NCBI RefSeq assembly: GCF_005938655.1
Contig: NZ_VCQT01000045.1
Coordinates: 1-64,000, forward strand
Source of the DNA: Alloalcanivorax gelatiniphagus
GTDB lineage: Bacteria; Pseudomonadota; Gammaproteobacteria; Pseudomonadales; Alcanivoracaceae
Length of the DNA: 64,000 nucleotides
Direction: 5' to 3'
Shown here: in pieces, positions 1 through 64,000 of the stretch
Numbering within the stretch: the stretch's first letter is position 1
Layout: the number at the start of each line of letters is the position of its first letter
Notes under the pieces: generated by a model
What the model was told of the DNA's origin: nothing
Databases searched by the model: none
Seen by the model: only the letters and a program-made list of their open reading frames with translations
Program-made: the position numbers and the translations under genes

Positions 1-91
1 AAGGGTTGTTCAACGGCCTGCTGGGCGGGCAAAAGATTGGCACAGGCCGCCGCCGGCGTCACCCCGGCGGCGTGACCGGTGCGTCGCGCCT
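1..91. other. Window edge, no gene assigned; GC hairpin after fumC
   Basis: No convincing coding sequence ends or begins here. On the minus strand, just past the fumC stop, bases about 48-74 form a GC-rich inverted repeat (CGCCGCCGG facing CCCGGCGGCG). A short T-rich stretch follows on the minus strand (complement of 32-38). It could be a weak intrinsic terminator for fumC, but the U tract is poor. Confidence 0.3.
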
Positions 92-1468
92 TCAGTGGCC
101 GGAAGGGCCGGTGAGCTTGAGCGGGTCGAGCAGCTTTTTCAGCTCGTCCCGGTCCAGATCGGTGTGCTCGGCGGCCACGTCGATCACCGCCCGCCCGCTG
201 GCGAAGGCTTCCTTGGCGATGGCGGCCGCTTTTTCGTAGCCGATCACCGGGTTCAGGGCGGTGACCAGAATCGGGTTGCGGCCCACCCCTTCGGCCAGAT
301 GCTGCTCGTTCCAGGTCATGCCCTGGATCGCCTGGTCGGCCAGATTGCGGCAGCTGTTGGCCAGCCATTCGGTCATGTCGAGCAGATTGGTGGCCAGCAG
401 CGGCAGCATCACGTTGAGTTGGAAATTGCCGCTCTGGGCGGCCACGGTGTTGGCCTGATCCAGACCGATAACCTGGGCCGCCACCATGGTGGCGGATTCG
501 CAGATCACCGGATTGACCTTGCCGGGCATGATCGACGACCCCGGCTGGGTGGCCGGCAACTGCAATTCCCCCAGGCCGTGGATCGGGCCTGAGTTCATCC
601 AGCGCAGATCGTTGCTGATTTTCATCAGCACCACCGCCAGGCCACGCAGGGCCGCGGACAGATGCAGCGGCGCGTCCACCGCGCTCTGCGCCAGCGCCGG
701 ATGTGGCAGCGCGGTGAACGGCCGGCCGGTATCGTCGGCCAGGGCCTCGGCGAAGCGCTCGCCAAAGTCGGGGTCCGCATTGATGCCGGTGCCCACGGCG
801 GTGCCGCCCTGCGGCAAGGCGTACAGATCATCACGGGCCCTGGCCAGGCGCTCGCTGGCGCCCTGCAATTGAAGTACCCAGGTGCGCAGCTCCTGCTCCA
901 CGGTCACCGGCATGGCGTCCATCAAGTGGGTGCGACCGGTCTTCACCAGGGTTTTGCCTTCGCTGGCGCGCAGGCCCAGGGTGGCGATCAGATGTTCCAG
1001 CCCGGGCATCAATTGCTCGGTGACCGCCAGCACCGACGACAGATGCAGAGCGGAAGGGATGGTGTCGTTGCTGCTCTGGCCCAGATTAACGTCGTCATTG
1101 GGGTGAATCTCGGTGCCGGCTTCGCGGCACAGGTGGGCGATCACCTCGTTCACGTTCATGTTGGTGCTGGTGCCGGAACCGGTCTGGAACACGTCCACGG
1201 GGAACTGGTCCAGGTAATGACCGGCCAGCAGTTCATTGCAGGCGCCGACGATGGCGGCGCGCTTGTGTTCGTCGAGCAGTTCCAGGTCCGCGTTGGTCTG
1301 GGCGGCGCACCGTTTGATCCGCACCACCGCCTGAATGAAGCGGTCCGGCAGGCGCCGTCCGCTGATCGGAAAGTTGTCGACCGCGCGCTGGGTCTGGGCG
1401 CCCCAACGGGCCTCCACCGGCACCTCGATCTCGCCCAGGGAGTCTTTTTCCACCCGTGTCTCGCTCAT
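92..1468 (-). CDS. fumC: Class II fumarate hydratase
   Basis: Catalyses the reversible hydration of fumarate to L-malate in the TCA cycle; cytosolic, iron-free homotetramer. The 458-residue length is normal for FumC. The superfamily signature GSSIMPGKVNP is at residues 310-320 and includes the catalytic-loop serines 311/312. Other family blocks are TGSGTSTNMNVNEV and the TGRTHLMDAMPVT stretch. The ATG at 1468 is chosen over an ATG 33 codons upstream because AGGAGA lies 6-7 bases before it and the upstream residues are low-complexity Arg/Pro. It stands alone downstream of a diguanylate cyclase on the same strand, 120 bp away, and no shared transcription signal is visible. Confidence 0.97.
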   Translation of the reverse strand: MSETRVEKDSLGEIEVPVEARWGAQTQRAVDNFPISGRRLPDRFIQAVVRIKRCAAQTNADLELLDEHKRAAIVGACNELLAGHYLDQFPVDVFQTGSGTSTNMNVNEVIAHLCREAGTEIHPNDDVNLGQSSNDTIPSALHLSSVLAVTEQLMPGLEHLIATLGLRASEGKTLVKTGRTHLMDAMPVTVEQELRTWVLQLQGASERLARARDDLYALPQGGTAVGTGINADPDFGERFAEALADDTGRPFTALPHPALAQSAVDAPLHLSAALRGLAVVLMKISNDLRWMNSGPIHGLGELQLPATQPGSSIMPGKVNPVICESATMVAAQVIGLDQANTVAAQSGNFQLNVMLPLLATNLLDMTEWLANSCRNLADQAIQGMTWNEQHLAEGVGRNPILVTALNPVIGYEKAAAIAKEAFASGRAVIDVAAEHTDLDRDELKKLLDPLKLTGPSGH

Positions 1469-1588
1469 TGCCGTTCTCCTGCGCCGCGAAGGGAAGCGCT
1501 CCAAGTATCGGCAAGGTCCGGGTGGGCGTCCAGGGAAGTACCGCCGGATCGGCGGCGGGCGGTGCAAAATAACGAAAAAGAGCGCCGT

Positions 1589-2620
1589 TCAGCCTTCCGA
1601 GATAACCCGGTTACGGCCCTGCTGTTTGGCGATGTACAGACGCCGGTCGGCGGCTTCAACCAGGTCGTCCATACTCTGGCCATCCACGCCCCATTCCGCC
1701 ACGCCGATGCTGCACGACAGGGGCACGCTCAGGCGACCGGTCCGATAGGGCTGGCTGGCGATCAACTCACGGAGGTTTTCCGCCACCCACACCGCCTCGT
1801 CACGGTTGGTGTCCGGCAGCAGCATGGTGAACTCCTCCCCGCCCACCCGACAAGGCAGGTCCGTGGCGCGCAGACGTTGACGCAATTGCTTCGCCACGTG
1901 GATCAGAACCAGATCACCGATGCGATGGCCATAGCTGTCATTGACCGCCTTGAACAGATCCAGATCCAGAACCAGCACACTCAGTGGCGTAGCCAGGCGC
2001 TCCGCGCGGCTGCGTTCATGAATAAAGGCTTCACGAAAACGATACAGGTTGGGCAGGCGGGTAAGAGGATCGGTGGAGGCCATCACCACCAGGTCCGAGC
2101 GGGAACGATCGCTGCCGCGCTCATAGATATAGGCGAAGGCCAGGGTCACCCCCAGCGACAGGGTGATGTTGGCGATCTCCGCGAAGCCGCTGCGGAACAG
2201 ATAATCCGGGTATTTGTGAAGAAACAAACCCAGCGCCACCAGAATGTAGAACACCGACACCGCCAGGCCCAGCCGCGGCCCCAGTAACAGGTGGCAAAGC
2301 ACCGGGACGATGTAGATCCACAGGAACACCGTGGGTGATGCGCCGGGCAAATACAGCGCCATCATCATGATGTTGAGAAACGGGATCAGATAGATCAGTG
2401 TCCAGAGTCGCAGCCGTGGCGTGCGACGCACCACTACGTACAGCAACACCGAGGCGATGGCGGCGCCCAGTTCTATATACGCCAGGACCACCACCCCACG
2501 TCGGATGTTGATCACGTAGAACAGCGCGCCACAAAACGCGGTCAGAATCAGCAGCGCTTTCAGCAAAGCGCGGCGCTGGGACTGGCCGCTGTGGTCACCG
2601 ACCTGTGGTTCCATATCCAT
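1589..2620 (-). CDS. Membrane-anchored GGDEF diguanylate cyclase
   Basis: Predicted to make cyclic di-GMP from two GTP at the inner membrane. The 343-residue protein has about six hydrophobic segments in residues 22-165, then a GGDEF domain from about residue 180 to the end. The active-site loop is GGEEF at residues 260-264. RATD lies exactly five residues before it and fits the RxxD product-inhibition site, so the enzyme is likely active and feedback-inhibited. The N-terminal sensor is not a type I can name. A second in-frame ATG two codons in is equally possible as start. Confidence 0.9.
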   Translation of the reverse strand: MDMEPQVGDHSGQSQRRALLKALLILTAFCGALFYVINIRRGVVVLAYIELGAAIASVLLYVVVRRTPRLRLWTLIYLIPFLNIMMMALYLPGASPTVFLWIYIVPVLCHLLLGPRLGLAVSVFYILVALGLFLHKYPDYLFRSGFAEIANITLSLGVTLAFAYIYERGSDRSRSDLVVMASTDPLTRLPNLYRFREAFIHERSRAERLATPLSVLVLDLDLFKAVNDSYGHRIGDLVLIHVAKQLRQRLRATDLPCRVGGEEFTMLLPDTNRDEAVWVAENLRELIASQPYRTGRLSVPLSCSIGVAEWGVDGQSMDDLVEAADRRLYIAKQQGRNRVISEG

Positions 2621-2832
2621 TACGTATACACCGGATCGTTTTTAGTTTACTGATTTCCGGGAAGGTGCTAGCAAAGTGCTAGCAGGCACCATACCCGATT
2701 TCAGACGATTTACCGATACGTAGCGATGAAAAAGCCTGAGCGATGCTCTCCATGCTTGGATTGTGCCACCCGATAATAGCGCCGCCGGCGCGGCGATAAC
2801 GATGGCGGCGCTGACCGGGGCGGCCGATCCCG
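2621..2832. other. Intergenic region with short direct repeat and hairpin
   Basis: No gene seen. Two copies of GTGCTAGCA lie close together around 2665-2685. A GC-rich inverted repeat (GCGCCGCC facing GGCGGCGC) lies just past the stop of the truncated glycerophosphotransferase, at roughly 2780-2810, and could be its old terminator. The region also carries the upstream sequence of the diguanylate cyclase gene. Confidence 0.4.
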
Positions 2833-3363
2833 CTACCACCCCAGATGCTGGTTGATGACTTCAAACGACATCGGCAGCCCCGGTGACCAGAACTGATGGC
2901 GCTGACTGTTACGCCCTTTGCGATGGCACTCCCGGTCAAAACAGTGACCACGGTCCAGCTCCTCATAGAGCGATTCGAAGTCGGTGACCACCCGGCCGGC
3001 CTCGGGCAGGTCCCGGCTGTAGTCATAGGTCCTGCGGCAAGCCTCGGCGTACCAGTGCTCATCGAAGCGATAGAAGAGAACCGGCACATCGAACAGCAGG
3101 CCATCGATATACAGGGACGAATAATCCGTGATCATCAGTGCCAGATCCGGCAGCAGATCATAGATATCTTCCCGGCTGCTGATGTCGACGATAAACGGGT
3201 ACTTGGCCAGATCCCTGGCCATATCCCTTTCATTGGGGTGCAGGCGCACCAACAGTACGCTGTCGGTCTCCGACAGCCAGTCGGACAGACGCTCCCAGTC
3301 GATGGCATTCAGATAAGGGTTCTCCTCGGCACCGTCCCGCCAGGACGGCGCATAGAGAAAAGG
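2833..3363 (-). pseudogene. CDP-glycerol glycerophosphotransferase, C-terminal remnant
   Basis: The minus-strand frame reads PFLYAPSWRDGAEENP close to its upstream end. It continues through LLVRLHPNERD and LMITDYSSLYIDGLLFDVPVLFY to a stop at 2833. These are the C-terminal motifs of the TagF/Glyphos_transf family, which polymerises glycerol phosphate in teichoic-acid-like or capsular polymers. Only about 175 of the usual 380 or more residues remain, and no start codon with a ribosome site precedes them. Homology stops abruptly at 3358-3363, where an unrelated plus-strand remnant begins. The surviving fragment could be opened by a TTG at 3252, but I regard the gene as broken. Confidence 0.75.
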
Positions 3364-3440
3364 CCGCCGCGCTACTCGGCATCAGCGCCTCCACCATCTA
3401 CCGCAAGCGCCAGGGCTGGGAAGACGGTGACCCGGCGTAA
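3360..3440 (+). pseudogene. Fis-type helix-turn-helix C-terminal remnant
   Basis: The plus-strand frame encodes KAAALLGISASTIYRKR and runs to a TAA at 3438-3440. This is the classic end of Fis-type DNA-binding domains found at the C-terminus of sigma-54 activators (A..LGIS.STLYRK). Nothing upstream in this frame resembles such a protein, because the sequence there belongs to the opposite-strand glycerophosphotransferase remnant. It is read as the last 26 codons of a deleted regulator. The short length limits confidence. Confidence 0.5.
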
Positions 3441-3509
3441 CCCGGCGTTTATGTACCGATACGGAATAACGAGAAAATCCGCCCGGGGTCCGACCACAAA
3501 CAGCGGCGG

Positions 3510-3986
3510 TCAGGCCGGGCGCTTGAGAATCAGGTTCATGCCCTTGAAGCTGGCCACCACCTGGCCGTCCTGATTGACGCTTTCCATTAGCGCGAAGATC
3601 ACGCCCCGGTCCGCCTTCGACCGGGACGGCCGCGCCTCCAGCACGGTGGCGCGCAGGGTCAGCCGGTCGCCGGGCCGTACCGGCCGCAGCCAGCGCACCT
3701 CATCGACCCCCGGCGAGGCCAGCCCGGCCACCTCGGACACATAGTGGTCCACCATCAGACGCATCATCAGGCTCAGGGTGTGCCAGCCGCTGGCGATCAA
3801 CCCGCCGAACGGCCCCGCCGCCGCCGCCTCGGGATCGATGTGCATGGGCTGGGGATCGAAGCGCCGCGCGAACGACAGCAGTTCCTCTTCGTCCACCTCG
3901 ATGGGGCCGAACTCATAGACCGCCCCCTCCGGATAATCCTCGAAGTAGCGGTCGCTTTGCGGCACCGCGAAGGTCGTCACCGCCAT
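3510..3986 (-). CDS. MaoC family (R)-hydratase-like protein
   Basis: 158 residues, a single hot-dog fold of the MaoC dehydratase type. Family members hydrate trans-2-enoyl-CoA or related thioesters. The hydratase motif is recognisable in FARRFDPQPMHIDPEAA (Asp and His about residues 44 and 49), followed by GPFGGLIASGWHT, which is typical of the family. Its substrate cannot be told from sequence. The ATG at 3986 has AGAGAG just upstream. It is divergent from the DUF2254 gene and downstream of the rearrangement scar. Confidence 0.85.
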   Translation of the reverse strand: MAVTTFAVPQSDRYFEDYPEGAVYEFGPIEVDEEELLSFARRFDPQPMHIDPEAAAAGPFGGLIASGWHTLSLMMRLMVDHYVSEVAGLASPGVDEVRWLRPVRPGDRLTLRATVLEARPSRSKADRGVIFALMESVNQDGQVVASFKGMNLILKRPA

Positions 3987-4099
3987 GGTCTCTCTCCGAT
4001 CAGGTGAAAAGCCCGATGATAACGCCCTCCTCCATGGAATAACGAGAGCGGCCGGACTGCGCTATGCTGAACCCGGCGAGAACAAAGGAGCTGGCCCGA

Positions 4100-5359
4100 A
4101 TGTTTTCAAAATGGCAGTGGTGGTTGATGCAGTTTTCCCGGGTCCTGTGGGTGCGCGCCACCGGCTTTGCGATTCTGGCCGTGGGCACTTCGCTGCTGGC
4201 CATCGTCGGCCAGCGCTGGCTGCCCGCCGATCTGCCGGTCACCGTGGGTGCCGACGCGGTGGACACCATTCTCAATGTGCTGGCCTCCAGCATGCTGGCG
4301 GTGACCACCTTCTCGCTGAGCGTGATGGTCAGTGCCTACGGCGCCGCCACCAGCAACGTGACGCCCCGGGCCACCAGGCTGTTGATGCAGGACAGCACCG
4401 CGCACAACGCCCTGGCCACCTTTATCGGCTCGTTTCTGTTCAGCCTGGTGGGGCTGGTGGCCCTCAGCACCGGCGCCTATGGCGAGGGCGGCCGGGTGAT
4501 TCTGTTCCTGGCCACACTGCTGGTGATCGTACTGATCGTGGTCACCATTCTGCGCTGGATCGATCACCTCTCGCGGCTGGGCCGGGTGGGCGAAACCACC
4601 GACCGGGTGGAACAGGCCACCCGCGCCGCCCTGCGGCAGCGCGCCGCCCACCCCAACCTGGGCGGCCACCCCCGGGACCCGCGCCAACCGCCGCCGGCGG
4701 ACGCCCGGCCGGTGTACCCGGATCGCATCGGCTATGTGCAGCACCTGGACGGCGACGCGCTGTCGGAATGGGCGGAGCGCCATGACGCCGATCTTTATCT
4801 GGCGGCGTTGCCCGGGCATTTCACCCATCCGCGCCAGCCCCTGGCCTGGGTGGTCGGCGGCGGCGCCGACATTGAGGCGCCGGTCCGCAAAGGCTTTACC
4901 GTGGACGACGAGCGCACCTTCGACGAGGACCCGCGCTTCGGCCTGGTGGTGCTCTCGGAAATCGCCTCCCGGGCCCTGTCTCCGGCGGTGAACGACCCGG
5001 GCACCGCCATCGACGTGATCGGCCGGTCGGTGCGCATCCTGGCCGAGTGGCGGCGGGTCGGCGAGCAGGCCGCCGCCGAGCGCGGCGGCGAGGCGGTGCG
5101 CCACCCGCGCCTGTGGGTCCCGCCGCTCAACGAGGCGGAGTTCTTCGACGACCTGTTCAACCCGATTGCCCGGGACGGAGCCTCGTTGGTGGAAGTACAG
5201 ATCCGTCTGCAGAAGGCCCTGGCCGCCTTGGCGGAGCTGGGCTTTCCGGAGCCCGCCCGACGTCACGGCCGGCTGGCCCTGGCCCGGGCGGAAGCGGCGC
5301 TGGTGGCGGAGGAAGACAAGGCCAACCTGCGCCAACGGGCGGATTGGCTGGACTCTTAG
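4100..5359 (+). CDS. DUF2254 domain integral membrane protein
   Basis: 419 residues from the ATG at 4100, which has AAAGGAG nine bases upstream. An in-frame ATG at 4064 lacks a good site and is judged spurious. The N-terminal half has about four transmembrane segments (residues about 17-38, 55-85, 110-130, 137-160). The soluble half contains FTVDDERTFDEDPRFGLVVLSEIASRALSPAVNDPGTA, the most conserved part of DUF2254. The family's function is unknown; it is a widespread inner-membrane protein. The gene appears monocistronic and converges on mnmE. Confidence 0.85.
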   Translation: MFSKWQWWLMQFSRVLWVRATGFAILAVGTSLLAIVGQRWLPADLPVTVGADAVDTILNVLASSMLAVTTFSLSVMVSAYGAATSNVTPRATRLLMQDSTAHNALATFIGSFLFSLVGLVALSTGAYGEGGRVILFLATLLVIVLIVVTILRWIDHLSRLGRVGETTDRVEQATRAALRQRAAHPNLGGHPRDPRQPPPADARPVYPDRIGYVQHLDGDALSEWAERHDADLYLAALPGHFTHPRQPLAWVVGGGADIEAPVRKGFTVDDERTFDEDPRFGLVVLSEIASRALSPAVNDPGTAIDVIGRSVRILAEWRRVGEQAAAERGGEAVRHPRLWVPPLNEAEFFDDLFNPIARDGASLVEVQIRLQKALAALAELGFPEPARRHGRLALARAEAALVAEEDKANLRQRADWLDS

Positions 5360-5377
5360 CGGCGCGGGTCGGCGGCG

Positions 5378-6754
5378 CTATTTACCGATGCAGAAAGAAG
5401 AAAAAATGCGGCCGAGCAGATCGTCGGCGGTGAAGGCCCCGGTGATTTCCTCCAGGGCCTGCTGGGCGGCGCGCAGGTCCTCGGCCAGCAGTTCGCCGGC
5501 GGCATGCTGGTGGAGCTGGTCGCGGCCTTTGGCCAGGGCGGCCAGGGCCTGCTCCAGGGCGGTGATATGGCGGCGCCGGGCGGAGAACCGGCTCTGGCCG
5601 GTGCCCTGGTAGCCGGCCACGGCTTTCAGGTGCTCCCGCAGCGCCTCCAGGCCCTCGCCGGTGGCGGCGGACAGGGCGAAGGTATCCGCCGGCGCCGGCT
5701 GGGCGCCCGGCTCCAGGCCGCTCAGGTCGGCCTTGTTGAGCACCCGGGTCACCGGCAGGTCCAGGTGATCCAGCTCCTGCTGGCTGCGCGGCAACAGCGC
5801 CGCCAGATCGGTGAGGTCCACCTCCGGCTCCAGGGAATCCACCACCACCAGCAAACGGTCCGCCTTGCGGATTTCATCGTAGGCCCGGCGGATGCCTTCC
5901 TGCTCCACCCGGTCCGGGCTGTCGCGCAGGCCGGCGGTGTCGATCAGGTTCAGGGGCATGCCGTCCAGCTGGATCGCTTCGCGCAGTACATCCCGGGTGG
6001 TGCCCGCCACCTCGGTGACGATGGCCGCCTCGTGGCCGGCCAGGGCGTTCATCAGTGACGACTTGCCGGCGTTGGGTTTGCCGGCGATCACCAGCGTCAG
6101 GCCCTCGCGTATCAGGCGGCCCTGGCGGGCACTGGCCAGCACCGCGCCGGCCTGGTCGATCACCCCGGCCAGGTCATCCGCCACCCCACCCTCGGAGAGG
6201 AAGTCGATCTCCTCTTCCGGGAAGTCGATGGCCGCTTCCACGTAGATGCGCAACTGGATCAGTTGCTCCACCAGGTTGTTCACTTCCCGGGAGAAGGCCC
6301 CCTGCAGGGAGTTGAGCGCGGCGCGGGCGGATTCCCGGGTGCCGGCGTCGATCAGGTCGGCGATGGCCTCCGCCTGGGTCAGGTCCATCTTGTCGTTGAG
6401 GAAGGCGCGCTGGGAAAACTCCCCGGCCAGCGCCGGGCGGGCGCCGTGGTGCACACAGGCGGCCACCAGGGTATCCAGGATCACCGGCCCGCCGTGGCCC
6501 TGCAGCTCCACCACATCCTCACCGGTGAACGAGCCGGGCGCCGGGAACCACAGCACCAGGCCTTCGTCGATAACGGCCCCCTGGGGGTCACGGAAGCGGG
6601 CGAAATGGGCGGTGCGCGGGGTCAGGGGCCGGTCGCCCATCAGGGCGCCGGCGATGCGGCGGGCATCCGGCCCGGACAGACGCACCACGCCGACACCGCC
6701 CCGGCCGGGGGCGGTGGCGACGGCGACGATGGTATCCGGAGCGGTTAAAGGCAT
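5378..6754 (-). CDS. mnmE: tRNA modification GTPase MnmE
   Basis: Works with MnmG to place the 5-carboxymethylaminomethyl group on the wobble uridine of certain tRNAs. The 458-residue protein has an N-terminal formyl-THF-binding domain beginning [22 protein letters not shown], a helical domain, an inserted GTPase domain (G1 [11 protein letters not shown]3 DTAGLRD, G4 NKAD) and the obligatory C-terminal CIGK. The ATG at 6754 ([11 protein letters not shown]) fits the family start. An ATG 15 codons upstream falls in REP-like sequence and is rejected. It follows yidC on the same strand with a REP-like hairpin between them. Confidence 0.97.
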
Positions 6755-6770
6755 GCTGGAAGTATACGCC

Positions 6771-6849
6771 GTAGGAGCGGCTTTAGCCGCGATAAGCAAG
6801 GCACGCCTTCATGACCTGCTTAGCTGATCGCGGCTAAAGCCGCTCCTAC
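6771..6849. repeat. REP-like inverted repeat pair, copy 1
   Basis: A 23-base unit GTAGGAGCGGCTTTAGCCGCGAT at 6771-6793 faces its exact reverse complement at 6827-6849 across 33 bases. The unit contains its own short palindrome (GCGGCT..AGCCGC). The same unit, with TTC for TTT, recurs at 33973-34030 and 43047-43110. It lies between yidC and mnmE, which read in the same direction. Confidence 0.9.
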
Positions 6850-6857
6850 GGTATCGG

Positions 6858-8600
6858 TCAGCTTTCGCTCTCGATCTTGCGGGTGATCACATACTGCTGG
6901 CCGATGGACAGCAGGTTGTTGGTCAGCCAGTACAGCACCAGACCGGCCGGGAACCACAACATAAACACCGAGAACACCAGCGGCATCCACTTCATCACCT
7001 GGGCCTGGGTGGCGTCCGCCGGGGTCGGGTTGAGGCGGGTCTGCAGGAACATGGACGCGCCCATCAGGATCGGCAGCACGAAGTACGGGTCCATCACCGA
7101 CAGGTCATTGATCCACAGGAAGAACGGCGCCTGGCGCAGCTCCACGGATTCCAGCAGCACGTAGTACAGGGAGATGAACACCGGCATCTGCACGATCATC
7201 GGCAGACAGCCCCCCAGCGGATTGATCTTCTCGCGCTGGAACAGCTTCATGGTTTCCTGCTGCTGCTTCTGGCGGTCGCTCTTGTACTCTTCCTTGATGC
7301 GCTGCATCTCCGGGGCCACCTTGCGCATCTTGGCCATGGAGCGGTAGCTGGTGGCGCTCAGCTTGAAGAACAGCATCTTGATGATGAAGGTCAGCAGGAT
7401 GATGGCCACGCCCCAGTTGCCGACGCCCATGCCCAGATCCATATCCAGACCGAACAGGTCCAGCTCACCGCTCTGCAGGAACACCAGCACGTGGAAGATT
7501 GGCTGGGCGATGAACCACAGCCAGCCGTAGTCCACGGTCATGTTCAGGCCGGGGCTGATGGCGCCCAGGTTGTCCTGGATTTTCGGGCCGGTGTAGAACT
7601 CGGCGTAGAACACTTTCTCTTCGCCGGGGGCCACTTCCTGGTTGGCGCCCACGAACCGCAGCAGATACTCATTGCGGTTCTGGCGGTACAGGGTGGAATA
7701 GGTATAGCGCCCCTGGGCATCCGGCACCCAGGCGGACACGAAGTAATGCTGCAGCATGGCGATCCAGCCGCCATCCTGGGTCAGCTTCAGCGGCTCTTCC
7801 TGAATATCGTCGAAGGGCAGCTTGTTGTAGGGCTTGTCGGCGCTCCAGTAGGCGGCCCCCAGGTAGGTCGGCATGGGGATGATGCCCTGGCTGCTCTTGC
7901 CCGGGTCGTCGCTGCCATCGCGCTTGATCTGACCGTACAGGGCACCCTGCCAGGTCTCACCGCTGTTGTTGCGGACAATGTGGCTGACCCGTACCAGGTA
8001 GCTGCCGCGCTCGAAGGTGTAGCGCTTGATGATCTGCACGCCGCCGGCCTGGCTCAGCGTCAGATCAACGTTCAGTTCCTTGTCGCCGTCACCGAGCTGA
8101 TAGCTGGATTGGGACGCCTGCCAGGTGGGGCGACCGTCCTTGGTGTCGGTGCCGTTGCGACCCACCAGGCCGCTTTGCGCCACGTAGGTCCGCGCCTGGT
8201 CGTTCTCCAGCAGCACGAAGGGCTGATCCGGGGTGTCGGCATGGCGAGGGTACTTCGGCAGGGCCACCCGCACGATATCGCCGCCCACCGGATTGATCTC
8301 CAGATTGAAGACGTCGGTGTTGACCTGGATACGCTGACCCGGGTTGGCCCGGGTGTCGGCGTTGGCCGGGGCCTGGGGCTGCTCCCCATCGGTGTCTGGG
8401 ACGCCGCCGTCGTTATTGGCGATGTCCGGCTCGGGGAGAGGATGCTGTGAATCCTCGTCGCCGGTGGACCCGGCATTCGCCGGGGCCTGCTGCTGGGCAA
8501 CCGGCGTCGTCGGTGCCATATAGTCCTGTTGCCAGGCCTGGATCAGCAGGTAGGAGACAACGGCAATGCCGGTGATCACTAACGCGCGAGGGATATCCAT
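6858..8600 (-). CDS. yidC: Membrane protein insertase YidC
   Basis: Inserts and folds inner-membrane proteins alone or with SecYEG. At 580 residues it is a proteobacterial-length YidC. Residues about 5-22 are the N-terminal membrane anchor. A large periplasmic domain follows from about 60 to 350, preceded by a Pro/Gln/Asn-rich linker. The C-terminal insertase core (about 365-575) includes MRKVAPEMQRIKEEYKSDRQKQQQ and GGCLPMIVQMPVFISLYYVL. It sits 48 bp downstream of rnpA; no yidD gene fits in that gap. Confidence 0.97.
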   Translation of the reverse strand: MDIPRALVITGIAVVSYLLIQAWQQDYMAPTTPVAQQQAPANAGSTGDEDSQHPLPEPDIANNDGGVPDTDGEQPQAPANADTRANPGQRIQVNTDVFNLEINPVGGDIVRVALPKYPRHADTPDQPFVLLENDQARTYVAQSGLVGRNGTDTKDGRPTWQASQSSYQLGDGDKELNVDLTLSQAGGVQIIKRYTFERGSYLVRVSHIVRNNSGETWQGALYGQIKRDGSDDPGKSSQGIIPMPTYLGAAYWSADKPYNKLPFDDIQEEPLKLTQDGGWIAMLQHYFVSAWVPDAQGRYTYSTLYRQNRNEYLLRFVGANQEVAPGEEKVFYAEFYTGPKIQDNLGAISPGLNMTVDYGWLWFIAQPIFHVLVFLQSGELDLFGLDMDLGMGVGNWGVAIILLTFIIKMLFFKLSATSYRSMAKMRKVAPEMQRIKEEYKSDRQKQQQETMKLFQREKINPLGGCLPMIVQMPVFISLYYVLLESVELRQAPFFLWINDLSVMDPYFVLPILMGASMFLQTRLNPTPADATQAQVMKWMPLVFSVFMLWFPAGLVLYWLTNNLLSIGQQYVITRKIESES

Positions 8601-8648
8601 AGTCAGATTTAATTCTGGCGAGAAAAAGCGGACGGCAGTTTCTCAGTC

Positions 8649-9032
8649 TTATTGGCGCTTGGCAAGCAGCTTGTCCAGCAGCGAAGCCAGCAATGGCGTG
8701 GCGGAACGGCCGCCGTCCGGGGGACAGGGGGCACGTAACAGCACAATCAGGTCGAGGCCGGCCAGTTCATGTTGGCGCAATCGGAATTGCTCCCGGGCAC
8801 GGCGCTTGATGGCACCACGATCCACGGCCCGGCGTGCGCGACGACGGCCAATCACCAGGCCGAGACGGGCCTGAGGCTGATCGTTGTGGCGGGCGAGAAT
8901 CAGGATGTGGCGATCGGAGACCCGGTAATCCGGCGCATCGAACACGGCGCGGAATTGATCACCGCCGAGCAGGCGTTGATCACGGGTAAAGGAAAAGGGA
9001 GCGGAATCTGAAAGCGCTGACCGGTGCACCAT
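8649..9032 (-). CDS. rnpA: Ribonuclease P protein component
   Basis: Protein subunit of RNase P, which removes 5' leaders from tRNA precursors. 127 residues, starting MVHRSALSDSAP and reaching FTRDQRLLGGDQFRAVF, a typical N-terminal strand. The RNA-binding signature reads RRAVDRGAIKRRAREQFR. In most homologues the segment is RNRIKR, so Asn and Arg are replaced by Gly and Ala here. The gene sits directly after rpmH on the minus strand in the conserved rpmH-rnpA order. Confidence 0.93.
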   Translation of the reverse strand: MVHRSALSDSAPFSFTRDQRLLGGDQFRAVFDAPDYRVSDRHILILARHNDQPQARLGLVIGRRRARRAVDRGAIKRRAREQFRLRQHELAGLDLIVLLRAPCPPDGGRSATPLLASLLDKLLAKRQ

Positions 9033-9074
9033 GGAAGACAGGCAGTGACAGAACGGTCAGCGCGAACGGCTGAC

Positions 9075-9209
9075 TCAGACGGTCAGCCGCTTGCGACCCT
9101 TGGCGCGACGGGCGGCCAGAATTTTACGGCCGTTTTTGGTGGCCATGCGGGCACGGAAACCGTGGTTGCGCTTGCGCTTCAGATTGCTCGGTTGGAATGT
9201 CCGTTTCAT
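9075..9209 (-). CDS. rpmH: 50S ribosomal protein bL34
   Basis: A 44-residue, very basic protein starting [19 protein letters not shown] and ending GRKRLTV, an essentially invariant L34 sequence. It is part of the large ribosomal subunit. It is the first gene leftward from oriC and is followed by rnpA. The ATG is at 9207-9209 and the TGA at 9075-9077. Confidence 0.98.
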
Positions 9210-9299
9210 GGCGTCATCCCCAAAGGTGGATTCAGGTGTCGTAAGAGGGCGCGGATGATAGCCCTGGCCGTCGGCGCTGTCAACCAGGGCGTGGCACGG

Positions 9300-9650
9300 C
9301 CCCTGTAGCCGGTTATTAATAGAATTAAGAATTTAAATTTCTTTTTAGAAGCAGTGGTAGTAATAGGGGAAGGCCATTTCTGTGGAAAACCTGAGAAAGC
9401 CGATATGAATCAACAGCTTGTCATGTTGGTAACTGCCGTATAACTGTGTGTAACCCCTGGTGACGACACGCGGACAGCCTGTCAGTGATTGTGGAACAGA
9501 TCGGTGCACCGGTTTATCCCCAGGGTTTGCGCCCCGGTGGCGCACAGGGTTGTGAGCCTAGTTATCCACAGGGGGAACAAAAAGAAAAACACCGGCCAAG
9601 CTGTGGATAATTGGCCGCCCGGGGGTATAGAATGCAACGTCTTATTTCAT
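9300..9650. other. oriC: Replication origin oriC with DnaA boxes and AT-rich region
   Basis: The region between rpmH and dnaA carries two exact DnaA boxes: TTATCCACA at 9562-9570 and its complement TGTGGATAA at 9602-9610. TGTGGAAAA at 9381-9389 fits TTWTNCACA. One-mismatch boxes are at 9490-9498 (TGTGGAACA) and 9514-9522 (TTATCCCCA). An almost pure A/T stretch at 9311-9346 is the likely unwinding element. This arrangement matches the known position of oriC in Pseudomonas. The box at 9602-9610 is close enough to dnaA for autoregulation. Confidence 0.88.
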
Positions 9651-9672
9651 GTATTCAGGCAAAGGCGGGGAC

Positions 9673-11067
9673 GTGTCCGAGGAGCTTTGGCATCGCTGTT
9701 TGACTCGGCTGGAGGACGAATTGCCTTCGCAGCAATTCAACATGTGGATCCGGCCGTTGCAGGTGGCGGCGTCCGCGGATGGGGGAGAAATGACCCTGTT
9801 CGCGCCCAATCGCTTCGTGGTCGACTGGGTTCGCGACAAATACCTGGAGCGCATTGGCGAGGTGTTGGGTGAGCTGCAGAGCGGTCCCCTGCCCCAGGTG
9901 CGCCTGGAAGTAGGCAGTTCCCGCTCCCGGCCGGCGTCACCGCCGCAGCCCGCCACCACCGCCGTGGCCGAGCGCCGTCCGGCGCCGGTGGTGGAATCCC
10001 GCCCCCGGGCGGTGTCTCCGGAACTGGGCGGCGCCGCCAAACACCGCAGCAACCTCAATTCCAGCTTCACCTTCGTCACCTTCGTGGAAGGCAAGTCCAA
10101 CCGCATGGCCAGCGCGGCGGCCCAGCAGGTGGCCGAGAACCCGGCCAGCCATGGCTACAACCCCCTTCTACTATATGGCGGTGTGGGGCTCGGTAAGACC
10201 CACCTGATGCACGCGGTGGGCAATGAGCTGCAGCGACGCAACCCCAACGCCAAGGTGGTGTACCTGCACAGCGAGCGCTTCGTGGCGGATATGATTTCAG
10301 CGCTGCGCAACAAGACCATCAACGAGTTCAAGCGCTTCTACCGGTCGGTGGACGCGTTGTTGATTGATGATATACAGTTTTTTGCAGGTAAGGAGCAGTC
10401 CCAGGAGGAGTTCTTCCACACCTTCAATGCGCTGCTGGAGAACGGTCAGCAGATCATTCTCACCTGCGACAAGTTTCCCAAGGAAGTGGATGGCCTGGAA
10501 GAGCGGCTGAAAAGCCGGTTCGGCTGGGGCCTGTCCCAGCCCCTGGAGCCGCCGGAGCTGGAAACCCGGGTGGCGATCCTCAAGAAAAAGGCCGAGGAAG
10601 CGCGGGTGGAACTGCCCAACGACGCGGCCTTTTTTATTGCCCAGCGCATCCGCTCCAACGTGCGTGAGCTGGAGGGCGCCCTGCGCCGGGTGATCGCCCA
10701 TGTGCGCTTCACCGGCGCGCAGATCGATATCGGTCTGATCAAGGAGGCGCTCAAAGACCTGATCGCCTTGCAGGCCCGGCAGATCAGTATCGACAATATC
10801 CAGCGGACCGTGGCGGAATACTACAAGATCAAGGTGCCGGACCTGCACTCACCGCGGCGCACCCGCTCGGTGGCGCGGCCGCGCCAGGTGGCCATGGCGC
10901 TTTCCAAGGAGCTGACCAGCCACAGCCTGCCGGAGATCGGCGACAGTTTCGGCGGCCGTGACCACACCACGGTGTTGCACGCCTGTCGCAAGGTGGCGGA
11001 ATTGCGGGAATCCAATCCGGAAATAGAAGAAGATTACCAGAACCTCCTGAGGACCCTGACGTCCTGA
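9673..11067 (+). CDS. dnaA: Chromosomal replication initiator DnaA
   Basis: Binds DnaA boxes and opens the origin. 464 residues from the GTG at 9673. This start is chosen because [18 protein letters not shown] aligns with the known DnaA N-terminus (E. coli also uses GTG) and AGGCGGGG lies just before it; an in-frame ATG at 9649 is too far upstream. Domain I is residues 1-85, followed by a variable Pro/Ala linker. The AAA+ domain carries Walker A GGVGLGKT (169-176) and Walker [10 protein letters not shown]. The C-terminal DNA-binding signature is [12 protein letters not shown]. dnaN follows 29 bp downstream. Confidence 0.98.
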
Positions 11068-11096
11068 GAGATCAACTGATAACGGGAAAGCGACAC

Positions 11097-12197
11097 ATGA
11101 AATTCTCCATCAACCGTGAACAACTGCTCAAGCCCCTGCAGCAGGTGGCCGCGGTGGTCGAAAAACGCCAAACCTTGCCGGTGCTGTCCAATGTGCTGAT
11201 GGAAGTGGGCGACGGCCAGCTTTCCCTCACCGGGACGGATCTGGAGCTTGAGCTGGTGGCGCGGCTGCCTTTGGAGGGTGAGCACCAGGCCGGGGAAACC
11301 ACGGTGCCGGCGCGCAAGCTGGTGGACATCGCCAAGAGCCTGCCGGCGGAGGCGGACATCCGCTTCGAGATGGACGGCGAGCGCATGCTGGTGCGCTCCG
11401 GCCGCAGCCGTTTTTCCCTGACCACCCTGCCGGCGTCGGAATTCCCCAATCAGGATGAGGACAACGCCGGTTCGGTGCTGGAGATCGCCCCGTCCTCCCT
11501 GCGCGACCTGATCGACCATACCGCCTTCTCCATGGCTCAGCAGGACGTACGCTACTACCTGAATGGCATGCTGTTCGAGCTGCGTCCGGGCATGCTGCGG
11601 GCGGTGTCCACCGACGGCCACCGGCTGGCACTGTGTGACGCCACTATGGAAGGCCAGAGCGAAGAGGCCTCGGTGATCCTGCCGCGCAAGGGCGTCATGG
11701 AGCTGGCGCGGATTCTTTCCGACGCCGGCGAGAGCGTGCGCCTGACCCTGGGCCGCAACCACGTTCGTATCATAGCGGGTTCCATTACCTTTACCTCCAA
11801 GCTGGTGGACGGCAAGTTCCCGGAATACGAGCGGGTGATTCCCAAGGACGGCTCCCGGGTAATCCTGGCCGACCGGGAAACCCTGCGCCAGGCCCTGGCC
11901 CGGGTGGCGATTCTTTCCAATGAGAAGTATCGCGGTGTGCGCGTTCAGCTTTCCGAAGGCAGCTTGCGCATCGTCGCCAACAACCCGGAGCAGGAAGAAG
12001 CGGAAGAGGAAGTGTCCGTGGATTTCGACGGCAGCCCCCTGGAAATCGGCTTCAACGTGAGCTACCTGCTGGACGTGCTCAACACCATGGACGGCACCCA
12101 GGCCCGTCTGGAGCTGGGTGACAGCAACAGCAGCGCCCTGGTCACCGATCCGGAGCATGAGGCGGCGCTGTATGTGGTCATGCCCATGCGTCTTTGA
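11097..12197 (+). CDS. dnaN: DNA polymerase III beta sliding clamp
   Basis: The ring-shaped processivity factor of the replicase. 366 residues, the standard length, with three clamp domains. It begins MKFSINREQLLKPLQQVAAVVEKRQTLPVLSN and ends ALYVVMPMRL, the family's conserved C-terminus at the peptide-binding cleft. GGGAAAG precedes the ATG. It lies between dnaA and recF in the canonical order, probably one transcription unit. Confidence 0.98.
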   Translation: MKFSINREQLLKPLQQVAAVVEKRQTLPVLSNVLMEVGDGQLSLTGTDLELELVARLPLEGEHQAGETTVPARKLVDIAKSLPAEADIRFEMDGERMLVRSGRSRFSLTTLPASEFPNQDEDNAGSVLEIAPSSLRDLIDHTAFSMAQQDVRYYLNGMLFELRPGMLRAVSTDGHRLALCDATMEGQSEEASVILPRKGVMELARILSDAGESVRLTLGRNHVRIIAGSITFTSKLVDGKFPEYERVIPKDGSRVILADRETLRQALARVAILSNEKYRGVRVQLSEGSLRIVANNPEQEEAEEEVSVDFDGSPLEIGFNVSYLLDVLNTMDGTQARLELGDSNSSALVTDPEHEAALYVVMPMRL

Positions 12198-12269
12198 TCT
12201 TTCCCTGATCATCCGGCCCGGCGGCTCCGCCGGGCCTCCCCTCCCCGCCCTCCCCCTCCCTATGCCGAT

Positions 12270-13367
12270 ATGCTGACCGACCTCAGACTTACCGATTTCC
12301 GCAATTACCGGGAAGCGGAACTGGCGCCCTCCCCCGGGCTGAATCTGATTTTCGGCGATAACGGCAGCGGTAAGACCAGCCTGCTGGAAGCGATCTATTT
12401 TATTGGCAGCGGCGGGCGGTCCTTTCGCGGCGGACGGTTGTCCCGGCTGGTGCGGGATGGCGCCGACGCCGCCACCCTGTTCGCCCGGGTGGCACAGGGG
12501 GACTACGAGCACCGGCTGGGGGTACGGCGGTCGCCGTCGGGGATTGATTCGCTGAAGCTGAACGGCGCCACCCCCGGGGCGCTCAGCGACGTGGCCGCCC
12601 TGCTCCCGGTGCTGGCACTTCACCCCCAGTCCGTGGAGCTGGTTTTCGGGGCCTCCTCGTTGCGGCGCCGATTCATGGACTGGGGAATGTTCCACGTGGA
12701 ACATTCTTTCCTCCCCACCTGGAAGGAAGCCAGCACCGCGCTGAAGCATCGGAACGCCCTGCTCCGCAGCCGGCGGGTCACGCCCCGGGAGCTCACTTAC
12801 TGGGACCAGAAACTGGCGGCGACTTCTGGTAGTATTGAAGGGTTAAGAAGCGGCTATTTGCAGCGCCTGAAAGCCGAGTGGAAAGGCGTGCTCGGCCTGC
12901 TGGCGCCGGAATTGAAGGGTGACCTGACGCTGCAGACCGGCCTTCGGGAGGGGGAATCCTACCTGGAGGCCCTGGCCCGCACCCGCGATGACGATCTGCG
13001 TCGTGGGTTCACTCAAACCGGGTTTCATCGCTCGGAGCTGAAAATCACCGTTGGCGGAACGCTGGCCAGGGACCGGGTGTCCAGGGGCCAGGCCAAGATT
13101 CTGGCCTACGGTCTGGTGTTGGCCCAGCTGCCCCTGATTTCGGAGGCGGGCAAGGTCTGCACCCTGCTGGTGGACGACCTGGGTTCGGAATTGGACCAGG
13201 ACCACCGGGCGACCCTGCTGAGTTTTCTGGCGCGGGGCTCGCACCAAACATTGATTACGGCGGTGGACCGGGAGCAGCTGGGTCCCGCAATGGTAGAAAC
13301 GGGCGAAGCGGCCAGAATGTTCCACGTGGAACATGGTCGCGTTCGGCGGATATCGGACGATCCATAG
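12270..13367 (+). CDS. recF: DNA replication and repair protein RecF
   Basis: An SMC-like ATPase that loads RecA at gaps together with RecO and RecR. 365 residues with Walker A GDNGSGKTS near residue 30, signature VSRGQAK and Walker B LLVDDLGSELD. Two parS palindromes lie in the coding sequence, at 12688-12703 and 13318-13333. Both are read in the same frame, so both yield MFHVEH; the first falls in the conserved DWG.FHVEH block of RecF and the second nine codons before the C-terminal end. gyrB starts 9 bp downstream. Confidence 0.97.
   Translation: MLTDLRLTDFRNYREAELAPSPGLNLIFGDNGSGKTSLLEAIYFIGSGGRSFRGGRLSRLVRDGADAATLFARVAQGDYEHRLGVRRSPSGIDSLKLNGATPGALSDVAALLPVLALHPQSVELVFGASSLRRRFMDWGMFHVEHSFLPTWKEASTALKHRNALLRSRRVTPRELTYWDQKLAATSGSIEGLRSGYLQRLKAEWKGVLGLLAPELKGDLTLQTGLREGESYLEALARTRDDDLRRGFTQTGFHRSELKITVGGTLARDRVSRGQAKILAYGLVLAQLPLISEAGKVCTLLVDDLGSELDQDHRATLLSFLARGSHQTLITAVDREQLGPAMVETGEAARMFHVEHGRVRRISDDP
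12688..12703. promoter_or_regulatory. parS: parS site 1 (ParB binding)
   Basis: Perfect 16-bp palindrome TGTTCCACGTGGAACA, the form of the chromosomal parS centromere used in Pseudomonas. It lies 3 kb from oriC inside recF, where it encodes the conserved MFHVEH residues. ParB would load here for chromosome partition. parA and parB are not in the window. Confidence 0.92.
13318..13333. promoter_or_regulatory. parS: parS site 2 (ParB binding)
   Basis: A second identical copy of TGTTCCACGTGGAACA, 630 bp from the first, at the 3' end of recF. It is not in a conserved part of RecF, so the site itself rather than protein sequence is likely the constraint. Confidence 0.92.
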
Positions 13368-15791
<2,424 letters not shown>

Positions 15792-15847
15792 TTAACCGGA
15801 GGCCCGGTTCGGTGGGAATGGAGAATCGGAGGGGTTAAACAAGGAGT

Positions 15848-15872
15848 GCGCGACCGGCGGGGCCGGTCGCGC
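15848..15872. terminator. Hairpin between convergent gyrB and hns-like gene
   Basis: An 11-bp perfect stem (GCGCGACCGGC facing GCCGGTCGCGC) with a three-base G loop lies between the convergent gyrB and H-NS-like genes. There is no run of T, so it may act as a bidirectional but factor-assisted terminator. Confidence 0.5.
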
Positions 15873-15887
15873 TGGCGCCGGGCCGTT

Positions 15888-16253
15888 TCAGACTTCGTAA
15901 TCTTCCAGCTTGGCGCCCTGTTCCACGGCTTCACGCAGCCACACCGGACGTTTGCCACGACCGGTCCAGGTCTGGGAGCTGTCGTTCGGATTGCGGTATT
16001 TGATTTTCGCCGGTTTGCGCACGCCCGCTTTCTTCTTGCGGGTGGTGGTTTTGCGCGCGGTGGTCTTCTTCTTGCGACCCTTGTTCTCTTCCAGCAGATC
16101 GTCCACGGACACGCCAAGATCCTTGGCAATCTTATTGATCTCCGCCTGCGCGTTCTTCACGGCCTCCATGCGCTTTTTCTCAAGCTTACGCTCCGCCTGG
16201 CGGATCAGCTTTTCCAGCTCGGCGACGGAGTAATCGTCCAAATTAATGGTCAT
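15888..16253 (-). CDS. H-NS family nucleoid-associated protein
   Basis: 121 residues. An N-terminal coiled coil (about 8-50, AELEKLIRQAERKLEKKRMEA) supports dimerisation. A lysine/arginine/threonine-rich linker spans about 60-80. The C-terminal H-NS DNA-binding domain contains YRNPNDSSQTWTGRGKRPVWL. The family binds AT-rich, often foreign DNA and silences it. The TWTGRGKRP loop is the minor-groove hook seen in Bordetella/Xanthomonas-type H-NS rather than the enterobacterial QGR form. It lies between gyrB and plsC, which are neighbours in Pseudomonas. Confidence 0.92.
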   Translation of the reverse strand: MTINLDDYSVAELEKLIRQAERKLEKKRMEAVKNAQAEINKIAKDLGVSVDDLLEENKGRKKKTTARKTTTRKKKAGVRKPAKIKYRNPNDSSQTWTGRGKRPVWLREAVEQGAKLEDYEV

Positions 16254-16340
16254 TTCGGGCGTTCCTTAACGGTAGCGACTAATGTTGTTTATCAAACGGC
16301 TGACGCGGCCGACTGTAAGTATTATCCCGGCAAAACGCAA

Positions 16341-17102
16341 TTAGGGCGTTGTATTTTTGTTTGACCGTCCCGGATAGTGATAAATAATCCACTCTTCTGC
16401 TTCCTGAGTCACGGTTTTTGCGTCCTTGCCATGGGTATTAATGGGCGGGCTGATACGCAGGGTGATCTCGCCGGGAAAGCGTAACCAGGAACGGGCCGGC
16501 CAATGGTCGCCACTGTTGTGGGACATGGCCACCACCGGTGCCCCGGCGCGGCAGGCCAGCAAAGCGCCACCGTGATTAAAACGGCCCAGGGTGCCCGGGG
16601 CCTGGCGGGAGCCTTCCGGATAAATCACCACCGGAATACCATCGTGCAAACGCTCGGTACCCTGTTTGATCAGTGCTTTCAGCGCCGCGCGGCCCTTGCC
16701 CCGGTCGATGCGGATGGGCCTCAGCAATGCCAGGCCCCAGCCGAAAAACGGCAGCCATAACAGCTCGCGCTTCAATACCGTGGCCTGGGGGGAAATCAGC
16801 AGCTGTAAAAAGAACGTCTCCCAACTGCTCTGGTGATTGGCGAGCACCACGAACCCGCCATCAGGTAAATACTCCTGACCTTCCACCCGAACCTTCACGC
16901 CATTCAGGTAGCGAAGCAGGGTAATGGAGAATGCGGTCCACAAGTTCACAAAACGGTAACGTTTTTCAAACGGTAAAAATGGACCGATCAGGACACAAAA
17001 GAAACTGTGGATGACGCCGGCCAGATTATAAAGGATAAAAAACAGCACACTGCGAATGGCGATGCCCGGAGTGGCGCGCCGGGCGCCGGCGGGTGACTTC
17101 AT
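16341..17102 (-). CDS. plsC: Lysophosphatidic acid acyltransferase (PlsC family)
   Basis: Predicted to acylate 1-acyl-glycerol-3-phosphate in phospholipid synthesis at the inner membrane. 253 residues with an N-terminal membrane helix (about 17-40). The catalytic motif is NHQSSWE, an HX4E variant of the usual HX4D that occurs in this subgroup. The substrate motif is YPEGSRQ. Its start overlaps the gmhB stop by four bases (ATGA), indicating translational coupling. The gene pair corresponds in order to the two downstream of gyrB in Pseudomonas. Confidence 0.92.
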   Translation of the reverse strand: MKSPAGARRATPGIAIRSVLFFILYNLAGVIHSFFCVLIGPFLPFEKRYRFVNLWTAFSITLLRYLNGVKVRVEGQEYLPDGGFVVLANHQSSWETFFLQLLISPQATVLKRELLWLPFFGWGLALLRPIRIDRGKGRAALKALIKQGTERLHDGIPVVIYPEGSRQAPGTLGRFNHGGALLACRAGAPVVAMSHNSGDHWPARSWLRFPGEITLRISPPINTHGKDAKTVTQEAEEWIIYHYPGRSNKNTTP

Positions 17103-17650
17103 GAAGGGTCCTTGAGAAACTGATCGACAAAACGGGCCAGGGAGTCGTAAACCGTCACCGGGCCCAGGTCCGGGGGGAAACCCTTGTCCAGGGTACGGCG
17201 GCCCTTGCCGGTGAGCACCAGCACCGGGCGACAGCCCCGGGCCACACCGGCCTGCAGGTCCCTGAGACTATCACCAACCAGGGGTACCCCGGTGACCTCG
17301 CCATAATCGGCAACAATTTGGTCGATCAGCCCGGCCGCTGGCTTGCGGCAATCGCAGCCGTCGTCGGGACCGTGGGGACAAACATAGATGCCGTCCAGGT
17401 GGGCGCCGGCGCTGTCCAGATGGGCCGCCATGCGCCGGTGAATGGCCTCCAGGGTGGGGCCGTCGAAGTAGCCCCGCGCCAGCCCGGACTGGTTGGTGGC
17501 CACCACCACCCGGTAGCCGGCGTGGTTGAGCCGGGCGATGGCCGCGGCGCTGCCGGGCAGCGGCCGCCATTCCTCCGGGCTCTTGATATAGTCATCGGAG
17601 TCCTCGTTAATCACTCCGTCGCGGTCGAGAATAATCAGCTTATTGGTCAT
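17099..17650 (-). CDS. gmhB: D-glycero-D-manno-heptose 1,7-bisphosphate phosphatase
   Basis: A HAD-superfamily phosphatase of the ADP-heptose pathway for the LPS inner core. 183 residues. The nucleophile motif is DRDGVINED near residue 9. TNQSGLARG follows. The zinc loop is CPHGPDDGCDCRKP, the GmhB hallmark, and the HAD motif IV region contains VGDSLRDLQAG. It overlaps plsC by four bases. In Pseudomonas this gene leads toward glyS and glyQ; here an 8-kb cassette separates them. Confidence 0.94.
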   Translation of the reverse strand: MTNKLIILDRDGVINEDSDDYIKSPEEWRPLPGSAAAIARLNHAGYRVVVATNQSGLARGYFDGPTLEAIHRRMAAHLDSAGAHLDGIYVCPHGPDDGCDCRKPAAGLIDQIVADYGEVTGVPLVGDSLRDLQAGVARGCRPVLVLTGKGRRTLDKGFPPDLGPVTVYDSLARFVDQFLKDPS

Positions 17651-17699
17651 GGCCGCGAGTATATCAGGCCCTTCTCGCCCGGTGCGTCACCGTTGCCGG

Positions 17700-18494
17700 T
17701 CAGGCCATGGTGTCGACGATGCCGCCTTCCACGCGCAGGGCGGCGCCGGTGGTGGCGGAGGCCTGCGGCGATGCCAGGTAGACCACCATGTTGGCCACCT
17801 CCTCCACATCGGCGACCCGCTGAATAATGGAGCTGGGCCGGTTTTCCTGTACGAAGCGCTTTTCCATTTCCTGCTCGGAAATCCCCTTTTCCTCGGCCAT
17901 CTCTTGCAGCATTTTGCCGACGCCCTCGGAGCGGGTGGGGCCGGGGAGCACCGCGTTGACGGTTACCCTGGTGCCGCTGAGCACCTTGGCCAGACCCCGG
18001 GAAATGGACTGCACGGCGGTTTTGGTCATGCCGTAATGGACCATCTCGGTGGGGATATTCAGGGCCGACTCACTGGACAGGAACAATACCCTGCCCCAGT
18101 CGCGTTTTTTCATGCCCTGGGCATAGTGGCGGGATAGCCGCACCGCGCTCATCACGTTGACCTGGAAAAACTGTTCCCAGTCGTCATCGGTAATATCGAA
18201 AAACGGCGTGGGCTGGAAAATACCCACATTATTAACCAGGATATCTGCTTCCGGGTGGGCGTCGATCAGTGCCTGGCAGCCCTCGGCGGTGCCCAGGTCC
18301 GCCGCCACGCCGCTGGCCTGAACGTCGGGAAAATCCTTCTTGAGATGCTCCAGGGCCTGGTCCACCCGCTGGCGGGTGCGGCCGGTGATCACCACCTCGG
18401 CGCCGGCCGCCGCCAGCCCCCGGGCGATGCCGAAGCCAATGCCGGCGGTGGAGCCGGAAACGATGGCGGTCTTGCCGGACAAGTCGATACGCAT
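17700..18494 (-). CDS. SDR family oxidoreductase
   Basis: 264 residues with the short-chain dehydrogenase fold: cofactor motif SGSTAGIGFGIA near residue 14, NNVG, catalytic Ser in LSSESAL, and YGMTK supplying Tyr and Lys. Substrate unknown. The ATG at 18494 is preceded by AAGGGAG eight bases away; an ATG ten codons upstream is rejected. It is the last gene of the leftward set (NTF2-like, deacetylase, GntR, SDR), after an 80-bp gap with a hairpin. It may act on a product of that pathway. Confidence 0.88.
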   Translation of the reverse strand: MRIDLSGKTAIVSGSTAGIGFGIARGLAAAGAEVVITGRTRQRVDQALEHLKKDFPDVQASGVAADLGTAEGCQALIDAHPEADILVNNVGIFQPTPFFDITDDDWEQFFQVNVMSAVRLSRHYAQGMKKRDWGRVLFLSSESALNIPTEMVHYGMTKTAVQSISRGLAKVLSGTRVTVNAVLPGPTRSEGVGKMLQEMAEEKGISEQEMEKRFVQENRPSSIIQRVADVEEVANMVVYLASPQASATTGAALRVEGGIVDTMA

Positions 18495-18520
18495 AATGAC
18501 ACTCCCTTGCTGCCTTCGAT

Positions 18521-18540
18521 GCACCGGTTTGTGCCGGTGC
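18521..18540. other. Inverted repeat between gntR-type gene and SDR
   Basis: GCACCGG, six bases, then CCGGTGC: a 7-bp stem between the regulator stop and the SDR start. It has no T run. It could be an attenuating hairpin or a regulator site. Confidence 0.35.
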
Positions 18541-18573
18541 TTCCCCGTCTAGTGGCGACGGCGGCGGCGAATC

Positions 18574-19338
18574 TCAAGAGCGGTCGGTCAGGCCGAGCAT
18601 GTCCGCCAGGCTCTGGTCGGTGTCTTCCTCGATCAGTTGAATGTGCGCTTCCAGTTCGCGCAGGTGGCGGTCGTTCTCCTGTTGGGCGCCGGCCACGTCG
18701 CCGGCTTCCAGGCAGGCCACCACCCGCTCATGTTCGTGGTGCTCACAGGTGGCGTTGCCCGGCGGTTGAAACAGGGCCACCACCAGGCAGCAACGTGAAA
18801 TGATTTCCGACAGATAGCGATGCAGCATGGGGTTGCGCGACAACTCCCCCAGCCGCAGGTGGAAGGCGCTGGCCAGGCCCGCCCACTCAGTCTGGGCGTA
18901 GCGGTGCATGGCGTCGCGCTCCTGGCGCAGTTGCCGGCGCAGGGAGGCGTAATTGGCGCGGGTGGCGTGCTCGGCGACCAGTGGCAGCACCGCCGCCTCC
19001 AGGGCCCGGCGGGCCTCGAACAGCTTGCCCACCTCCTCGCGGCTGGGCATGGCGACGATGGCGCTGCGGTTGGGGCGCAGCTCCACGATGTGGTCATGGG
19101 CGAGCCGCTGCAGCACCTTCTGCACCAGGGTGCGGCCGACGCCGAACAGCTCGCACAGCGCCGCTTCCGGCAGGCGGGTGCCCGGTTTCAGGCGTTGCTC
19201 CATCACCCGGTCGACGATGGCGGTGTAAATGCGCTGCTCTTTCTCGGCGGGTTTTTCCCGGCCCGCCGGCGCCTGGCCGGCAAGGGCCTGGGGGCGGACT
19301 TTGGGCCGGCCGCGGCCCGGCGTGGCGGTGGATGTCAT
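18574..19338 (-). CDS. GntR family regulator, FCD-type
   Basis: 254 residues. The winged helix-turn-helix spans about 35-105 (IYTAIVDRVMEQRLKPGTRLPEAALCELFGVGRTLVQKVLQRL). An all-helical FCD ligand domain follows, with metal-site-type residues in REER/H positions such as HLRLGELSRN and HEHERVVACLEAGD. FCD regulators commonly respond to small organic acids and nitrogenous catabolites. The ATG at 19338 overlaps the deacetylase stop (ATGA). It probably controls its own operon and perhaps the divergent transporter; palindromes at 20714-20735 and 20795-20804 are candidate sites. Confidence 0.88.
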   Translation of the reverse strand: MTSTATPGRGRPKVRPQALAGQAPAGREKPAEKEQRIYTAIVDRVMEQRLKPGTRLPEAALCELFGVGRTLVQKVLQRLAHDHIVELRPNRSAIVAMPSREEVGKLFEARRALEAAVLPLVAEHATRANYASLRRQLRQERDAMHRYAQTEWAGLASAFHLRLGELSRNPMLHRYLSEIISRCCLVVALFQPPGNATCEHHEHERVVACLEAGDVAGAQQENDRHLRELEAHIQLIEEDTDQSLADMLGLTDRS

Positions 19339-20234
19339 GAGAACAAACTGTCCATGTGGTCGCAGATGGCGCCGGGGGTGGTGAGCCATAACCGCTCCCG
19401 GTGCCCGGCGATGTGTTGCAGGGCCCGGCGCAGGTGCCGCAGCCGGTAAGGCTGCCCCATCAAATAAGGATGCAGGGCGATGCCCATCACCAGCGGCTGC
19501 CGTTGCGACTGCGCCAGCATTTCGTCGAACTGATCAATGATCATATCGGCGAAGGCCCGGGCGTCCAGCTTGCGGGCGATGATCATCGGGATGTCGTTCA
19601 CTTCCTGGGGATAGGGAATCGCCCACAGGCCCCGGCCGTCGCGGGTGCGCATGCGCACCGGCTGATCGTCGTGGCACCAGTTCAGGGTGTAGCGGTAGCC
19701 GGTTTCGGCGAGCAGATCCGGGGTGTGCACGGATTCGCCGATCCACGGCGACAGCCAGCCGCTGGGCGTGGCGCCGGAGGCCGCCGCCATGCGCTCCCGG
19801 CAATGGACCAGCAAGGCCCGCTCCTGCTCCTCTTCCAGGGTGCCCTGGTAGGTGGCGTTGCTGTGGCCGTGGGCGATCAGTTCATCGCCACGGGCGCCGC
19901 AGGCGGCCAGTAATTCCGGGCAATGATCATAAAGGGCGGTATTGGCAATGGTGCCGGCGGGCAGTTCCAGGGCATCGAACAGTTCCAGGCAGCGCCAGGC
20001 GCCCACCCGGTTGCCGTATTCCCGCCAGGCGTAATTGAGCACGTCCGGCTCGGCGAACACCGCCCCCAGCTTGGCGCCCATCCCCTCCCCGAAGGCGAAA
20101 TGCTCCAGATTAAAACCCAGGTACACCGCCAGCCGTTTGCCGCCGGGCCAATGGTAGTCCGGTCGCTGGTGAATGCCCTGGTAGTCGAAGCGGCCGTGGT
20201 CGGCCAGCGCCGCGAAGGGCGAGGTTTCGTTCAT
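19335..20234 (-). CDS. Polysaccharide deacetylase-family hydrolase, allantoinase-like
   Basis: 299 residues. The NodB-type fold shows the start of a PuuE/allantoinase-type enzyme (PDYHWPGGKRLAVYLGFNLE). ELIAHGHSNATYQ supplies HGxxN metal-site residues, and GWLSPWIGES.HTPDLLAETGYRY follows; VMGIALHPYLMGQPYRL is near the C-terminus. PuuE-type members hydrolyse allantoin and related cyclic amides rather than polysaccharide. Both ends overlap neighbours by four bases (NTF2-like gene upstream, GntR downstream), so the three are translationally coupled. A ureide or cyclic-amide substrate is inference from family and context. Confidence 0.8.
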   Translation of the reverse strand: MNETSPFAALADHGRFDYQGIHQRPDYHWPGGKRLAVYLGFNLEHFAFGEGMGAKLGAVFAEPDVLNYAWREYGNRVGAWRCLELFDALELPAGTIANTALYDHCPELLAACGARGDELIAHGHSNATYQGTLEEEQERALLVHCRERMAAASGATPSGWLSPWIGESVHTPDLLAETGYRYTLNWCHDDQPVRMRTRDGRGLWAIPYPQEVNDIPMIIARKLDARAFADMIIDQFDEMLAQSQRQPLVMGIALHPYLMGQPYRLRHLRRALQHIAGHRERLWLTTPGAICDHMDSLFS

Positions 20235-20677
20235 GACGGTCGGGTGTCCTGGGCCAGTCCGGCGCGGATCAGCAGCCATTCGGCGCTGTCGTTCCACACA
20301 TCCATTTCCGTGATCAGTCCGTCGCGCACCACGTAACGGTCCACGTAGCGGTTCCCTTCAAAAGGCGTGCCGTCCGGCCATTCCCCGTAGAGGGTGCCGA
20401 TGTTGTAGACCACCGCCTGTTCCAGGGTGCCGCCGGCCACCACCTCGGTGGCTTGGAATCGCTTCTTCACCCAGCCGTAGCGGTCCCGGTTGAACGCGGT
20501 GCATTGGCGGGGATCGTCCATCTGGCGGTTACCGGTGAAACGGATCACCAGGTCCGGCGCTACGAAACGGCGGGCGGTATCCGGGTCCGGTTTCATCAGA
20601 ATGGTCAGGTAGGTATCGATCAGGGCGGCGGGGTCACGAATCGGCGTGTCGCTGTTCCACTCTGGTGCGTTATCCAT
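20231..20677 (-). CDS. NTF2/SnoaL-like domain protein
   Basis: 148 residues of the SnoaL-like cone fold (PAALIDTYLTILMKPDPDTARRFVAPDLVIRFTGNRQ, VVYNIGTLYGEWPDGTPFEGNRYVDRYVVRDGLI). Many such proteins are small isomerases or hydrolases, or have no known activity. The ATG at 20677 has AAGGAGA seven bases before it; the reading frame upstream of it is not coding. It is the first gene of the leftward operon and is divergent from livK. Confidence 0.8.
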   Translation of the reverse strand: MDNAPEWNSDTPIRDPAALIDTYLTILMKPDPDTARRFVAPDLVIRFTGNRQMDDPRQCTAFNRDRYGWVKKRFQATEVVAGGTLEQAVVYNIGTLYGEWPDGTPFEGNRYVDRYVVRDGLITEMDVWNDSAEWLLIRAGLAQDTRPS

Positions 20678-20713
20678 GGTCGGGTCTCCTTCTTGCCCCT
20701 TGCCTGTGCGCCC

Positions 20714-20735
20714 GGCACCACGGATCGGTGGTGCC
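20714..20735. promoter_or_regulatory. Interrupted palindrome, enhancer or operator candidate
   Basis: GGCACCAC, six bases, then GTGGTGCC: perfect 8-bp arms. It lies about 135 bp upstream of the livK sigma-54 promoter, a normal distance for an enhancer-binding activator, and about 40 bp upstream of the NTF2-like gene start. The arms resemble NtrC half-sites (GCAC/GTGC), but the spacing is five bases longer than the NtrC consensus. Confidence 0.5.
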
Positions 20736-20794
20736 TGGGGCGCGGTTCCGGGCGGCGGTCGGCGGAATGGGATTCGCCGCAATCCGGGGATTTC

Positions 20795-20804
20795 TTGTCG
20801 ACAA
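20795..20804. promoter_or_regulatory. TTGTCGACAA palindrome, GntR operator candidate
   Basis: A perfect 10-bp palindrome in the divergent intergenic region. FCD-type GntR regulators often bind TTGTnnACAA-like sites, so this fits the regulator encoded three genes away. Confidence 0.45.
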
Positions 20805-20869
20805 TTAAAGGTTTAAGTGACGCCAGAAATTAAAGCAATTTACGTGCCCGATAGCTGAAATCCGCAACA

Positions 20870-20885
20870 TGGCACGGGCCTTGCG
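20870..20885 (+). promoter_or_regulatory. Sigma-54 promoter of the liv-type transporter operon
   Basis: TGGCACGGGCCTTGCG matches the RpoN consensus TGGCACGNNNNTTGCW at every fixed base except the last. The invariant GG (20871-20872) and GC (20883-20884) are separated by exactly ten bases. The expected start is near 20896, leaving about a 60-base leader before the livK ATG at 20955. Confidence 0.8.
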
Positions 20886-20954
20886 TTGTCAGCAGCGAGG
20901 GTCGGCAGCGTCAGCCGCCGCCCGCTCCATCCCAACACCTGAAGGGGGAATCCC

Positions 20955-22139
20955 ATGTTGCGTATCTCTCGCGTTTTAGTGGCCGCCGCGTTCACCGCGC
21001 TGCTGGCCATGCTGCCGTGGCGTGCCGCCGTGGCGGCGGAACCGGTGAAGATCGGTCTGATCACCGCCCTGTCCGGGCAGTCGGCGCTGGCCGGCCAGGC
21101 CATCTCCCGGGGCGTGCAGCTGGCCATTGACGAAATCAACGCCAACGGCGGCGTGCTCGGCGGCCGTGAACTGGTGCTGGTGCGCCGGGACGACGAATCC
21201 AACCCGGCCAAGGGTGTGGTGGCGGCCCGCGAACTGATCCACAAGGAGAAGGTGGCGGTGCTGTTCGGTGGTCTGGATACGCCGGTGGCCCTGGCCATCG
21301 TGCCGCTGGCCAATCAGGCCAAGATGCCGTTCATGGACCCGTGGGCGGCGGGCACGCCGATCACCAAGAACGGTGCCGATCCCAACTTCGTGTTCCGGGT
21401 GTCCGCCATGGATGAACTGGTGGACGTGGCCATGGTCGAGTACGCCCAGAAGAATTTCGGCTCCGAGAAATTCGGCCTGCTGATGATCAACAACCCCTGG
21501 GGTGAATCCAACCACAAGGGCCTGGTCGCGGCGCTGGACGCCAAGGGCATGAAGCCCGCCGGCAGCGAGAAATTCGACGGCGATGCCATCGACGTGGTGC
21601 CGCAACTGACCCGTCTGCGTGATGCCGGCGCCGACACCATTGCCCTGGTCGGCAATGTGGGCCCCTCCGCCCAGGTGGTGAAATCCCTGCGCCGCATGGG
21701 CTGGGATGTGCCGATCGTGTCCCATTGGGGCCCCGCCGGTGGCCGCTTCACCGAGCTGGCCGGTCCCGGTGCCGAGAAAGTGCACTTCGTACAGACCTAC
21801 AGCTTCTTCGGCGACCAGTCGCCGGTGGGCAAGAAAGTGATCGCCGCCCTCACCGACAAGTACGACGACATCAACGGCCCGGCGGACATCACCCCGGCGG
21901 TGGGCGTGGCCAACGCCTATGACGCCATGCACCTGACCGCTCTGGCCATCGACAACGCCGGCTCCACCGACGGCGAGGCGATCCGCGAGGGTTATTTCGA
22001 GATCGACACCTACCCGGGCCTGATCAAAACCTACAAGGACCCGTTCTCCAAGGAGCAGCACGACGCCCTGGGCCCGCAGGATTATGTGTGGGCGCAATTC
22101 ATCGACAACCGCATCGTGCCGGTTGGTCTGCAGGACTGA
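20955..22139 (+). CDS. ABC transporter periplasmic substrate-binding protein (LivK type)
   Basis: 394 residues with a signal peptide (about 1-28, cleavage near AVAA-EP). A type I periplasmic-binding fold follows, starting VKIGLITALSGQSALAGQAISRGVQLAIDEINANGGVLGG, characteristic of branched-chain amino acid/urea/amide receptors. GAAGGGGG lies before the ATG. It is the first gene of the sigma-54 operon with livH and the fused livMGF. The ligand is not known; the sigma-54 promoter and the allantoinase-like divergent gene favour a nitrogen-rich compound over leucine. Confidence 0.9.
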   Translation: MLRISRVLVAAAFTALLAMLPWRAAVAAEPVKIGLITALSGQSALAGQAISRGVQLAIDEINANGGVLGGRELVLVRRDDESNPAKGVVAARELIHKEKVAVLFGGLDTPVALAIVPLANQAKMPFMDPWAAGTPITKNGADPNFVFRVSAMDELVDVAMVEYAQKNFGSEKFGLLMINNPWGESNHKGLVAALDAKGMKPAGSEKFDGDAIDVVPQLTRLRDAGADTIALVGNVGPSAQVVKSLRRMGWDVPIVSHWGPAGGRFTELAGPGAEKVHFVQTYSFFGDQSPVGKKVIAALTDKYDDINGPADITPAVGVANAYDAMHLTALAIDNAGSTDGEAIREGYFEIDTYPGLIKTYKDPFSKEQHDALGPQDYVWAQFIDNRIVPVGLQD

Positions 22140-22153
22140 TGGAATAACCCTCC

Positions 22154-23038
22154 ATGGATACTCAGCTGGTATCGGCGCTGATCAGTGGCCTGGGCATGGG
22201 CAGCATGTACGGTCTCATGGCCCTGGGCTTCTACATCACCTTCGCGGTCTCGGGCACGGTGAACTTCGCCCAGGGCAGTTCAATGATGCTGGGCGCGGTG
22301 CTGTGCTACACCTTCGCCCAGACCCTGGGCTGGCCGATATGGCTGGCGGTGCCGGTGGCCCTGGCGCTGTGCGCGCTGTACGGGGTGCTGGTGGAACGCC
22401 TGGCGGTGCGACCGTTCGTGCGCCGGGGCTCCGATGCCTGGCTGATGTCCACGGTGGCGTTGGGTATCGTGCTGGATAACGTGGTGATGCACACCTTCGG
22501 CAAGGAACCGCGCAGCCTGCCCTCTTCCCTGGCGGTGTCGCCGGTGGAAGTGGGTGGTCTGGGCCTGGGGGTGTATCCGCTGCAACTGATTATTCCGCTG
22601 GTGGGCCTGGCGCTGGCCGCCGCCTTGCACCTGGTGGCGCGCCGCACCCGCTGGGGCAGCGCCCTGCTGGCCACCAGCCAGAACCGGGACGCCGCGCGCT
22701 TGATGGGCATTCCCATCAGCCGCGCGGTGGCCGGGGCCTTCGCTCTGTCCACGGTGCTGGCCGGGGTGGCGGGCATGTTGATCGCGCCGCTGGCCAATGT
22801 GAACTCCGATATGGGCACCCTGTTTGGCCTGAAAGCCTTCTCGGTGGCGATCCTGGGCGGCATCACCAGCGCCTGGGGGGTGATGATCGCCGGCCTGCTG
22901 TTCGGCCTGGCCGAGAGCCTGATCATCATGTCGCTGGGCTCCGGCTACACCCACATCATCACCTTCGGGCTGGTGATCGTGGCGCTGGCCCTGCGGCCCA
23001 ACGGCCTGTTTGGCCGCGCGGAGGTGAAGAAGGTATGA
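22154..23038 (+). CDS. ABC transporter permease (LivH type)
   Basis: 294 residues, about eight transmembrane helices, of the branched-chain amino acid permease family. Typical blocks are MYGLMALGFYITFAVSGTVNFAQGS near the N-terminus and LFGLKAFSVAILGGITSAWGVMIAGLLFGLAESL near the C-terminus. The stop overlaps the start of the next gene by four bases (ATGA). It would pair with the LivM part of the downstream fusion to form the membrane channel. Confidence 0.93.
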   Translation: MDTQLVSALISGLGMGSMYGLMALGFYITFAVSGTVNFAQGSSMMLGAVLCYTFAQTLGWPIWLAVPVALALCALYGVLVERLAVRPFVRRGSDAWLMSTVALGIVLDNVVMHTFGKEPRSLPSSLAVSPVEVGGLGLGVYPLQLIIPLVGLALAAALHLVARRTRWGSALLATSQNRDAARLMGIPISRAVAGAFALSTVLAGVAGMLIAPLANVNSDMGTLFGLKAFSVAILGGITSAWGVMIAGLLFGLAESLIIMSLGSGYTHIITFGLVIVALALRPNGLFGRAEVKKV

Positions 23039-25521
23039 AGCGCCTGTCGATTCCGGCCGGCCTGGCGGTGCTGGTCGCCGCCCTGGTGATGGTCTTCTTT
23101 CTCAACAGCTATTACGTCTATGTGCTCGCCACCGTGGCGCTGGTCGCCACCGTCGGCGTGGGCCTCAACGTTCTGCTCGGGCTCACCGGCCAGATCTCCT
23201 TCGGCCATGTGGGCTTCTATGCCATCGGTGCCTATACCGTGGCGATTCTGACCAGCCAGGCCGGCTGGTCGTTCTGGCCGGCCTGGCTGGCCGGTGCCCT
23301 GGTGGCCACCGCCGCCGGCCTGGTGCTGGCGCTGCCGGCGCTGCGGGTAAAGGGCCCCTATCTGGCCATGATCACCATCGCGTTCAGCTTTATCGTGCAG
23401 CACGCGATCATCGAAATGGACGGCCTCACCGGTGGTCAGAACGGCATCATGGGCATCGCCGCGCCGGTGCTGGGCGCGGACTGGAGCATCGAACAAACCG
23501 TGGCGGTGCTGGCGCTGCTGACCCTGGCGGTGTCGCTGCTGGCCTACGCCCTGTTGTCCCGGGGCACCTGGGGCGCCGCCATGCGCGCGGTGAAGGACAG
23601 CGAAACCGCCGCCGAGTCGGTGGGGCTGGGGCCGCTGGTGATCAAGACCGTGGCGTTCATGGTGTCCGCCGGGCTGGCGGGGCTGGCCGGTGGCCTGTTC
23701 GCGCCGCTGGCCGGCTTCGTCACCCCGGACACTTTCAGCTTCATGCAGTCGATTCTGTTTGTACTGGTGGTGATCGTGGGCGGCGCCGGTTCGGTGATCG
23801 GGCCGGTGATCGGCGCGGTGATCCTGGGGGTGTTGCCGGAACTGCTGGCCACTCTGGAAGCCTACCGGCTGCTGTTCTTCGGCGGCCTGTTGCTGGTGGT
23901 GCTGCTGGTGGCCCCCAACGGACTGATCGGTCTGGCCAAGGACCTGCTGGCCATGGTCCGGCGTGGCGACCGGCCGGTCCGCGGCGCGGCGCCGGCCACC
24001 GCCGGGGCGCCGTCGTTCTCCAACCGGCCGCGCCGGGGGCTGAGCCTGTCCGGGCTGAGCATGACCTTCGGCGGGGTGCGCGCGGTCAGCGACCTGAGCA
24101 TGACGGTACCGCCGGCGGCGGTGACCAGCCTGATCGGCCCCAACGGCGCGGGCAAAACCACGGTGCTGAATATGGTGAGCGGCTTTTACCCGCCCACCGG
24201 CGGGCATTTCTCCCTGGGTGACCGGCGCCTGAGTGCTGGCCGGGCCTTCCGCATTGCCCGCCACGGGGTGGCCCGCACCTACCAGACCTCGCAACTGTTC
24301 GACACCCTGTCGGTGGCCGACAACGTGGCCCTGGCCGGTTGCCGGGGCCGGCTTGGCAACCTGCTGGGGGCGCGCCGTTTTCTGTCCACGGCGGTGCGGC
24401 AACGGGCCGAGGCGCTGCTGGCGTTCTGTGGTTATCAGGGCGACCTGGACGTTCCCGCCTCCCAGCTGCCCCATGTGGACCGGCGTTTGGTGGAGATCGC
24501 CCGGGCCCTGGCCACCGACCCGGACGCCCTGCTGCTGGATGAGCCGGCGGCGGGCCTGTCCCGGGAAGACACCGACCGGCTGGCCGGCTTGTTGCGCGCC
24601 ATCGCCGACGCCGGCGTGGCGGTGATGGTGGTGGAGCATGACATGGAGCTGGTGATGAAGGTGTCCGATCAGGTGGTGGTGCTGGACACCGGCCGCCTGC
24701 TGGCCGCCGGCAAACCGGAACAGGTGCGCGCGGACCCGGCGGTGCGCCGTGCCTATCTGGGCGAGGACCTGGACCAGGCCCGGCCGGTGGCCGAGCGGCC
24801 GCCGCGCACCGGCCCGGAATGGCTGGGCGTCAACAATCTGGTGGCCGGCTACGGCGCCGAGCCGGTGCTGCACGGCATCAGCCTCAAGGTGCGCCAGGGG
24901 GAGATGGTGGCGTTGCTGGGCGCCAACGGCGCCGGCAAATCCACTCTGATGCGCACCCTTGCCGGGCTGCACCCGGCCCAGGCCGGCGGCGTGCATCTGG
25001 ATGGCCAGGCCCTGGACAAGATGCCCGCCGAGGCCATCGTGCGCCAGGGTCTGGTGCTGGTGCCCGAGGGGCGCCAGGTGTTTCCGGAACTGTCGGTGCA
25101 GGACAACATCCGGCTGGGCGCTTTTCTGTGTCCCGGTGACCGGGAGGCACGGCTGGAGGAAATGTTCGAGCGCTTCCCGCGCCTGCGCGAGCGGCGCCAT
25201 CAGCGCGCCGGGCTGTTGTCCGGCGGCGAGCAGCAGATGCTGGCGGTGGCCCGGGGGCTGATGAGCAAGCCCCGGGTGTTGCTGCTGGACGAGCCGTCCC
25301 TGGGGCTGGCGCCGAAGATCATCGACGAGCTGTTCGCGGCGCTGGATCAGCTGCGCCGGGAAAACATGACCATTGTGCTGGTGGACCAGATGGCGGCGCT
25401 GGCCCTGTCCCTGGCGGACCGCGCCTATGTGATCGAAGGGGGGCGGGTGATGGCGGAAGGCAGCGCCCGGGACATCGCCGCCAGCCCGGAACTGGCGGAC
25501 GCCTACCTGGGCGCCGGTTGA
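23035..25521 (+). CDS. LivM-LivG-LivF triple fusion: permease plus two ATPases
   Basis: 828 residues in one frame with no internal stop. Residues 1-305 are a LivM permease (LTGQISFGHVGFYAIGAYTVAIL and about nine helices). A 35-residue linker follows. About 340-580 is a LivG-type ATPase with Walker A GPNGAGKTT (368-376) and Walker B Asp/Glu at 502/503. About 600-828 is a LivF-type ATPase with Walker A GANGAGKS (629-636), LSGGE (728-732) and LLLDEPSLGLAP. In the first ATPase the signature reads LPHVD (478-482) instead of LSGGQ or the LivG form LPYGD, losing the conserved glycine. LivM-LivG fusions are common; addition of LivF is unusual. It closes the sigma-54 operon and converges on glyS. Confidence 0.93.
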   Translation: MKRLSIPAGLAVLVAALVMVFFLNSYYVYVLATVALVATVGVGLNVLLGLTGQISFGHVGFYAIGAYTVAILTSQAGWSFWPAWLAGALVATAAGLVLALPALRVKGPYLAMITIAFSFIVQHAIIEMDGLTGGQNGIMGIAAPVLGADWSIEQTVAVLALLTLAVSLLAYALLSRGTWGAAMRAVKDSETAAESVGLGPLVIKTVAFMVSAGLAGLAGGLFAPLAGFVTPDTFSFMQSILFVLVVIVGGAGSVIGPVIGAVILGVLPELLATLEAYRLLFFGGLLLVVLLVAPNGLIGLAKDLLAMVRRGDRPVRGAAPATAGAPSFSNRPRRGLSLSGLSMTFGGVRAVSDLSMTVPPAAVTSLIGPNGAGKTTVLNMVSGFYPPTGGHFSLGDRRLSAGRAFRIARHGVARTYQTSQLFDTLSVADNVALAGCRGRLGNLLGARRFLSTAVRQRAEALLAFCGYQGDLDVPASQLPHVDRRLVEIARALATDPDALLLDEPAAGLSREDTDRLAGLLRAIADAGVAVMVVEHDMELVMKVSDQVVVLDTGRLLAAGKPEQVRADPAVRRAYLGEDLDQARPVAERPPRTGPEWLGVNNLVAGYGAEPVLHGISLKVRQGEMVALLGANGAGKSTLMRTLAGLHPAQAGGVHLDGQALDKMPAEAIVRQGLVLVPEGRQVFPELSVQDNIRLGAFLCPGDREARLEEMFERFPRLRERRHQRAGLLSGGEQQMLAVARGLMSKPRVLLLDEPSLGLAPKIIDELFAALDQLRRENMTIVLVDQMAALALSLADRAYVIEGGRVMAEGSARDIAASPELADAYLGAG

Positions 25522-25554
25522 TAACCCGGCGCCTTCCGGATAAATGTAGGAGCG

Positions 25555-27633
25555 CTACTCCTGCAGCAGACTGATGTCCGCCACGTTCAGGAACAGATCC
25601 CGCAGGAAGCTCAGCAGGGCCAGGCGGTTGCCGCGCACCGCCGGGTCTTCCGCCATCACCATCACGGTGTCGAAGAAGGCGTCCACCGGCTCACGCAGTT
25701 CGGCCAGCAGCGCCAACACCGCCCCGTAGTTGCCTTCCTCCAGCAGCGGTTCGCTGCGTTCGTAGGCGTTGACCACCAGATCGGTAAGGGTCTGCTCCGC
25801 TTCGTCTTCCAGCAGGGCGCCGTCGATTTCCTCCGGCGGTGCCTGCTCCAGCTTGGCCAGAATGTTGGACACCCGCTTGTTGGCGGCGGCCAGGGCGGCG
25901 GCTTCCTCGCGCTGCTGGAAGGCGGCCACGGCTTTCACCCGGCGGTCGAAATCCAGCGGCCGGCGGCAGGCCTCGTCGATGGCCAGCACCGACTGGATCA
26001 CCGGGGTGGCGATGCCCTGCTCCTGGTACATGGCCCGGTAGCGGCCCTTCACGAACTCGAAGGCTTCGAGGACGCCATCGGAGTCGATCCGGCCGCTTAG
26101 TTGATTTCCGGCCTCCCACAACAATTCTCGGATATCCAGCGGCAGCTCTTGCTCGATGATGATACGGAGAATGCCCAGGGTGGCCCGGCGCAAGGCGTAG
26201 GGGTCCTTGGTGCCGCTGGGGGTCTGGCCAATGCCGAAGATGCCCACCAGGGTGTCGATCTTGTCCGCCAGAGACACCGCCTGGCCGGTTTTGGTCCTAG
26301 GCAGGCTGTCGCCGGCGAAGCGCGGCAGGTACTGCTCGTGCAGGGCCTCGGCCAGCTCTTCGGGCAGCCCTTCGTTGCGGGCCAGGTAATAACCCATGAT
26401 GCCCTGCATGGTGTCGAACTCGTAGACCATCTCGCTGTTCAGGTCGGCCTTGCAGAGCGCGCCGGCGCGGCGCGCCAGTTGTTCATCGCCGCCGATCTGG
26501 TTGGCGATCACGCCGGCCAGGGCGCCGATGCGCTCGCACTTGTCCGCCAGGGTGCCCAGCTGCTGCTGGAACACCACCTGGGCCAGGCCCTGGGCGTGTT
26601 GCTCCAGCGGCTTGCGGCAGTCGTTGTCATAAAAGAAGGCGGCGTCCGCCAGACGCGGGCGGATCACCTTCTCGTTGCCGGCGATCACCTGCTGGGGATC
26701 ACGGGACTCGATGTTGCTGATGGTGATGAAGGTGGGGGTCAGCTTGCCGTTGGCGTCCAGCACCGAGAAGTACTTCTGGTGCTCTTCCATGGCACTGATC
26801 AGCGCTTCCTGGGGCACCCGCAGGAAATCCTCGTCGAAGCGGCCGGCCAGGGCCACTGGCCATTCCACCAGGGCGGTGACTTCGTCCAGCAGGTCCTCGT
26901 CGATGCGGGCTTCACCGCCGGCGTCGCGGCCGGCCTTCTCCGCCTGCTGGCGGATCAGTTCCCGGCGGCGGGCGAAGTCGGCGATCACCTTGCCGTCCTG
27001 TTCCAGGCGGGTGGCGTAGTCGCCGGCCTCGGCCAGTTCGATGGCGTCCGGGGCATGGAAGCGGTGGCCGAAGGTGGCGCGGCCGGCGTGCTGGTCGAGC
27101 AATTCAAAATCCACCACCTGGTCGCCGAACAGGGCCACCAGCCAGTGCGCCGGGCGCACGAACTGTACCTTGCGACGGCCCCAGCGCATGCGCTTGGGAA
27201 TCGGCAGCTTGTTGACCGCCTGGGTGACGAACTCCGGCACCAGCTCGGTGGCGGCGCGGCCGGTTTCCTCCAGGCGCGCGAACAGGCGCTCGCCCTTATC
27301 GGTTTGCTGGCGCTCCAGCTGATCCACGGTCAGGCCCACGGAGGCGGCGAAGCCCTGGGCGGCCTTGGTGGGCTGGCCGTCCTTGTCGAAGGCGGCCTGC
27401 ACCGCCGGGCCGAGACGCTCCACCTGGCGGTCCGGCTGGCGGGCGTCCAGGTCGCGTACCAGCACCGCCAGGCGGCGCGGCGCGGCGAAACTCTCCACGG
27501 CGCCATGGCCCAGGCCGGCGTCGTCGAGCTGGCGCACCAGTTCCCCGGTGAAGGCGGCGCTGAGCGCCGGCAAAGCCTTCGGTGGCAGTTCCTCGGTGCC
27601 CAGTTCGATCAACAGATCCCGTTGCTGGCTCAT
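25555..27633 (-). CDS. glyS: Glycyl-tRNA synthetase beta subunit
   Basis: The large subunit of the heterotetrameric bacterial GlyRS; it recognises and binds tRNA-Gly. 692 residues, normal length. It begins DLLIELGTEELPPKALPALS and carries the RMRWG and GIFGIGQTPSGTKDPYALRR blocks of GlyS, with an anticodon-binding-like C-terminus. The ATG shares one base with the glyQ stop, so the two are coupled. The last residues overlap the edge of a half REP-like unit (GTAGGAGCG at 25546-25554). Confidence 0.97.
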   Translation of the reverse strand: MSQQRDLLIELGTEELPPKALPALSAAFTGELVRQLDDAGLGHGAVESFAAPRRLAVLVRDLDARQPDRQVERLGPAVQAAFDKDGQPTKAAQGFAASVGLTVDQLERQQTDKGERLFARLEETGRAATELVPEFVTQAVNKLPIPKRMRWGRRKVQFVRPAHWLVALFGDQVVDFELLDQHAGRATFGHRFHAPDAIELAEAGDYATRLEQDGKVIADFARRRELIRQQAEKAGRDAGGEARIDEDLLDEVTALVEWPVALAGRFDEDFLRVPQEALISAMEEHQKYFSVLDANGKLTPTFITISNIESRDPQQVIAGNEKVIRPRLADAAFFYDNDCRKPLEQHAQGLAQVVFQQQLGTLADKCERIGALAGVIANQIGGDEQLARRAGALCKADLNSEMVYEFDTMQGIMGYYLARNEGLPEELAEALHEQYLPRFAGDSLPRTKTGQAVSLADKIDTLVGIFGIGQTPSGTKDPYALRRATLGILRIIIEQELPLDIRELLWEAGNQLSGRIDSDGVLEAFEFVKGRYRAMYQEQGIATPVIQSVLAIDEACRRPLDFDRRVKAVAAFQQREEAAALAAANKRVSNILAKLEQAPPEEIDGALLEDEAEQTLTDLVVNAYERSEPLLEEGNYGAVLALLAELREPVDAFFDTVMVMAEDPAVRGNRLALLSFLRDLFLNVADISLLQE

Positions 27634-28616
27634 TATTTGCCCCCCTTCTGTTTCTTCGCCGCCTTCTGGTCCTGCTGCAGGAGTTGAGCTTCCACTTCCT
27701 CGCGGATGTCCGCGTCGGCCATCGGGAAGCCCAGCTTGCGGCGGGTGTCGAAGTAGGCCTGGGCCACCGCCCGGGCCAGGGTGCGTACCCGCAGGATGAA
27801 GCGCTGGCGCTCGGTGACCGAGATCGCCTTGCGGGCGTCCAGCAGATTGAAGGTGTGGGAGGCCTTCAGAACATATTCATAGGCGGGCAGCGGCAGCCCC
27901 GCCTCGATCAGCTTGGTGGACTCCGCCTCGAACAGATCGAACTGCCCGAACAGGGCATCCACATTGGCGTATTCGAAGTTGAAGGTGGACATCTCCACCT
28001 CGTTTTGCAGGAACACGTCGCCGTAGGTGACGGTGCCGGAAGGGCCCTTGGACCAGACCAGGTCATAGACCGAGTCCACGCCCTGGATGTACATGGCCAG
28101 GCGCTCCAGGCCATAGGTGATCTCGCCGGTGACCGGATAGCAGTCGATGCCGCCCACTTGCTGGAAGTAGGTGAACTGGGTCACCTCCATGCCATTGAGC
28201 CACACTTCCCAGCCCAGGCCCCAGGCGCCCAGGGTGGGCGATTCCCAGTTGTCCTCGACGAAGCGGATATCGTGGGTGAGCGGGTCGAAGCCGAGCTGGC
28301 GCAGGGAGTCCAGGTACAGCTCCTGAATATTGTCCGGAGACGGTTTCAGCACCACCTGGAACTGGTAATAATGCTGCAGCCGGTTGGGGTTCTCGCCGTA
28401 GCGGCCGTCGGTGGGCCGTCGGGAGGGCTGCACATAGGCGCTGTTCCAGTTTTCCGGGCCGATGGCGCGCAGGAAGGTGCTGGGGTGAAAGGTCCCCGCG
28501 CCCACTTCCATGTCCAGGGGCTGCACGACCACGCAGCCTTGCCGGGCCCAGTATTGTTGCAGGGCCAGAATCAGGCCCTGGAAGGTGCTTACGTCCGCTT
28601 GCGGTTGGTCCGCCAT
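27633..28616 (-). CDS. glyQ: Glycyl-tRNA synthetase alpha subunit
   Basis: The catalytic subunit that activates glycine. 327 residues from the ATG at 28616 ([23 protein letters not shown]); longer in-frame starts upstream run through the divergent promoter region. Class II motifs are evident in [29 protein letters not shown] and [26 protein letters not shown]. The C-terminus is lysine-rich ([12 protein letters not shown]). It is divergent from tag, the same arrangement as in Pseudomonas. Confidence 0.97.
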
Positions 28617-28731
28617 GGTGATTCCCGTTGTTCGTTCCGATCGCCGAGCATTGAAAATGAGGGGGGCAAGTATAGCGTCCCCCAGGGGCCGGTGATACCG
28701 TGCTCCGGTTCTTCCGAGGAGGGTTTCACCC

Positions 28732-29292
28732 ATGGAACGCTGTCCCTGGTGCGGCACCGACCCACTGTATGTGGCCTACCATGATGAGGAGTGGGGTGTG
28801 CCCGAGCACGACCCGCGCCGGTTGTTCGAGCTGCTGATTCTGGAAGGGGCCCAAGCCGGCCTGAGCTGGATCACGGTGCTGCGCAAGCGCGACAATTACC
28901 GCCGCGCCATGGACGACTTCGACGTGCAGAAGATCGCCCGCTATGACGACGCCAAGGTGGCGGCCCTGCTGGGGGACGCCGGCCTGATTCGCAACCGGCT
29001 GAAAATGCGCGCCCTGGTGGACAATGCCCGCGCCTGGCTGGACCTGCAAGAGGCGGGCATCGACCCGGCTGCCCTGATCTGGGGCTTCGTGGACGGTGAA
29101 CCCCGGGTGAATCACTTCCAGCGCCTGGCCGAGGTGCCGGCGGTGACCCCCACCGCCGAGGCCATGAGCAAGGACCTCAAGAAGCGCGGCTTCCGGTTTG
29201 TCGGCCCCACCATCCTTTACGCCTTCATGCAGGCCGCCGGCCTGGTCAACGACCATTTGGTGAGCTGCCCCCGGCACCGGGATTTGGCCTGA
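28732..29292 (+). CDS. tag: DNA-3-methyladenine glycosylase I
   Basis: Removes 3-methyladenine from alkylated DNA in base excision repair. 186 residues. The N-terminal [21 protein letters not shown] has a zinc-ligand cysteine and the conserved HDEEWG. Catalytic-region motifs are [21 protein letters not shown] and [28 protein letters not shown], with C-terminal zinc ligands. GAGGAGGG lies before the ATG. It is followed by a sigma-54-type promoter serving the next gene. Confidence 0.96.
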
Positions 29293-29343
29293 ATCACACA
29301 CCTGCAAATTGATAACCAGCTTTTACAGGGTATTCACCGAAGC

Positions 29344-29359
29344 TGGTACGCCCCTTGCT
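29344..29359 (+). promoter_or_regulatory. Sigma-54-type promoter before the amidotransferase gene
   Basis: TGGTACGCCCCTTGCT matches TGGCACGNNNNTTGCW with a single difference (T for C at position 4). GG (29345-29346) and GC (29357-29358) are exactly ten bases apart. An inverted repeat ACCAGCTT (29315-29322) / AAGCTGGT (29340-29347) partly overlaps the -24 element. The expected start near 29370 is 15 bases before the ATG at 29386. Confidence 0.72.
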
Positions 29360-29385
29360 GGGGAACCTCCTGAACGGAGGCACCC

Positions 29386-30108
29386 ATGAAACCTGTACTG
29401 ATACTGAAAACCGGCTCCACCTACCCCACCCTGCGCCAGCATTATGGCGATTTTGAAAACTGGATCGGCACGGGGCTGGGGGAGACGATCCCGGTGCGCG
29501 TGGTGGACGCCCTGGATGGCGACACCCTGCCCCACCCCAGTGAAGCCGCCGGCGTGATCATCACCGGCTCCCACGCCATGCTCACCGACGAAGCGCCCTG
29601 GATGCGCCGGCTGATGCGCTGGGTGGACAACACCCTGGCCCTGTCCGAGGCCCCGCCGATGCTGGGCATCTGCTTCGGGCACCAGCTGCTGGCCCGTACC
29701 CTGGGCGGCGAGGTGGCGGACCATCCCCTGGGCATGGAGGTCGGCACCGTGGCGCTGCGTCTGACCGCGCCGGCCCGCACCGACCCCCTGTTCGCCACGC
29801 TTTGGGACCAGCCCTGGGCGCAAATGATGCACCGCCAGTCGGTGCGGGTGGCGCCGCCGGGCGTGGAAGTGCTGGCCGGCAACGGCCACGACAGTTGCCA
29901 GGCGTTCCGCTACGGACACCAGGCCTGGGGCTGCCAGTTCCATCCGGAATTCAGCGCCGATGTGACCCGCGCCTATCTGCAGGCGCAGCGCGGGCGAACC
30001 CTGTCCCACCAGCAGGTGGATGACGCCCTGCCCAAGGTGCGCGAATGCCATCAGGCCTCGTCGATTCTGGGGTTGTTCGCCGAGCGGGTGGTGCCCGCCG
30101 CCGCCTGA
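29386..30108 (+). CDS. Class I glutamine amidotransferase-like protein
   Basis: 240 residues of the GATase1 family (GuaA-like, COG0518). The triad is intact: Cys96 in GICFGHQLL, His186 and Glu188 in QFHPEF. Stand-alone members include gamma-glutamyl hydrolases and amidotransferase subunits; the acceptor here is unknown. The start has GGAGGCACCC before the ATG. The gene is preceded by its own sigma-54-type promoter, suggesting expression under nitrogen limitation. The acyltransferase that follows 43 bp later may be cotranscribed. Confidence 0.85.
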   Translation: MKPVLILKTGSTYPTLRQHYGDFENWIGTGLGETIPVRVVDALDGDTLPHPSEAAGVIITGSHAMLTDEAPWMRRLMRWVDNTLALSEAPPMLGICFGHQLLARTLGGEVADHPLGMEVGTVALRLTAPARTDPLFATLWDQPWAQMMHRQSVRVAPPGVEVLAGNGHDSCQAFRYGHQAWGCQFHPEFSADVTRAYLQAQRGRTLSHQQVDDALPKVRECHQASSILGLFAERVVPAAA

Positions 30109-30151
30109 GCCGGGGATTGGTGTAGCATGCGGGGTCCGCCCACGACCCCGT

Positions 30152-30775
30152 ATGCCCATGGACGATCCCTACCGCGAACAACACCAGCAACGTCTGGCCT
30201 ACATGCCCTGGCTGTACCCGCGCCTCAAGCCCCGCCACCGAGCCTGGGCGGAACCCTGGCAGCGGGCGCTGCAGGAGGAGTGGTCCAGATTGGAGACGGT
30301 GCACTTCGGCGCGCACTGTTTTGTGGCACCCCAGGCGCGGCTGTTCGCCGAACCGGGGCGTGACATCCTGATCGGTGACCACACCCAGATCGCCGCCGAC
30401 TGCGTTCTGCACGGTCCCCTGACCCTGGGCGCCCACGTCAGCATCAACCATCACGCCACCCTGGAAGGGGGCGCCGCCGGCATCGTCATCGGTGACCATA
30501 CCCGCATCGCCGCCTACGCCACCCTGTACGCCTTCGATCACGGCCTGCGCGCCGATGCGCTGGTGCGCCAGCAACCGGTTACTTCCCGGGGCCTCGTCAT
30601 TGGCCGCGACGTCTGGCTGGGCGCCCGGGCCGGCGTGGTGGACGGCGTCACCATCGGCGACCATGCGGTGGTCGGCATGGGCGCGGTGGTCACCCGTGAC
30701 GTGCCCCCCTGGACCATCGTCGCCGGCAACCCGGCCCGTCCCATCGGCCGCCGGCCCGGGGCGCCGGAGGCCTAG
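30152..30775 (+). CDS. Hexapeptide-repeat (left-handed beta helix) acyltransferase
   Basis: 207 residues. From about residue 60 on it is built of hexapeptide turns (ILIGDHTQIAADCVLHGPLTLGAHVSINHHATLEGG, LVIGRDVWLGARAGVVDGVTIGDHAVVGMGAVVTRDVPPWTIVAGNPARPIG). The end is typical of maltose/galactoside acetyltransferase and WbbJ relatives, which transfer acetyl groups from acetyl-CoA to sugars. The acceptor is unknown. Start is at ATG 30152 or 30158; neither has a strong ribosome site. Confidence 0.82.
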   Translation: MPMDDPYREQHQQRLAYMPWLYPRLKPRHRAWAEPWQRALQEEWSRLETVHFGAHCFVAPQARLFAEPGRDILIGDHTQIAADCVLHGPLTLGAHVSINHHATLEGGAAGIVIGDHTRIAAYATLYAFDHGLRADALVRQQPVTSRGLVIGRDVWLGARAGVVDGVTIGDHAVVGMGAVVTRDVPPWTIVAGNPARPIGRRPGAPEA

Positions 30776-30811
30776 GGCTTCACATTTCCGGCAACCGGTT
30801 CGCCGTCCCTC

Positions 30812-30842
30812 TTGAACAGTGTTCACCAATCATCGTTATAAT
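30812..30842 (+). promoter_or_regulatory. Promoter and TetR operator candidate
   Basis: TTGAAC (30812-30817) and TATAAT (30837-30842) are spaced by 19 bases. The perfect 13-bp palindrome TGAACAGTGTTCA (30813-30825) overlaps the -35 box, the expected place for autorepression by the TetR protein encoded just downstream. Confidence 0.6.
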
Positions 30843-30882
30843 GGCCACCTTCAATTCTCCAACCGATTGATGGAAGCCGGCG

Positions 30883-31524
30883 ATGGCACGACGTAACCAG
30901 CACAGCAAACCGGAACTGCGGGCCCTGGCCATCGGCACGGTGCGCACCCTGGTCACCGAGCAGGGCCTGGATAAACTCAGTGTCCGCGAAGTGGCGCGGC
31001 GGTTGGGCTACGCCCCGGCCATGCTCTACCACCTGTTCGAGAACCTGGACGACCTGATCCTGCATGTGAACGCGGACACCCTGGATACCCTGCTGGATCG
31101 CATGGACGGAGCCTCCGGCATGGAAAATCCCCAGGCGGCGCTCAACGCCATGGCCCACCACTACCTGGCGCTGTCCCGCGACCGCACGCCGCTGTGGCAG
31201 CTGGTGTTCGAACACCGCATGAACCAGGGGTCGCCGGTGCCGGACTGGTACGCGCGCCGCACCCGCAGCCTGTTTCTGATGGTGGAGCAGCAATTGCAGC
31301 GGCTGGCGCCCTGGGCCACCGAGCGGGAGCGGATGCTGGGCGCGCGCACCCTGTGGGGCAGCCTGCACGGTATCTGCGTGCTGTATCTGGGCAATAAACT
31401 GGACGTGGCCGGCGACGTGGACCCGGGGGAAATCGTGGATTCCCTGCTGCGCCATTATCTGGCGGACTGGTCCGCCACCACCAATGTGGCGCCGGATGGC
31501 GGCGACCGGGGGACAAACCGATGA
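30883..31524 (+). CDS. TetR/AcrR family regulator
   Basis: 213 residues. An N-terminal TetR helix-turn-helix (VRTLVTEQGLDKLSVREVARRLGYAPAMLYHLFENLDDLI) is followed by a helical ligand domain. Its stop overlaps the start of the MFS-PlsC gene by four bases, so the regulator and that enzyme are one coupled unit. It likely represses the unit through the palindrome at 30813-30825 and may sense a fatty or lysolipid-like ligand; the ligand is inference from the neighbour. Confidence 0.9.
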   Translation: MARRNQHSKPELRALAIGTVRTLVTEQGLDKLSVREVARRLGYAPAMLYHLFENLDDLILHVNADTLDTLLDRMDGASGMENPQAALNAMAHHYLALSRDRTPLWQLVFEHRMNQGSPVPDWYARRTRSLFLMVEQQLQRLAPWATERERMLGARTLWGSLHGICVLYLGNKLDVAGDVDPGEIVDSLLRHYLADWSATTNVAPDGGDRGTNR

Positions 31525-33392
31525 AGGAAGGCACCTTTTCGCTGCTTGGCAAACGGCGCTTCGGCCCGTTCTTTTTCACCCAGTTTCTGGGCGCCTTCAA
31601 CGACAACGTATTCCGCCAGGCGCTGATTCTGCTGATCGCCAGCGGCGTGGTCGCCGGCACCGAGGTGAACACCCTCAACAACGTGGCCCTGGCGTTGTTC
31701 ATCCTGCCGTTCTTTCTGTTCTCGGCCCTGGCCGGCCAGGTGGCGGACAAGTTCGACCGGGCCATGCTGGTGCGGCGCATCAAACTGGCGGAGGTGCTGA
31801 TCATGGGGTGCGCCGCCGCCGGCTTCTTCTTCAGCAATGTGTACTTTCTGCTGGCGGTACTGTTTTTGATGGGGCTGCAGTCCACCTTCTTCGGCCCGAT
31901 CAAGTACGCCATCATTCCCCAGCATCTCGGCCCCCGGGAACTGGTCACCGGCAACGCCCTGGTGGAAATGGGCACCTTTCTGGCGATTCTGCTGGGCTCC
32001 ATTTCCGGGGTGCTGTTGAAGATGGACGCGGCCAGCCCGGCCATCGTGTCCACCGCCGTGGTGGGCCTGGCGCTGCTGGGCTATCTGGCGGCGCGGGGCA
32101 TTCCCTCGGCGCCGGCGGCGGACCCGGCCAGCCGGCTGGACTGGAATCTGTGGAAGGAGACCTGGCGCATCGTCGGCTATGCCCGCGAGGTGAAATCGGT
32201 GTGGATGTGCGTGCTGGGGATTTCCTGGTTCTGGTTCCTGGGCGCCGCCTATACCACCCAGCTCAAGGTCTATGTGGACGACTACCTGCTCGGCACCGAC
32301 GGCCTCTATGCGCTGCTGCTGGGCACCTTCTCGGTGGGCATCGGCCTGGGTTCCTGGTTGTGCGAGAAGCTGTCCGCCCGCCGGGTGGAACTGGGCCTGG
32401 TGCCGCTGGGCTCCATTGGCCTGAGCCTGTTCGGCGTGGATCTGTTCTTTTCCTACGCCGGCCTTCCCAAGGGCGTGGAACTGGGCCTCGGCGCCTTTCT
32501 GGCGGAGCCCGCCGGCTGGCGGGTGCTGGTGGATCTGCTCGGCATCGGGGTGTTCGGCGGCTTCTATATCGTGCCCCTGTTCGCCTTTATCCAGCAGCGC
32601 TCCGACCCGCGCCATCTGGCGCGCATCATCGCCGCCAACAATATTCTCAATGCGCTGCTGATGGTGCTGTCCGCCGCCGCCGGCATCGTGCTGGTGGGCA
32701 TGCTGGACCTCACCGTGCCGCAGTTCTTCCTGGTACTGGCGCTGCTCAACGTGGTGGTGGCCATCTACATCTACACGGTGGTGCCCGAGTTCCTGATCCG
32801 GCTGCTGGTGTGGATGCTTACCAACGTGCTGTACCGGATCAAAGGGAAGGGGCTGGACAATATTCCGGATGAAGGGCCCTGCCTGCTGGTGTGCAACCAC
32901 GTCAGCTATGTGGACGCCTTGCTGCTCGGCGGCGCGGTACGGCGGCCGGCGCGCTTCGTCATGTTCAAGCCGATCTACGATCTGCCGCTGATGAACCTGA
33001 TCTTCCGGGGCGGCAAGGCAATCCCCATCGACGGCAAGGAACGTAACCCGCAAGTGTACGAAGAGGCGTTCCGCCGAATCCGTGAGGAACTGGCGGACGG
33101 GCAGGTGGTGTGCCTGTTCCCGGAAGGCCAGCTGACCCCGGACGGCGAGGTGGGTGAATTTCGGGCCGGGCTGGAAAAAATTGTAAAGGAAACGCCCGTG
33201 CCGGTGATTCCTATGGCACTTTCCGGTCTATGGGGTAGCTTCTTCAGCCATAAGGGCGGGCGAGCCCTGACCGGCCTGCCGCGCCGATTCTGGTCGCGGG
33301 TGGTGCTCAGCGCCGGTGAACCGGTACCCCCGGAAGCGGTCGAAGCCGAGGACATGCGACGCCGCGTGCAGGCCCTGCGGGAACAACCCTGA
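31521..33392 (+). CDS. MFS transporter-PlsC acyltransferase fusion (LplT/Aas-like)
   Basis: 623 residues. About 1-415 is a twelve-helix major facilitator half related to the lysophospholipid flippase LplT (QFLGAFNDNVFRQALILLIASG, GLQSTFFGPIKYAIIPQHLGPRELVTGNALVEMGTFLAILLG). About 430-623 is a PlsC-type acyltransferase with H460 and D465 of the HX4D motif and FPEGQLTPDG. It would import lysophospholipid and reacylate it. The longer MFS-PlsC-AMP-binding proteins also carry an acyl-ACP synthetase; that third domain is absent here, so the acyl donor must come from elsewhere. Confidence 0.88.
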   Translation: MKEGTFSLLGKRRFGPFFFTQFLGAFNDNVFRQALILLIASGVVAGTEVNTLNNVALALFILPFFLFSALAGQVADKFDRAMLVRRIKLAEVLIMGCAAAGFFFSNVYFLLAVLFLMGLQSTFFGPIKYAIIPQHLGPRELVTGNALVEMGTFLAILLGSISGVLLKMDAASPAIVSTAVVGLALLGYLAARGIPSAPAADPASRLDWNLWKETWRIVGYAREVKSVWMCVLGISWFWFLGAAYTTQLKVYVDDYLLGTDGLYALLLGTFSVGIGLGSWLCEKLSARRVELGLVPLGSIGLSLFGVDLFFSYAGLPKGVELGLGAFLAEPAGWRVLVDLLGIGVFGGFYIVPLFAFIQQRSDPRHLARIIAANNILNALLMVLSAAAGIVLVGMLDLTVPQFFLVLALLNVVVAIYIYTVVPEFLIRLLVWMLTNVLYRIKGKGLDNIPDEGPCLLVCNHVSYVDALLLGGAVRRPARFVMFKPIYDLPLMNLIFRGGKAIPIDGKERNPQVYEEAFRRIREELADGQVVCLFPEGQLTPDGEVGEFRAGLEKIVKETPVPVIPMALSGLWGSFFSHKGGRALTGLPRRFWSRVVLSAGEPVPPEAVEAEDMRRRVQALREQP

Positions 33393-33410
33393 CAATCAAT
33401 GAGGATTATT

Positions 33411-33965
33411 ATGCGACGGATTTTTATCGTGATCGGCCTGCTTCTGGGCGCTTCCATCAGCCAGGCGAACACCGAGATTCAGAACGTGTTCGGCTGGGTG
33501 GAAAACGCCACCCTGGAACCCATGGGCGCCAAGGTCAAAGCCAAGCTCGATACCGGCGCACTGACATCGTCCATGCACGCGGTGGACGTGGAACGCTTTG
33601 AGAAAGACGGCGAGGAATGGGTACGCTTCAAGGTCAAGGTGGAAGACCAGAATGAAAAGGAAATGGTCAGCGAAACCTTCGAGCGGCCGATCTACCGTGA
33701 CCTGACCGTGCGCGGCGCCGGTGGCAAGGATGACCGTCCGGTGGTGCTGATGAAAATCTGTTTCGGCAACACCATCTATGAAGAGCAGTTCGGTCTGGAT
33801 AACCGCAGCGACATGCTCTACCCGGTACTGATCGGCCGCCGCACCATCCAGCACCTGGGCGTGGTGGACGTGACCAACACCTTCATGCACGAACCCAAGT
33901 GCGATGAAAACAGCCCGGTCCAGGCGTTCGACAAGAACAACACCGACGCCGACATCGGCAGCTAG
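33411..33965 (+). CDS. Retropepsin-like putative zinc/ATP-dependent protease domain protein
   Basis: 184 residues. A signal peptide (about 1-20) precedes a domain of the family annotated as RimK-associated or ATP-dependent zinc protease, now recognised as retropepsin-like. The motif KAKLDTGALTSSMHA carries the Asp-Thr-Gly active-site sequence, and LIGRRTIQHLGVVDV is the conserved second half. The start at 33411 has GAGG six bases before it; an ATG four codons upstream is possible. It is exported, so likely periplasmic. Convergent with the FAH gene across a REP-like pair. Confidence 0.82.
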   Translation: MRRIFIVIGLLLGASISQANTEIQNVFGWVENATLEPMGAKVKAKLDTGALTSSMHAVDVERFEKDGEEWVRFKVKVEDQNEKEMVSETFERPIYRDLTVRGAGGKDDRPVVLMKICFGNTIYEEQFGLDNRSDMLYPVLIGRRTIQHLGVVDVTNTFMHEPKCDENSPVQAFDKNNTDADIGS

Positions 33966-33972
33966 GAACCCC

Positions 33973-34030
33973 GTGGGAGCGGCTTCAGCCGCGATGGTTC
34001 AGTCGCCATCGCGGCTGAAGCCGCTCCTAC
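33973..34030. repeat. REP-like inverted repeat pair, copy 2
   Basis: GTGGGAGCGGCTTCAGCCGCGAT at 33973-33995 faces ATCGCGGCTGAAGCCGCTCCTAC at 34008-34030 across 12 bases, with one mismatch between arms. It lies between two convergent genes and can fold into a strong hairpin, so it may also stop transcription from both sides. Confidence 0.9.
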
Positions 34031-34042
34031 ATTGGGCGTCAG

Positions 34043-34717
34043 TCAGGCTTGAACGCGCCCGAAAACCTGCAGAATATTACCGAGCCGCGCGGTGAAGGTG
34101 TCGCCGCCCTGCAGCGGGCCGACGCCGGCGGGGGTGCCGGTAAATACCAGATCGCCGGGTTCGAGACTGAACACCTGATTGATGTCGGCGATCAGATTGA
34201 AGGTGGGGAACAGCATCTGGCCGGTGTGGCCGTGCTGGCGCATCTCGCCATTGATCTCCAGCGATACCTCCAGATTCTGCCGCACGGAAATGCCCCGGGC
34301 GTCCACGAAACCGGACACCGGCGCGGCGCCGTCGAAGGCCTTGGCCCGTTCCCAGGGCTGGCCCTTTTCCTTCAGCCTGGTCTGCACGTCGCGCAGGGTC
34401 AGATCCAGACCGATGCCGTAGGCGGCGATGGAATAGCGGATTTTATCCAGATCGGTTTCCCGGCTCAGCGGCTTGCCGATCATCACCACCATTTCCACTT
34501 CATGGTGCACCTCGCCCTGCCCTTCGGGCAGCGCCAGGGGTTCGTGCAGCGTGCACAGGGCATTGGCGCCCTTCATGAACAGCAGCGGTGAGTCCGGTAC
34601 TTCATTGCCCAGCTCGCGGGCGTGTTCCGCGTAGTTGCGGCCGACGCAGACGATCTTGCCCACCGGAAGATCCATCTCCGAGCCGTCGATCCAGCGATGT
34701 ACGTAACGCTCAGACAT
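34043..34717 (-). CDS. Fumarylacetoacetate hydrolase family protein
   Basis: 224 residues, the short FAHD1-like form. Motifs: GKIVCVGRNYAEHARELGN, metal ligands in HHEVEMVVMIGK, DLTLRDVQ, KAFDGAAPVSGFV, and GDLVFTGTPAGVGPLQ. Such enzymes cleave acylpyruvates or decarboxylate oxaloacetate. Its start overlaps the end of the D-2-hydroxyglutarate dehydrogenase gene by eight bases, so the two are coupled and may act on related 2-oxo acids. Confidence 0.9.
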   Translation of the reverse strand: MSERYVHRWIDGSEMDLPVGKIVCVGRNYAEHARELGNEVPDSPLLFMKGANALCTLHEPLALPEGQGEVHHEVEMVVMIGKPLSRETDLDKIRYSIAAYGIGLDLTLRDVQTRLKEKGQPWERAKAFDGAAPVSGFVDARGISVRQNLEVSLEINGEMRQHGHTGQMLFPTFNLIADINQVFSLEPGDLVFTGTPAGVGPLQGGDTFTARLGNILQVFGRVQA

Positions 34718-36104
34718 CGAACAGTTTCCCGGGATTCATGATGTTGTTGGGGTCGAACACCGTTTTGATCGCCTTCATGGCGTCGATGTCCTCTTCGCTG
34801 CGCGAATAGCCCAGGTAGGGTTTCTTGGTCATGCCCACGCCGTGCTCCGCGGAGATCGAGCCGTTGTAGCGGGCCACGATCTCGAACACCCACTTGGACA
34901 CCTCTCCGCAGCGCTTGAAGAATTCTTCCTTGGCCAGATCCGCCGGCTTGAGAATATTGAGGTGCATGTTGCCGTCGCCGATATGGCCGAACCAGACGAT
35001 CTCGAAATCCGGGTAGGCGTCCTGCACCACCTTGTCCACATCCTCGACGAAATCCGGCACCTTGGAGATGGTCACCGAAATATCGTTCTTGTACGGGGTG
35101 TGCGGGGCGATGGATTCGGAGATCCGTTCGCGCAGTTGCCACAGCTGCCGCAGCTGCCCCAGGGACTGGCTCATCACCCCGTCCAGCACCCAGCCCTGCT
35201 CCACGCAGTGCTCGAAGATCTCCATGGCGCGCTCGCCCACCTGCTCGGAGAGCTGTTCGAATTCCAGCAGGCAGTAGAACGGGCACTCGGTGTCGAACGG
35301 CCGCGCCACACCGTGCTCCAGCACATGGGCCATGGCCTTGTCGGAGAAGAACTCGAAGGCGGTCAGGTCGATGTCCTTCTGGAAGGCGTGCAGCACCTTC
35401 ATGACCTCGCGGAAACCGGGGGCGCCCAGCACCAGGGCGGTCAGGTCCCGGGGCGCCCGGGTCAGGCGCACGGTGGCCTCCACCACGAAGCCCAGGGTGC
35501 CCTCCGAGCCAATGAACAGGTGGCGCAGATCGTAGCCGGTGGCGTTCTTGATCAGGCCCTTGTTCAGGTCCAGCAAGTCGCCGCGCCCGGTCACCACCTT
35601 GAGGCCGGAGATCCAGTCCCGGGTCATGCCGTAGCGGATCACCTTGATGCCGCCGGCGTTGGTGTTGATATTGCCGCCGATCTGGCTGGAGCCGGCGGAG
35701 GCGAAATCCACCGGGTAGAACAGGCCCTGCTGCTCGGCGAATTCCTGCAGCTGCTGGGTGACCAGCCCGGGCTGCACGGTGACGGCCCGGTCGTACTCGT
35801 TGAAGTCGAGAATCTTGTTCATGCGGTCGAACGCCACCACCAGCTCGCCGTCGGCGGCCACCGCCGCCGCCGACAGGCCGGTGCGCCCGCCGGAGGGCAC
35901 CAGCGGCAGGCCGTGCTCATTGGCGATCTCGACGATCTGCTGAACCTCCTCGGCGGTTTCCGGCAGCACCACGGCGCAGGGCGCCGGCGCCCACACCTTG
36001 GTCCAGTCCACCCCGTAGCGCGCCGCGCTCTCCGCATCGGTCAGGCAGCGGCTGCCGAGCAGCTCGGTCAATTGGTCCAGCGCGGCGTGGGCCAGGGCGG
36101 TCAT
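34710..36104 (-). CDS. FAD-linked D-2-hydroxyglutarate dehydrogenase
   Basis: 464 residues of the FAD-binding GlcD/DLD family. The FAD domain shows PSGGRTGLSAAAV and SAGSSQIGGNINTNAGGIKVIRYG. The C-terminal domain has WFGHIGDGNMHLNI with metal-site histidines and the SAEHGVG block. Genes divergent from serA in Pseudomonas encode D-2-hydroxyglutarate dehydrogenase, which reoxidises the D-2-hydroxyglutarate released when SerA turns over with 2-oxoglutarate; the same arrangement is present here. D-lactate dehydrogenase is the alternative. The ATG at 36104 has GGAG six bases before it. Confidence 0.85.
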   Translation of the reverse strand: MTALAHAALDQLTELLGSRCLTDAESAARYGVDWTKVWAPAPCAVVLPETAEEVQQIVEIANEHGLPLVPSGGRTGLSAAAVAADGELVVAFDRMNKILDFNEYDRAVTVQPGLVTQQLQEFAEQQGLFYPVDFASAGSSQIGGNINTNAGGIKVIRYGMTRDWISGLKVVTGRGDLLDLNKGLIKNATGYDLRHLFIGSEGTLGFVVEATVRLTRAPRDLTALVLGAPGFREVMKVLHAFQKDIDLTAFEFFSDKAMAHVLEHGVARPFDTECPFYCLLEFEQLSEQVGERAMEIFEHCVEQGWVLDGVMSQSLGQLRQLWQLRERISESIAPHTPYKNDISVTISKVPDFVEDVDKVVQDAYPDFEIVWFGHIGDGNMHLNILKPADLAKEEFFKRCGEVSKWVFEIVARYNGSISAEHGVGMTKKPYLGYSRSEEDIDAMKAIKTVFDPNNIMNPGKLFDV

Positions 36105-36121
36105 AGGCAACTCCAGGCTTG

Positions 36122-36137
36122 TTCAAGTCGACTTGAA
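36122..36137. promoter_or_regulatory. Perfect 16-bp palindrome between D2HGDH gene and serA
   Basis: TTCAAGTCGACTTGAA lies 18 bases before the dehydrogenase start and 82 bases before serA. Its core TCAAGT-NN-ACTTGA has the layout of MerR/SoxR-type operators. No regulator gene is adjacent. Confidence 0.6.
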
Positions 36138-36219
36138 GACAACGATAAGCGGGATGGGTCTCATCCGGGGCCGGCTATGATACCATACGCGCCCATTTAA
36201 CCCGCTACCGAGAGCACCC

Positions 36220-37449
36220 ATGGCCAATACCTCTCTTGAGAAGGACAAGATCCGTATTCTCCTGCTCGAGGGCGTCCACCAGAACGCGGTGGATAATCTG
36301 AACGCCAACGGCTATTCCAACGTGGAGCTGCTGCCCACCGCGTTGACCGGCGACGACCTCAAGGAGGCCGTGAAGGACGCCCATGTGATCGGCATCCGTT
36401 CGCGCACCCAGCTCACCGAGGACGTGTTCGCCGCCGCCGAGAAGCTGATGGCCGTGGGTTGTTTCTGTATCGGCACCAACCAGGTGGATCTGAACGCCGC
36501 CCTCAAGCGCGGTATCCCGGTGTTCAACGCCCCCTACTCCAATACCCGCTCGGTGGCGGAACTGGTGATCGCCCACACCATCAACCTGATGCGCGGCATC
36601 CCCGAGAAGAACGCGGTGGCCCACCGGGGTGGCTGGCTCAAGTCCGCCAAGGACAGCTACGAGATCCGGGGCAAGAAGCTGGGCATCGTCGGCTACGGCA
36701 ACATCGGCGCCCAGGTGTCGGTGCTGGCGGAATCCATGGGCATGAGGGTGTACTTCTACGACGTGGTGCCCAAGCTGCCGCTGGGTAACGCCACCCAGGT
36801 GGCCAGCCTCAACGACCTGTTGAGCCTGTCCGACGTGGTCAGCCTGCACGTGCCGGACACCGCCGGCACCCGCTGGATGATCCAGGAAGAACAGATCCGC
36901 GCCATGAAGCCCAAGAGCTACCTGATCAACTATGCCCGCGGCAAGGTGGTCGACATCGACGCCCTGGCGGCGGCGATTCAGGACGGCCACCTGCTGGGCG
37001 CGGCCATCGACGTGTTCCCGGAAGAGCCGAAGGGCAACAACGACGAATTCGTCAGCCCCCTGCGCGAATTCGACAATGTGATCCTGACCCCGCACATCGG
37101 CGGCTCCACCCACGAGGCCCAGGAGAACATCGGCACCGAGGTATCGGAGAAACTGATCCGTTACTCCGACAACGGGTCCACCCTGAGCGCGGTGAATTTC
37201 CCGGAGGTGGCGCTGCCGTCGCACCCGGACCTGCACCGGTTGCTGCACATTCACAAGAACATCCCCGGCATTCTCAGCCAGATCAACGCGATCTTCTCCG
37301 AGAACGACATCAACATCTGCGGCCAATACCTGCAAACCAATCAGGACATCGGCTACGTGGTGATTGACGTCAACAAGGGCTACAGCCAGCTGGCCCTGGA
37401 CAAGCTCCGTACCATCGAGGGCACCATCCGCACCCGGGTGCTGTTCTAG
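36220..37449 (+). CDS. serA: D-3-phosphoglycerate dehydrogenase
   Basis: First step of serine synthesis: 3-phosphoglycerate to phosphohydroxypyruvate. In the E. coli-type enzyme 2-oxoglutarate can serve as acceptor. 409 residues, matching E. coli SerA in length. Motifs: GCFCIGTNQVDL, NAD site LGIVGYGNIGAQVS, catalytic Arg/Glu/His regions (INYARGKVVD, PHIGGSTHEAQENIG), and a C-terminal ACT domain (about 335-409, HIHKNIPGILSQINAIF) for serine feedback. It is divergent from the D-2-hydroxyglutarate dehydrogenase gene and followed by an intrinsic terminator. Confidence 0.97.
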   Translation: MANTSLEKDKIRILLLEGVHQNAVDNLNANGYSNVELLPTALTGDDLKEAVKDAHVIGIRSRTQLTEDVFAAAEKLMAVGCFCIGTNQVDLNAALKRGIPVFNAPYSNTRSVAELVIAHTINLMRGIPEKNAVAHRGGWLKSAKDSYEIRGKKLGIVGYGNIGAQVSVLAESMGMRVYFYDVVPKLPLGNATQVASLNDLLSLSDVVSLHVPDTAGTRWMIQEEQIRAMKPKSYLINYARGKVVDIDALAAAIQDGHLLGAAIDVFPEEPKGNNDEFVSPLREFDNVILTPHIGGSTHEAQENIGTEVSEKLIRYSDNGSTLSAVNFPEVALPSHPDLHRLLHIHKNIPGILSQINAIFSENDINICGQYLQTNQDIGYVVIDVNKGYSQLALDKLRTIEGTIRTRVLF

Positions 37450-37481
37450 CACCCCACCGGCGCGCCGGTGCCTCGACAAGA

Positions 37482-37518
37482 AACCGGAGTCGGGCTAACT
37501 TGCCCACTCCGGTTTTTT
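37482..37518 (+). terminator. Intrinsic terminator of serA
   Basis: ACCGGAGTCGGGC pairs with GCCCACTCCGGT (one bulged C) around a short loop and is followed by six T. It lies 33 bp after the serA stop. Confidence 0.9.
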
Positions 37519-37553
37519 ATGTCCGATCCCTGGGGAATAAGGATGCCTCGCCC

Positions 37554-38915
37554 TTGATCTGGTGCTTCACCCGCAATGCGCTGCTCTGCCTGCTGGGCAT
37601 GGCCCTGTTGTCCGGCTGCGCCACCCGCTCGCTGTTCCAGCCCTATCCGGACCAGGCCCGTGACTGGAAGAACGGCCTGGGCGCCGGTGCCGCGCCGGTG
37701 GCGCTGCTCACCAAGGGCGCGGACGGCGCCGACGGCGTGCTCTACCTGCAGGAGCTGGGCCGGGTGGAGCAGCTGGACGGCGACACCGACGCCAGCCAGC
37801 AGGCCTTCCGGCGGGCCATCGATGATTACCGCGACACCGACGAACAGGCGCGCCTGCGGGCCAGCGGGCTGGCCGCCAATGCCGGCGCCCTGCTGGTCAA
37901 CGACAACGCCCGGCCCTATGTGGCGCCGGAGTACGAGCGCATCTACAGCCACGCCTACCAGGCGCTCAACTACTGGCACCAGGGCGACGTGACCGGCACC
38001 GCCGTGGAACTGCGCGCCGCTTCCAACGAACAGCAGGTGGCGGCCAACCGGCGCGACCGGGAAATCGCCGAGGCCAAGGAGGAGGCCGACCGCCAGGACC
38101 TGGATACCGACCAGTTCGACGGCTACTTCGCCGGCCTGGACGCCGCCGTCGGCGATGTTAAGGCCAGCTTCCAGAACGCCTGGACCTTTTACCTCTCGGC
38201 CCTGTTCTGGGAGGCCCACGGCGAGTACAACGACGCCCTGGTGGACTATAAAAAGGCGCTGGAAATCCACCCGACCTCGGACCTGCTCAAGCAAGACGTG
38301 ACCCGGGTATCCCGGGCCCAGGACGGCCGCCGGCCGCGCGGGCAGGGCCTGGTGGCGGTGCTTTACGAACAGGGCTATGTGCCGCCGCGCCGTGAGTTGA
38401 GCCTGCCGATTCCCACCATCCACGGGCTGTTCGCGGTGGCCTTCCCCACCTACTCCGCCGCCGACAAGCCGCGCCCGGCGCCGCTGACCGTGACCACCGG
38501 CGACCTCTCCGCCCGCACCGAGGTGCTCACCGACGTGGGCGGCCTGGCCGCCAAACACCTCAAGGAACAATTGCCGGGTATGCTGCTGCGTCAAACCCTG
38601 CGCGCCACCGGCAAGTATAATCTGCAGAAAAAGGCCAACGACGATTTCGGGCCGGTGGGCGCGCTGCTTACCCAGCTGTTCAATGTGGTCAGCGAGCGCG
38701 CCGATCTGCGTAGCTGGCTGAGCCTGCCCGCCTACGGCCAGGCCACCCGTTTGTTATTGCCCCCCGGCGAGCACCGGCTCCAGTTGAGCACGCCCGGGGG
38801 CGGTGCTAGTTTGACCGTGCCCGTGGTGGAAGGCGGGCTCACCGTGATCCACGTGGTATCGCTGCCCGATGGGCTGATCACCCGCGTGTTACCCGTTCAG
38901 GAGGGACCGCTATGA
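37554..38915 (+). CDS. COG3014 family lipoprotein
   Basis: 453 residues from a TTG at 37554, preceded by AATAAGGA. A longer reading frame to 37500 would start inside the serA terminator and is rejected. The start gives a compact lipoprotein signal ending LLSGC with Cys22 as the lipidated residue. The body is mostly helical with TPR-like stretches (DYKKALEIHPTSDLLKQDV). COG3014 function is unknown. It heads a four-gene envelope cluster with ycfL-like, lpoB and a CsgG-like gene; its stop overlaps the next start by four bases. Confidence 0.82.
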   Translation: MIWCFTRNALLCLLGMALLSGCATRSLFQPYPDQARDWKNGLGAGAAPVALLTKGADGADGVLYLQELGRVEQLDGDTDASQQAFRRAIDDYRDTDEQARLRASGLAANAGALLVNDNARPYVAPEYERIYSHAYQALNYWHQGDVTGTAVELRAASNEQQVAANRRDREIAEAKEEADRQDLDTDQFDGYFAGLDAAVGDVKASFQNAWTFYLSALFWEAHGEYNDALVDYKKALEIHPTSDLLKQDVTRVSRAQDGRRPRGQGLVAVLYEQGYVPPRRELSLPIPTIHGLFAVAFPTYSAADKPRPAPLTVTTGDLSARTEVLTDVGGLAAKHLKEQLPGMLLRQTLRATGKYNLQKKANDDFGPVGALLTQLFNVVSERADLRSWLSLPAYGQATRLLLPPGEHRLQLSTPGGGASLTVPVVEGGLTVIHVVSLPDGLITRVLPVQEGPL

Positions 38916-39301
38916 AATCCGTTCTTGCGCCGCTTGGCGCGCTGCTGCTGGTGGTGATGCTGGCCGCCTGTTCCAACTCCAACATGGCCCGGCCCGGCGA
39001 CAACGGCGAGGTGGAACTGCACACCAACAATAGCCTGCTGGGCAACCGCCTGTCGGTGGAAAGGCTGCGGGAAAAAACCGTGGGCGACCTGATGTATGTG
39101 CAGGCGACCCTGGAAAACGGCTGGAAGGCTGAACTGGATTTCCAATACAAGATCAAATGGTTCGATAAGGACGGCTTCGAGGTGGCGCCGGAGTCCCAGC
39201 CCTGGCGGCAGCTGGTAATGGCCGGGCGCAGCCAGAACAATGTGCAGGCGGTGGCCCCCAACCCCAGCGCCGTGCGTTACGAAATCTGGGTCCGCGAATA
39301 A
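38912..39301 (+). CDS. YcfL-like (DUF1425) lipoprotein
   Basis: 129 residues with a lipoprotein signal ending MLAAC (Cys20). The domain (GNRLSVERLREKTVGDLMYVQATLEN, DFQYKIKWFDKDGFEV, YEIWVRE) is that of E. coli YcfL, whose gene lies beside lpoB there as well. Function unknown; probably an outer-membrane lipoprotein facing the periplasm. Confidence 0.88.
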   Translation: MKSVLAPLGALLLVVMLAACSNSNMARPGDNGEVELHTNNSLLGNRLSVERLREKTVGDLMYVQATLENGWKAELDFQYKIKWFDKDGFEVAPESQPWRQLVMAGRSQNNVQAVAPNPSAVRYEIWVRE

Positions 39302-39334
39302 TCGCGCCCGGGGTCCATGAAAAAGGAGAAGAGA

Positions 39335-39928
39335 ATGGTTCGCGTACTGTCCCTGGCGGTGCTGTCCCTGGCGTTGCTGTTTACCGGCTGCGCTTCCAAG
39401 GTCGATTACGGCGATGCCCAGGCGCGGGAAACCGTGACCACGGATTTCGGCTCCACCGACCTGCAGATGATCGCCGCCAAAATGGTGGACGACATGATGG
39501 TGTTTCCGCCGATCGTGGAAATGACCCGCGACCGTCGGCCGGTGATGTTCGTCGACCGGGTCAAGAACAAGACCAGTGAGCATATCGACACCGAATCGAT
39601 CACCGACACCATCCAGAGCAAGCTGATCAACTCCGGCAAGTTCCGGTTCGTGGACATGTCGGTGGTGGAACGGGTCCGTGAGCAGCTGGAATACCAGCAG
39701 GACTCCGGCATGGTGGACCAGTCCACCGCCGCCCAGATGGGCCGCCAGATCGGTGCCGAGTTCATGCTCTATGGCAACCTGTCGTCCATCGTCAAGCGCG
39801 ACAACAGCACCAAGGACGTGTACTACAAGTTCACCCTGAAGCTGCTCAATATCCAGAGTGGCATCATCGAGTGGTCCGGCGAGAAGGAAATTCGCAAGAC
39901 CCGTAAACGCAGTCTGTTCGGTCTGTAA
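39335..39928 (+). CDS. lpoB: Penicillin-binding protein activator LpoB
   Basis: An outer-membrane lipoprotein that reaches through peptidoglycan to activate PBP1b. 197 residues from the ATG at 39335, which has AAGGAG six bases before it; an ATG six codons upstream is rejected. The lipobox is LFTGC (Cys19). The LpoB fold region includes PVMFVDRVKNKTSEHIDTESI, KFRFVDMSVVERVREQLEYQ and GAEFMLYGNLSSIVKRD. It lacks the long Pro-rich linker of the enterobacterial protein. Confidence 0.9.
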   Translation: MVRVLSLAVLSLALLFTGCASKVDYGDAQARETVTTDFGSTDLQMIAAKMVDDMMVFPPIVEMTRDRRPVMFVDRVKNKTSEHIDTESITDTIQSKLINSGKFRFVDMSVVERVREQLEYQQDSGMVDQSTAAQMGRQIGAEFMLYGNLSSIVKRDNSTKDVYYKFTLKLLNIQSGIIEWSGEKEIRKTRKRSLFGL

Positions 39929-39958
39929 TCCAGGCCGGCCGGCGCCAGGGAGGTACCC

Positions 39959-41269
39959 ATGTTCAAGCGTTTCTCGTTGTACCGGTTCTGCACGCTGATC
40001 GTATTTCTGGCGTTGGCCCTGGCCAGCCCCCTGCAAGCCGCCGCCGACACCGAAACGGTGAAGGCGCGGGGCTACGGGCAGGACCCGGAACAGGCGGTGG
40101 TGAATGCCCTGGTGGCGGCGGTGCGCCAGGCCGGCGGGGTCACCCTGGCGGTGGACCCGGCGTTCCGGCGCCAGGTCAGCCAATGGGTGGTCCAGCGCCA
40201 GGGTGACGTGACCACCTGGACCGGCACCCGCACCTCGGTGGCGGAGCCGCAGCTGCCCACCCTGGGCAGCCTGAGCAGCTACCGGGTGCTGGACGTGGCC
40301 CGGGAAGGCGACGCCCTGTGGCGGGCCAGCGTGGAAGCGGAGATTCTGGTTCACCGGGCCCCGGGTCCGGACCGCTCCCACCTGCCGGCCATCGTGGTGG
40401 CGCCGTTCACCACCTCGGACAGCCGTTACAGCCTGGGCCAGACCACCCTGCCCGCCGCCGAGGTACGGTCGCGGCTGCAGGCCGACCTGGTGGAAGCCTT
40501 TGCCCAGTCCGGCCGCTTCCGGGTGCTGGACCGGGCCCACCTGGCCGCCCGCGAGGCGGAGCAGGCGATTGTGCGCAACGGCAGCGCCGAGCCCGCCGAA
40601 TTGGTGCGGCTGGGCAAGGCCAAGGGCGCCGACCTGCTGCTGGTGGGTCAGATCGAAGCCTTCGACATCGGCGACCAGGCGCGCACCTTCTATGGCGCCA
40701 GCTTCCAGGGCTATGAACCCTACGTGCGGGTGCGCTACCGGCTGATCGACGCCGCCGGCGGTGAGATTCTGGCGGCGGGCCTGTTCGACTGGCAGCAATC
40801 GGAAAGCAGCGTGCGTGATCTGGCCCGGCGCCAGAACCTGGATGACCGTCGCCACCCGGAACGGCTGGCGGATCAGGTCTACCCGCGCATCGCCCGGGCG
40901 CTGGCCGGGGTCGCCACCGATACCCTCTATCCGGTGATCGTGCTCAAGGCCGACGGCGACCGGGTTTACCTGAGCCAGGGCCAGGGCCGGCTGGAGAAAG
41001 ACGAGATCCTGAGTGCCTACCGCCCGGCGGAGACCCTCAAGGACCCGCAAACCGGTATGCCGATCCGCCTGCAAAGCGAGGCCCTGGCCACCCTGCGGGT
41101 GGTGGAGGTGCGTCCGGACTACGCGGTGGCACGCCTTACCGACGGTAGCCAGGGGCTTCAGGCCGGTGATCAGGTACGGCCGCCGGCGTCGGAGGAAGGC
41201 GCCCTGGCCCAGCCCGCTGGCCAGCCGGACACCCCCGGGTCTTCCGAAAAGCCGCTTTCCTGGGACTGA
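39959..41269 (+). CDS. CsgG/FlgT-like periplasmic envelope protein
   Basis: 436 residues with a cleavable signal peptide (about 1-28, ending LQA-AAD) and no lipobox. An N-terminal repeat-like domain (VKARGYGQDPEQAVVNALVAAVRQAGGV) is of the type seen in FlgT and LPP20-related proteins. A CsgG-like domain follows (AIVVAPFTTS, FRVLDRAHL, GADLLLVGQIEAFD, VRYRLIDAAGGEIL). A C-terminal SH3-like segment comes after. It shares its central fold with the adjacent LpoB, so the cluster carries two CsgG-related proteins. Role unknown. Confidence 0.75.
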   Translation: MFKRFSLYRFCTLIVFLALALASPLQAAADTETVKARGYGQDPEQAVVNALVAAVRQAGGVTLAVDPAFRRQVSQWVVQRQGDVTTWTGTRTSVAEPQLPTLGSLSSYRVLDVAREGDALWRASVEAEILVHRAPGPDRSHLPAIVVAPFTTSDSRYSLGQTTLPAAEVRSRLQADLVEAFAQSGRFRVLDRAHLAAREAEQAIVRNGSAEPAELVRLGKAKGADLLLVGQIEAFDIGDQARTFYGASFQGYEPYVRVRYRLIDAAGGEILAAGLFDWQQSESSVRDLARRQNLDDRRHPERLADQVYPRIARALAGVATDTLYPVIVLKADGDRVYLSQGQGRLEKDEILSAYRPAETLKDPQTGMPIRLQSEALATLRVVEVRPDYAVARLTDGSQGLQAGDQVRPPASEEGALAQPAGQPDTPGSSEKPLSWD

Positions 41270-41274
41270 TATCG

Positions 41275-43047
41275 GTGACCGGCTACTTCAGTCAGGCGCT
41301 GGTTCTGCTGGCGGCGGCGGTGCTGCTGCTGCCGCTGTTCCAGCGCCTGGGGCTGGGCAGCATTCTTGGTTATCTGGCCGCCGGCATCCTGATCGGACCG
41401 CTGGGCCTGGGGCTGATTCCCGACGCGGAAGCGGTACTGCACTTCGCCGAGCTGGGCGTGGTGCTGATGCTGTTCCTGGTGGGGCTGGAACTGGCGCCGG
41501 ACCAGCTGTGGGCCCAGCGCAAACGGCTGCTGGGGCTGGGCCTCAGCCAGATGCTGTTCAGTTCCGCCCTGCTGATCGCCTTCTTCATGGTGTGGGGCCA
41601 GAACGGGCCGGCCGCCATCGCCATCGGCGCCACCCTGGCGCTGTCGTCCACCGCCTTCGCCGTGCAGATGCTGGTGGAAACCAGCCAGTTGGGCACGCCC
41701 CAGGGCCGTAACGCCTTCTCCATTCTGTTGTTCCAGGACCTGGCGGTGATTCCCCTGCTGCTGTTGCTGCCGGTGCTGGCCGGCGGCGACGGTGGCGGCG
41801 AGCAGCCGCAACTGCTGATCGGTCTGGGCGCGCTGGTGCTGATGTGGCTGGCCGGCCGCTACCTGCTCAACCCCTGGCTGGCGTGGCTGGCCCGGCTGCA
41901 CAACCGGGAGTTGATGACCGCCACCGCCTTGCTGCTGGTGCTGGGCGCCGCCGAGTTGATGGACACCCTGCATCTGTCCATGGGCCTGGGGGCGTTCGTG
42001 GCCGGCATGCTGCTGGCCAACTCGCCGTTCCGGGAGCAACTGGACACCGACATTCAGCCGTTCAAGGGGCTGTTGCTGGGGCTGTTCTTTATCGCCATCG
42101 GCATGACCATGGACCTGCGGCTGCTGGTCAGCGCGCCGCTGCGCATTCTGGCCATGGGCGTGGCGCTGCTGGTGGTCAAGACCCTGGTGCTGATGGTCAT
42201 CGCCCGGGTCATGAAAGTGGGCTGGCGGGACGCGCTGCGCTTCGGCTTGCTGCTCAGCCAGGGCGGTGAATTCGCTTTCGTGCTGTTTACCCAGGCCGGC
42301 GCCCTGGGCCTGTTGGACGAGAGCATGATTGCCCGCCTCAACCTGGTGGTGGCCCTGTCCATGGCGGCCACGCCGCTGCTGCTGAAACTGGTGGCGCGGC
42401 TGTGGCCGGCGCCGGCGCGCACCAGCCGGGGGGTGGACGATGAACCGGCGCCCCACGGTCAGCCGCCGGTGATCGTCGCCGGCTTCGGCCGGTTCGGGCA
42501 GATCATCGGCCGGATTCTGGTCAACCGGCGGATTCCGTTCACCGCCCTGGATTCCAATCCGGAGCACATTGACACCGTGCGCCGGTTCGGCAACGAGGTG
42601 TATTTCGGCGACGTGACGCGGCTGGACCTGCTGCGCACCGCCGGGCTCGACCACGCCCGGGTGATGGTGCTGGCCATCGACGACGTGCAGGCATCCCTGC
42701 GCGCGGCGGTGATCATCCGTGAGCACTTCCCGCACATCACCCTGATCGCCCGGGCCCGAGACCGCTACCACGCCTATTCGCTGATGGCCGAGGGCGTCGA
42801 GCACGTGATCCGCGAGACCCTGGATTCCAGCCTGCGCGCCGCCCAGACCACCCTGGTGCAGCTGGGCGTGCCGGAAAGCACCTCCATTGAAGTGGTGCGC
42901 ACCTTCCGGGAAGTGGACGAGCGGTTGCTGCGCGAGCAGTTCCAGCACCGCGACCAGCTCGACAAGCTGATCGAGATCTCCGCCCGGGGCCGGGAGGAAC
43001 TGGAATCCCTGCTGGCGGCCAGCGCCGACGGCAAGGATCAGCAGTGA
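41275..43047 (+). CDS. CPA2 family cation:proton antiporter with TrkA-N domain
   Basis: 590 residues, GTG start five bases after the preceding stop. Residues 1-375 form about twelve membrane helices of the Na+/H+ exchanger type (LGSILGYLAAGILIGPLGLGLI, FLVGLELAPDQLW, ALSSTAFAVQML, LLLSQGGEFAFVLF). A cytosolic Rossmann domain follows (VIVAGFGRFGQIIGRILVNR). This matches KefB/YbaL-type potassium or sodium efflux systems. The last base of the stop codon is the first base of a REP-like repeat. Confidence 0.9.
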   Translation: MTGYFSQALVLLAAAVLLLPLFQRLGLGSILGYLAAGILIGPLGLGLIPDAEAVLHFAELGVVLMLFLVGLELAPDQLWAQRKRLLGLGLSQMLFSSALLIAFFMVWGQNGPAAIAIGATLALSSTAFAVQMLVETSQLGTPQGRNAFSILLFQDLAVIPLLLLLPVLAGGDGGGEQPQLLIGLGALVLMWLAGRYLLNPWLAWLARLHNRELMTATALLLVLGAAELMDTLHLSMGLGAFVAGMLLANSPFREQLDTDIQPFKGLLLGLFFIAIGMTMDLRLLVSAPLRILAMGVALLVVKTLVLMVIARVMKVGWRDALRFGLLLSQGGEFAFVLFTQAGALGLLDESMIARLNLVVALSMAATPLLLKLVARLWPAPARTSRGVDDEPAPHGQPPVIVAGFGRFGQIIGRILVNRRIPFTALDSNPEHIDTVRRFGNEVYFGDVTRLDLLRTAGLDHARVMVLAIDDVQASLRAAVIIREHFPHITLIARARDRYHAYSLMAEGVEHVIRETLDSSLRAAQTTLVQLGVPESTSIEVVRTFREVDERLLREQFQHRDQLDKLIEISARGREELESLLAASADGKDQQ

Positions 43048-43110
43048 TCGCGGCTGAAGCCGCTCCCAAGGCGCTATCGACACGATTGTAGGAGCGGCTT
43101 CAGCCGCGAT
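43047..43110. repeat. REP-like inverted repeat pair, copy 3 (reverse order)
   Basis: ATCGCGGCTGAAGCCGCTCCCAA (43047-43069) is followed by GTAGGAGCGGCTTCAGCCGCGAT (43088-43110). It is the same unit as copies 1 and 2 but in the opposite head-to-tail order. It lies between convergent genes. Confidence 0.88.
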
Positions 43111-43114
43111 CAGA

Positions 43115-43546
43115 TCAAAGCCGCAGTTTGTTCAGCCCCCGCCGGATGCTGCTCTCCAGCGCGGTCTTCACCAGCGGCCCCACCAGCGGCAGCTTGCCGC
43201 GAAAGACAATGGTGTATTGCAGCCGTGAGCCGCCGTCGCCGTGGCTGGAAAACACCATCTCGCCCTTGTGATCACGCAGCGGGCTGCCCCGGGTGATGCG
43301 GTAGCCGATGCGCTGGTCCGGTTCGAAGTCGGTGACCGTCTCCTCGAACGGCGGCGCCATCGGCAACGGCAGCGCCATGCGGCGCACCGAGCCCACCCCG
43401 TTGGGGTCGTCGATGCCGGTTTTCACCCGCCGTACCCGAATCGGACTGAACAGCTCGGACAGGTTTTCGTGCTGGCTGAGATGGTGGAACAGACGATCCA
43501 CCGGAAACGGAAAGGTCTTGTCGATCTCGATGCGCTGAAGGCCCAT
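43115..43546 (-). CDS. SRPBCC (START-like) superfamily protein
   Basis: 143 residues from the ATG at 43546 (MGLQRIEIDKTFPFPVDRLFHHLSQHENL), with a purine-rich GGGGGAG close upstream. The helix-grip fold is recognisable in the N-terminal strand and in GVGSVRRMALPLPMAPPFEETVTDFEPDQRIGYRI and LQYTIVFRGKLPLVGPLVK. These proteins bind small hydrophobic ligands. No specific role can be assigned. Confidence 0.78.
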   Translation of the reverse strand: MGLQRIEIDKTFPFPVDRLFHHLSQHENLSELFSPIRVRRVKTGIDDPNGVGSVRRMALPLPMAPPFEETVTDFEPDQRIGYRITRGSPLRDHKGEMVFSSHGDGGSRLQYTIVFRGKLPLVGPLVKTALESSIRRGLNKLRL

Positions 43547-43642
43547 GGGCTCCCCCGTTGACGAAACAAACCCGGAGTCTGCCCGCTCACCGGCGCCGCG
43601 CCCAGGTTCCAACGGGCCAGACGCCGGTGACGGATGGTCGGC

Positions 43643-45343
43643 TCAGTGGGCGGCGGCGGCCTGCTTGGCGGGCTGCGCCCCGGCGTTGGCGCGGACTTCG
43701 GCGCTGCCGATGGCGCGGGGGTCGGCGGCGGCGGTCACCTGGTCCTTGTCCCGGTCCCAGAGAATCGCCTGCATATTGCCGTAGGTCCGCTCCACCGATA
43801 CCACGTCGTGGCCGCGCAGGCGCAGGCCCTTGGCCTCCGGGGTGTCCATAAAGGCCGGTTCCGCCTGCACCCGGTCCGGCAGGAACTGGTGGTGGAAGCG
43901 TACCCGGGTGACCCAGTCCTCCACCGGCTTGCCGGCGGCGGCCTCCATCACGCCCAGCATCACCATGGTGATGATGCGGCTGCCACCGGGGGTGCCCAGG
44001 ATCGCCACCCGGTCATCGAACTCCACGAAGGTGGGGGTCATGGACGACAGCGGCCGCTTGCCCGGGGCGATGGCGTTGGCGCGGCTGCCCACCAGGCCAT
44101 AGGCGTTGGGGCTGCCGGGCTTGGAGGAGAAGTCGTCCATTTCGTTGTTGAGGATCACGCCGGTGCCCGGCGGCATGAAACCGGAGCCGAACGGCAGGTT
44201 GATGCTGAGGGTGGCGGCCACCCGGTTGCCGTCCCCGTCGAGCACGGACAGGTGGGTGGTATGGAAGCCTTCCTCGGTGGTCACCGGCTCGCCCAGCTCG
44301 CTGCTGGGGGTGGCCCGGTCCAGCTCGATGGAGGCGGCGCGCTCCTTGGCGTAGGAATTGCTCAACAGGTTATCCACAGGCATGTCGACGAAATCCGGAT
44401 CGCCCAGATAGCGCCCGCGATCCTGGTAGGCGCGCCGCCAGGCTTCCACGGTCAGGTGAGGAAGTAAGTCCTCACTAATCTCGCCCCCATTGAATTGGCT
44501 GAGGATGTTCAGGGCTTCCATCATTACGATGCCGCCGGCGGAGGGCGGCGGCGCGCTGATCACCCGGCCGCCGCGGAAGTGCCCGACGATGGGTTGGCGC
44601 TCTTTGACCTGATAGTTTTCCAAGTCCTTTTTGGTCCAGATGCCGCCGGCCTGGCGGACACCCTGAACCAGCTTGTCGGCCACCGGGCCCTTATAGAAAC
44701 CATCACGGCCGTCCTCGGCGATGGCTTCCAGCACCTGGGCCAGATCCGGTTGCTGGATCAGGGTGCCGGTGGCCGGAATGCGGCCGCCATCCAGGAACAC
44801 GCCGGCGGCCACCGGGTAGCGGTTGAGCACGTCATGGCGGTAGCCCGCCAGGGTGCGATAGTGCTGCTCCACCGGGAAGCCCTCCCGGGCCAGCCGGATC
44901 GCCGGCGCCAGGGTCACGGCCAGGGGCAGCTTGCCGTAGTGCCGGGCCAGGTGTTCGAAGGCGGCGGCCTGGCCGGGAATGCCGGCGGCCAGGGGGCCGT
45001 TGATCGCGCGGTCGCGCACCACCTCGCCGTTGTCATCCTGGTACATGTCCTCGGTGGCCGCCGCCGGGGCGGTCTCGCGGGCGTCCACCATGGTCTGGAA
45101 GCCGTCGCTCTGCCGGTGCAGCAGCCAGAAACCGCCGCCGCCCATGCCCGCCGAGTAGGGCTCCACCACCGCCAGGGCGGCGGCCACCGCCACCGCCGCG
45201 TCGAAGGCGTTACCGCCCTGCTCGAGAATCTCGAAGCCGGCCTCGGTGGCCAGCGGATGGGCGCTGGCGATGGCCGCCTTGCCCGGGCCGGCGGCCTGGG
45301 CGGTGGCGGTGAACAGCAGGACAAGCAGGATCAACCCGCGCAT
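43643..45343 (-). CDS. ggt: Gamma-glutamyltransferase
   Basis: Cleaves the gamma-glutamyl bond of glutathione and relatives in the periplasm. 566 residues made as a proenzyme that cuts itself before Thr363 in the TTHLSV motif. A signal peptide (1-17, ATAQA) precedes GKAAIASAHPLATEAGFEILEQGGNAFDAAVAVAAALAVVEP. Downstream catalytic residues lie in PLSSMTPTFVEFD and LGTPGGSRIITMV. It has no close operon partner; coaD follows upstream on the same strand. Confidence 0.95.
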   Translation of the reverse strand: MRGLILLVLLFTATAQAAGPGKAAIASAHPLATEAGFEILEQGGNAFDAAVAVAAALAVVEPYSAGMGGGGFWLLHRQSDGFQTMVDARETAPAAATEDMYQDDNGEVVRDRAINGPLAAGIPGQAAAFEHLARHYGKLPLAVTLAPAIRLAREGFPVEQHYRTLAGYRHDVLNRYPVAAGVFLDGGRIPATGTLIQQPDLAQVLEAIAEDGRDGFYKGPVADKLVQGVRQAGGIWTKKDLENYQVKERQPIVGHFRGGRVISAPPPSAGGIVMMEALNILSQFNGGEISEDLLPHLTVEAWRRAYQDRGRYLGDPDFVDMPVDNLLSNSYAKERAASIELDRATPSSELGEPVTTEEGFHTTHLSVLDGDGNRVAATLSINLPFGSGFMPPGTGVILNNEMDDFSSKPGSPNAYGLVGSRANAIAPGKRPLSSMTPTFVEFDDRVAILGTPGGSRIITMVMLGVMEAAAGKPVEDWVTRVRFHHQFLPDRVQAEPAFMDTPEAKGLRLRGHDVVSVERTYGNMQAILWDRDKDQVTAAADPRAIGSAEVRANAGAQPAKQAAAAH

Positions 45344-45386
45344 TCCGATCTCTCCATGATGGGGTTAGCCGATGTGGGTCGCGGTG

Positions 45387-45983
<597 letters not shown>

Positions 45984-47597
45984 TCAGGCCGGTTTCAGGC
46001 GGTCCGCCAGGGCCTGGGCGTTGCGCGCGGTCAGGCCATAAATGGAGAGCTGCGGGTTCACCCCCAGGCTGGTGGGGAACACGGAGCCGTCGAACACGTA
46101 CAGGTTGTCCAGATGCCGGTAGCGGCCCTGGCTGTCCACCAGCCCGTGTTGCTCGTCGCCCATGGCGCAGCCGCCCATCACATGGGCGCTGCCCAGGGCC
46201 ACTTCCAGGGGCGCATAGGGCAGGTTCGCCATCGCCTCGCGGGCCTGTTTCCAGTTGTCGTAGTAAGGGGCGCGGATGTGGCCGGGCCGCACCGCCCGGG
46301 CGCCGGCGGCGAACTGCATTTCCACCTGGCTGAGCAGGCTGCGGCGGGCGCCGTCCAGCACATAGTCGCTGAGCGGATATTCGAGCTGGGGCTCGCCGTT
46401 GTCGCGCAGGCTCACGGTGCCGCCGGGGCTGTCCTCGTGGAAGCCGTCACGCAGCAGGGCGATGGACCCCGCCAGCCGGGGCAGTTCGGTGATCTGCTCG
46501 CGGGCCAGGTCGCCGAAGCCGCCCAGCAGGGCGGCGGTGAGGCCCGGGTGCAGCGGCATCATTTCCAGCTTGTAGCCGATGGCGCCGTCCACCCCGTCGG
46601 CGAAGGTGAACTGGTCGGAGTGCAGGGACTGGGGGGCGCCGTAGTACGGCGCCACTTCGTCCTGATAGTGGCCGAAGGCGAAACTGGTGACGTGCAGGAA
46701 GGTGCGCTTGCCGACCCGCTCCGCCGGGTCCGGGGCCTCGGAGCGCAGCAGCAGCGCCGGGGTCTGAATGCCGCCGCCGGCGGCGATCACGGTGGGCGCG
46801 CGCACCGTGAGCAGGCCGCCGGTGGGCTGTTTGCGGTGATCCAGGGGGCGCACTTCCACGGCGGTGACCCGCCGGCCGTCGTGGATCAGGCGCTCGGCGC
46901 GGGCGCTGTGGATCAGGGTGGCGCCGGCGTCCATGGCCGCCGGCAGGGTGGTGACCAGCATCGACTGTTTGGCGTTGGTGGGGCAGCCCATGCCGCAGTA
47001 GCCGATGTTCCAGCAGCCGCGCACGTTGCGGGGAATCACCGACCAGTCCCAGCCGAGCTTTTCGCAGCCGCGCTTGATCACATCGTTGTTGGCGTTGGGC
47101 GGCATCGCCCAGGGTTCCACGCCGAGCCGCTGCTCCATGCGCTGGAAGTACGGGTCCAGATCGGCGCGGCTGGTGCCGGTGACGCCGAACCGTTGGCGCC
47201 AGTGATCCAGGGTTTCCTTGGGGGTGCGGAAGCTGGAGGTCCAGTTGACCACCGTGGTGCCGCCCACGGTGCGCCCCTGCAGGATGGTGATGGCGCCGTC
47301 CTTGGTGGCGCGCAGGGTGCCCTCCTGATACAGCTGCCGGTAGGCGTCGCCCTCGTTCAGGGTGAAGTCCCGGGAGCCGCGCAGCCGCCCGGCCTCGATC
47401 AGGATCACCTTGAGGCCCCGCTGGGCCAGGATCTCGGCGCTGACCCCGCCGCCGGCGCCGGTGCCGATGATCACCACATCGGCTTCCAGGGTGCGCTCGC
47501 CGGTCTCGGTGGCGCCGTCGATCACCGACCACTTGTCGCCGGCGTCGGCCCAGGGGTCGGAGATGTTATCAATCTTCAGTGAGGACAGGTCCTGCAT
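45984..47597 (-). CDS. GMC family FAD-dependent alcohol oxidoreductase
   Basis: 537 residues. The FAD-binding motif VVIIGTGAGGGVSAEILAQRGLKVILIEAG starts near residue 41. GRTVGGTTVVNWTSSFR and the C-terminal HVMGGCAMGDEQHGLVDSQGRYRHLDNLYVFDGSVFPTSLGVNPQLSIYGL contain the GMC signature and the active-site His/Asn region. It resembles AlkJ-like and long-chain alcohol dehydrogenases. The downstream end of a three-gene operon (aldehyde dehydrogenase, Tat-signal protein, GMC). It has no export signal of its own. Confidence 0.88.
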   Translation of the reverse strand: MQDLSSLKIDNISDPWADAGDKWSVIDGATETGERTLEADVVIIGTGAGGGVSAEILAQRGLKVILIEAGRLRGSRDFTLNEGDAYRQLYQEGTLRATKDGAITILQGRTVGGTTVVNWTSSFRTPKETLDHWRQRFGVTGTSRADLDPYFQRMEQRLGVEPWAMPPNANNDVIKRGCEKLGWDWSVIPRNVRGCWNIGYCGMGCPTNAKQSMLVTTLPAAMDAGATLIHSARAERLIHDGRRVTAVEVRPLDHRKQPTGGLLTVRAPTVIAAGGGIQTPALLLRSEAPDPAERVGKRTFLHVTSFAFGHYQDEVAPYYGAPQSLHSDQFTFADGVDGAIGYKLEMMPLHPGLTAALLGGFGDLAREQITELPRLAGSIALLRDGFHEDSPGGTVSLRDNGEPQLEYPLSDYVLDGARRSLLSQVEMQFAAGARAVRPGHIRAPYYDNWKQAREAMANLPYAPLEVALGSAHVMGGCAMGDEQHGLVDSQGRYRHLDNLYVFDGSVFPTSLGVNPQLSIYGLTARNAQALADRLKPA

Positions 47598-47654
47598 GGC
47601 AAGGGCTCCGCTGACAGCGAAAAAGGGGAGTAAAAACAGCCGCTAAGGGACGAT

Positions 47655-48218
47655 TCAGGCGGTTTTTGCCGCCAGATTGCGCGGCGGGCCCGGGTATCCG
47701 GTGGTCCGACCCGCCTCCGGGGTGACGTACCAGGCCATCATCAGCGGCTGGGTAAGGCCCTTGAAGGCGAGGCGGGCGAAGCCGCCGTCGTTGTCGGCCC
47801 AGGCGGTCAGGGTGGCGCGCAGCTGTTCCGGGTCCTGGTCGGCGAAGTGCGCCCAGGTACCGGTGAGCCACCAGCGGGCGGCGCCCAGTTGCAGCAGATC
47901 AAGCAGTTGGAACAGTTGGCCACGGGCGCCGTCGGAGCCGCCGGCCAGCAGCCGGTCGAAGGCGGCCAGGGCCTGGTCCGGGCCGGCGCCGGGCACCGCT
48001 TCCAGGCCGCCGGCCAGCAGCGGCGCCATCAGCGGCCGCAGCAGCTCCAGGTCTTTCTGGCGCAGGTATTCGAAGCCGGAGGCCGGGCCCGGGTCACCGC
48101 TGCAGCCGGTGAGCAGCCCGGCGCCGCCGGCGCCCAGGGTCAGGGCGGCACCGCCCCAGAACCCCAGTTTCAGGAAGCCACGGCGGCTGACGCCGCCGGA
48201 GAGAGAGGCCTGTGTCAT
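47655..48218 (-). CDS. Tat-exported small subunit, gluconate dehydrogenase subunit 3-like
   Basis: 187 residues. A twin-arginine signal SRRGFLKLG at residues 11-19 and a hydrophobic stretch end in LLTGC, so it may be a Tat-exported lipoprotein. The remainder is helical, of the kind found beside GMC dehydrogenase subunits in gluconate 2-dehydrogenase complexes. In those complexes the small subunit's Tat signal carries the GMC subunit across the membrane. It lies directly before the GMC gene here. Confidence 0.72.
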   Translation of the reverse strand: MTQASLSGGVSRRGFLKLGFWGGAALTLGAGGAGLLTGCSGDPGPASGFEYLRQKDLELLRPLMAPLLAGGLEAVPGAGPDQALAAFDRLLAGGSDGARGQLFQLLDLLQLGAARWWLTGTWAHFADQDPEQLRATLTAWADNDGGFARLAFKGLTQPLMMAWYVTPEAGRTTGYPGPPRNLAAKTA

Positions 48219-48265
48219 GGCATCACCCTTGTTCTTGTTGTTGTCGCGCGGTCGCGGGCGGCCGC

Positions 48266-49708
48266 TTACTTGAGCATGAATTTATAGACTAGCTTGTGCA
48301 TGCCCCGGCCATAGGGCGGCAGGATGTGCTTGGTGGCGTTCATCTTGCCCTTCTTGTAGACGCCCTTGGCCTTGGAGAAGGTCAGGAAACCCTCCGGCCC
48401 GTGGTAATGGCCCATGCCCGACGGGCCGATGCCGCCGAACGGAATGTCGTCCACGCCCACCTGGGTGATGGTGTCGTTGAGGCAGACACCGCCGGCGTGG
48501 GTGTTGCGCAGCACGTGGTCGCCGTTGTCGCTGTTCCAGTCGAAGTAGTACAGCGCCAGCGGCCGGGGCCGGTCGTTGACGTAGTCCAGGGCGTCGTCGA
48601 GGGTCTTGTAGGGCACCACCAGCATCAGCGGGCCGAAGATCTCGTCGCTGGCGATCTTCATGTCGTCGTTGACGTCCAGCACCAGGGTATGGGGAATCTT
48701 GCGGCTGCCGGTGAGGTCCTCGTTGGCCGGGTTGATCTCGACGATGCGCGCGCCCTTTTCACGGGCGTCGTCCAGATAGCCGCGCAGGCGCTGGTACTGG
48801 CGCTCGTTGATGATGCTGGTGTAATCCGGGTTGTCGCGCAGGGTCGGATAGAGCTGGTTGATCTGCGCGGTCCAGGCGTCCACGAATTCGTCCACCCGTT
48901 GTTCCGGGCAGAGAATGTAGTCCGGCGCCACGCAGGTCTGGCCGCTGTTCAGGCACTTGCCGAAGGCGATGCGCTCGGCGGCGTCCTTCATGGGAAAGTC
49001 CTGGCCGATGATGCAGGGGCTCTTGCCGCCCAGTTCCAGGGTTACCGGGGTCAGGTTCTCGGCGGCGGCGCGCATGATGTGCCGGCCCACCGAGGTGGAG
49101 CCGGTGAACAGCAGATGGTCGAACGCCAGGGTGGAGAAGGCCGCGCCCACGTCCACCTCGCCGTTGATCACCGCCACCTGGTCCTCGTCGAAGGTCTGGC
49201 CAATCAGCTCCTCCAGCAGGGCGCCGGTGCGTGGCGTGGACTCGCTCATCTTGATCATCACCCGGTTGCCGGCGGCCAGCGCCGACAGCAACGGGCCGAT
49301 GGCCAGATAGAGCGGGTAGTTCCAGGGCACGATGATGCCCACCACGCCCAGGGGCTGGTATTCCACCCACACCTTGCCGGGCCATTGGGCGGCGCCCACC
49401 TTGCGCTTGGACGGCTTCATCCATTTACGCAGGTGTTTGGCGTTGTACTTGATGCCTTCCACGCTGGTGAGCAGTTCCGCCAGCTTGGTTTCGTCGGCGG
49501 AGCGGTTGCCGAAGTCGGCGTTGAGCGCCGCGATCCAGGCGTCCATGTTGTCCAGCAACATGGGCTTGAGGCGCTGGATATGCTCGGCGCGCTGCTCCGC
49601 GGAGGGAAAGGGATGTTGTCGACAGGCACTCTTCTGCGCATCGAAAATCCGCTTCATGCGTTCGATGTGAGCCTGGCCGGTTTGGAATTCTTTTATCTCG
49701 GCGACCAT
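48266..49708 (-). CDS. Aldehyde dehydrogenase (coniferyl/long-chain aldehyde type)
   Basis: 480 residues. NAD-dependent aldehyde dehydrogenase with ELGGKSP, nucleophile in NSGQTCVAPDY, and the early PWNYPLYL block. Overall form (short N-terminus, hydrophobic C-terminus HKLVYKFMLK) is like CalB and fatty aldehyde dehydrogenases. It is first of the operon with the Tat protein and GMC oxidoreductase, so alcohol to aldehyde to acid oxidation is likely. GGAGG lies before the ATG. Divergent from a TetR gene. Confidence 0.92.
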   Translation of the reverse strand: MVAEIKEFQTGQAHIERMKRIFDAQKSACRQHPFPSAEQRAEHIQRLKPMLLDNMDAWIAALNADFGNRSADETKLAELLTSVEGIKYNAKHLRKWMKPSKRKVGAAQWPGKVWVEYQPLGVVGIIVPWNYPLYLAIGPLLSALAAGNRVMIKMSESTPRTGALLEELIGQTFDEDQVAVINGEVDVGAAFSTLAFDHLLFTGSTSVGRHIMRAAAENLTPVTLELGGKSPCIIGQDFPMKDAAERIAFGKCLNSGQTCVAPDYILCPEQRVDEFVDAWTAQINQLYPTLRDNPDYTSIINERQYQRLRGYLDDAREKGARIVEINPANEDLTGSRKIPHTLVLDVNDDMKIASDEIFGPLMLVVPYKTLDDALDYVNDRPRPLALYYFDWNSDNGDHVLRNTHAGGVCLNDTITQVGVDDIPFGGIGPSGMGHYHGPEGFLTFSKAKGVYKKGKMNATKHILPPYGRGMHKLVYKFMLK

Positions 49709-49749
49709 AATGCGCCTCCCTGGACGATGATGAGACTGCTCCCGATCTT

Positions 49750-49765
49750 TAGAGTAATTACTCTA
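49750..49765. promoter_or_regulatory. Perfect 16-bp palindrome, TetR operator candidate
   Basis: TAGAGTAATTACTCTA lies 41 bases before the aldehyde dehydrogenase start and 65 bases before the tetR start. A site so placed can control both directions. Confidence 0.75.
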
Positions 49766-49830
49766 GGGGTCAATACGCGATGCGTTAAAGCGGTTGTCTC
49801 CGCCCTGTTTATCCGCCAAATTGGCCCGTT

Positions 49831-50523
49831 ATGACCGATACCAAGACGCGCATCCTGGATACCGCCCTGCGCCTGTTCAACCGGCAGGGGGAACGCAACG
49901 TCACCACCAATCACATCGCCGGGGAGCTGGGCATCAGCCCGGGCAACCTCTATTACCACTACCGCAACAAGACCGCCATCGTGGCGGCCCTGTTCGACCG
50001 CTATCAGGCCCATCTGCGTACCCTGCTCACGGTGCCGGCGGGGCCGCTGCAGTGGGAAGACAAGATGCGCTACTTCGAGGGCATCCTGGAGTCCATGTGG
50101 GAGGGCCGTTTTCTGCATCGTGATCTGGCCCATTTTCTCCATCAGGACCCGGCCCTGCGTGAGCGCTACAAGGTGTTCGTGGAAGACAGTCTGGCCCGGG
50201 GCCTGGAAATCTACCGGCGCCTGCGCGACAGCGGCCTGATCGAGGCCAGCGACGAGGAGCTGCGGGCGCTGCTGGTCAACACCTGGGTGCTGGCGGCCTC
50301 CTGGTCCGGCTTTACCCATGGCCTGAACCCGGACATCGCCGGCGACGAGACCCTGGACCGGCGCCTGCTGCGCCAGGGCATCTATCAGATCATCTGCCTT
50401 GAGGCCCCGTTCCTGCGCGGCGAGGCGCTGCGCCACCTGGACACCATCAAGAGTGAGTATCGGATCGACGAGACCGCGCTGGACCGCCTGTTCGGCGCCG
50501 CCGGTCGGGTACGCCCGGAGTGA
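49831..50523 (+). CDS. TetR/AcrR family regulator
   Basis: 230 residues. The helix-turn-helix (TRILDTALRLFNRQGERNVTTNHIAGELGISPGNLYYHYRNKTAIVAALF) is followed by a domain typical of the TetR_C family annotated with fatty-acid/alkane regulators. It is divergent from the alcohol/aldehyde oxidation operon and shares a 122-bp intergenic region with a perfect palindrome. A transporter-like gene overlaps its stop by four bases (GTGA). Confidence 0.9.
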   Translation: MTDTKTRILDTALRLFNRQGERNVTTNHIAGELGISPGNLYYHYRNKTAIVAALFDRYQAHLRTLLTVPAGPLQWEDKMRYFEGILESMWEGRFLHRDLAHFLHQDPALRERYKVFVEDSLARGLEIYRRLRDSGLIEASDEELRALLVNTWVLAASWSGFTHGLNPDIAGDETLDRRLLRQGIYQIICLEAPFLRGEALRHLDTIKSEYRIDETALDRLFGAAGRVRPE

Positions 50524-51854
50524 GCGGCGCCGACAGGAAAAGCCCGGCGTGGGTGCTGCGCTCGCTGTTCGCCTGGTTGGCGCTGGTGGCCGCGGTGTTG
50601 TTGCCGCTGCCCGGCGCCGGCCCGGTGGCGGCGCTGGCGGTGACCGTCGCCATGCTGCTGGGCTGGCGGGATCTGCGGCCGGTGGCGCGCATGCTGCTGT
50701 TGCTGATGCTGGCGGCGGGTCTGGCCGCCGCGGTGCTGGAACCCCAGGCCCTGCGCGAGGGCGTGCGCAACATGGCGGTGCTGATCGGGCTGATTATTTC
50801 GGTGATCCTGCTGTCGGCGGTGCTGAGCCGTTCCCGGGATCTGGCGCGGCTTTCCTCAAGCCTGTTCGGCGGCCGCCCGCTGACCCGCTACTACAGCCTG
50901 ACCTTTGGCACCGCCTTTCTGTCGATCCCGCTCAACTTCGGTGCCGTGGGCGTGGTCGCCGCCCTGGTCGCCGACCGCATCAACAGCCGGGGCCATTCCG
51001 AGCGCACCCGCAATGCGGCCCGCGCCACCCTGCGCGGCTTCGCCGCCGCGCCCCTGTGTTCGCCGCTGTCGATCTCGGTGGCGGTGGTGCTGACCTTCCT
51101 GCCCGGCCTGCAAGGCTGGCAATTGATCGGCATGGGGTTGCCGGTGGCGGTGCTGTTCCTGCTCGCCGGCGCCCTGTTCCGCGAGCCGGAGCCGGCGGCC
51201 ATCGGCGACGAAGCGGAGACCCACAGCGCGGGTGCCGGCCCCTGGCTGCGCTTCACCGGGCTGATCGGCGTGATCTGCGCCGGCACCCTGACGCTCAGCG
51301 CCGGCGCCGGCCTCAGCTATCCCCGGGCGGTCACGTTGAGCTGTCTGGCGGTGGTGGTGGCCGGCCTGGCGTGGGCCTGGTGGCGCGGTGAACGCACCGC
51401 CCCGCCGTCGCTGGCGCCGGCTTCCAATGAGCTGGTGATCGTGGGTGCCTCCGCCTTTCTCGGCGCGCTGGTCAGCGCCCTGGCGGAACACCACCTCAGC
51501 GCCGGCCTGGCCTTGCCCGGCTGGGGCTACCCGCTGGCGGCGCTGCTGGTGCCCTGGGTGTTCTATGCCGCCGGCATGGCGGGCTTCAACCCGATTCTCA
51601 CCGGCACCCTGGTGGGCGCCCTGCTGGGGCCGATCTGGCCGCCGTCGGCGATCCAGGCGCTGGGCCTGTCGATGGTGTGCGGCTGGGCGATGACCGGGGT
51701 GAGCACTCCCTATGCGGCCAACGTGCTGCTGCTGGAACGCTTCACCGGTTACCCGGCCTGGCGCACCGCGGTGCTTTGGAACCGGGCCCTGGCGATCACC
51801 GTGATGCTGGGCGGCGGCGTGCTCGCCGCCCTGCTCACCCTGCTGCTGGTGTAG
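50520..51854 (+). CDS. Polytopic inner membrane transporter-like protein
   Basis: 444 residues, start GTG overlapping the TetR stop. At least ten hydrophobic segments spread over the whole length. Two halves each have a Gly/Pro-rich re-entrant-like stretch (SIPLNFGAVGVVAALVADRIN; GMAGFNPILTGTLVGALLGPIWP), an arrangement found in ion-transporter superfamily carriers. I do not recognise the family exactly. Coupling to the TetR gene suggests regulation with the alcohol oxidation operon. Its end overlaps the convergent hydrolase gene by 20 bases. Confidence 0.7.
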   Translation: MSGADRKSPAWVLRSLFAWLALVAAVLLPLPGAGPVAALAVTVAMLLGWRDLRPVARMLLLLMLAAGLAAAVLEPQALREGVRNMAVLIGLIISVILLSAVLSRSRDLARLSSSLFGGRPLTRYYSLTFGTAFLSIPLNFGAVGVVAALVADRINSRGHSERTRNAARATLRGFAAAPLCSPLSISVAVVLTFLPGLQGWQLIGMGLPVAVLFLLAGALFREPEPAAIGDEAETHSAGAGPWLRFTGLIGVICAGTLTLSAGAGLSYPRAVTLSCLAVVVAGLAWAWWRGERTAPPSLAPASNELVIVGASAFLGALVSALAEHHLSAGLALPGWGYPLAALLVPWVFYAAGMAGFNPILTGTLVGALLGPIWPPSAIQALGLSMVCGWAMTGVSTPYAANVLLLERFTGYPAWRTAVLWNRALAITVMLGGGVLAALLTLLLV

Positions 51855-52860
51855 CGCCGGTGGTGACCCGGCCGCCGGTGAGCCCGGCGGCGAACGCGGT
51901 CAGACGCCGCTCCAGCCAGTAGTCCGGATGGCGGGGGCTGCCGGTGATGAACCCCACATGGCCGCCCTGGGGGCTCAGCTCCAGGGTCACGCCGGGGCCC
52001 AGATCCTCCCGGGCGGGCAGCACCGCCGTGGTCATGAACGGATCGTCCTCGGCCTGGATCATCAGGGTCGGTGTGCGGATCGCCGCCAGCCGGGAACCGG
52101 CGGAGCACTCGGCGTAGTAATGGGCGGCGTCGCGGAAGCCGTACAGCGGCGCGATCACCTGATCATCGAACTGCCAGAATGAGCGGATGCCTTTCAGGTT
52201 CAGGGCCGCCAGCCGCCGGGCCTGATCCGGCGCCACCTTTTGCAGATGGCGGTGCTGACGTTGCAGGTTGTCGAGCAGCGCCTTGATCAGGTGGCGCCGG
52301 TACAGCCGCGACAGGCCCCGGTCCATGCGATCCGCGCACACCGCCAGGTTCAGCGGCGTGCAGACACTCACCGCCGCGCTCAGGGTGCCGCTGTCACGGC
52401 GCGCCAGCCAGTTGAGCAGACGGCTGCCGCCCAGGGACACGCCGATGGCCAGCAGCGGGCCGTGCCGGTCCTCGGCGCGCAGGTGGCGGAACACCGCGTC
52501 CAGGTCGTCGGTCTCGCCGGCGTGGTAGCTCAGGGCGGTGTCGTTGGGGGCGGCGGCGCCCCGGGAATTGATCGCCACCGAGGCGATGCCCGCCGCCGCC
52601 AGCCGCGCCTGGGTGCCCCGGATATAGTGGGAATCGCTGCAACCGGACAGGCCGTGCAGCAGCACCACGCGCAGGTCACCGGCTTGCGGTTCCGGGCCGG
52701 CCCGGTCCAGCAGCAGGTGGTCGCCGTCGTCCAGCGTCAGCGTCTCGCGGCGCCGGGACAGATGGTCGGCGCGCCGCACCAGCGGCCCCCACAGGGTCTG
52801 CAGATGCGGCGAGCGCAACCAGGGCGGCGCGCGAAACGGCGCCTCGACGATTTCGGCCAT
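51835..52860 (-). CDS. YheT-like alpha/beta hydrolase
   Basis: 341 residues of the YheT/embryogenesis-associated EMB8 group. It begins FRAPPWLRSPHLQTLWGPLVRR. LLHGLSGCSDSHYIRG follows, then the nucleophile elbow GVSLGGSRLLNWL and C-terminal PTLMIQAEDDPFM and SPQGGHVGFI supplying Asp and His. Short-chain esterase activity is likely. Overlaps the convergent transporter gene by 20 bases. Confidence 0.9.
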   Translation of the reverse strand: MAEIVEAPFRAPPWLRSPHLQTLWGPLVRRADHLSRRRETLTLDDGDHLLLDRAGPEPQAGDLRVVLLHGLSGCSDSHYIRGTQARLAAAGIASVAINSRGAAAPNDTALSYHAGETDDLDAVFRHLRAEDRHGPLLAIGVSLGGSRLLNWLARRDSGTLSAAVSVCTPLNLAVCADRMDRGLSRLYRRHLIKALLDNLQRQHRHLQKVAPDQARRLAALNLKGIRSFWQFDDQVIAPLYGFRDAAHYYAECSAGSRLAAIRTPTLMIQAEDDPFMTTAVLPAREDLGPGVTLELSPQGGHVGFITGSPRHPDYWLERRLTAFAAGLTGGRVTTGATPAAG

Positions 52861-52966
52861 CGACGGTGTTCCTTATCCCGGCAAGATTGGGGGGCGGTTA
52901 TGGTAGCCTTTAGCGCCGGCCGCGTCCGCTTTGCCCACAGATCCTATCAGCCCCCGGGGGGAATCC

Positions 52967-53689
52967 ATGAGCCGCCGTTTTTTCGATGATCAGCCGTTCA
53001 CCGCCCAGCAGGCCGTGGCCCTGGGCGCCGGTCCCAGCCATCACATCGGCAAGGTGCTGCGCATGGCCCCGGGCGAGGCGGTGACCCTGTTCAACGGCGA
53101 GGGCGGCGAATGGTCGGCGGTGCTGGAGGAGGTGGGCAAGAAGGCGGTGGTCGCCCGCCCCCTGGAATTCACCGACATCGACCGGGCCGGCCCCTTGCCG
53201 GTGACCCTTGGGCTGCCGCTGATCAAGGGCGACCGCATGGACTACGCCCTGCAGAAAGCCACCGAACTGGGGGTGGCGGCGATCCGGGTGCTGGACACCG
53301 AGCGCACCGAGGTGCGGCTCAAGGGCGAGCGGGCGGCGAAAAAGGCGGAGCACTGGCGGCAGGTGGTGATCAGCGCCTGCGAGCAGTGCGGGCTGAACCG
53401 GCCGCCGCCGGTGGATGGCCCGCTGCCGCTGGAGACGTTTCTGGCCGAGGCCCGGGGGCTGGCGCTGATCGCCCACCCCGGCGAGGCGCCGCTGGCGGCA
53501 AGCGCACTGCGCGACGCCGAGGCGGTGACCCTGTTGACCGGCCCTGAAGGGGGCTTTTCCGACCCGGAACTGGAGGCCGCCCGGGACGCCGGATTCCTGC
53601 CATTTGCACTGGGTGAACGGGTACTGCGGGCGGAAACCGCGCCTGTGGCCTTGTTGGCGTCCCTGTGGGCGGTACGGGCCCTGGCCTGA
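52967..53689 (+). CDS. rsmE: 16S rRNA (uracil1498-N3)-methyltransferase
   Basis: Methylates U1498 of 16S rRNA. 240 residues from the ATG at 52967, with GGGGGAA before it. The N-terminal PUA-like domain includes HHIGKVLRM. The SPOUT methyltransferase domain includes GLPLIKGDRMDYALQKATELGV, ISACEQCGLNRPP, LLTGPEGGFSDPELEAA and LGERVLRAETAPVALL, forming the SAM-binding knot. Followed by a clear terminator. Confidence 0.95.
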   Translation: MSRRFFDDQPFTAQQAVALGAGPSHHIGKVLRMAPGEAVTLFNGEGGEWSAVLEEVGKKAVVARPLEFTDIDRAGPLPVTLGLPLIKGDRMDYALQKATELGVAAIRVLDTERTEVRLKGERAAKKAEHWRQVVISACEQCGLNRPPPVDGPLPLETFLAEARGLALIAHPGEAPLAASALRDAEAVTLLTGPEGGFSDPELEAARDAGFLPFALGERVLRAETAPVALLASLWAVRALA

Positions 53690-53743
53690 GTGCCTAGTGC
53701 TGGTGCGCGCCGGGAGCGGTGCGCGCCAATTGGGGGACGCGGC

Positions 53744-53770
53744 ACCTACCCGTGGGTAGGTTATTTTTTT
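53744..53770 (+). terminator. Intrinsic terminator of rsmE
   Basis: CCTACC pairs with GGTAGG (stem extendable) around a tight CGTG loop and is followed by TTATTTTTTT. It lies 55 bp after the rsmE stop. Confidence 0.85.
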
Positions 53771-53883
53771 GGCGCTTTTGTTTAACCCCTTGTCCCGCCA
53801 GGGCTTTGCCGCCGTGGCACGCTTTTTGATCCCTTCTCCAGCGCGCGCATCTGGTCGCGTATTTCCATGCTGGAGAAATTCCA

Positions 53884-55593
53884 ATGTTGAATACCAAAGT
53901 TTGGCTTGTCCCGGCTTTGCTGGGGGGGATGCTGGCGGGCTGTGGGGGCTCCGACAGCGATCATCACGGCGGCGACCCGGCGGCCGAGGCCGAGTCCTTT
54001 CACTATGTGGAAGGCACCATTGCCCAGGCCCGCGCGGCGCTGGGGGCCGGTGAACTGACCTGTGAGGAACTGGTTCAGGGTTATCTGGACCGGATCCAGG
54101 CCTACGACCGCCAGGGCCCCAGTCTGCAGAGCGTGATCGCGGTGAACCCCTACGCCCTGGATCAGGCCCGGGATCTGGACGAACGCTACGCGATGGACGG
54201 CTTCCAGGGCCCGCTGCACTGCGTCACGGTGCTGCTCAAGGACAACTTCGATACCTTCGACATGCCCACCACCGCCGGTGGCCTGGCGCTGGAAACCAGC
54301 CAGCCGCCGGATGATGCCTTCAGCGTGGCCCGGCTGCGCGATGCCGGCGCCATCATTATCGGCAAGGCCAATCTGGACGAATACGCCTTCGGCTTCCGGG
54401 GCAGCAGCTCCGTGGGTGGCCAGGTGCGCAACGCCTACGATCCCAGCAAGGGCCCGGGTGGTTCTTCCTCGGGCACCGGTTCCTCCATCGCCGCCAGCTT
54501 CGCCATGGTCGGCACCGGCTCCGACACCGGCGGCTCGATCCGCGTGCCGTCCAGCCTGCACGGCCTGGTGGGCATCCGCCCGAGTCTGCGGCTGATCAGC
54601 CAGGACGGCATCGTGCCCCTGGCCCACTGGCAGGATACCGGCGGCCCCATGTGCCGCACCGTGGAAGACTGCGCCCTGACCCTGGGCGCCATGGTCGGCT
54701 ACGACCCGGGGACTTCTTCCGGCCAGCGTTTCCGCTTCGATCACGACGCGGACCTGATGGCCAGCCCGTTCGAATACCAGCTCGCCACCCTGGCGCCGTC
54801 CAGCTACACCAAGTACCTGGACAGTGCCGCCCTGAAGGGCGCGCGCATCGGTGTGGTTCGGGATCTGTTCGGTGACGGCCAGGGCGAGAACGCCGAGGTG
54901 CAGCGCGTGATCGAAGTAGCCCTGGATCGGATGCGCGCCGCCGGCGCCACCGTGGAGGACGTGACCATCCCGGATCTGAGCACCGTTCTCAGCGACTATC
55001 GCAGCGTGTCCCGCTATGAGTTCAAAACCAACCTGACCGAGTATCTGGCGTCCTGGCCGTCCACCACCGACGGGCACCCGCGCTCCTTTGACGAGGTCTA
55101 TCAGAGCGGTGGCTATGAGGAACGCAATGCCGGCACCTTCGCGTTCTATGACAGCGCCGGCACGGATCTGGAAAACAACGCGGACTACCTGAAAAACATC
55201 AACGAGCGTCCGGACTATGTGCGCCAGCGTTTTCTGGCCGCCCTGGAAAACATCGACGCCAGTGGCCGGTCCGCCGGGGAACCCTACGACGTGCTGCTCT
55301 ACCCCTCGGTGCTGAGCCTGGCCCCGGACGTGGGCGGCTCCCCCAGCGCCGGCAGCAACAACCGGCTCAGCCCGTTCTCAGGCTTCCCGGCGCTGTCCAT
55401 GCCGGCGGGCATGGCGGACACCGACCCGGCACTGCCGGTGGGCATGGAAATGCTGGCCCGGGAGTTCGACGAGGGCACTCTGATCAAACTGGCCTACGCC
55501 TATCAAGAGCTGGCCAAGCCCCGTCAGGCGCCCACCTTTACGCCGGAGTTGGAAGAACAGCCGGTATCGGCGGTGACGTCGCTGATCCACTGA
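53884..55593 (+). CDS. Amidase-signature lipoprotein
   Basis: 569 residues. A lipoprotein signal ends MLAGC (Cys20), followed by an acidic/His linker, so the enzyme should face the periplasm or cell surface. The amidase-signature triad is present: Lys119 in LLKDNFD, cis-Ser in GGSSSGTGSS and Ser218 in GSDTGGSIR. Family members hydrolyse amides; the substrate is unknown. CTGGAGAAA lies before the ATG. It has no operon partner. Confidence 0.9.
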   Translation: MLNTKVWLVPALLGGMLAGCGGSDSDHHGGDPAAEAESFHYVEGTIAQARAALGAGELTCEELVQGYLDRIQAYDRQGPSLQSVIAVNPYALDQARDLDERYAMDGFQGPLHCVTVLLKDNFDTFDMPTTAGGLALETSQPPDDAFSVARLRDAGAIIIGKANLDEYAFGFRGSSSVGGQVRNAYDPSKGPGGSSSGTGSSIAASFAMVGTGSDTGGSIRVPSSLHGLVGIRPSLRLISQDGIVPLAHWQDTGGPMCRTVEDCALTLGAMVGYDPGTSSGQRFRFDHDADLMASPFEYQLATLAPSSYTKYLDSAALKGARIGVVRDLFGDGQGENAEVQRVIEVALDRMRAAGATVEDVTIPDLSTVLSDYRSVSRYEFKTNLTEYLASWPSTTDGHPRSFDEVYQSGGYEERNAGTFAFYDSAGTDLENNADYLKNINERPDYVRQRFLAALENIDASGRSAGEPYDVLLYPSVLSLAPDVGGSPSAGSNNRLSPFSGFPALSMPAGMADTDPALPVGMEMLAREFDEGTLIKLAYAYQELAKPRQAPTFTPELEEQPVSAVTSLIH

Positions 55594-55629
55594 TCCATCG
55601 CGGTTAGCCGTGTCGGGCGGCGCCGGTGC

Positions 55630-56178
55630 TCAGCCGGCGCTGCCCTGCTTTTCCATCATGTCGGCCTGCAGAATTTCGATCCAGTAGCCGTCCGGGTCCT
55701 TGATAAAGGCCAGGCCCTTCATGCGGCCGTCGTCCGGCTTCTTAACGAACTCCACCCGCAGTTTTTCGAACCGTTCCGCGGCGGCGTAAACATCCGGCAC
55801 CGTGATGCCGATATGGCCGAAGCCCTGGGGTTCATCGTTGCCATTGTGATAGCGGAAATCCCCATCCTCCTCGGTGCCCCAGTTATGGGTCAGCTCCAGC
55901 ATCGCCTCGCGGCTGAAGGTGTAGGTGAGACGCTTGGCGTCGTCCTCGGGCACCTCGGTGGCCTCGGTGTCGTTCAGATAGGTGAGGAAATAGAGGGTGA
56001 ACTTTGCTTCCGGAAAGTCCAGCTTGCGGATCAGACGCATACCCAGCACCCGGGTATAGAAATCCAGGCTGGTGGCCGGGTCCTTGATGCGCAGCATGGT
56101 CTGGTTGAACAGGTAGGACTGGGTTTCGCGGTCCGGCTTGTCGCACAGGCCGGGGGCGGATTCGAAATGGCGGGGCAT
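55630..56178 (-). CDS. gloA: Lactoylglutathione lyase (glyoxalase I)
   Basis: Converts the hemithioacetal of methylglyoxal and glutathione to S-lactoylglutathione. 182 residues from the ATG at 56178 with GAGGAAG before it. It is the longer type (N-terminal extension plus [21 protein letters not shown]), which in other bacteria and eukaryotes is zinc-dependent. Metal ligands fall in [10 protein letters not shown] and [11 protein letters not shown]. The C-terminal block is [16 protein letters not shown]. Confidence 0.95.
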
Positions 56179-56322
56179 GGCTACTTCCTCTTCGGGGTCG
56201 CGGGGGGTCATGGTAAAGAACGCGGCGTTTGATGAGTCTGGCGGAAAGTGATTTTCACGGCGACCAGAGTCTGTATGTGAGTGCTTGCTTACATTGGGAA
56301 AATGTTTAGATTTTGCTGAAAA

Positions 56323-57966
56323 CTACGGTTTAGACATTCGCCAAGTCTTGCCTTCAACTTCTATAAGTCCTTGATATTTAAGACTCTGCAACAGGTTTCG
56401 GATCTTGTTTGCCTTCTGCTGTTCGTCTAGGACATCCGGCAGTTTGTCTAGCAGGAGCCGATCAATATCCGCTCGTTTGGCTTGACCGAACTGCCCGATA
56501 TATTCGCAGATCAGCTGACGGTAGTGTTTGTCGTCGAAGCCACGGTTGCGAATATAGTCGGCTTTATCGCCACTCTTCCTGGCAACTGTCGCGGAAATAT
56601 GAAGATTGGGTCTTCTGCCTTCGATGAGGCCCTGTTGCTTAAGGTGCCTGATTTGCTCCGCACTCAGAGGCTTACGTTTCTGCACGCGGTCCAGAAGGAT
56701 AATGTCGTTCAGTGAGAGGGCGGGCAGTTCCGCCAGCTTTCGAGCGTAATCCAGGTCCAGCACACGACCGGTGATGGTTACTTGCACTCTGCCTTCGTCA
56801 AGCTGGTACTCGGGAAGAGGAAAGAAGCGGTTCTTTTGGGTCACGAACATCTTTCGAATACCACTGCCGATGGTATCGATCATATTCAGGTTGACCATGG
56901 CTTCCGCGAGAAAGGGGTTCCGATACCGGCTTTCGGGCGCGTCGGAATGTATGACCTTCTCCACGGTTCCCGGTATAAAGCTGCCGGGGTTGCTGAAGCA
57001 CAGGCGGTTGTCTTCAAATTCAATAACCGTGATCTTGCCACCAAGCTGATAGTCCTGGTGGGCAATGGCGTTATTGAGCGGCTCTCGAATCACGAAAGGG
57101 TCGTATTGATCCACCTCCTCGGGAAACAAACTTCCTTCGGCGATATATCGATACTTCAGATTACGAATCTTCCTGTAGGCCTGGTTGGCATTGACCAGCA
57201 AAGGACAGGAGAAGTGCTCATAATCCTTCTCTATACCGTCCCTGTCTTTCAGAATCCATGTGAGGATCGGTGTGGCGGGGTTGAGAAAATGGGAGGCTTC
57301 CTGTTTGCCCAGCAGCAAAATGGCCGTTCGCGTTACCTGCCCCTGGATGGTTATCTTGGCTTTGTTAAGAAACGTGCGGTCGTCCCATTCGTTAATTTGG
57401 TTGGCCAAGCGGGGATTTTTGGTAGTGAACTCCCGGCGCGCCAATGAAATTGCTTCCGGGTCCAGGTCATCCAATGTGGCCCCTTCACAGATCCCGGCGC
57501 TCCAGTCACACACTCTGTTCTGATTCCGAATGCGTTCAATTTCATCCAGGGAAAGCGGCCCCAATGAAGCACCATCGCGGCCAAAGTAATGACCTTCCCA
57601 ACTGACCGGGATGCCCTGCGGTGCGGCGGGAATCTCCATGAGCAATACCCGCCCCGCGGGGTGTTCAACATCATGGATATCGGTAAAGGTGTGGCGGTTG
57701 GTGGTTTTGTCGGCAACCTCCTTTTTCAGCGATTGCAGTGCCCTGTGGTTGTCTCTGAAGTGAGTGCCCACCACCTTATGGTCATCCCGCACGCCAAAAA
57801 CCAGCCAGGCGGAATCGTTGCCTTTCAGACTGGCTTCGTTGCTTAGAGCGGAGAAATATCTCCCGAGTTTCCCAAAATCAAACGCCCTCCGGGCTTCCTT
57901 GAATTCGACGATTTCGTTCTCGCCATCACCATCAAGTAGGGCCTGGAGTCGTTGCTCGGGAGACAT
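56323..57966 (-). CDS. AlbA_2/Schlafen-type ATP-binding protein with winged helix
   Basis: 547 residues. An N-terminal AlbA_2 (divergent AAA/Schlafen-like) domain (ENEIVEFKEARRAFDFGKLGRYFSALSNEA, SAWLVFGVRDDHKVVGT) is followed by an ATPase-like region (REPLNNAIAHQDYQLGGKITVIEFEDNRLCFSNPG, DTIGSGIRKMF). The winged-helix C-terminus (AKRADIDRLLLDKLPDVLDEQQKANKIRNLLQSLKYQGLI) is shared with proteins often found near restriction and defence genes. Base composition is visibly lower in GC (single lines count near 43-53%) than its neighbours, so recent transfer is likely. A solitary defence or regulatory gene; function unknown. Confidence 0.85.
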   Translation of the reverse strand: MSPEQRLQALLDGDGENEIVEFKEARRAFDFGKLGRYFSALSNEASLKGNDSAWLVFGVRDDHKVVGTHFRDNHRALQSLKKEVADKTTNRHTFTDIHDVEHPAGRVLLMEIPAAPQGIPVSWEGHYFGRDGASLGPLSLDEIERIRNQNRVCDWSAGICEGATLDDLDPEAISLARREFTTKNPRLANQINEWDDRTFLNKAKITIQGQVTRTAILLLGKQEASHFLNPATPILTWILKDRDGIEKDYEHFSCPLLVNANQAYRKIRNLKYRYIAEGSLFPEEVDQYDPFVIREPLNNAIAHQDYQLGGKITVIEFEDNRLCFSNPGSFIPGTVEKVIHSDAPESRYRNPFLAEAMVNLNMIDTIGSGIRKMFVTQKNRFFPLPEYQLDEGRVQVTITGRVLDLDYARKLAELPALSLNDIILLDRVQKRKPLSAEQIRHLKQQGLIEGRRPNLHISATVARKSGDKADYIRNRGFDDKHYRQLICEYIGQFGQAKRADIDRLLLDKLPDVLDEQQKANKIRNLLQSLKYQGLIEVEGKTWRMSKP

Positions 57967-58039
57967 CGAAAGATCTCCTTGTTGGTTTGGTTATCGTGTT
58001 CCGGACCAAAAGTCCTCACGGCGCATCAATGTCAAAACT

Positions 58040-58100
58040 CCGCTCAGGGCTGATTCCCAGCCCGCGCTCAGGGCTGCTTTCAAAACCCCGCTCAGGGCTG
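58040..58100. repeat. Three copies of a 13-base unit at exact 24-base period
   Basis: CCGCTCAGGGCTG (58040-58052), GCGCTCAGGGCTG (58064-58076) and CCGCTCAGGGCTG (58088-58100). The last copy contains the stop codon of the SPFH gene. The 24-base spacing keeps frame, and each unit carries TGA in the gene's own frame. Confidence 0.85.
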
Positions 58101-59051
58101 AGTCGCGTCGATCTTCTTGAGCACTTTCTGCAGGCCGGCCACGGTGCCGCCCACGTCGCTGAGGTTGGAGGGCAGCAACAGGGTGGTGGATTCCTTGGCC
58201 AGTTTTTCGAAGGCGGCCACGTATTGTTCGGCGATGCGCAGGCTCACTGCTTCGTCGCCGCCGTCCTGCTGGATGGCGCGGGCCACTTCGCTGAGGCCGG
58301 TGGCGGTGGCCTGGGCCAGCAGTTCGATCTGGCGGGCGCGGCCTTCGGCTTCGTTGATCTGCTTGAGCTTTTCCCCTTCGGAGATGTTGATCATCTCCTG
58401 CTTCTCACCTTCGGAGCGGTTAATCGCCGCCTGGCGGTCACCCTCGGAGCGGTTGATGGCGGCCTGGCGGTCGCCCTCGGATTCCGCCACCACGGCGCGC
58501 CGTTCCCGCTCGGCGCGGACCTGCTTCTCCATGGCGTCCTTGATGGAGGCCGGCAGGTTGATGTCGGCCACCTCGTAGCGGAGTACCTTGACGCCCCAGG
58601 GTTGGGCCGCCTCGTCCACCGCCTGGACCACTTCCATGTTGATCTCGCCGCGTTCCTCGAAGGTTTTGTCCAGGTCGATCTTGCCGATCACCGAACGCAG
58701 GGTGGTCTGGGCCAGTTGCTGGGCCGCCATCACGTAGTCGTCGACACCGTAGCTGGCCGCCTTGGCGTCGATCACCTGCAGGTACATGACACCGTCCACG
58801 GAGACCTCGATGTTGTCCTTGGTGATACAGCTCTGGCGCGGCACGTCACGGACGATTTCCTTGAGCGAGTGCCGGTAGGCGACCCGGTCGATGAACGGCA
58901 CCAGCACGTGCAGGCCGGCTTCCAGGGAGGTGCGGTATTTGCCCAGCCGTTCGACCACGAAGATCTGCCGCTGCGGCACGATGCGCACGGTCATGAACAG
59001 CAGAATGATCACGCCCAGGGCAAGCAGCACCGGAATAATGAGTCCCATCAT
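58092..59051 (-). CDS. SPFH/stomatin-like membrane protein (QmcA type)
   Basis: 319 residues. An N-terminal membrane anchor (about 3-24) precedes a band-7 domain (VPQRQIFVVERLGKYRTSLEAGLHVLVPFIDRVAYRHSLKE, DAKAASYGVDDYVMAAQQLAQTTLRSVIG). A coiled coil (about 175-260) contains tandem 11-residue repeats: SEGDRQAAINR twice, then SEGEKQEMINI, SEGEKLKQINE and AEGRARQIELL. It pairs with the upstream NfeD-like gene 18 bp away; such pairs form membrane microdomain complexes. Confidence 0.93.
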   Translation of the reverse strand: MMGLIIPVLLALGVIILLFMTVRIVPQRQIFVVERLGKYRTSLEAGLHVLVPFIDRVAYRHSLKEIVRDVPRQSCITKDNIEVSVDGVMYLQVIDAKAASYGVDDYVMAAQQLAQTTLRSVIGKIDLDKTFEERGEINMEVVQAVDEAAQPWGVKVLRYEVADINLPASIKDAMEKQVRAERERRAVVAESEGDRQAAINRSEGDRQAAINRSEGEKQEMINISEGEKLKQINEAEGRARQIELLAQATATGLSEVARAIQQDGGDEAVSLRIAEQYVAAFEKLAKESTTLLLPSNLSDVGGTVAGLQKVLKKIDATQP

Positions 59052-59069
59052 GAGTTGGTTCCTTGTTGG

Positions 59070-59552
59070 TTATTGCGGGGTGTCTTCGGTGACGCGGGCG
59101 GCGTCGGCGCGGGGGTCGGACCAGGGCGCCACGGTCAGCCACAGGCCGTCGTGGCGGATGATGCGGACCATCTGGCCGTCGCTCAGGGGCTGGCTGGATT
59201 GCGCCTGCCAGCGGGCACCCCGGTAGCGCACCGTGCCGATGCCCTTGTCGAAGGTGCCTTCCACGGTGGCGCGGGCGCCCACCAGGCCGGCGCTGTCGTC
59301 GCTGTTGACGCCTTGGGTTTCGCGGCCGAACAGGCGGTCACGCAGGTAGCGCCGGGCAAATACCAGCAGCAACAGGCTGAGGCCGGCGAACAGGGTGATT
59401 TCCCAGACCGGGTTTTCGAGCACGCCCAGGAATACCAGAGCGCCCACCAGCAGCGCCGCCAGGCCCAGGAAAATGGTCACCAATCCGGACAGGGCGAACT
59501 CGGCGATCACCAGGATCAGACCGAAGATGATCCAATAGCTGTATTCCGGCAC
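59070..59552 (-). CDS. NfeD-like membrane protein
   Basis: 160 residues from a GTG at 59552 with GGAGG six bases before it. An ATG 20 codons upstream gives a non-membrane Lys-rich leader and is rejected. Three to four helices occupy residues 5-80. A soluble OB-fold NfeD domain follows (GLVGARATVEGTFDKGIGTVRYRGARWQAQ, LTVAPW). It lacks the ClpP-like protease part of long NfeD. It partners the SPFH protein downstream. Confidence 0.9.
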   Translation of the reverse strand: MPEYSYWIIFGLILVIAEFALSGLVTIFLGLAALLVGALVFLGVLENPVWEITLFAGLSLLLLVFARRYLRDRLFGRETQGVNSDDSAGLVGARATVEGTFDKGIGTVRYRGARWQAQSSQPLSDGQMVRIIRHDGLWLTVAPWSDPRADAARVTEDTPQ

Positions 59553-59627
59553 GTGCTTCCTCCCTAATGCGGGACCGTACTTTACCACCTTAGCGGCGGC
59601 GGGTCCGTGCACGGTTCATGATGGGGC

Positions 59628-60113
59628 TCAGTGTTGATGGCCGCCGGGGCCGTGCACGTGGCCGTGGGCCTTTTCCTCGTCGCTGGCGTCGCGCACCGTC
59701 ATCACCCGCATTTCGAAGCGCAGGGTCAGCCCGGCCAGGGGGTGGTTGGCGTCCACGTCCACGGTCTTCAGGCCCACCTTGAGCACGGTGACGCGGCGCG
59801 GGCCCTGTTCGGTGCGCACTTCCACCACCTTGCCCGGCTTCAGCTTGCCGGCGTGTTTCAGGTACTTGGCGGACAACCGCTGGCGCAGTGTTTCGTCGCG
59901 GCGGCCGTAGGCGTCTTCCGGCGCCAGGGTCACGGTGACCGCGTCACCCTCGTCCTTGCCGGCCAGGGCTTGCTCCAGGCCGCGCATGATATTGCCGTGG
60001 CCGTGCAAATAGGCGAGCGGCTGCTCCGCGGGGCTGTGTTCCAGCTCCAGATCGGTGTCGGCGTCGAACAGGGTGTAGTGCAGGGTCACCACCTTGTCTT
60101 TCTCGATGGGCAT
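59628..60113 (-). CDS. SlyD-like FKBP-type peptidyl-prolyl isomerase
   Basis: 161 residues from the ATG at 60113 with AGGAGA before it. FKBP domain with inserted flap: KVVTLHYTLFDADTDLELEHSP, PLAYLHGHGNIMRGLEQALAGKDEGD, and VDVDANHPLAGLTLRFEMRV. The C-terminal tail is histidine-rich (AHGHVHGPGGHQH), as in SlyD, suggesting nickel or zinc binding as well as prolyl isomerase and chaperone activity. Confidence 0.92.
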   Translation of the reverse strand: MPIEKDKVVTLHYTLFDADTDLELEHSPAEQPLAYLHGHGNIMRGLEQALAGKDEGDAVTVTLAPEDAYGRRDETLRQRLSAKYLKHAGKLKPGKVVEVRTEQGPRRVTVLKVGLKTVDVDANHPLAGLTLRFEMRVMTVRDASDEEKAHGHVHGPGGHQH

Positions 60114-60234
60114 GGATTGGTCTCCTGGATGGCGGCTTGAGTGCGAAGCCGGGATTCTGCGGCGCCGGCGCCGTGCTGGCAAGACGCCGGCTTCCACGGC
60201 ATGCTGCGCGAACAATAACGCTGGGGAGGGACCC

Positions 60235-61140
60235 ATGTCCGGTTCAAAAAAAGTGGTGATCGCGGCGATGGCCGGCAATCTGCTGATCGCCGTCACCAAG
60301 TTCGTGGCGGCGGTGATCACCGGCAGTTCCGCCATGCTGTCCGAAGGCATCCACTCGCTGGTGGACACCGGCAACGGCGTGTTGCTGCTGCACGGCATGA
60401 AGCGGGCCAAGACGCCGGCCAATGAGCGCTTTCCGTTCGGCCATGGCAAGGAAGTGTATTTTTGGGCGTTCGCGGTGGCGGTGCTGATCTTCGCCCTGGG
60501 GGCCGGTATTTCCCTGTACGAAGGGGTGGTGCATCTGTTCCACCCGGAGCCGATCAGCAATCCGCTGATCAACTACATCGTGCTGGGGCTGGCCATGGTG
60601 TTCGAAGGCACCGCCTGGACCATCGCCCTGAAGGAGTTCCGCCGTACCAAGGGCGGGCGGGGTTACCTGGAGGCGATCAGCCGGGGCAAGGACCCGACCA
60701 CCTTCGTGGTGCTGTTCGAGGATTCCGCGGCGATGCTGGGCCTGCTGGTGGCGCTGCTCGGCGTGCTGCTGAGCCAGGTCACCGGGCTGCTGTGGTTCGA
60801 CGGCCTGGCGTCCATCATCATCGGCCTGATCCTGGCCGGCACCGCCTGCTGGCTGGCCTACGAGACCAAGGGTCTGCTGATCGGCGAGGCGGCCAACCCG
60901 AAAGTGGTGGCCGGCATCCGTCGGGCGGCCCTGTCCATGCCCAGCATCGAGGCGGTGAATGAAGTGCTGACCATGCACATGGGGCCGGACTATATCCTGG
61001 TGAACATCAGCGTGACCTTCTCGCCCTCGCTGGGCACCCAGCGGCTGGAGGGCGTGATCGCCGAGCTGGATCGTACCCTCAAGGCCCAGGACCCGCGCAT
61101 CCAGCGGGTGTTCGTGGAGGCGGAAGCGACGGCGCCGTAA
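60235..61140 (+). CDS. Cation diffusion facilitator family transporter
   Basis: 301 residues. Six helices with the CDF signature in SSAMLSEGIHSLVDTGNGVLLLHG and metal-site residues. PFGHGKEVYFWAFAVAVLIFALGAGISLYEGV follows. The C-terminal domain includes VNEVLTMHMGPDYILVNISVTF. It effluxes divalent metals (Zn, Co, Fe type) in exchange for protons. The ATG at 60235 has GGGGAGGG before it. Divergent from the His-tailed FKBP. Confidence 0.92.
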   Translation: MSGSKKVVIAAMAGNLLIAVTKFVAAVITGSSAMLSEGIHSLVDTGNGVLLLHGMKRAKTPANERFPFGHGKEVYFWAFAVAVLIFALGAGISLYEGVVHLFHPEPISNPLINYIVLGLAMVFEGTAWTIALKEFRRTKGGRGYLEAISRGKDPTTFVVLFEDSAAMLGLLVALLGVLLSQVTGLLWFDGLASIIIGLILAGTACWLAYETKGLLIGEAANPKVVAGIRRAALSMPSIEAVNEVLTMHMGPDYILVNISVTFSPSLGTQRLEGVIAELDRTLKAQDPRIQRVFVEAEATAP

Positions 61141-61149
61141 GGCGCCGGT

Positions 61150-61695
61150 TCAACCGGCGCGGCGGCCGGGCAGCATGCGCTTGAGCGTATTGTCCCGGTC
61201 GATCCAGTGATGCCACAGGGCGCCGGCCACATGCAGGGCGATCAACGCCAGCAGGGTGTTCCAGAGCCACTCCTTATGCAGGTCTTCCAGGCGCTCGGCC
61301 AGGGCCGGGTTGGCCGGCAGCAACACCGGGATCGACAGCGTGCCCGGCAGCGGCGTGGTCTTGCCGTCGAGCTGGCGCATCAGCAGGCCGGTCACCGGCA
61401 TGGCCAGCACCAGCAGATACAGCAGGCCGTGCACCGCCGCCGCCAGCCGTTGTTGCAGGCGCCCGCCCAGGGGCACCGGCGGCCGGTGGCTGAGCCGCCA
61501 GATCAGGCGGAACACCATCACCGCCAGGGCCGAGATGCCCAGGCTGAAGTGGGCGATGATCCAGTAATCCCGCCAGGGGTTACCCCTGGGCACCAGCTCG
61601 TGCAGTTCCACGCTGGCCCATAGCGCCAGCAATAGGAACGCGATCAGCCAGTGCAGCGTCTTGGCCGTGGTGCTCCAGGTGTTCGGTGTGTTCAT
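61150..61695 (-). CDS. Cytochrome b561
   Basis: 181 residues, four transmembrane helices with heme-ligand histidines (TLHWLIAFLLLALWA, IAHFSLGISALAVMVFRLIWR, VHGLLYLLVLAMPVTG, ALIALHVAGALWHHWIDRD). Transfers electrons from ubiquinol-linked chains in the inner membrane. No partner gene. Confidence 0.92.
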   Translation of the reverse strand: MNTPNTWSTTAKTLHWLIAFLLLALWASVELHELVPRGNPWRDYWIIAHFSLGISALAVMVFRLIWRLSHRPPVPLGGRLQQRLAAAVHGLLYLLVLAMPVTGLLMRQLDGKTTPLPGTLSIPVLLPANPALAERLEDLHKEWLWNTLLALIALHVAGALWHHWIDRDNTLKRMLPGRRAG

Positions 61696-61765
61696 GTGGC
61701 CCGGCTCCCCTTGTCAGTGAATCCTGCAAGTATCGCCGGCCAGGCTTAAGTGAAGCTGAGCGGGA

Positions 61766-62758
61766 TCAGGGTTGGGGTCCGTTTTCCGGGGGGGCCAGGC
61801 CCAGGGCCTGACGGCTTTCGCCGTGGGCGGCGCGGCGCAGCAGGCGCAGGGATTGCCGGTACCAGAGGCGGCGACCCCCCGGGCTCCATTTAAAGCGTTT
61901 GTAGGTCCATTGGTACTGGGGCAGGTTGCGGCGGATGCAGGTTTCCAGGGAGCGGTTCAGGGTGGTCAGCACGCAGGTTTCGTCCTCGGCGTTTTCCAGC
62001 TCCGGTGCCGGCTCGAAATGGATGCGCACGTCATTTACCCCGCCTTCGCCCCGGTAGCAGGAAACGATGAAGATACGTGGCCGGTAGCGGCGCACCAGCT
62101 TGTCCACCAGCGCCGGGGTCGGCACCTGGTGGCCAAAAAACGGCACGAACGGGTTGCTGCGGTTGCCGGGGTTGTGGTCGGCCAGCAAAGCCAGGGCGCC
62201 GTTGCCGCGCAGCGTGGCCAGCCCTTCCTTGACCCCCTGGCTGTTGGTGGGCACCAGCCGGCAGCCGGTGCGCTCGCGGGCCTTCTTGACCAGGGCGTCC
62301 ACCAGGGTGGCCGGGTGCGGCTGGTACATCACCGTGGTGTTGCCCTGGCGCCCCAGGTACAGGTTGATGGTTTCCCAGCTGCCCTGATGCAGCGACAGCA
62401 GCAACACCGGCCGGGCCTCGGCGCAGGCCTCCAGATAGGCCTGCTCGCCCTGAATGTCGGTGATGCGGGCCAGAGTCTGCTCCACCGGCCGCTGCCAGAC
62501 ATGGGCGAACTCGCAGAACGAGCGGCCCAGTTCGCGCAGGCTCTGGCGACCGATATGGCGCGCTTCTTCCAGGCTCAGCCGTGGCTGGGTGGCGAGCAGA
62601 TTGATCAGCACGGTGCGGTAGGCACTGGCATAGCGCAGCGGCACCCGGGTGATCAGGTCTCCCAGCAGGGCGCCCAGCGCGGACGCGATCGGCAGCGGCA
62701 GCCAGGCGACCAGACGCACCAACCAGCGCAACCGTTGCCCGCGGGTATGGGCACTCAT
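61766..62758 (-). CDS. LpxL/HtrB-like acyltransferase
   Basis: 330 residues of the lipid A secondary acyltransferase family. An N-terminal membrane helix precedes LSLHQGSWETINLYLG (HX4E catalytic motif). Further blocks are TVMYQPHPATLVDALVKKARERTGCRLVPT, LALLADHNPGNRSNPFVPFFGHQVPTPAL and QYQWTYKRFKW. It may acylate lipid A or an ornithine/phospholipid; the exact substrate is not shown. Its start touches the stop of the MBL-fold gene by one base. Confidence 0.88.
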   Translation of the reverse strand: MSAHTRGQRLRWLVRLVAWLPLPIASALGALLGDLITRVPLRYASAYRTVLINLLATQPRLSLEEARHIGRQSLRELGRSFCEFAHVWQRPVEQTLARITDIQGEQAYLEACAEARPVLLLSLHQGSWETINLYLGRQGNTTVMYQPHPATLVDALVKKARERTGCRLVPTNSQGVKEGLATLRGNGALALLADHNPGNRSNPFVPFFGHQVPTPALVDKLVRRYRPRIFIVSCYRGEGGVNDVRIHFEPAPELENAEDETCVLTTLNRSLETCIRRNLPQYQWTYKRFKWSPGGRRLWYRQSLRLLRRAAHGESRQALGLAPPENGPQP

Positions 62759-63771
62759 CAGGGCGTTACCTCCTCGAACCCTCCGTCCAGGAGCGAGAGG
62801 GTATCGCCGTGACCGGGTACCTGAAAAGCCCGGGCGGGCACATGGTGCTCCCGGCGGGCGGCATCCAGGGCGCGCGGCGGCTCATCCAGGGGCTCATCGG
62901 TGAGCACGAAGGTGCCCCAATGCATGGCCAGGGAGTGGCTTGCTTCCAGGTCCTTGTGGATGCGCACCGCCTCGTCCGGGTTGATGTGCACCGGGGCCAT
63001 GAACCAGCGCGGCTGGTAGGCGCCAATCGGCAGCAGGGCCACATCCACCGGGCCGAGCACCTGGCGGATTTCCTGGAACACCGGCGCGTAACCGGTATCG
63101 CCGGCGAACAGCAGACTGAAATCGTCCCAGTCCAGCCGCCAGCCACACCACAGGGTCCGATTGCGGTCGCGGGCGCCCCGCCCGCTGAAATGCTGGGTGG
63201 GCACGCAGAAGGCGTCGAAGTCCTGGTGGCGCCGGTGCTGCCACCAGCCCAGCTCCTCCACCCGGGCGATGCCGCGCCGGCGCAACCAGGCGCCCACGCC
63301 GCTGGGGGCGAACCAGCACAGCCGGTCGCCGAACCGTTGATTCAGGGCCCGCACCGAGTCGCGGTCCAGGTGGTCATAGTGGTTGTGCGACACCAGCACC
63401 GCGTGGATCTCGGGCAGTTCGTCGATGCTCAGCGCCGGCGCCACGGTGCGTTTCGGGCCGACGAAGGACAGCGGCGAGCAGCGCTCGGAGAACACCGGGT
63501 CGGTGAGCAGGTTCCAGCCCCGGTACTGCACCAGATAGGTGGCGTGGCCGATCCAGGTAAAGCGCGGCCGCTCGGCGGGGGTGGCCAGCAACGCCAGGTC
63601 CGGGCGGCGCAGCGGGAACGGCTGGCGGGGCGGAAAGCGGCCCCGGGTTTCCCGCTGCCAGCGCAGGAAGTCGCGCAGGCCATGGTGGGGCGTGGGGTAG
63701 CGGTTTTTATAGGGCCGGCCGGGTTGGGAACACTCAGCGGCCAGTTGCTCCAGGCGCGCCCAGTCGATCAT
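62758..63771 (-). CDS. MBL-fold metallohydrolase (NAPE-PLD-like)
   Basis: 337 residues. The metallo-beta-lactamase motif VLVSHNHYDHLD (HxHxDH) and downstream ligands in PTQHFSGRGARDRN, LFAGDTGYAPVF and SLAMHWGTFVLTDEP. It begins with RPYKNRYPTPHHGLRDFLRWQ and WIGHATYLVQYRGWNLLTDPVFSERCSPLSFVGPKR, typical of the NAPE-PLD/UlaG-like group that includes phospholipase D-type enzymes. It forms a tight unit with the LpxL-like gene, so a lipid substrate is plausible. Confidence 0.88.
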   Translation of the reverse strand: MIDWARLEQLAAECSQPGRPYKNRYPTPHHGLRDFLRWQRETRGRFPPRQPFPLRRPDLALLATPAERPRFTWIGHATYLVQYRGWNLLTDPVFSERCSPLSFVGPKRTVAPALSIDELPEIHAVLVSHNHYDHLDRDSVRALNQRFGDRLCWFAPSGVGAWLRRRGIARVEELGWWQHRRHQDFDAFCVPTQHFSGRGARDRNRTLWCGWRLDWDDFSLLFAGDTGYAPVFQEIRQVLGPVDVALLPIGAYQPRWFMAPVHINPDEAVRIHKDLEASHSLAMHWGTFVLTDEPLDEPPRALDAARREHHVPARAFQVPGHGDTLSLLDGGFEEVTP

Positions 63772-64000
63772 GAGTTGAGGCCGGCCACCGCCCGTTCCAC
63801 GGCGTCCAGGTCGGGGATCACCGCCAGATCGCCGCCCACCTGCACGTACAGCGCTTCCGCCGGGCCGGTGTCGCCGGGCTCCTCCACCGGGTCGCCCTTG
63901 TTGACCCGCAGCAGACGGGGAATGCCCTGCACCACCACCGCGTAGAAGCGGGACTGGCCGGTGACTGTGTTGATCACCGCGATGCGCGCCTCGGGCCCGA
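63768..64000 (-). CDS. CheW-like domain protein, 5' end outside window
   Basis: The frame is open to the window edge and ends at 63768, four bases into the MBL gene start (overlap). The visible 77 residues include SGPEARIAVINTVTGQSRFYAVVVQGIPRLLRVNK and GDLAVIPDLDAVERAVAGL. This resembles the C-terminal part of CheW-like proteins of pilus chemosensory systems (ChpC type). An internal GTG at 63977 is not the start. Confidence 0.55.
   Translation of the reverse strand, partial: GPEARIAVINTVTGQSRFYAVVVQGIPRLLRVNKGDPVEEPGDTGPAEALYVQVGGDLAVIPDLDAVERAVAGLNS

Follow-up and report, generated by a model that had tools for sequence, protein, structure and literature searches.

Paired parS-type palindromes inside recF: a probable chromosomal centromere under selection at the DNA level within a protein-coding gene

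Two of the chromosomal parS sites of Pseudomonas aeruginosa, parS1 and parS2, reside within recF itself (PMC5521831, PMC3909081). The original prediction for the locus described here had stated that centromere sites occur near oriC in Pseudomonas coding DNA, and this literature agrees. The recF pair reported below is a further case of this known kind, one in which the pair makes up the whole set of exact sites. In related studies, ChIP-seq showed P. aeruginosa parS1 through parS4 to be bound by ParB in vivo, with enriched regions of more than 20 kb (PMC5098823), and any one of the four was enough for segregation (PMC4368675). Unlike the genome studied here, P. aeruginosa has strong sites parS3 and parS4 within 16 kb of oriC as well as six weak sites (PMC4368675). 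For Caulobacter, another report describes a hot spot of transposon-borne parS insertions, for which no explanation was given, that spans recF, gyrB, and the gene after them and is separate from the native parS cluster (PMC5815017). In the recF passages of five papers (PMC5521831, PMC3909081, PMC5815017, PMC8743542, and PMC3901652), a natural parS in recF is mentioned only in the first two, both on P. aeruginosa.

The sites recognized by Bacillus Spo0J and Caulobacter ParB are likewise 16-bp palindromes clustered near oriC, and the cognate ParB proteins have an HTH domain. We know of no parS host gene that is fixed across the Bacillus and Caulobacter-type groups. The host gene and both codon positions examined here are conserved over an order and over much of a class.

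The window, by which we mean the whole 64-kb stretch of DNA that was analyzed, carries the gene order dnaA, dnaN, recF, gyrB. The features relevant to our analysis are as follows.

9562-9570, + strand: DnaA box TTATCCACA, exact match
9602-9610, - strand: DnaA box TTATCCACA, exact match
9649..11067, + strand: dnaA, identity from sequence
11097..12197, + strand: dnaN, identity from sequence
12270..13367, + strand: recF, ORF of 365 aa, host gene of both sites
12688..12703, no strand assigned: parS-type site 1, TGTTCCACGTGGAACA, encoding F-H-V-E-H, RecF residues 141-145
13318..13333, no strand assigned: parS-type site 2, TGTTCCACGTGGAACA, encoding F-H-V-E-H, RecF residues 351-355, 16 codons before the gene end
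13377..15791, + strand: gyrB, directly 3' of recF, identity from sequence

The recF assignment is based on a TIGR00611 recF match (E 2e-93) and a Pfam RecF/RecN/SMC N-terminal domain, and the protein shares 94% identity with its counterpart in Alloalcanivorax marinus NMRL4 (Alcanivoracaceae, Gammaproteobacteria per NCBI). A scan of recF for promoters and terminators found none. We take TTATCCACA to be the DnaA box motif, and the interval 9562..9610, just 5' of dnaA, is taken as the oriC region.

A motif scan of the window located TGTTCCACGTGGAACA exactly twice, with both copies inside the recF ORF, 630 bp apart start to start, and 3.1 and 3.7 kb from the DnaA boxes, in agreement with the placement, spacing, and oriC distance originally predicted. 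Both copies are read in one frame (TG TTC CAC GTG GAA CA), and with their flanks the stretches of identity between them cover 20-21 bases. The 64-kb window holds no further site at three or fewer mismatches. When up to three mismatches were counted, 3 of 100 shuffled sequences yielded at least two matches; the real sites have 0 mismatches. Throughout the draft genome (4,215,373 bases in 50 contigs), the only exact copies of TGTTCCACGTGGAACA are the two in recF. This genome search, proposed earlier as a check on chance occurrence, compares 2 exact copies with about 0.0005 expected (computed with an assumed genome GC of 0.64; the measured window GC is 0.653), and chance was rejected as the origin of the pair. 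Allowing two mismatches adds one site, on contig C4, which is uninformative because a backward control pattern also gives 3 sites at this laxity; with exact matching, the control gives 0. Both copies match the 16-bp palindromic consensus TGTTYCACGTGRAACA, and their overrepresentation and proximity to oriC are those of chromosomal parS sites. As a side observation, the palindrome flanks give ATG on both strands and hence long antisense ORFs, 12749-11034 (-) and 13334-12843 (-), which contain or begin with MFHVEH and are a hazard for annotation.

Both recF sites of P. aeruginosa likewise lie near oriC, at a distance of a few kb (about 4 kb in PAO1), and they are the same 16-mer: parS2, a perfect palindrome, is identical, and parS1 ends in C (PMC4368675). 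Two genomes in our comparison (G105 and G188, family f21) carry, at the compared positions, the PAO1 variants in PAO1 order, TGTTCCACGTGGAACC followed by TGTTCCACGTGGAACA, 630 bp apart. We consider it very probable that the two 16-mers constitute a chromosomal parS centromere at which ParB is loaded. If they act as such sites do in P. aeruginosa and model systems, each palindrome would be bound by a ParB dimer, which would close to a CTP-dependent clamp and spread over adjacent DNA, and two sites 630 bp apart would give rise to a single partition complex beside oriC. ParA would move newly copied origin regions apart, and SMC would probably be loaded at the partition complex. Such sites can sit in recF because ParB reads DNA, and a coding sequence is no obstacle to it. 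RecF in return would have to keep F-H-V-(E/K)-(H/Q/P) at both places. As to why recF was used, it may be enough that the gene is close to the origin, has long been kept beside dnaA and dnaN, and encodes a protein tolerant of both peptides.

The same genome encodes SMC and, on contig C39, has mnmG, rsmG, parA, and parB in one row. ParA and ParB were assigned by family search, and rsmG and mnmG were named from sequence. The position of parB is as follows.

3484-4401 of locus L293 (contig C39), - strand: parB, ParB family match

This arrangement resembles that of P. aeruginosa, in which parAB lies downstream of gidB (rsmG). The parB gene is about 19 kb from the C39 end; should C39 and C40 be adjacent, oriC would be about 28 kb away from it. 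In a relative whose genome is a single contig (G019), parB is about 30 kb before the numbering end and recF is at 2.7 kb; the corresponding distance between par genes and oriC is about 7 kb in PAO1. An mnmE-like gene (window 5378-6799, named from sequence) is not followed within the window by the mnmG-rsmG-parA-parB row, which instead adjoins an ATP synthase a-subunit-like gene and would be about 20 kb from the mnmE-like gene if the contigs adjoin.

The ParB protein, which is the sole TIGR00180 match in the genome, matches solved ParB structures including those of the Bacillus Spo0J and Caulobacter type. Counting from its GKSR motif, we assigned residues S172, R173, N178, G201, and R204. A specificity study identifies R173 and G201 as parS-type residues and Q173 and R201 as those of the Noc type (PMC7383237), and the protein examined here carries the former and not the latter. 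It has His where the DNA-contacting Q162 of Caulobacter ParB stands, a position occupied by His in 18 and by Gln in 13 of the 31 ParB proteins compared, our own included (17 of the 30 others, all from the order-level sample, share His). These residues bear on the proposal that a different DNA-binding protein recognizes the palindromes, for example a transcription regulator or an occlusion factor of the Noc type. CACGTG palindromes do serve other regulators elsewhere; however, the sequence is that of a site shown to bind ParB in P. aeruginosa. Moreover, Noc-binding sites (NBSs) differ at two positions, and neither the NBS bases at these positions nor the residues Q173/R201 were found, the latter being absent from the only ParB encoded. 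Another binding protein was thus rejected as a full explanation, and we regard it as highly improbable.

The centromere reading was next set against the distribution of the sites in relatives. At least one exact site is present in 42 of 46 genomes of the family, exactly two are present in 40, and none has more; the backward control gave 0 in all 46. One of the four family members lacking an exact copy, G040, carries site 1 and site 2 in versions that each have a single mismatch. At the order level, RecF was searched in 194 genomes, and the loci of the 150 best listed matches were taken, which together with the window form 151 rows not chosen by motif. Adding the family loci yields 177 rows from 37 families, of which 26 rows come from 29 own-family loci chosen by motif, such that all 177-row counts include motif-chosen rows. 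At three or fewer mismatches, both sites are found in 126 of the 151 non-motif-chosen genomes and in 35 of 37 families (152/177 in all rows). Site 2 is always in the same frame (135/135 non-motif-chosen rows, 161/161 in all rows), and the distance between the sites in the order sample ranges from 621 to 684 bp and is always a multiple of three. A full match to TGTTYCACGTGRAACA at both sites occurs in 86 of the 151 non-motif-chosen rows.

Genome-wide, one or more consensus sites occur in 170 of the 194 genomes, compared with one site each in 3/194 for the backward control, and a ParB match is present in 190 of the 194. For 152 genomes, one of them a motif-chosen row, a recF locus could be set beside a genome-wide site count; 214 of their 260 TGTTYCACGTGRAACA sites are in recF, and 80 of the 152 genomes have exactly two consensus sites, both in recF. 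For many members of the order, reading recF is a cheap way to make a first guess at the centromere. This location is dispensable, because families that have lost sites from recF (f27, both sites in 7/7 genomes; f38, site 1 in 6/6; f6, site 1 in 5/6) have a ParB match in every one of these genomes. Separately, genomes of family f37 (G081, G216, G172, G145, and G196) have four to seven consensus parS sites each, and the first three of these have lost recF site 1; the centromere of this family may have spread to other places. One further genome has a third exact parS 47 bases past site 2, measured start to start (G091:C65:47360-47375).

The comparison among relatives also speaks to the idea that the two sites are merely recF repeats kept alike by gene conversion, with no present role. 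The copies are identical over 20 bases in the source genome, 88 of 152 two-site genomes carry the same 16-mer at both places, and C/T changes at position 5 tend to occur together at both sites (8.9 versus 0.3 independent pairs, median p 0.006). Nevertheless, conversion tracts so short are not expected, the sites differ at positions 5/12 in 38 of the 152 two-site genomes, and the pair persists in nearly all families sampled, as given above. Shared base composition can account for the joint C/T drift, and gene conversion would not explain why the parS consensus has persisted in full. It was rejected as a full explanation, and we attach very little credence to it.

The original prediction suggested selection on the DNA at the second site and proposed an alignment of recF across relatives to see whether codon choice is frozen at both. 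The alignment shows selection on the DNA at both sites, with codon choice frozen at each. Codons were counted where the peptide is FHV in the 151 non-motif-chosen rows, and expectations were derived from the codon usage of each gene. GTG encodes the valine without exception, in 129/129 rows for site 1 and 133/133 for site 2, where 52 and 53 are expected; glutamate is GAA in 109/109 and 105/105 (55 and 53 expected); and histidine is CAC in 127/129 and 131/133 (60 and 63 expected). The third base of the Phe codon is the sole synonymous parS position that accepts C or T, and there the C:T ratio is 91:39 at site 1 and 78:57 at site 2. TTC is nonetheless above expectation (90/129 versus 46 at site 1, 77/133 versus 48 at site 2), and this base is free but not neutral. 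Note that z-values from these counts are not probabilities, as the sequences are related; the codon result holds over 34 families for site 1 and 36 for site 2.

Codon entropy gives the same picture. Of the 83 alignment columns in which RecF conserves an amino acid with more than one possible codon (177 rows), the six lowest entropies are those of His, Val, and Glu of both sites, whereas the Phe columns have ordinary entropy (ranks 12 and 24 of 83). With the 151 rows and 88 columns, the five lowest are Val353, Val143, His352, Val140, and His142. The last two bases of the Val140 codon are the first two of parS, and Glu leaves the lowest-entropy set because Lys often replaces it. The locus thereby contains a built-in control, in that the free synonymous base of parS varies and the others are fixed.

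These findings must be weighed against the view that the 16-mers are by-products of a protein motif, with FHVEH functionally required at both RecF places. The original prediction had placed site 1 on conserved FHVEH codons, and this stands for F-H but not for V-E-H. Site 1 is absent from 21 of the 177 genomes. W-G survives in all 21 of these and F-H in 18, but V-E-H has gone from every one, with V found once and E once; W-G is looser where site 1 is retained (131/156). At the corresponding place, E. coli RecF has F-H-N-E-P, with E-P kept and V not. The claim that site 2 lies outside any conserved protein block proved wrong, because an F-x-V-x-x-G motif near the C-terminus is conserved: 15 of the 16 genomes without site 2 have [FY]-x-[VLM]-x-x-G, and E. 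coli has F-T-V-E-K-G. A protein requirement could account for these retained residues at the two places. However, it does not account for synonymous bases frozen far above codon usage, for a V-E-H that disappears together with site 1, or for the histidine codon of site 1, where CAC is used by 154 of the 156 genomes that have the site but by 3 of the 19 that keep His and lack the site (Fisher p 8e-18, with related sequences treated as independent). We therefore judge a purely protein-level constraint very unlikely and rejected it as a full explanation. The "conserved FHVEH" is in part a DNA imprint, and caution is needed before taking it as a functional motif of RecF.

Replacements of the glutamate point in the same direction. 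Lys stands in its place in 20 of 156 site-1 copies and 28 of 161 site-2 copies, and on the tree the two residues have interchanged on at least 9 occasions for site 1 and at least 18 for site 2 while the DNA remains a good parS, contrary to what a required protein motif would predict. The change from Glu to Lys converts TGTTTCACGTGGAACA to the full palindrome TGTTTCACGTGAAACA, and in raw counts it is strongly associated with a T at the mate position (odds ratios of 14 and 26). GC3 is alike in the two groups, at 0.47-0.49 for T..G genomes and 0.47 for T..A genomes. On independent tree pairs, the co-change is not significant (3.4 versus 0.1 and 4.7 versus 0.2, with median p of 0.25 and 0.125). 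The direction fits a co-change that would preserve the palindrome, although the tree test alone is no proof of this. If the parS reading is correct, the mechanism is ordinary, and the locus offers an unusually clean example of centromere DNA shaping a protein, wherein a mechanical DNA element would have dictated, through a long span of evolution, residues of a repair protein that is unrelated to it.

Beyond the order, a site-1 pattern with the W upstream, TGGNNNNTGTTYCACGTGRAAC, occurs in 209 of 369 genomes and 159 of 272 genera of the class, compared with 0 for the backward control; this pattern is too strict, and 209/369 understates site 1. A set of 59 class loci was hand-picked among the listed pattern matches, which means that site 1 is present by choice and only the site-2 count is informative. 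RecF was found in 56 of the 59, and 47 of these 56 have site 2 at three or fewer mismatches; one of the nine without it (L309) covers the locus only in part. Thirty pattern-negative genomes were hand-picked from the class and phylum samples, 13 without a RecF match over the family cut-off and 17 with RecF. Both sites are present in five of these 17, with another upstream context or first base, and in one more with two mismatches in site 1. Six have site 2 only, at no more than one mismatch, three have site 2 with two or three mismatches, and two have neither site in frame. One of these last two (G361; locus L368, about 1923-1938) has lost site 1 but carries GGTTCCACGTGGAACA in recF, 23 bases downstream of it and in another frame, reading G-S-T-W-N, and this is possibly a re-made site.

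In the phylum sample, the pattern is found in 49 of 378 genomes (42/127 within the class, 7/251 outside it), and TGGGG is in none of the 7 outside-class matches. A search for named loci found 78, of which 27 were inspected; because it used motif-bearing peptides, its results serve as examples and not as frequencies. Loci with both sites include those of Alcanivorax jadensis, Endozoicomonas sp., Luteimonas, Pseudohongiella, and Halomonas beimenensis, and in Thioalkalivibrio denitrificans site 2 alone is present. Neither site is present at the named locus of Ectothiorhodospira magna or at nine loci whose affiliation is uncertain or lies outside the class (Actinomycetota, Ktedonobacteria, Alphaproteobacteria, and a Proteobacteria MAG).

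ParB is present in 347 of the 369 class genomes, and the site-1 pattern occurs in at least 204 of these 347, versus 3 of the 20 that are named among the 22 ParB-negative class genomes; two of the three exceptions are genomes that are 63% and 77% complete. This association also argues against another DNA-binding protein, but it is supportive only, because some ParB-negative genomes also lack recF.

The 3' end of recF in E. coli MG1655 (L214) has, at the place homologous to site 2, the sequence TGTTTACCGTGGAAAA, which with three mismatches to the consensus is the best match in the gene; the next-best parS-like match has five. At the same place, three genomes of family f227 have TGTTCCGCGTGGAACA, TGTTCACCGTGGAAAA, and TGTTCCGTGTAGAACA. 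These sequences may represent decayed copies of site 2, which is the weaker part of our case: protein descent alone yields some likeness, and the E. coli control genome does give some TIGR00180 match. One report describes Enterobacteriaceae as being without par genes (PMC3909081), and TGTTTACCGTGGAAAA points to the place in such genomes where centromere relics could be sought. We lean modestly toward a broader reading in which most of the class Gammaproteobacteria had the recF pair as ancestral centromere and the pair wrote two RecF peptides while ParABS was in use, with lineages that dropped a site or the system keeping remains such as MFTVEKG... of E. coli, encoded around TGTTTACCGTGGAAAA. 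If this reading is true, the protein-signature motifs of RecF in the class Gammaproteobacteria would in part be centromere fossils.

Elsewhere in the window, GC falls to about 0.53-0.58 across 55000-59000, around an ORF at 56323-57966 (-). We take this ORF to resemble an AlbA-type ATP-binding regulator, possibly acquired.
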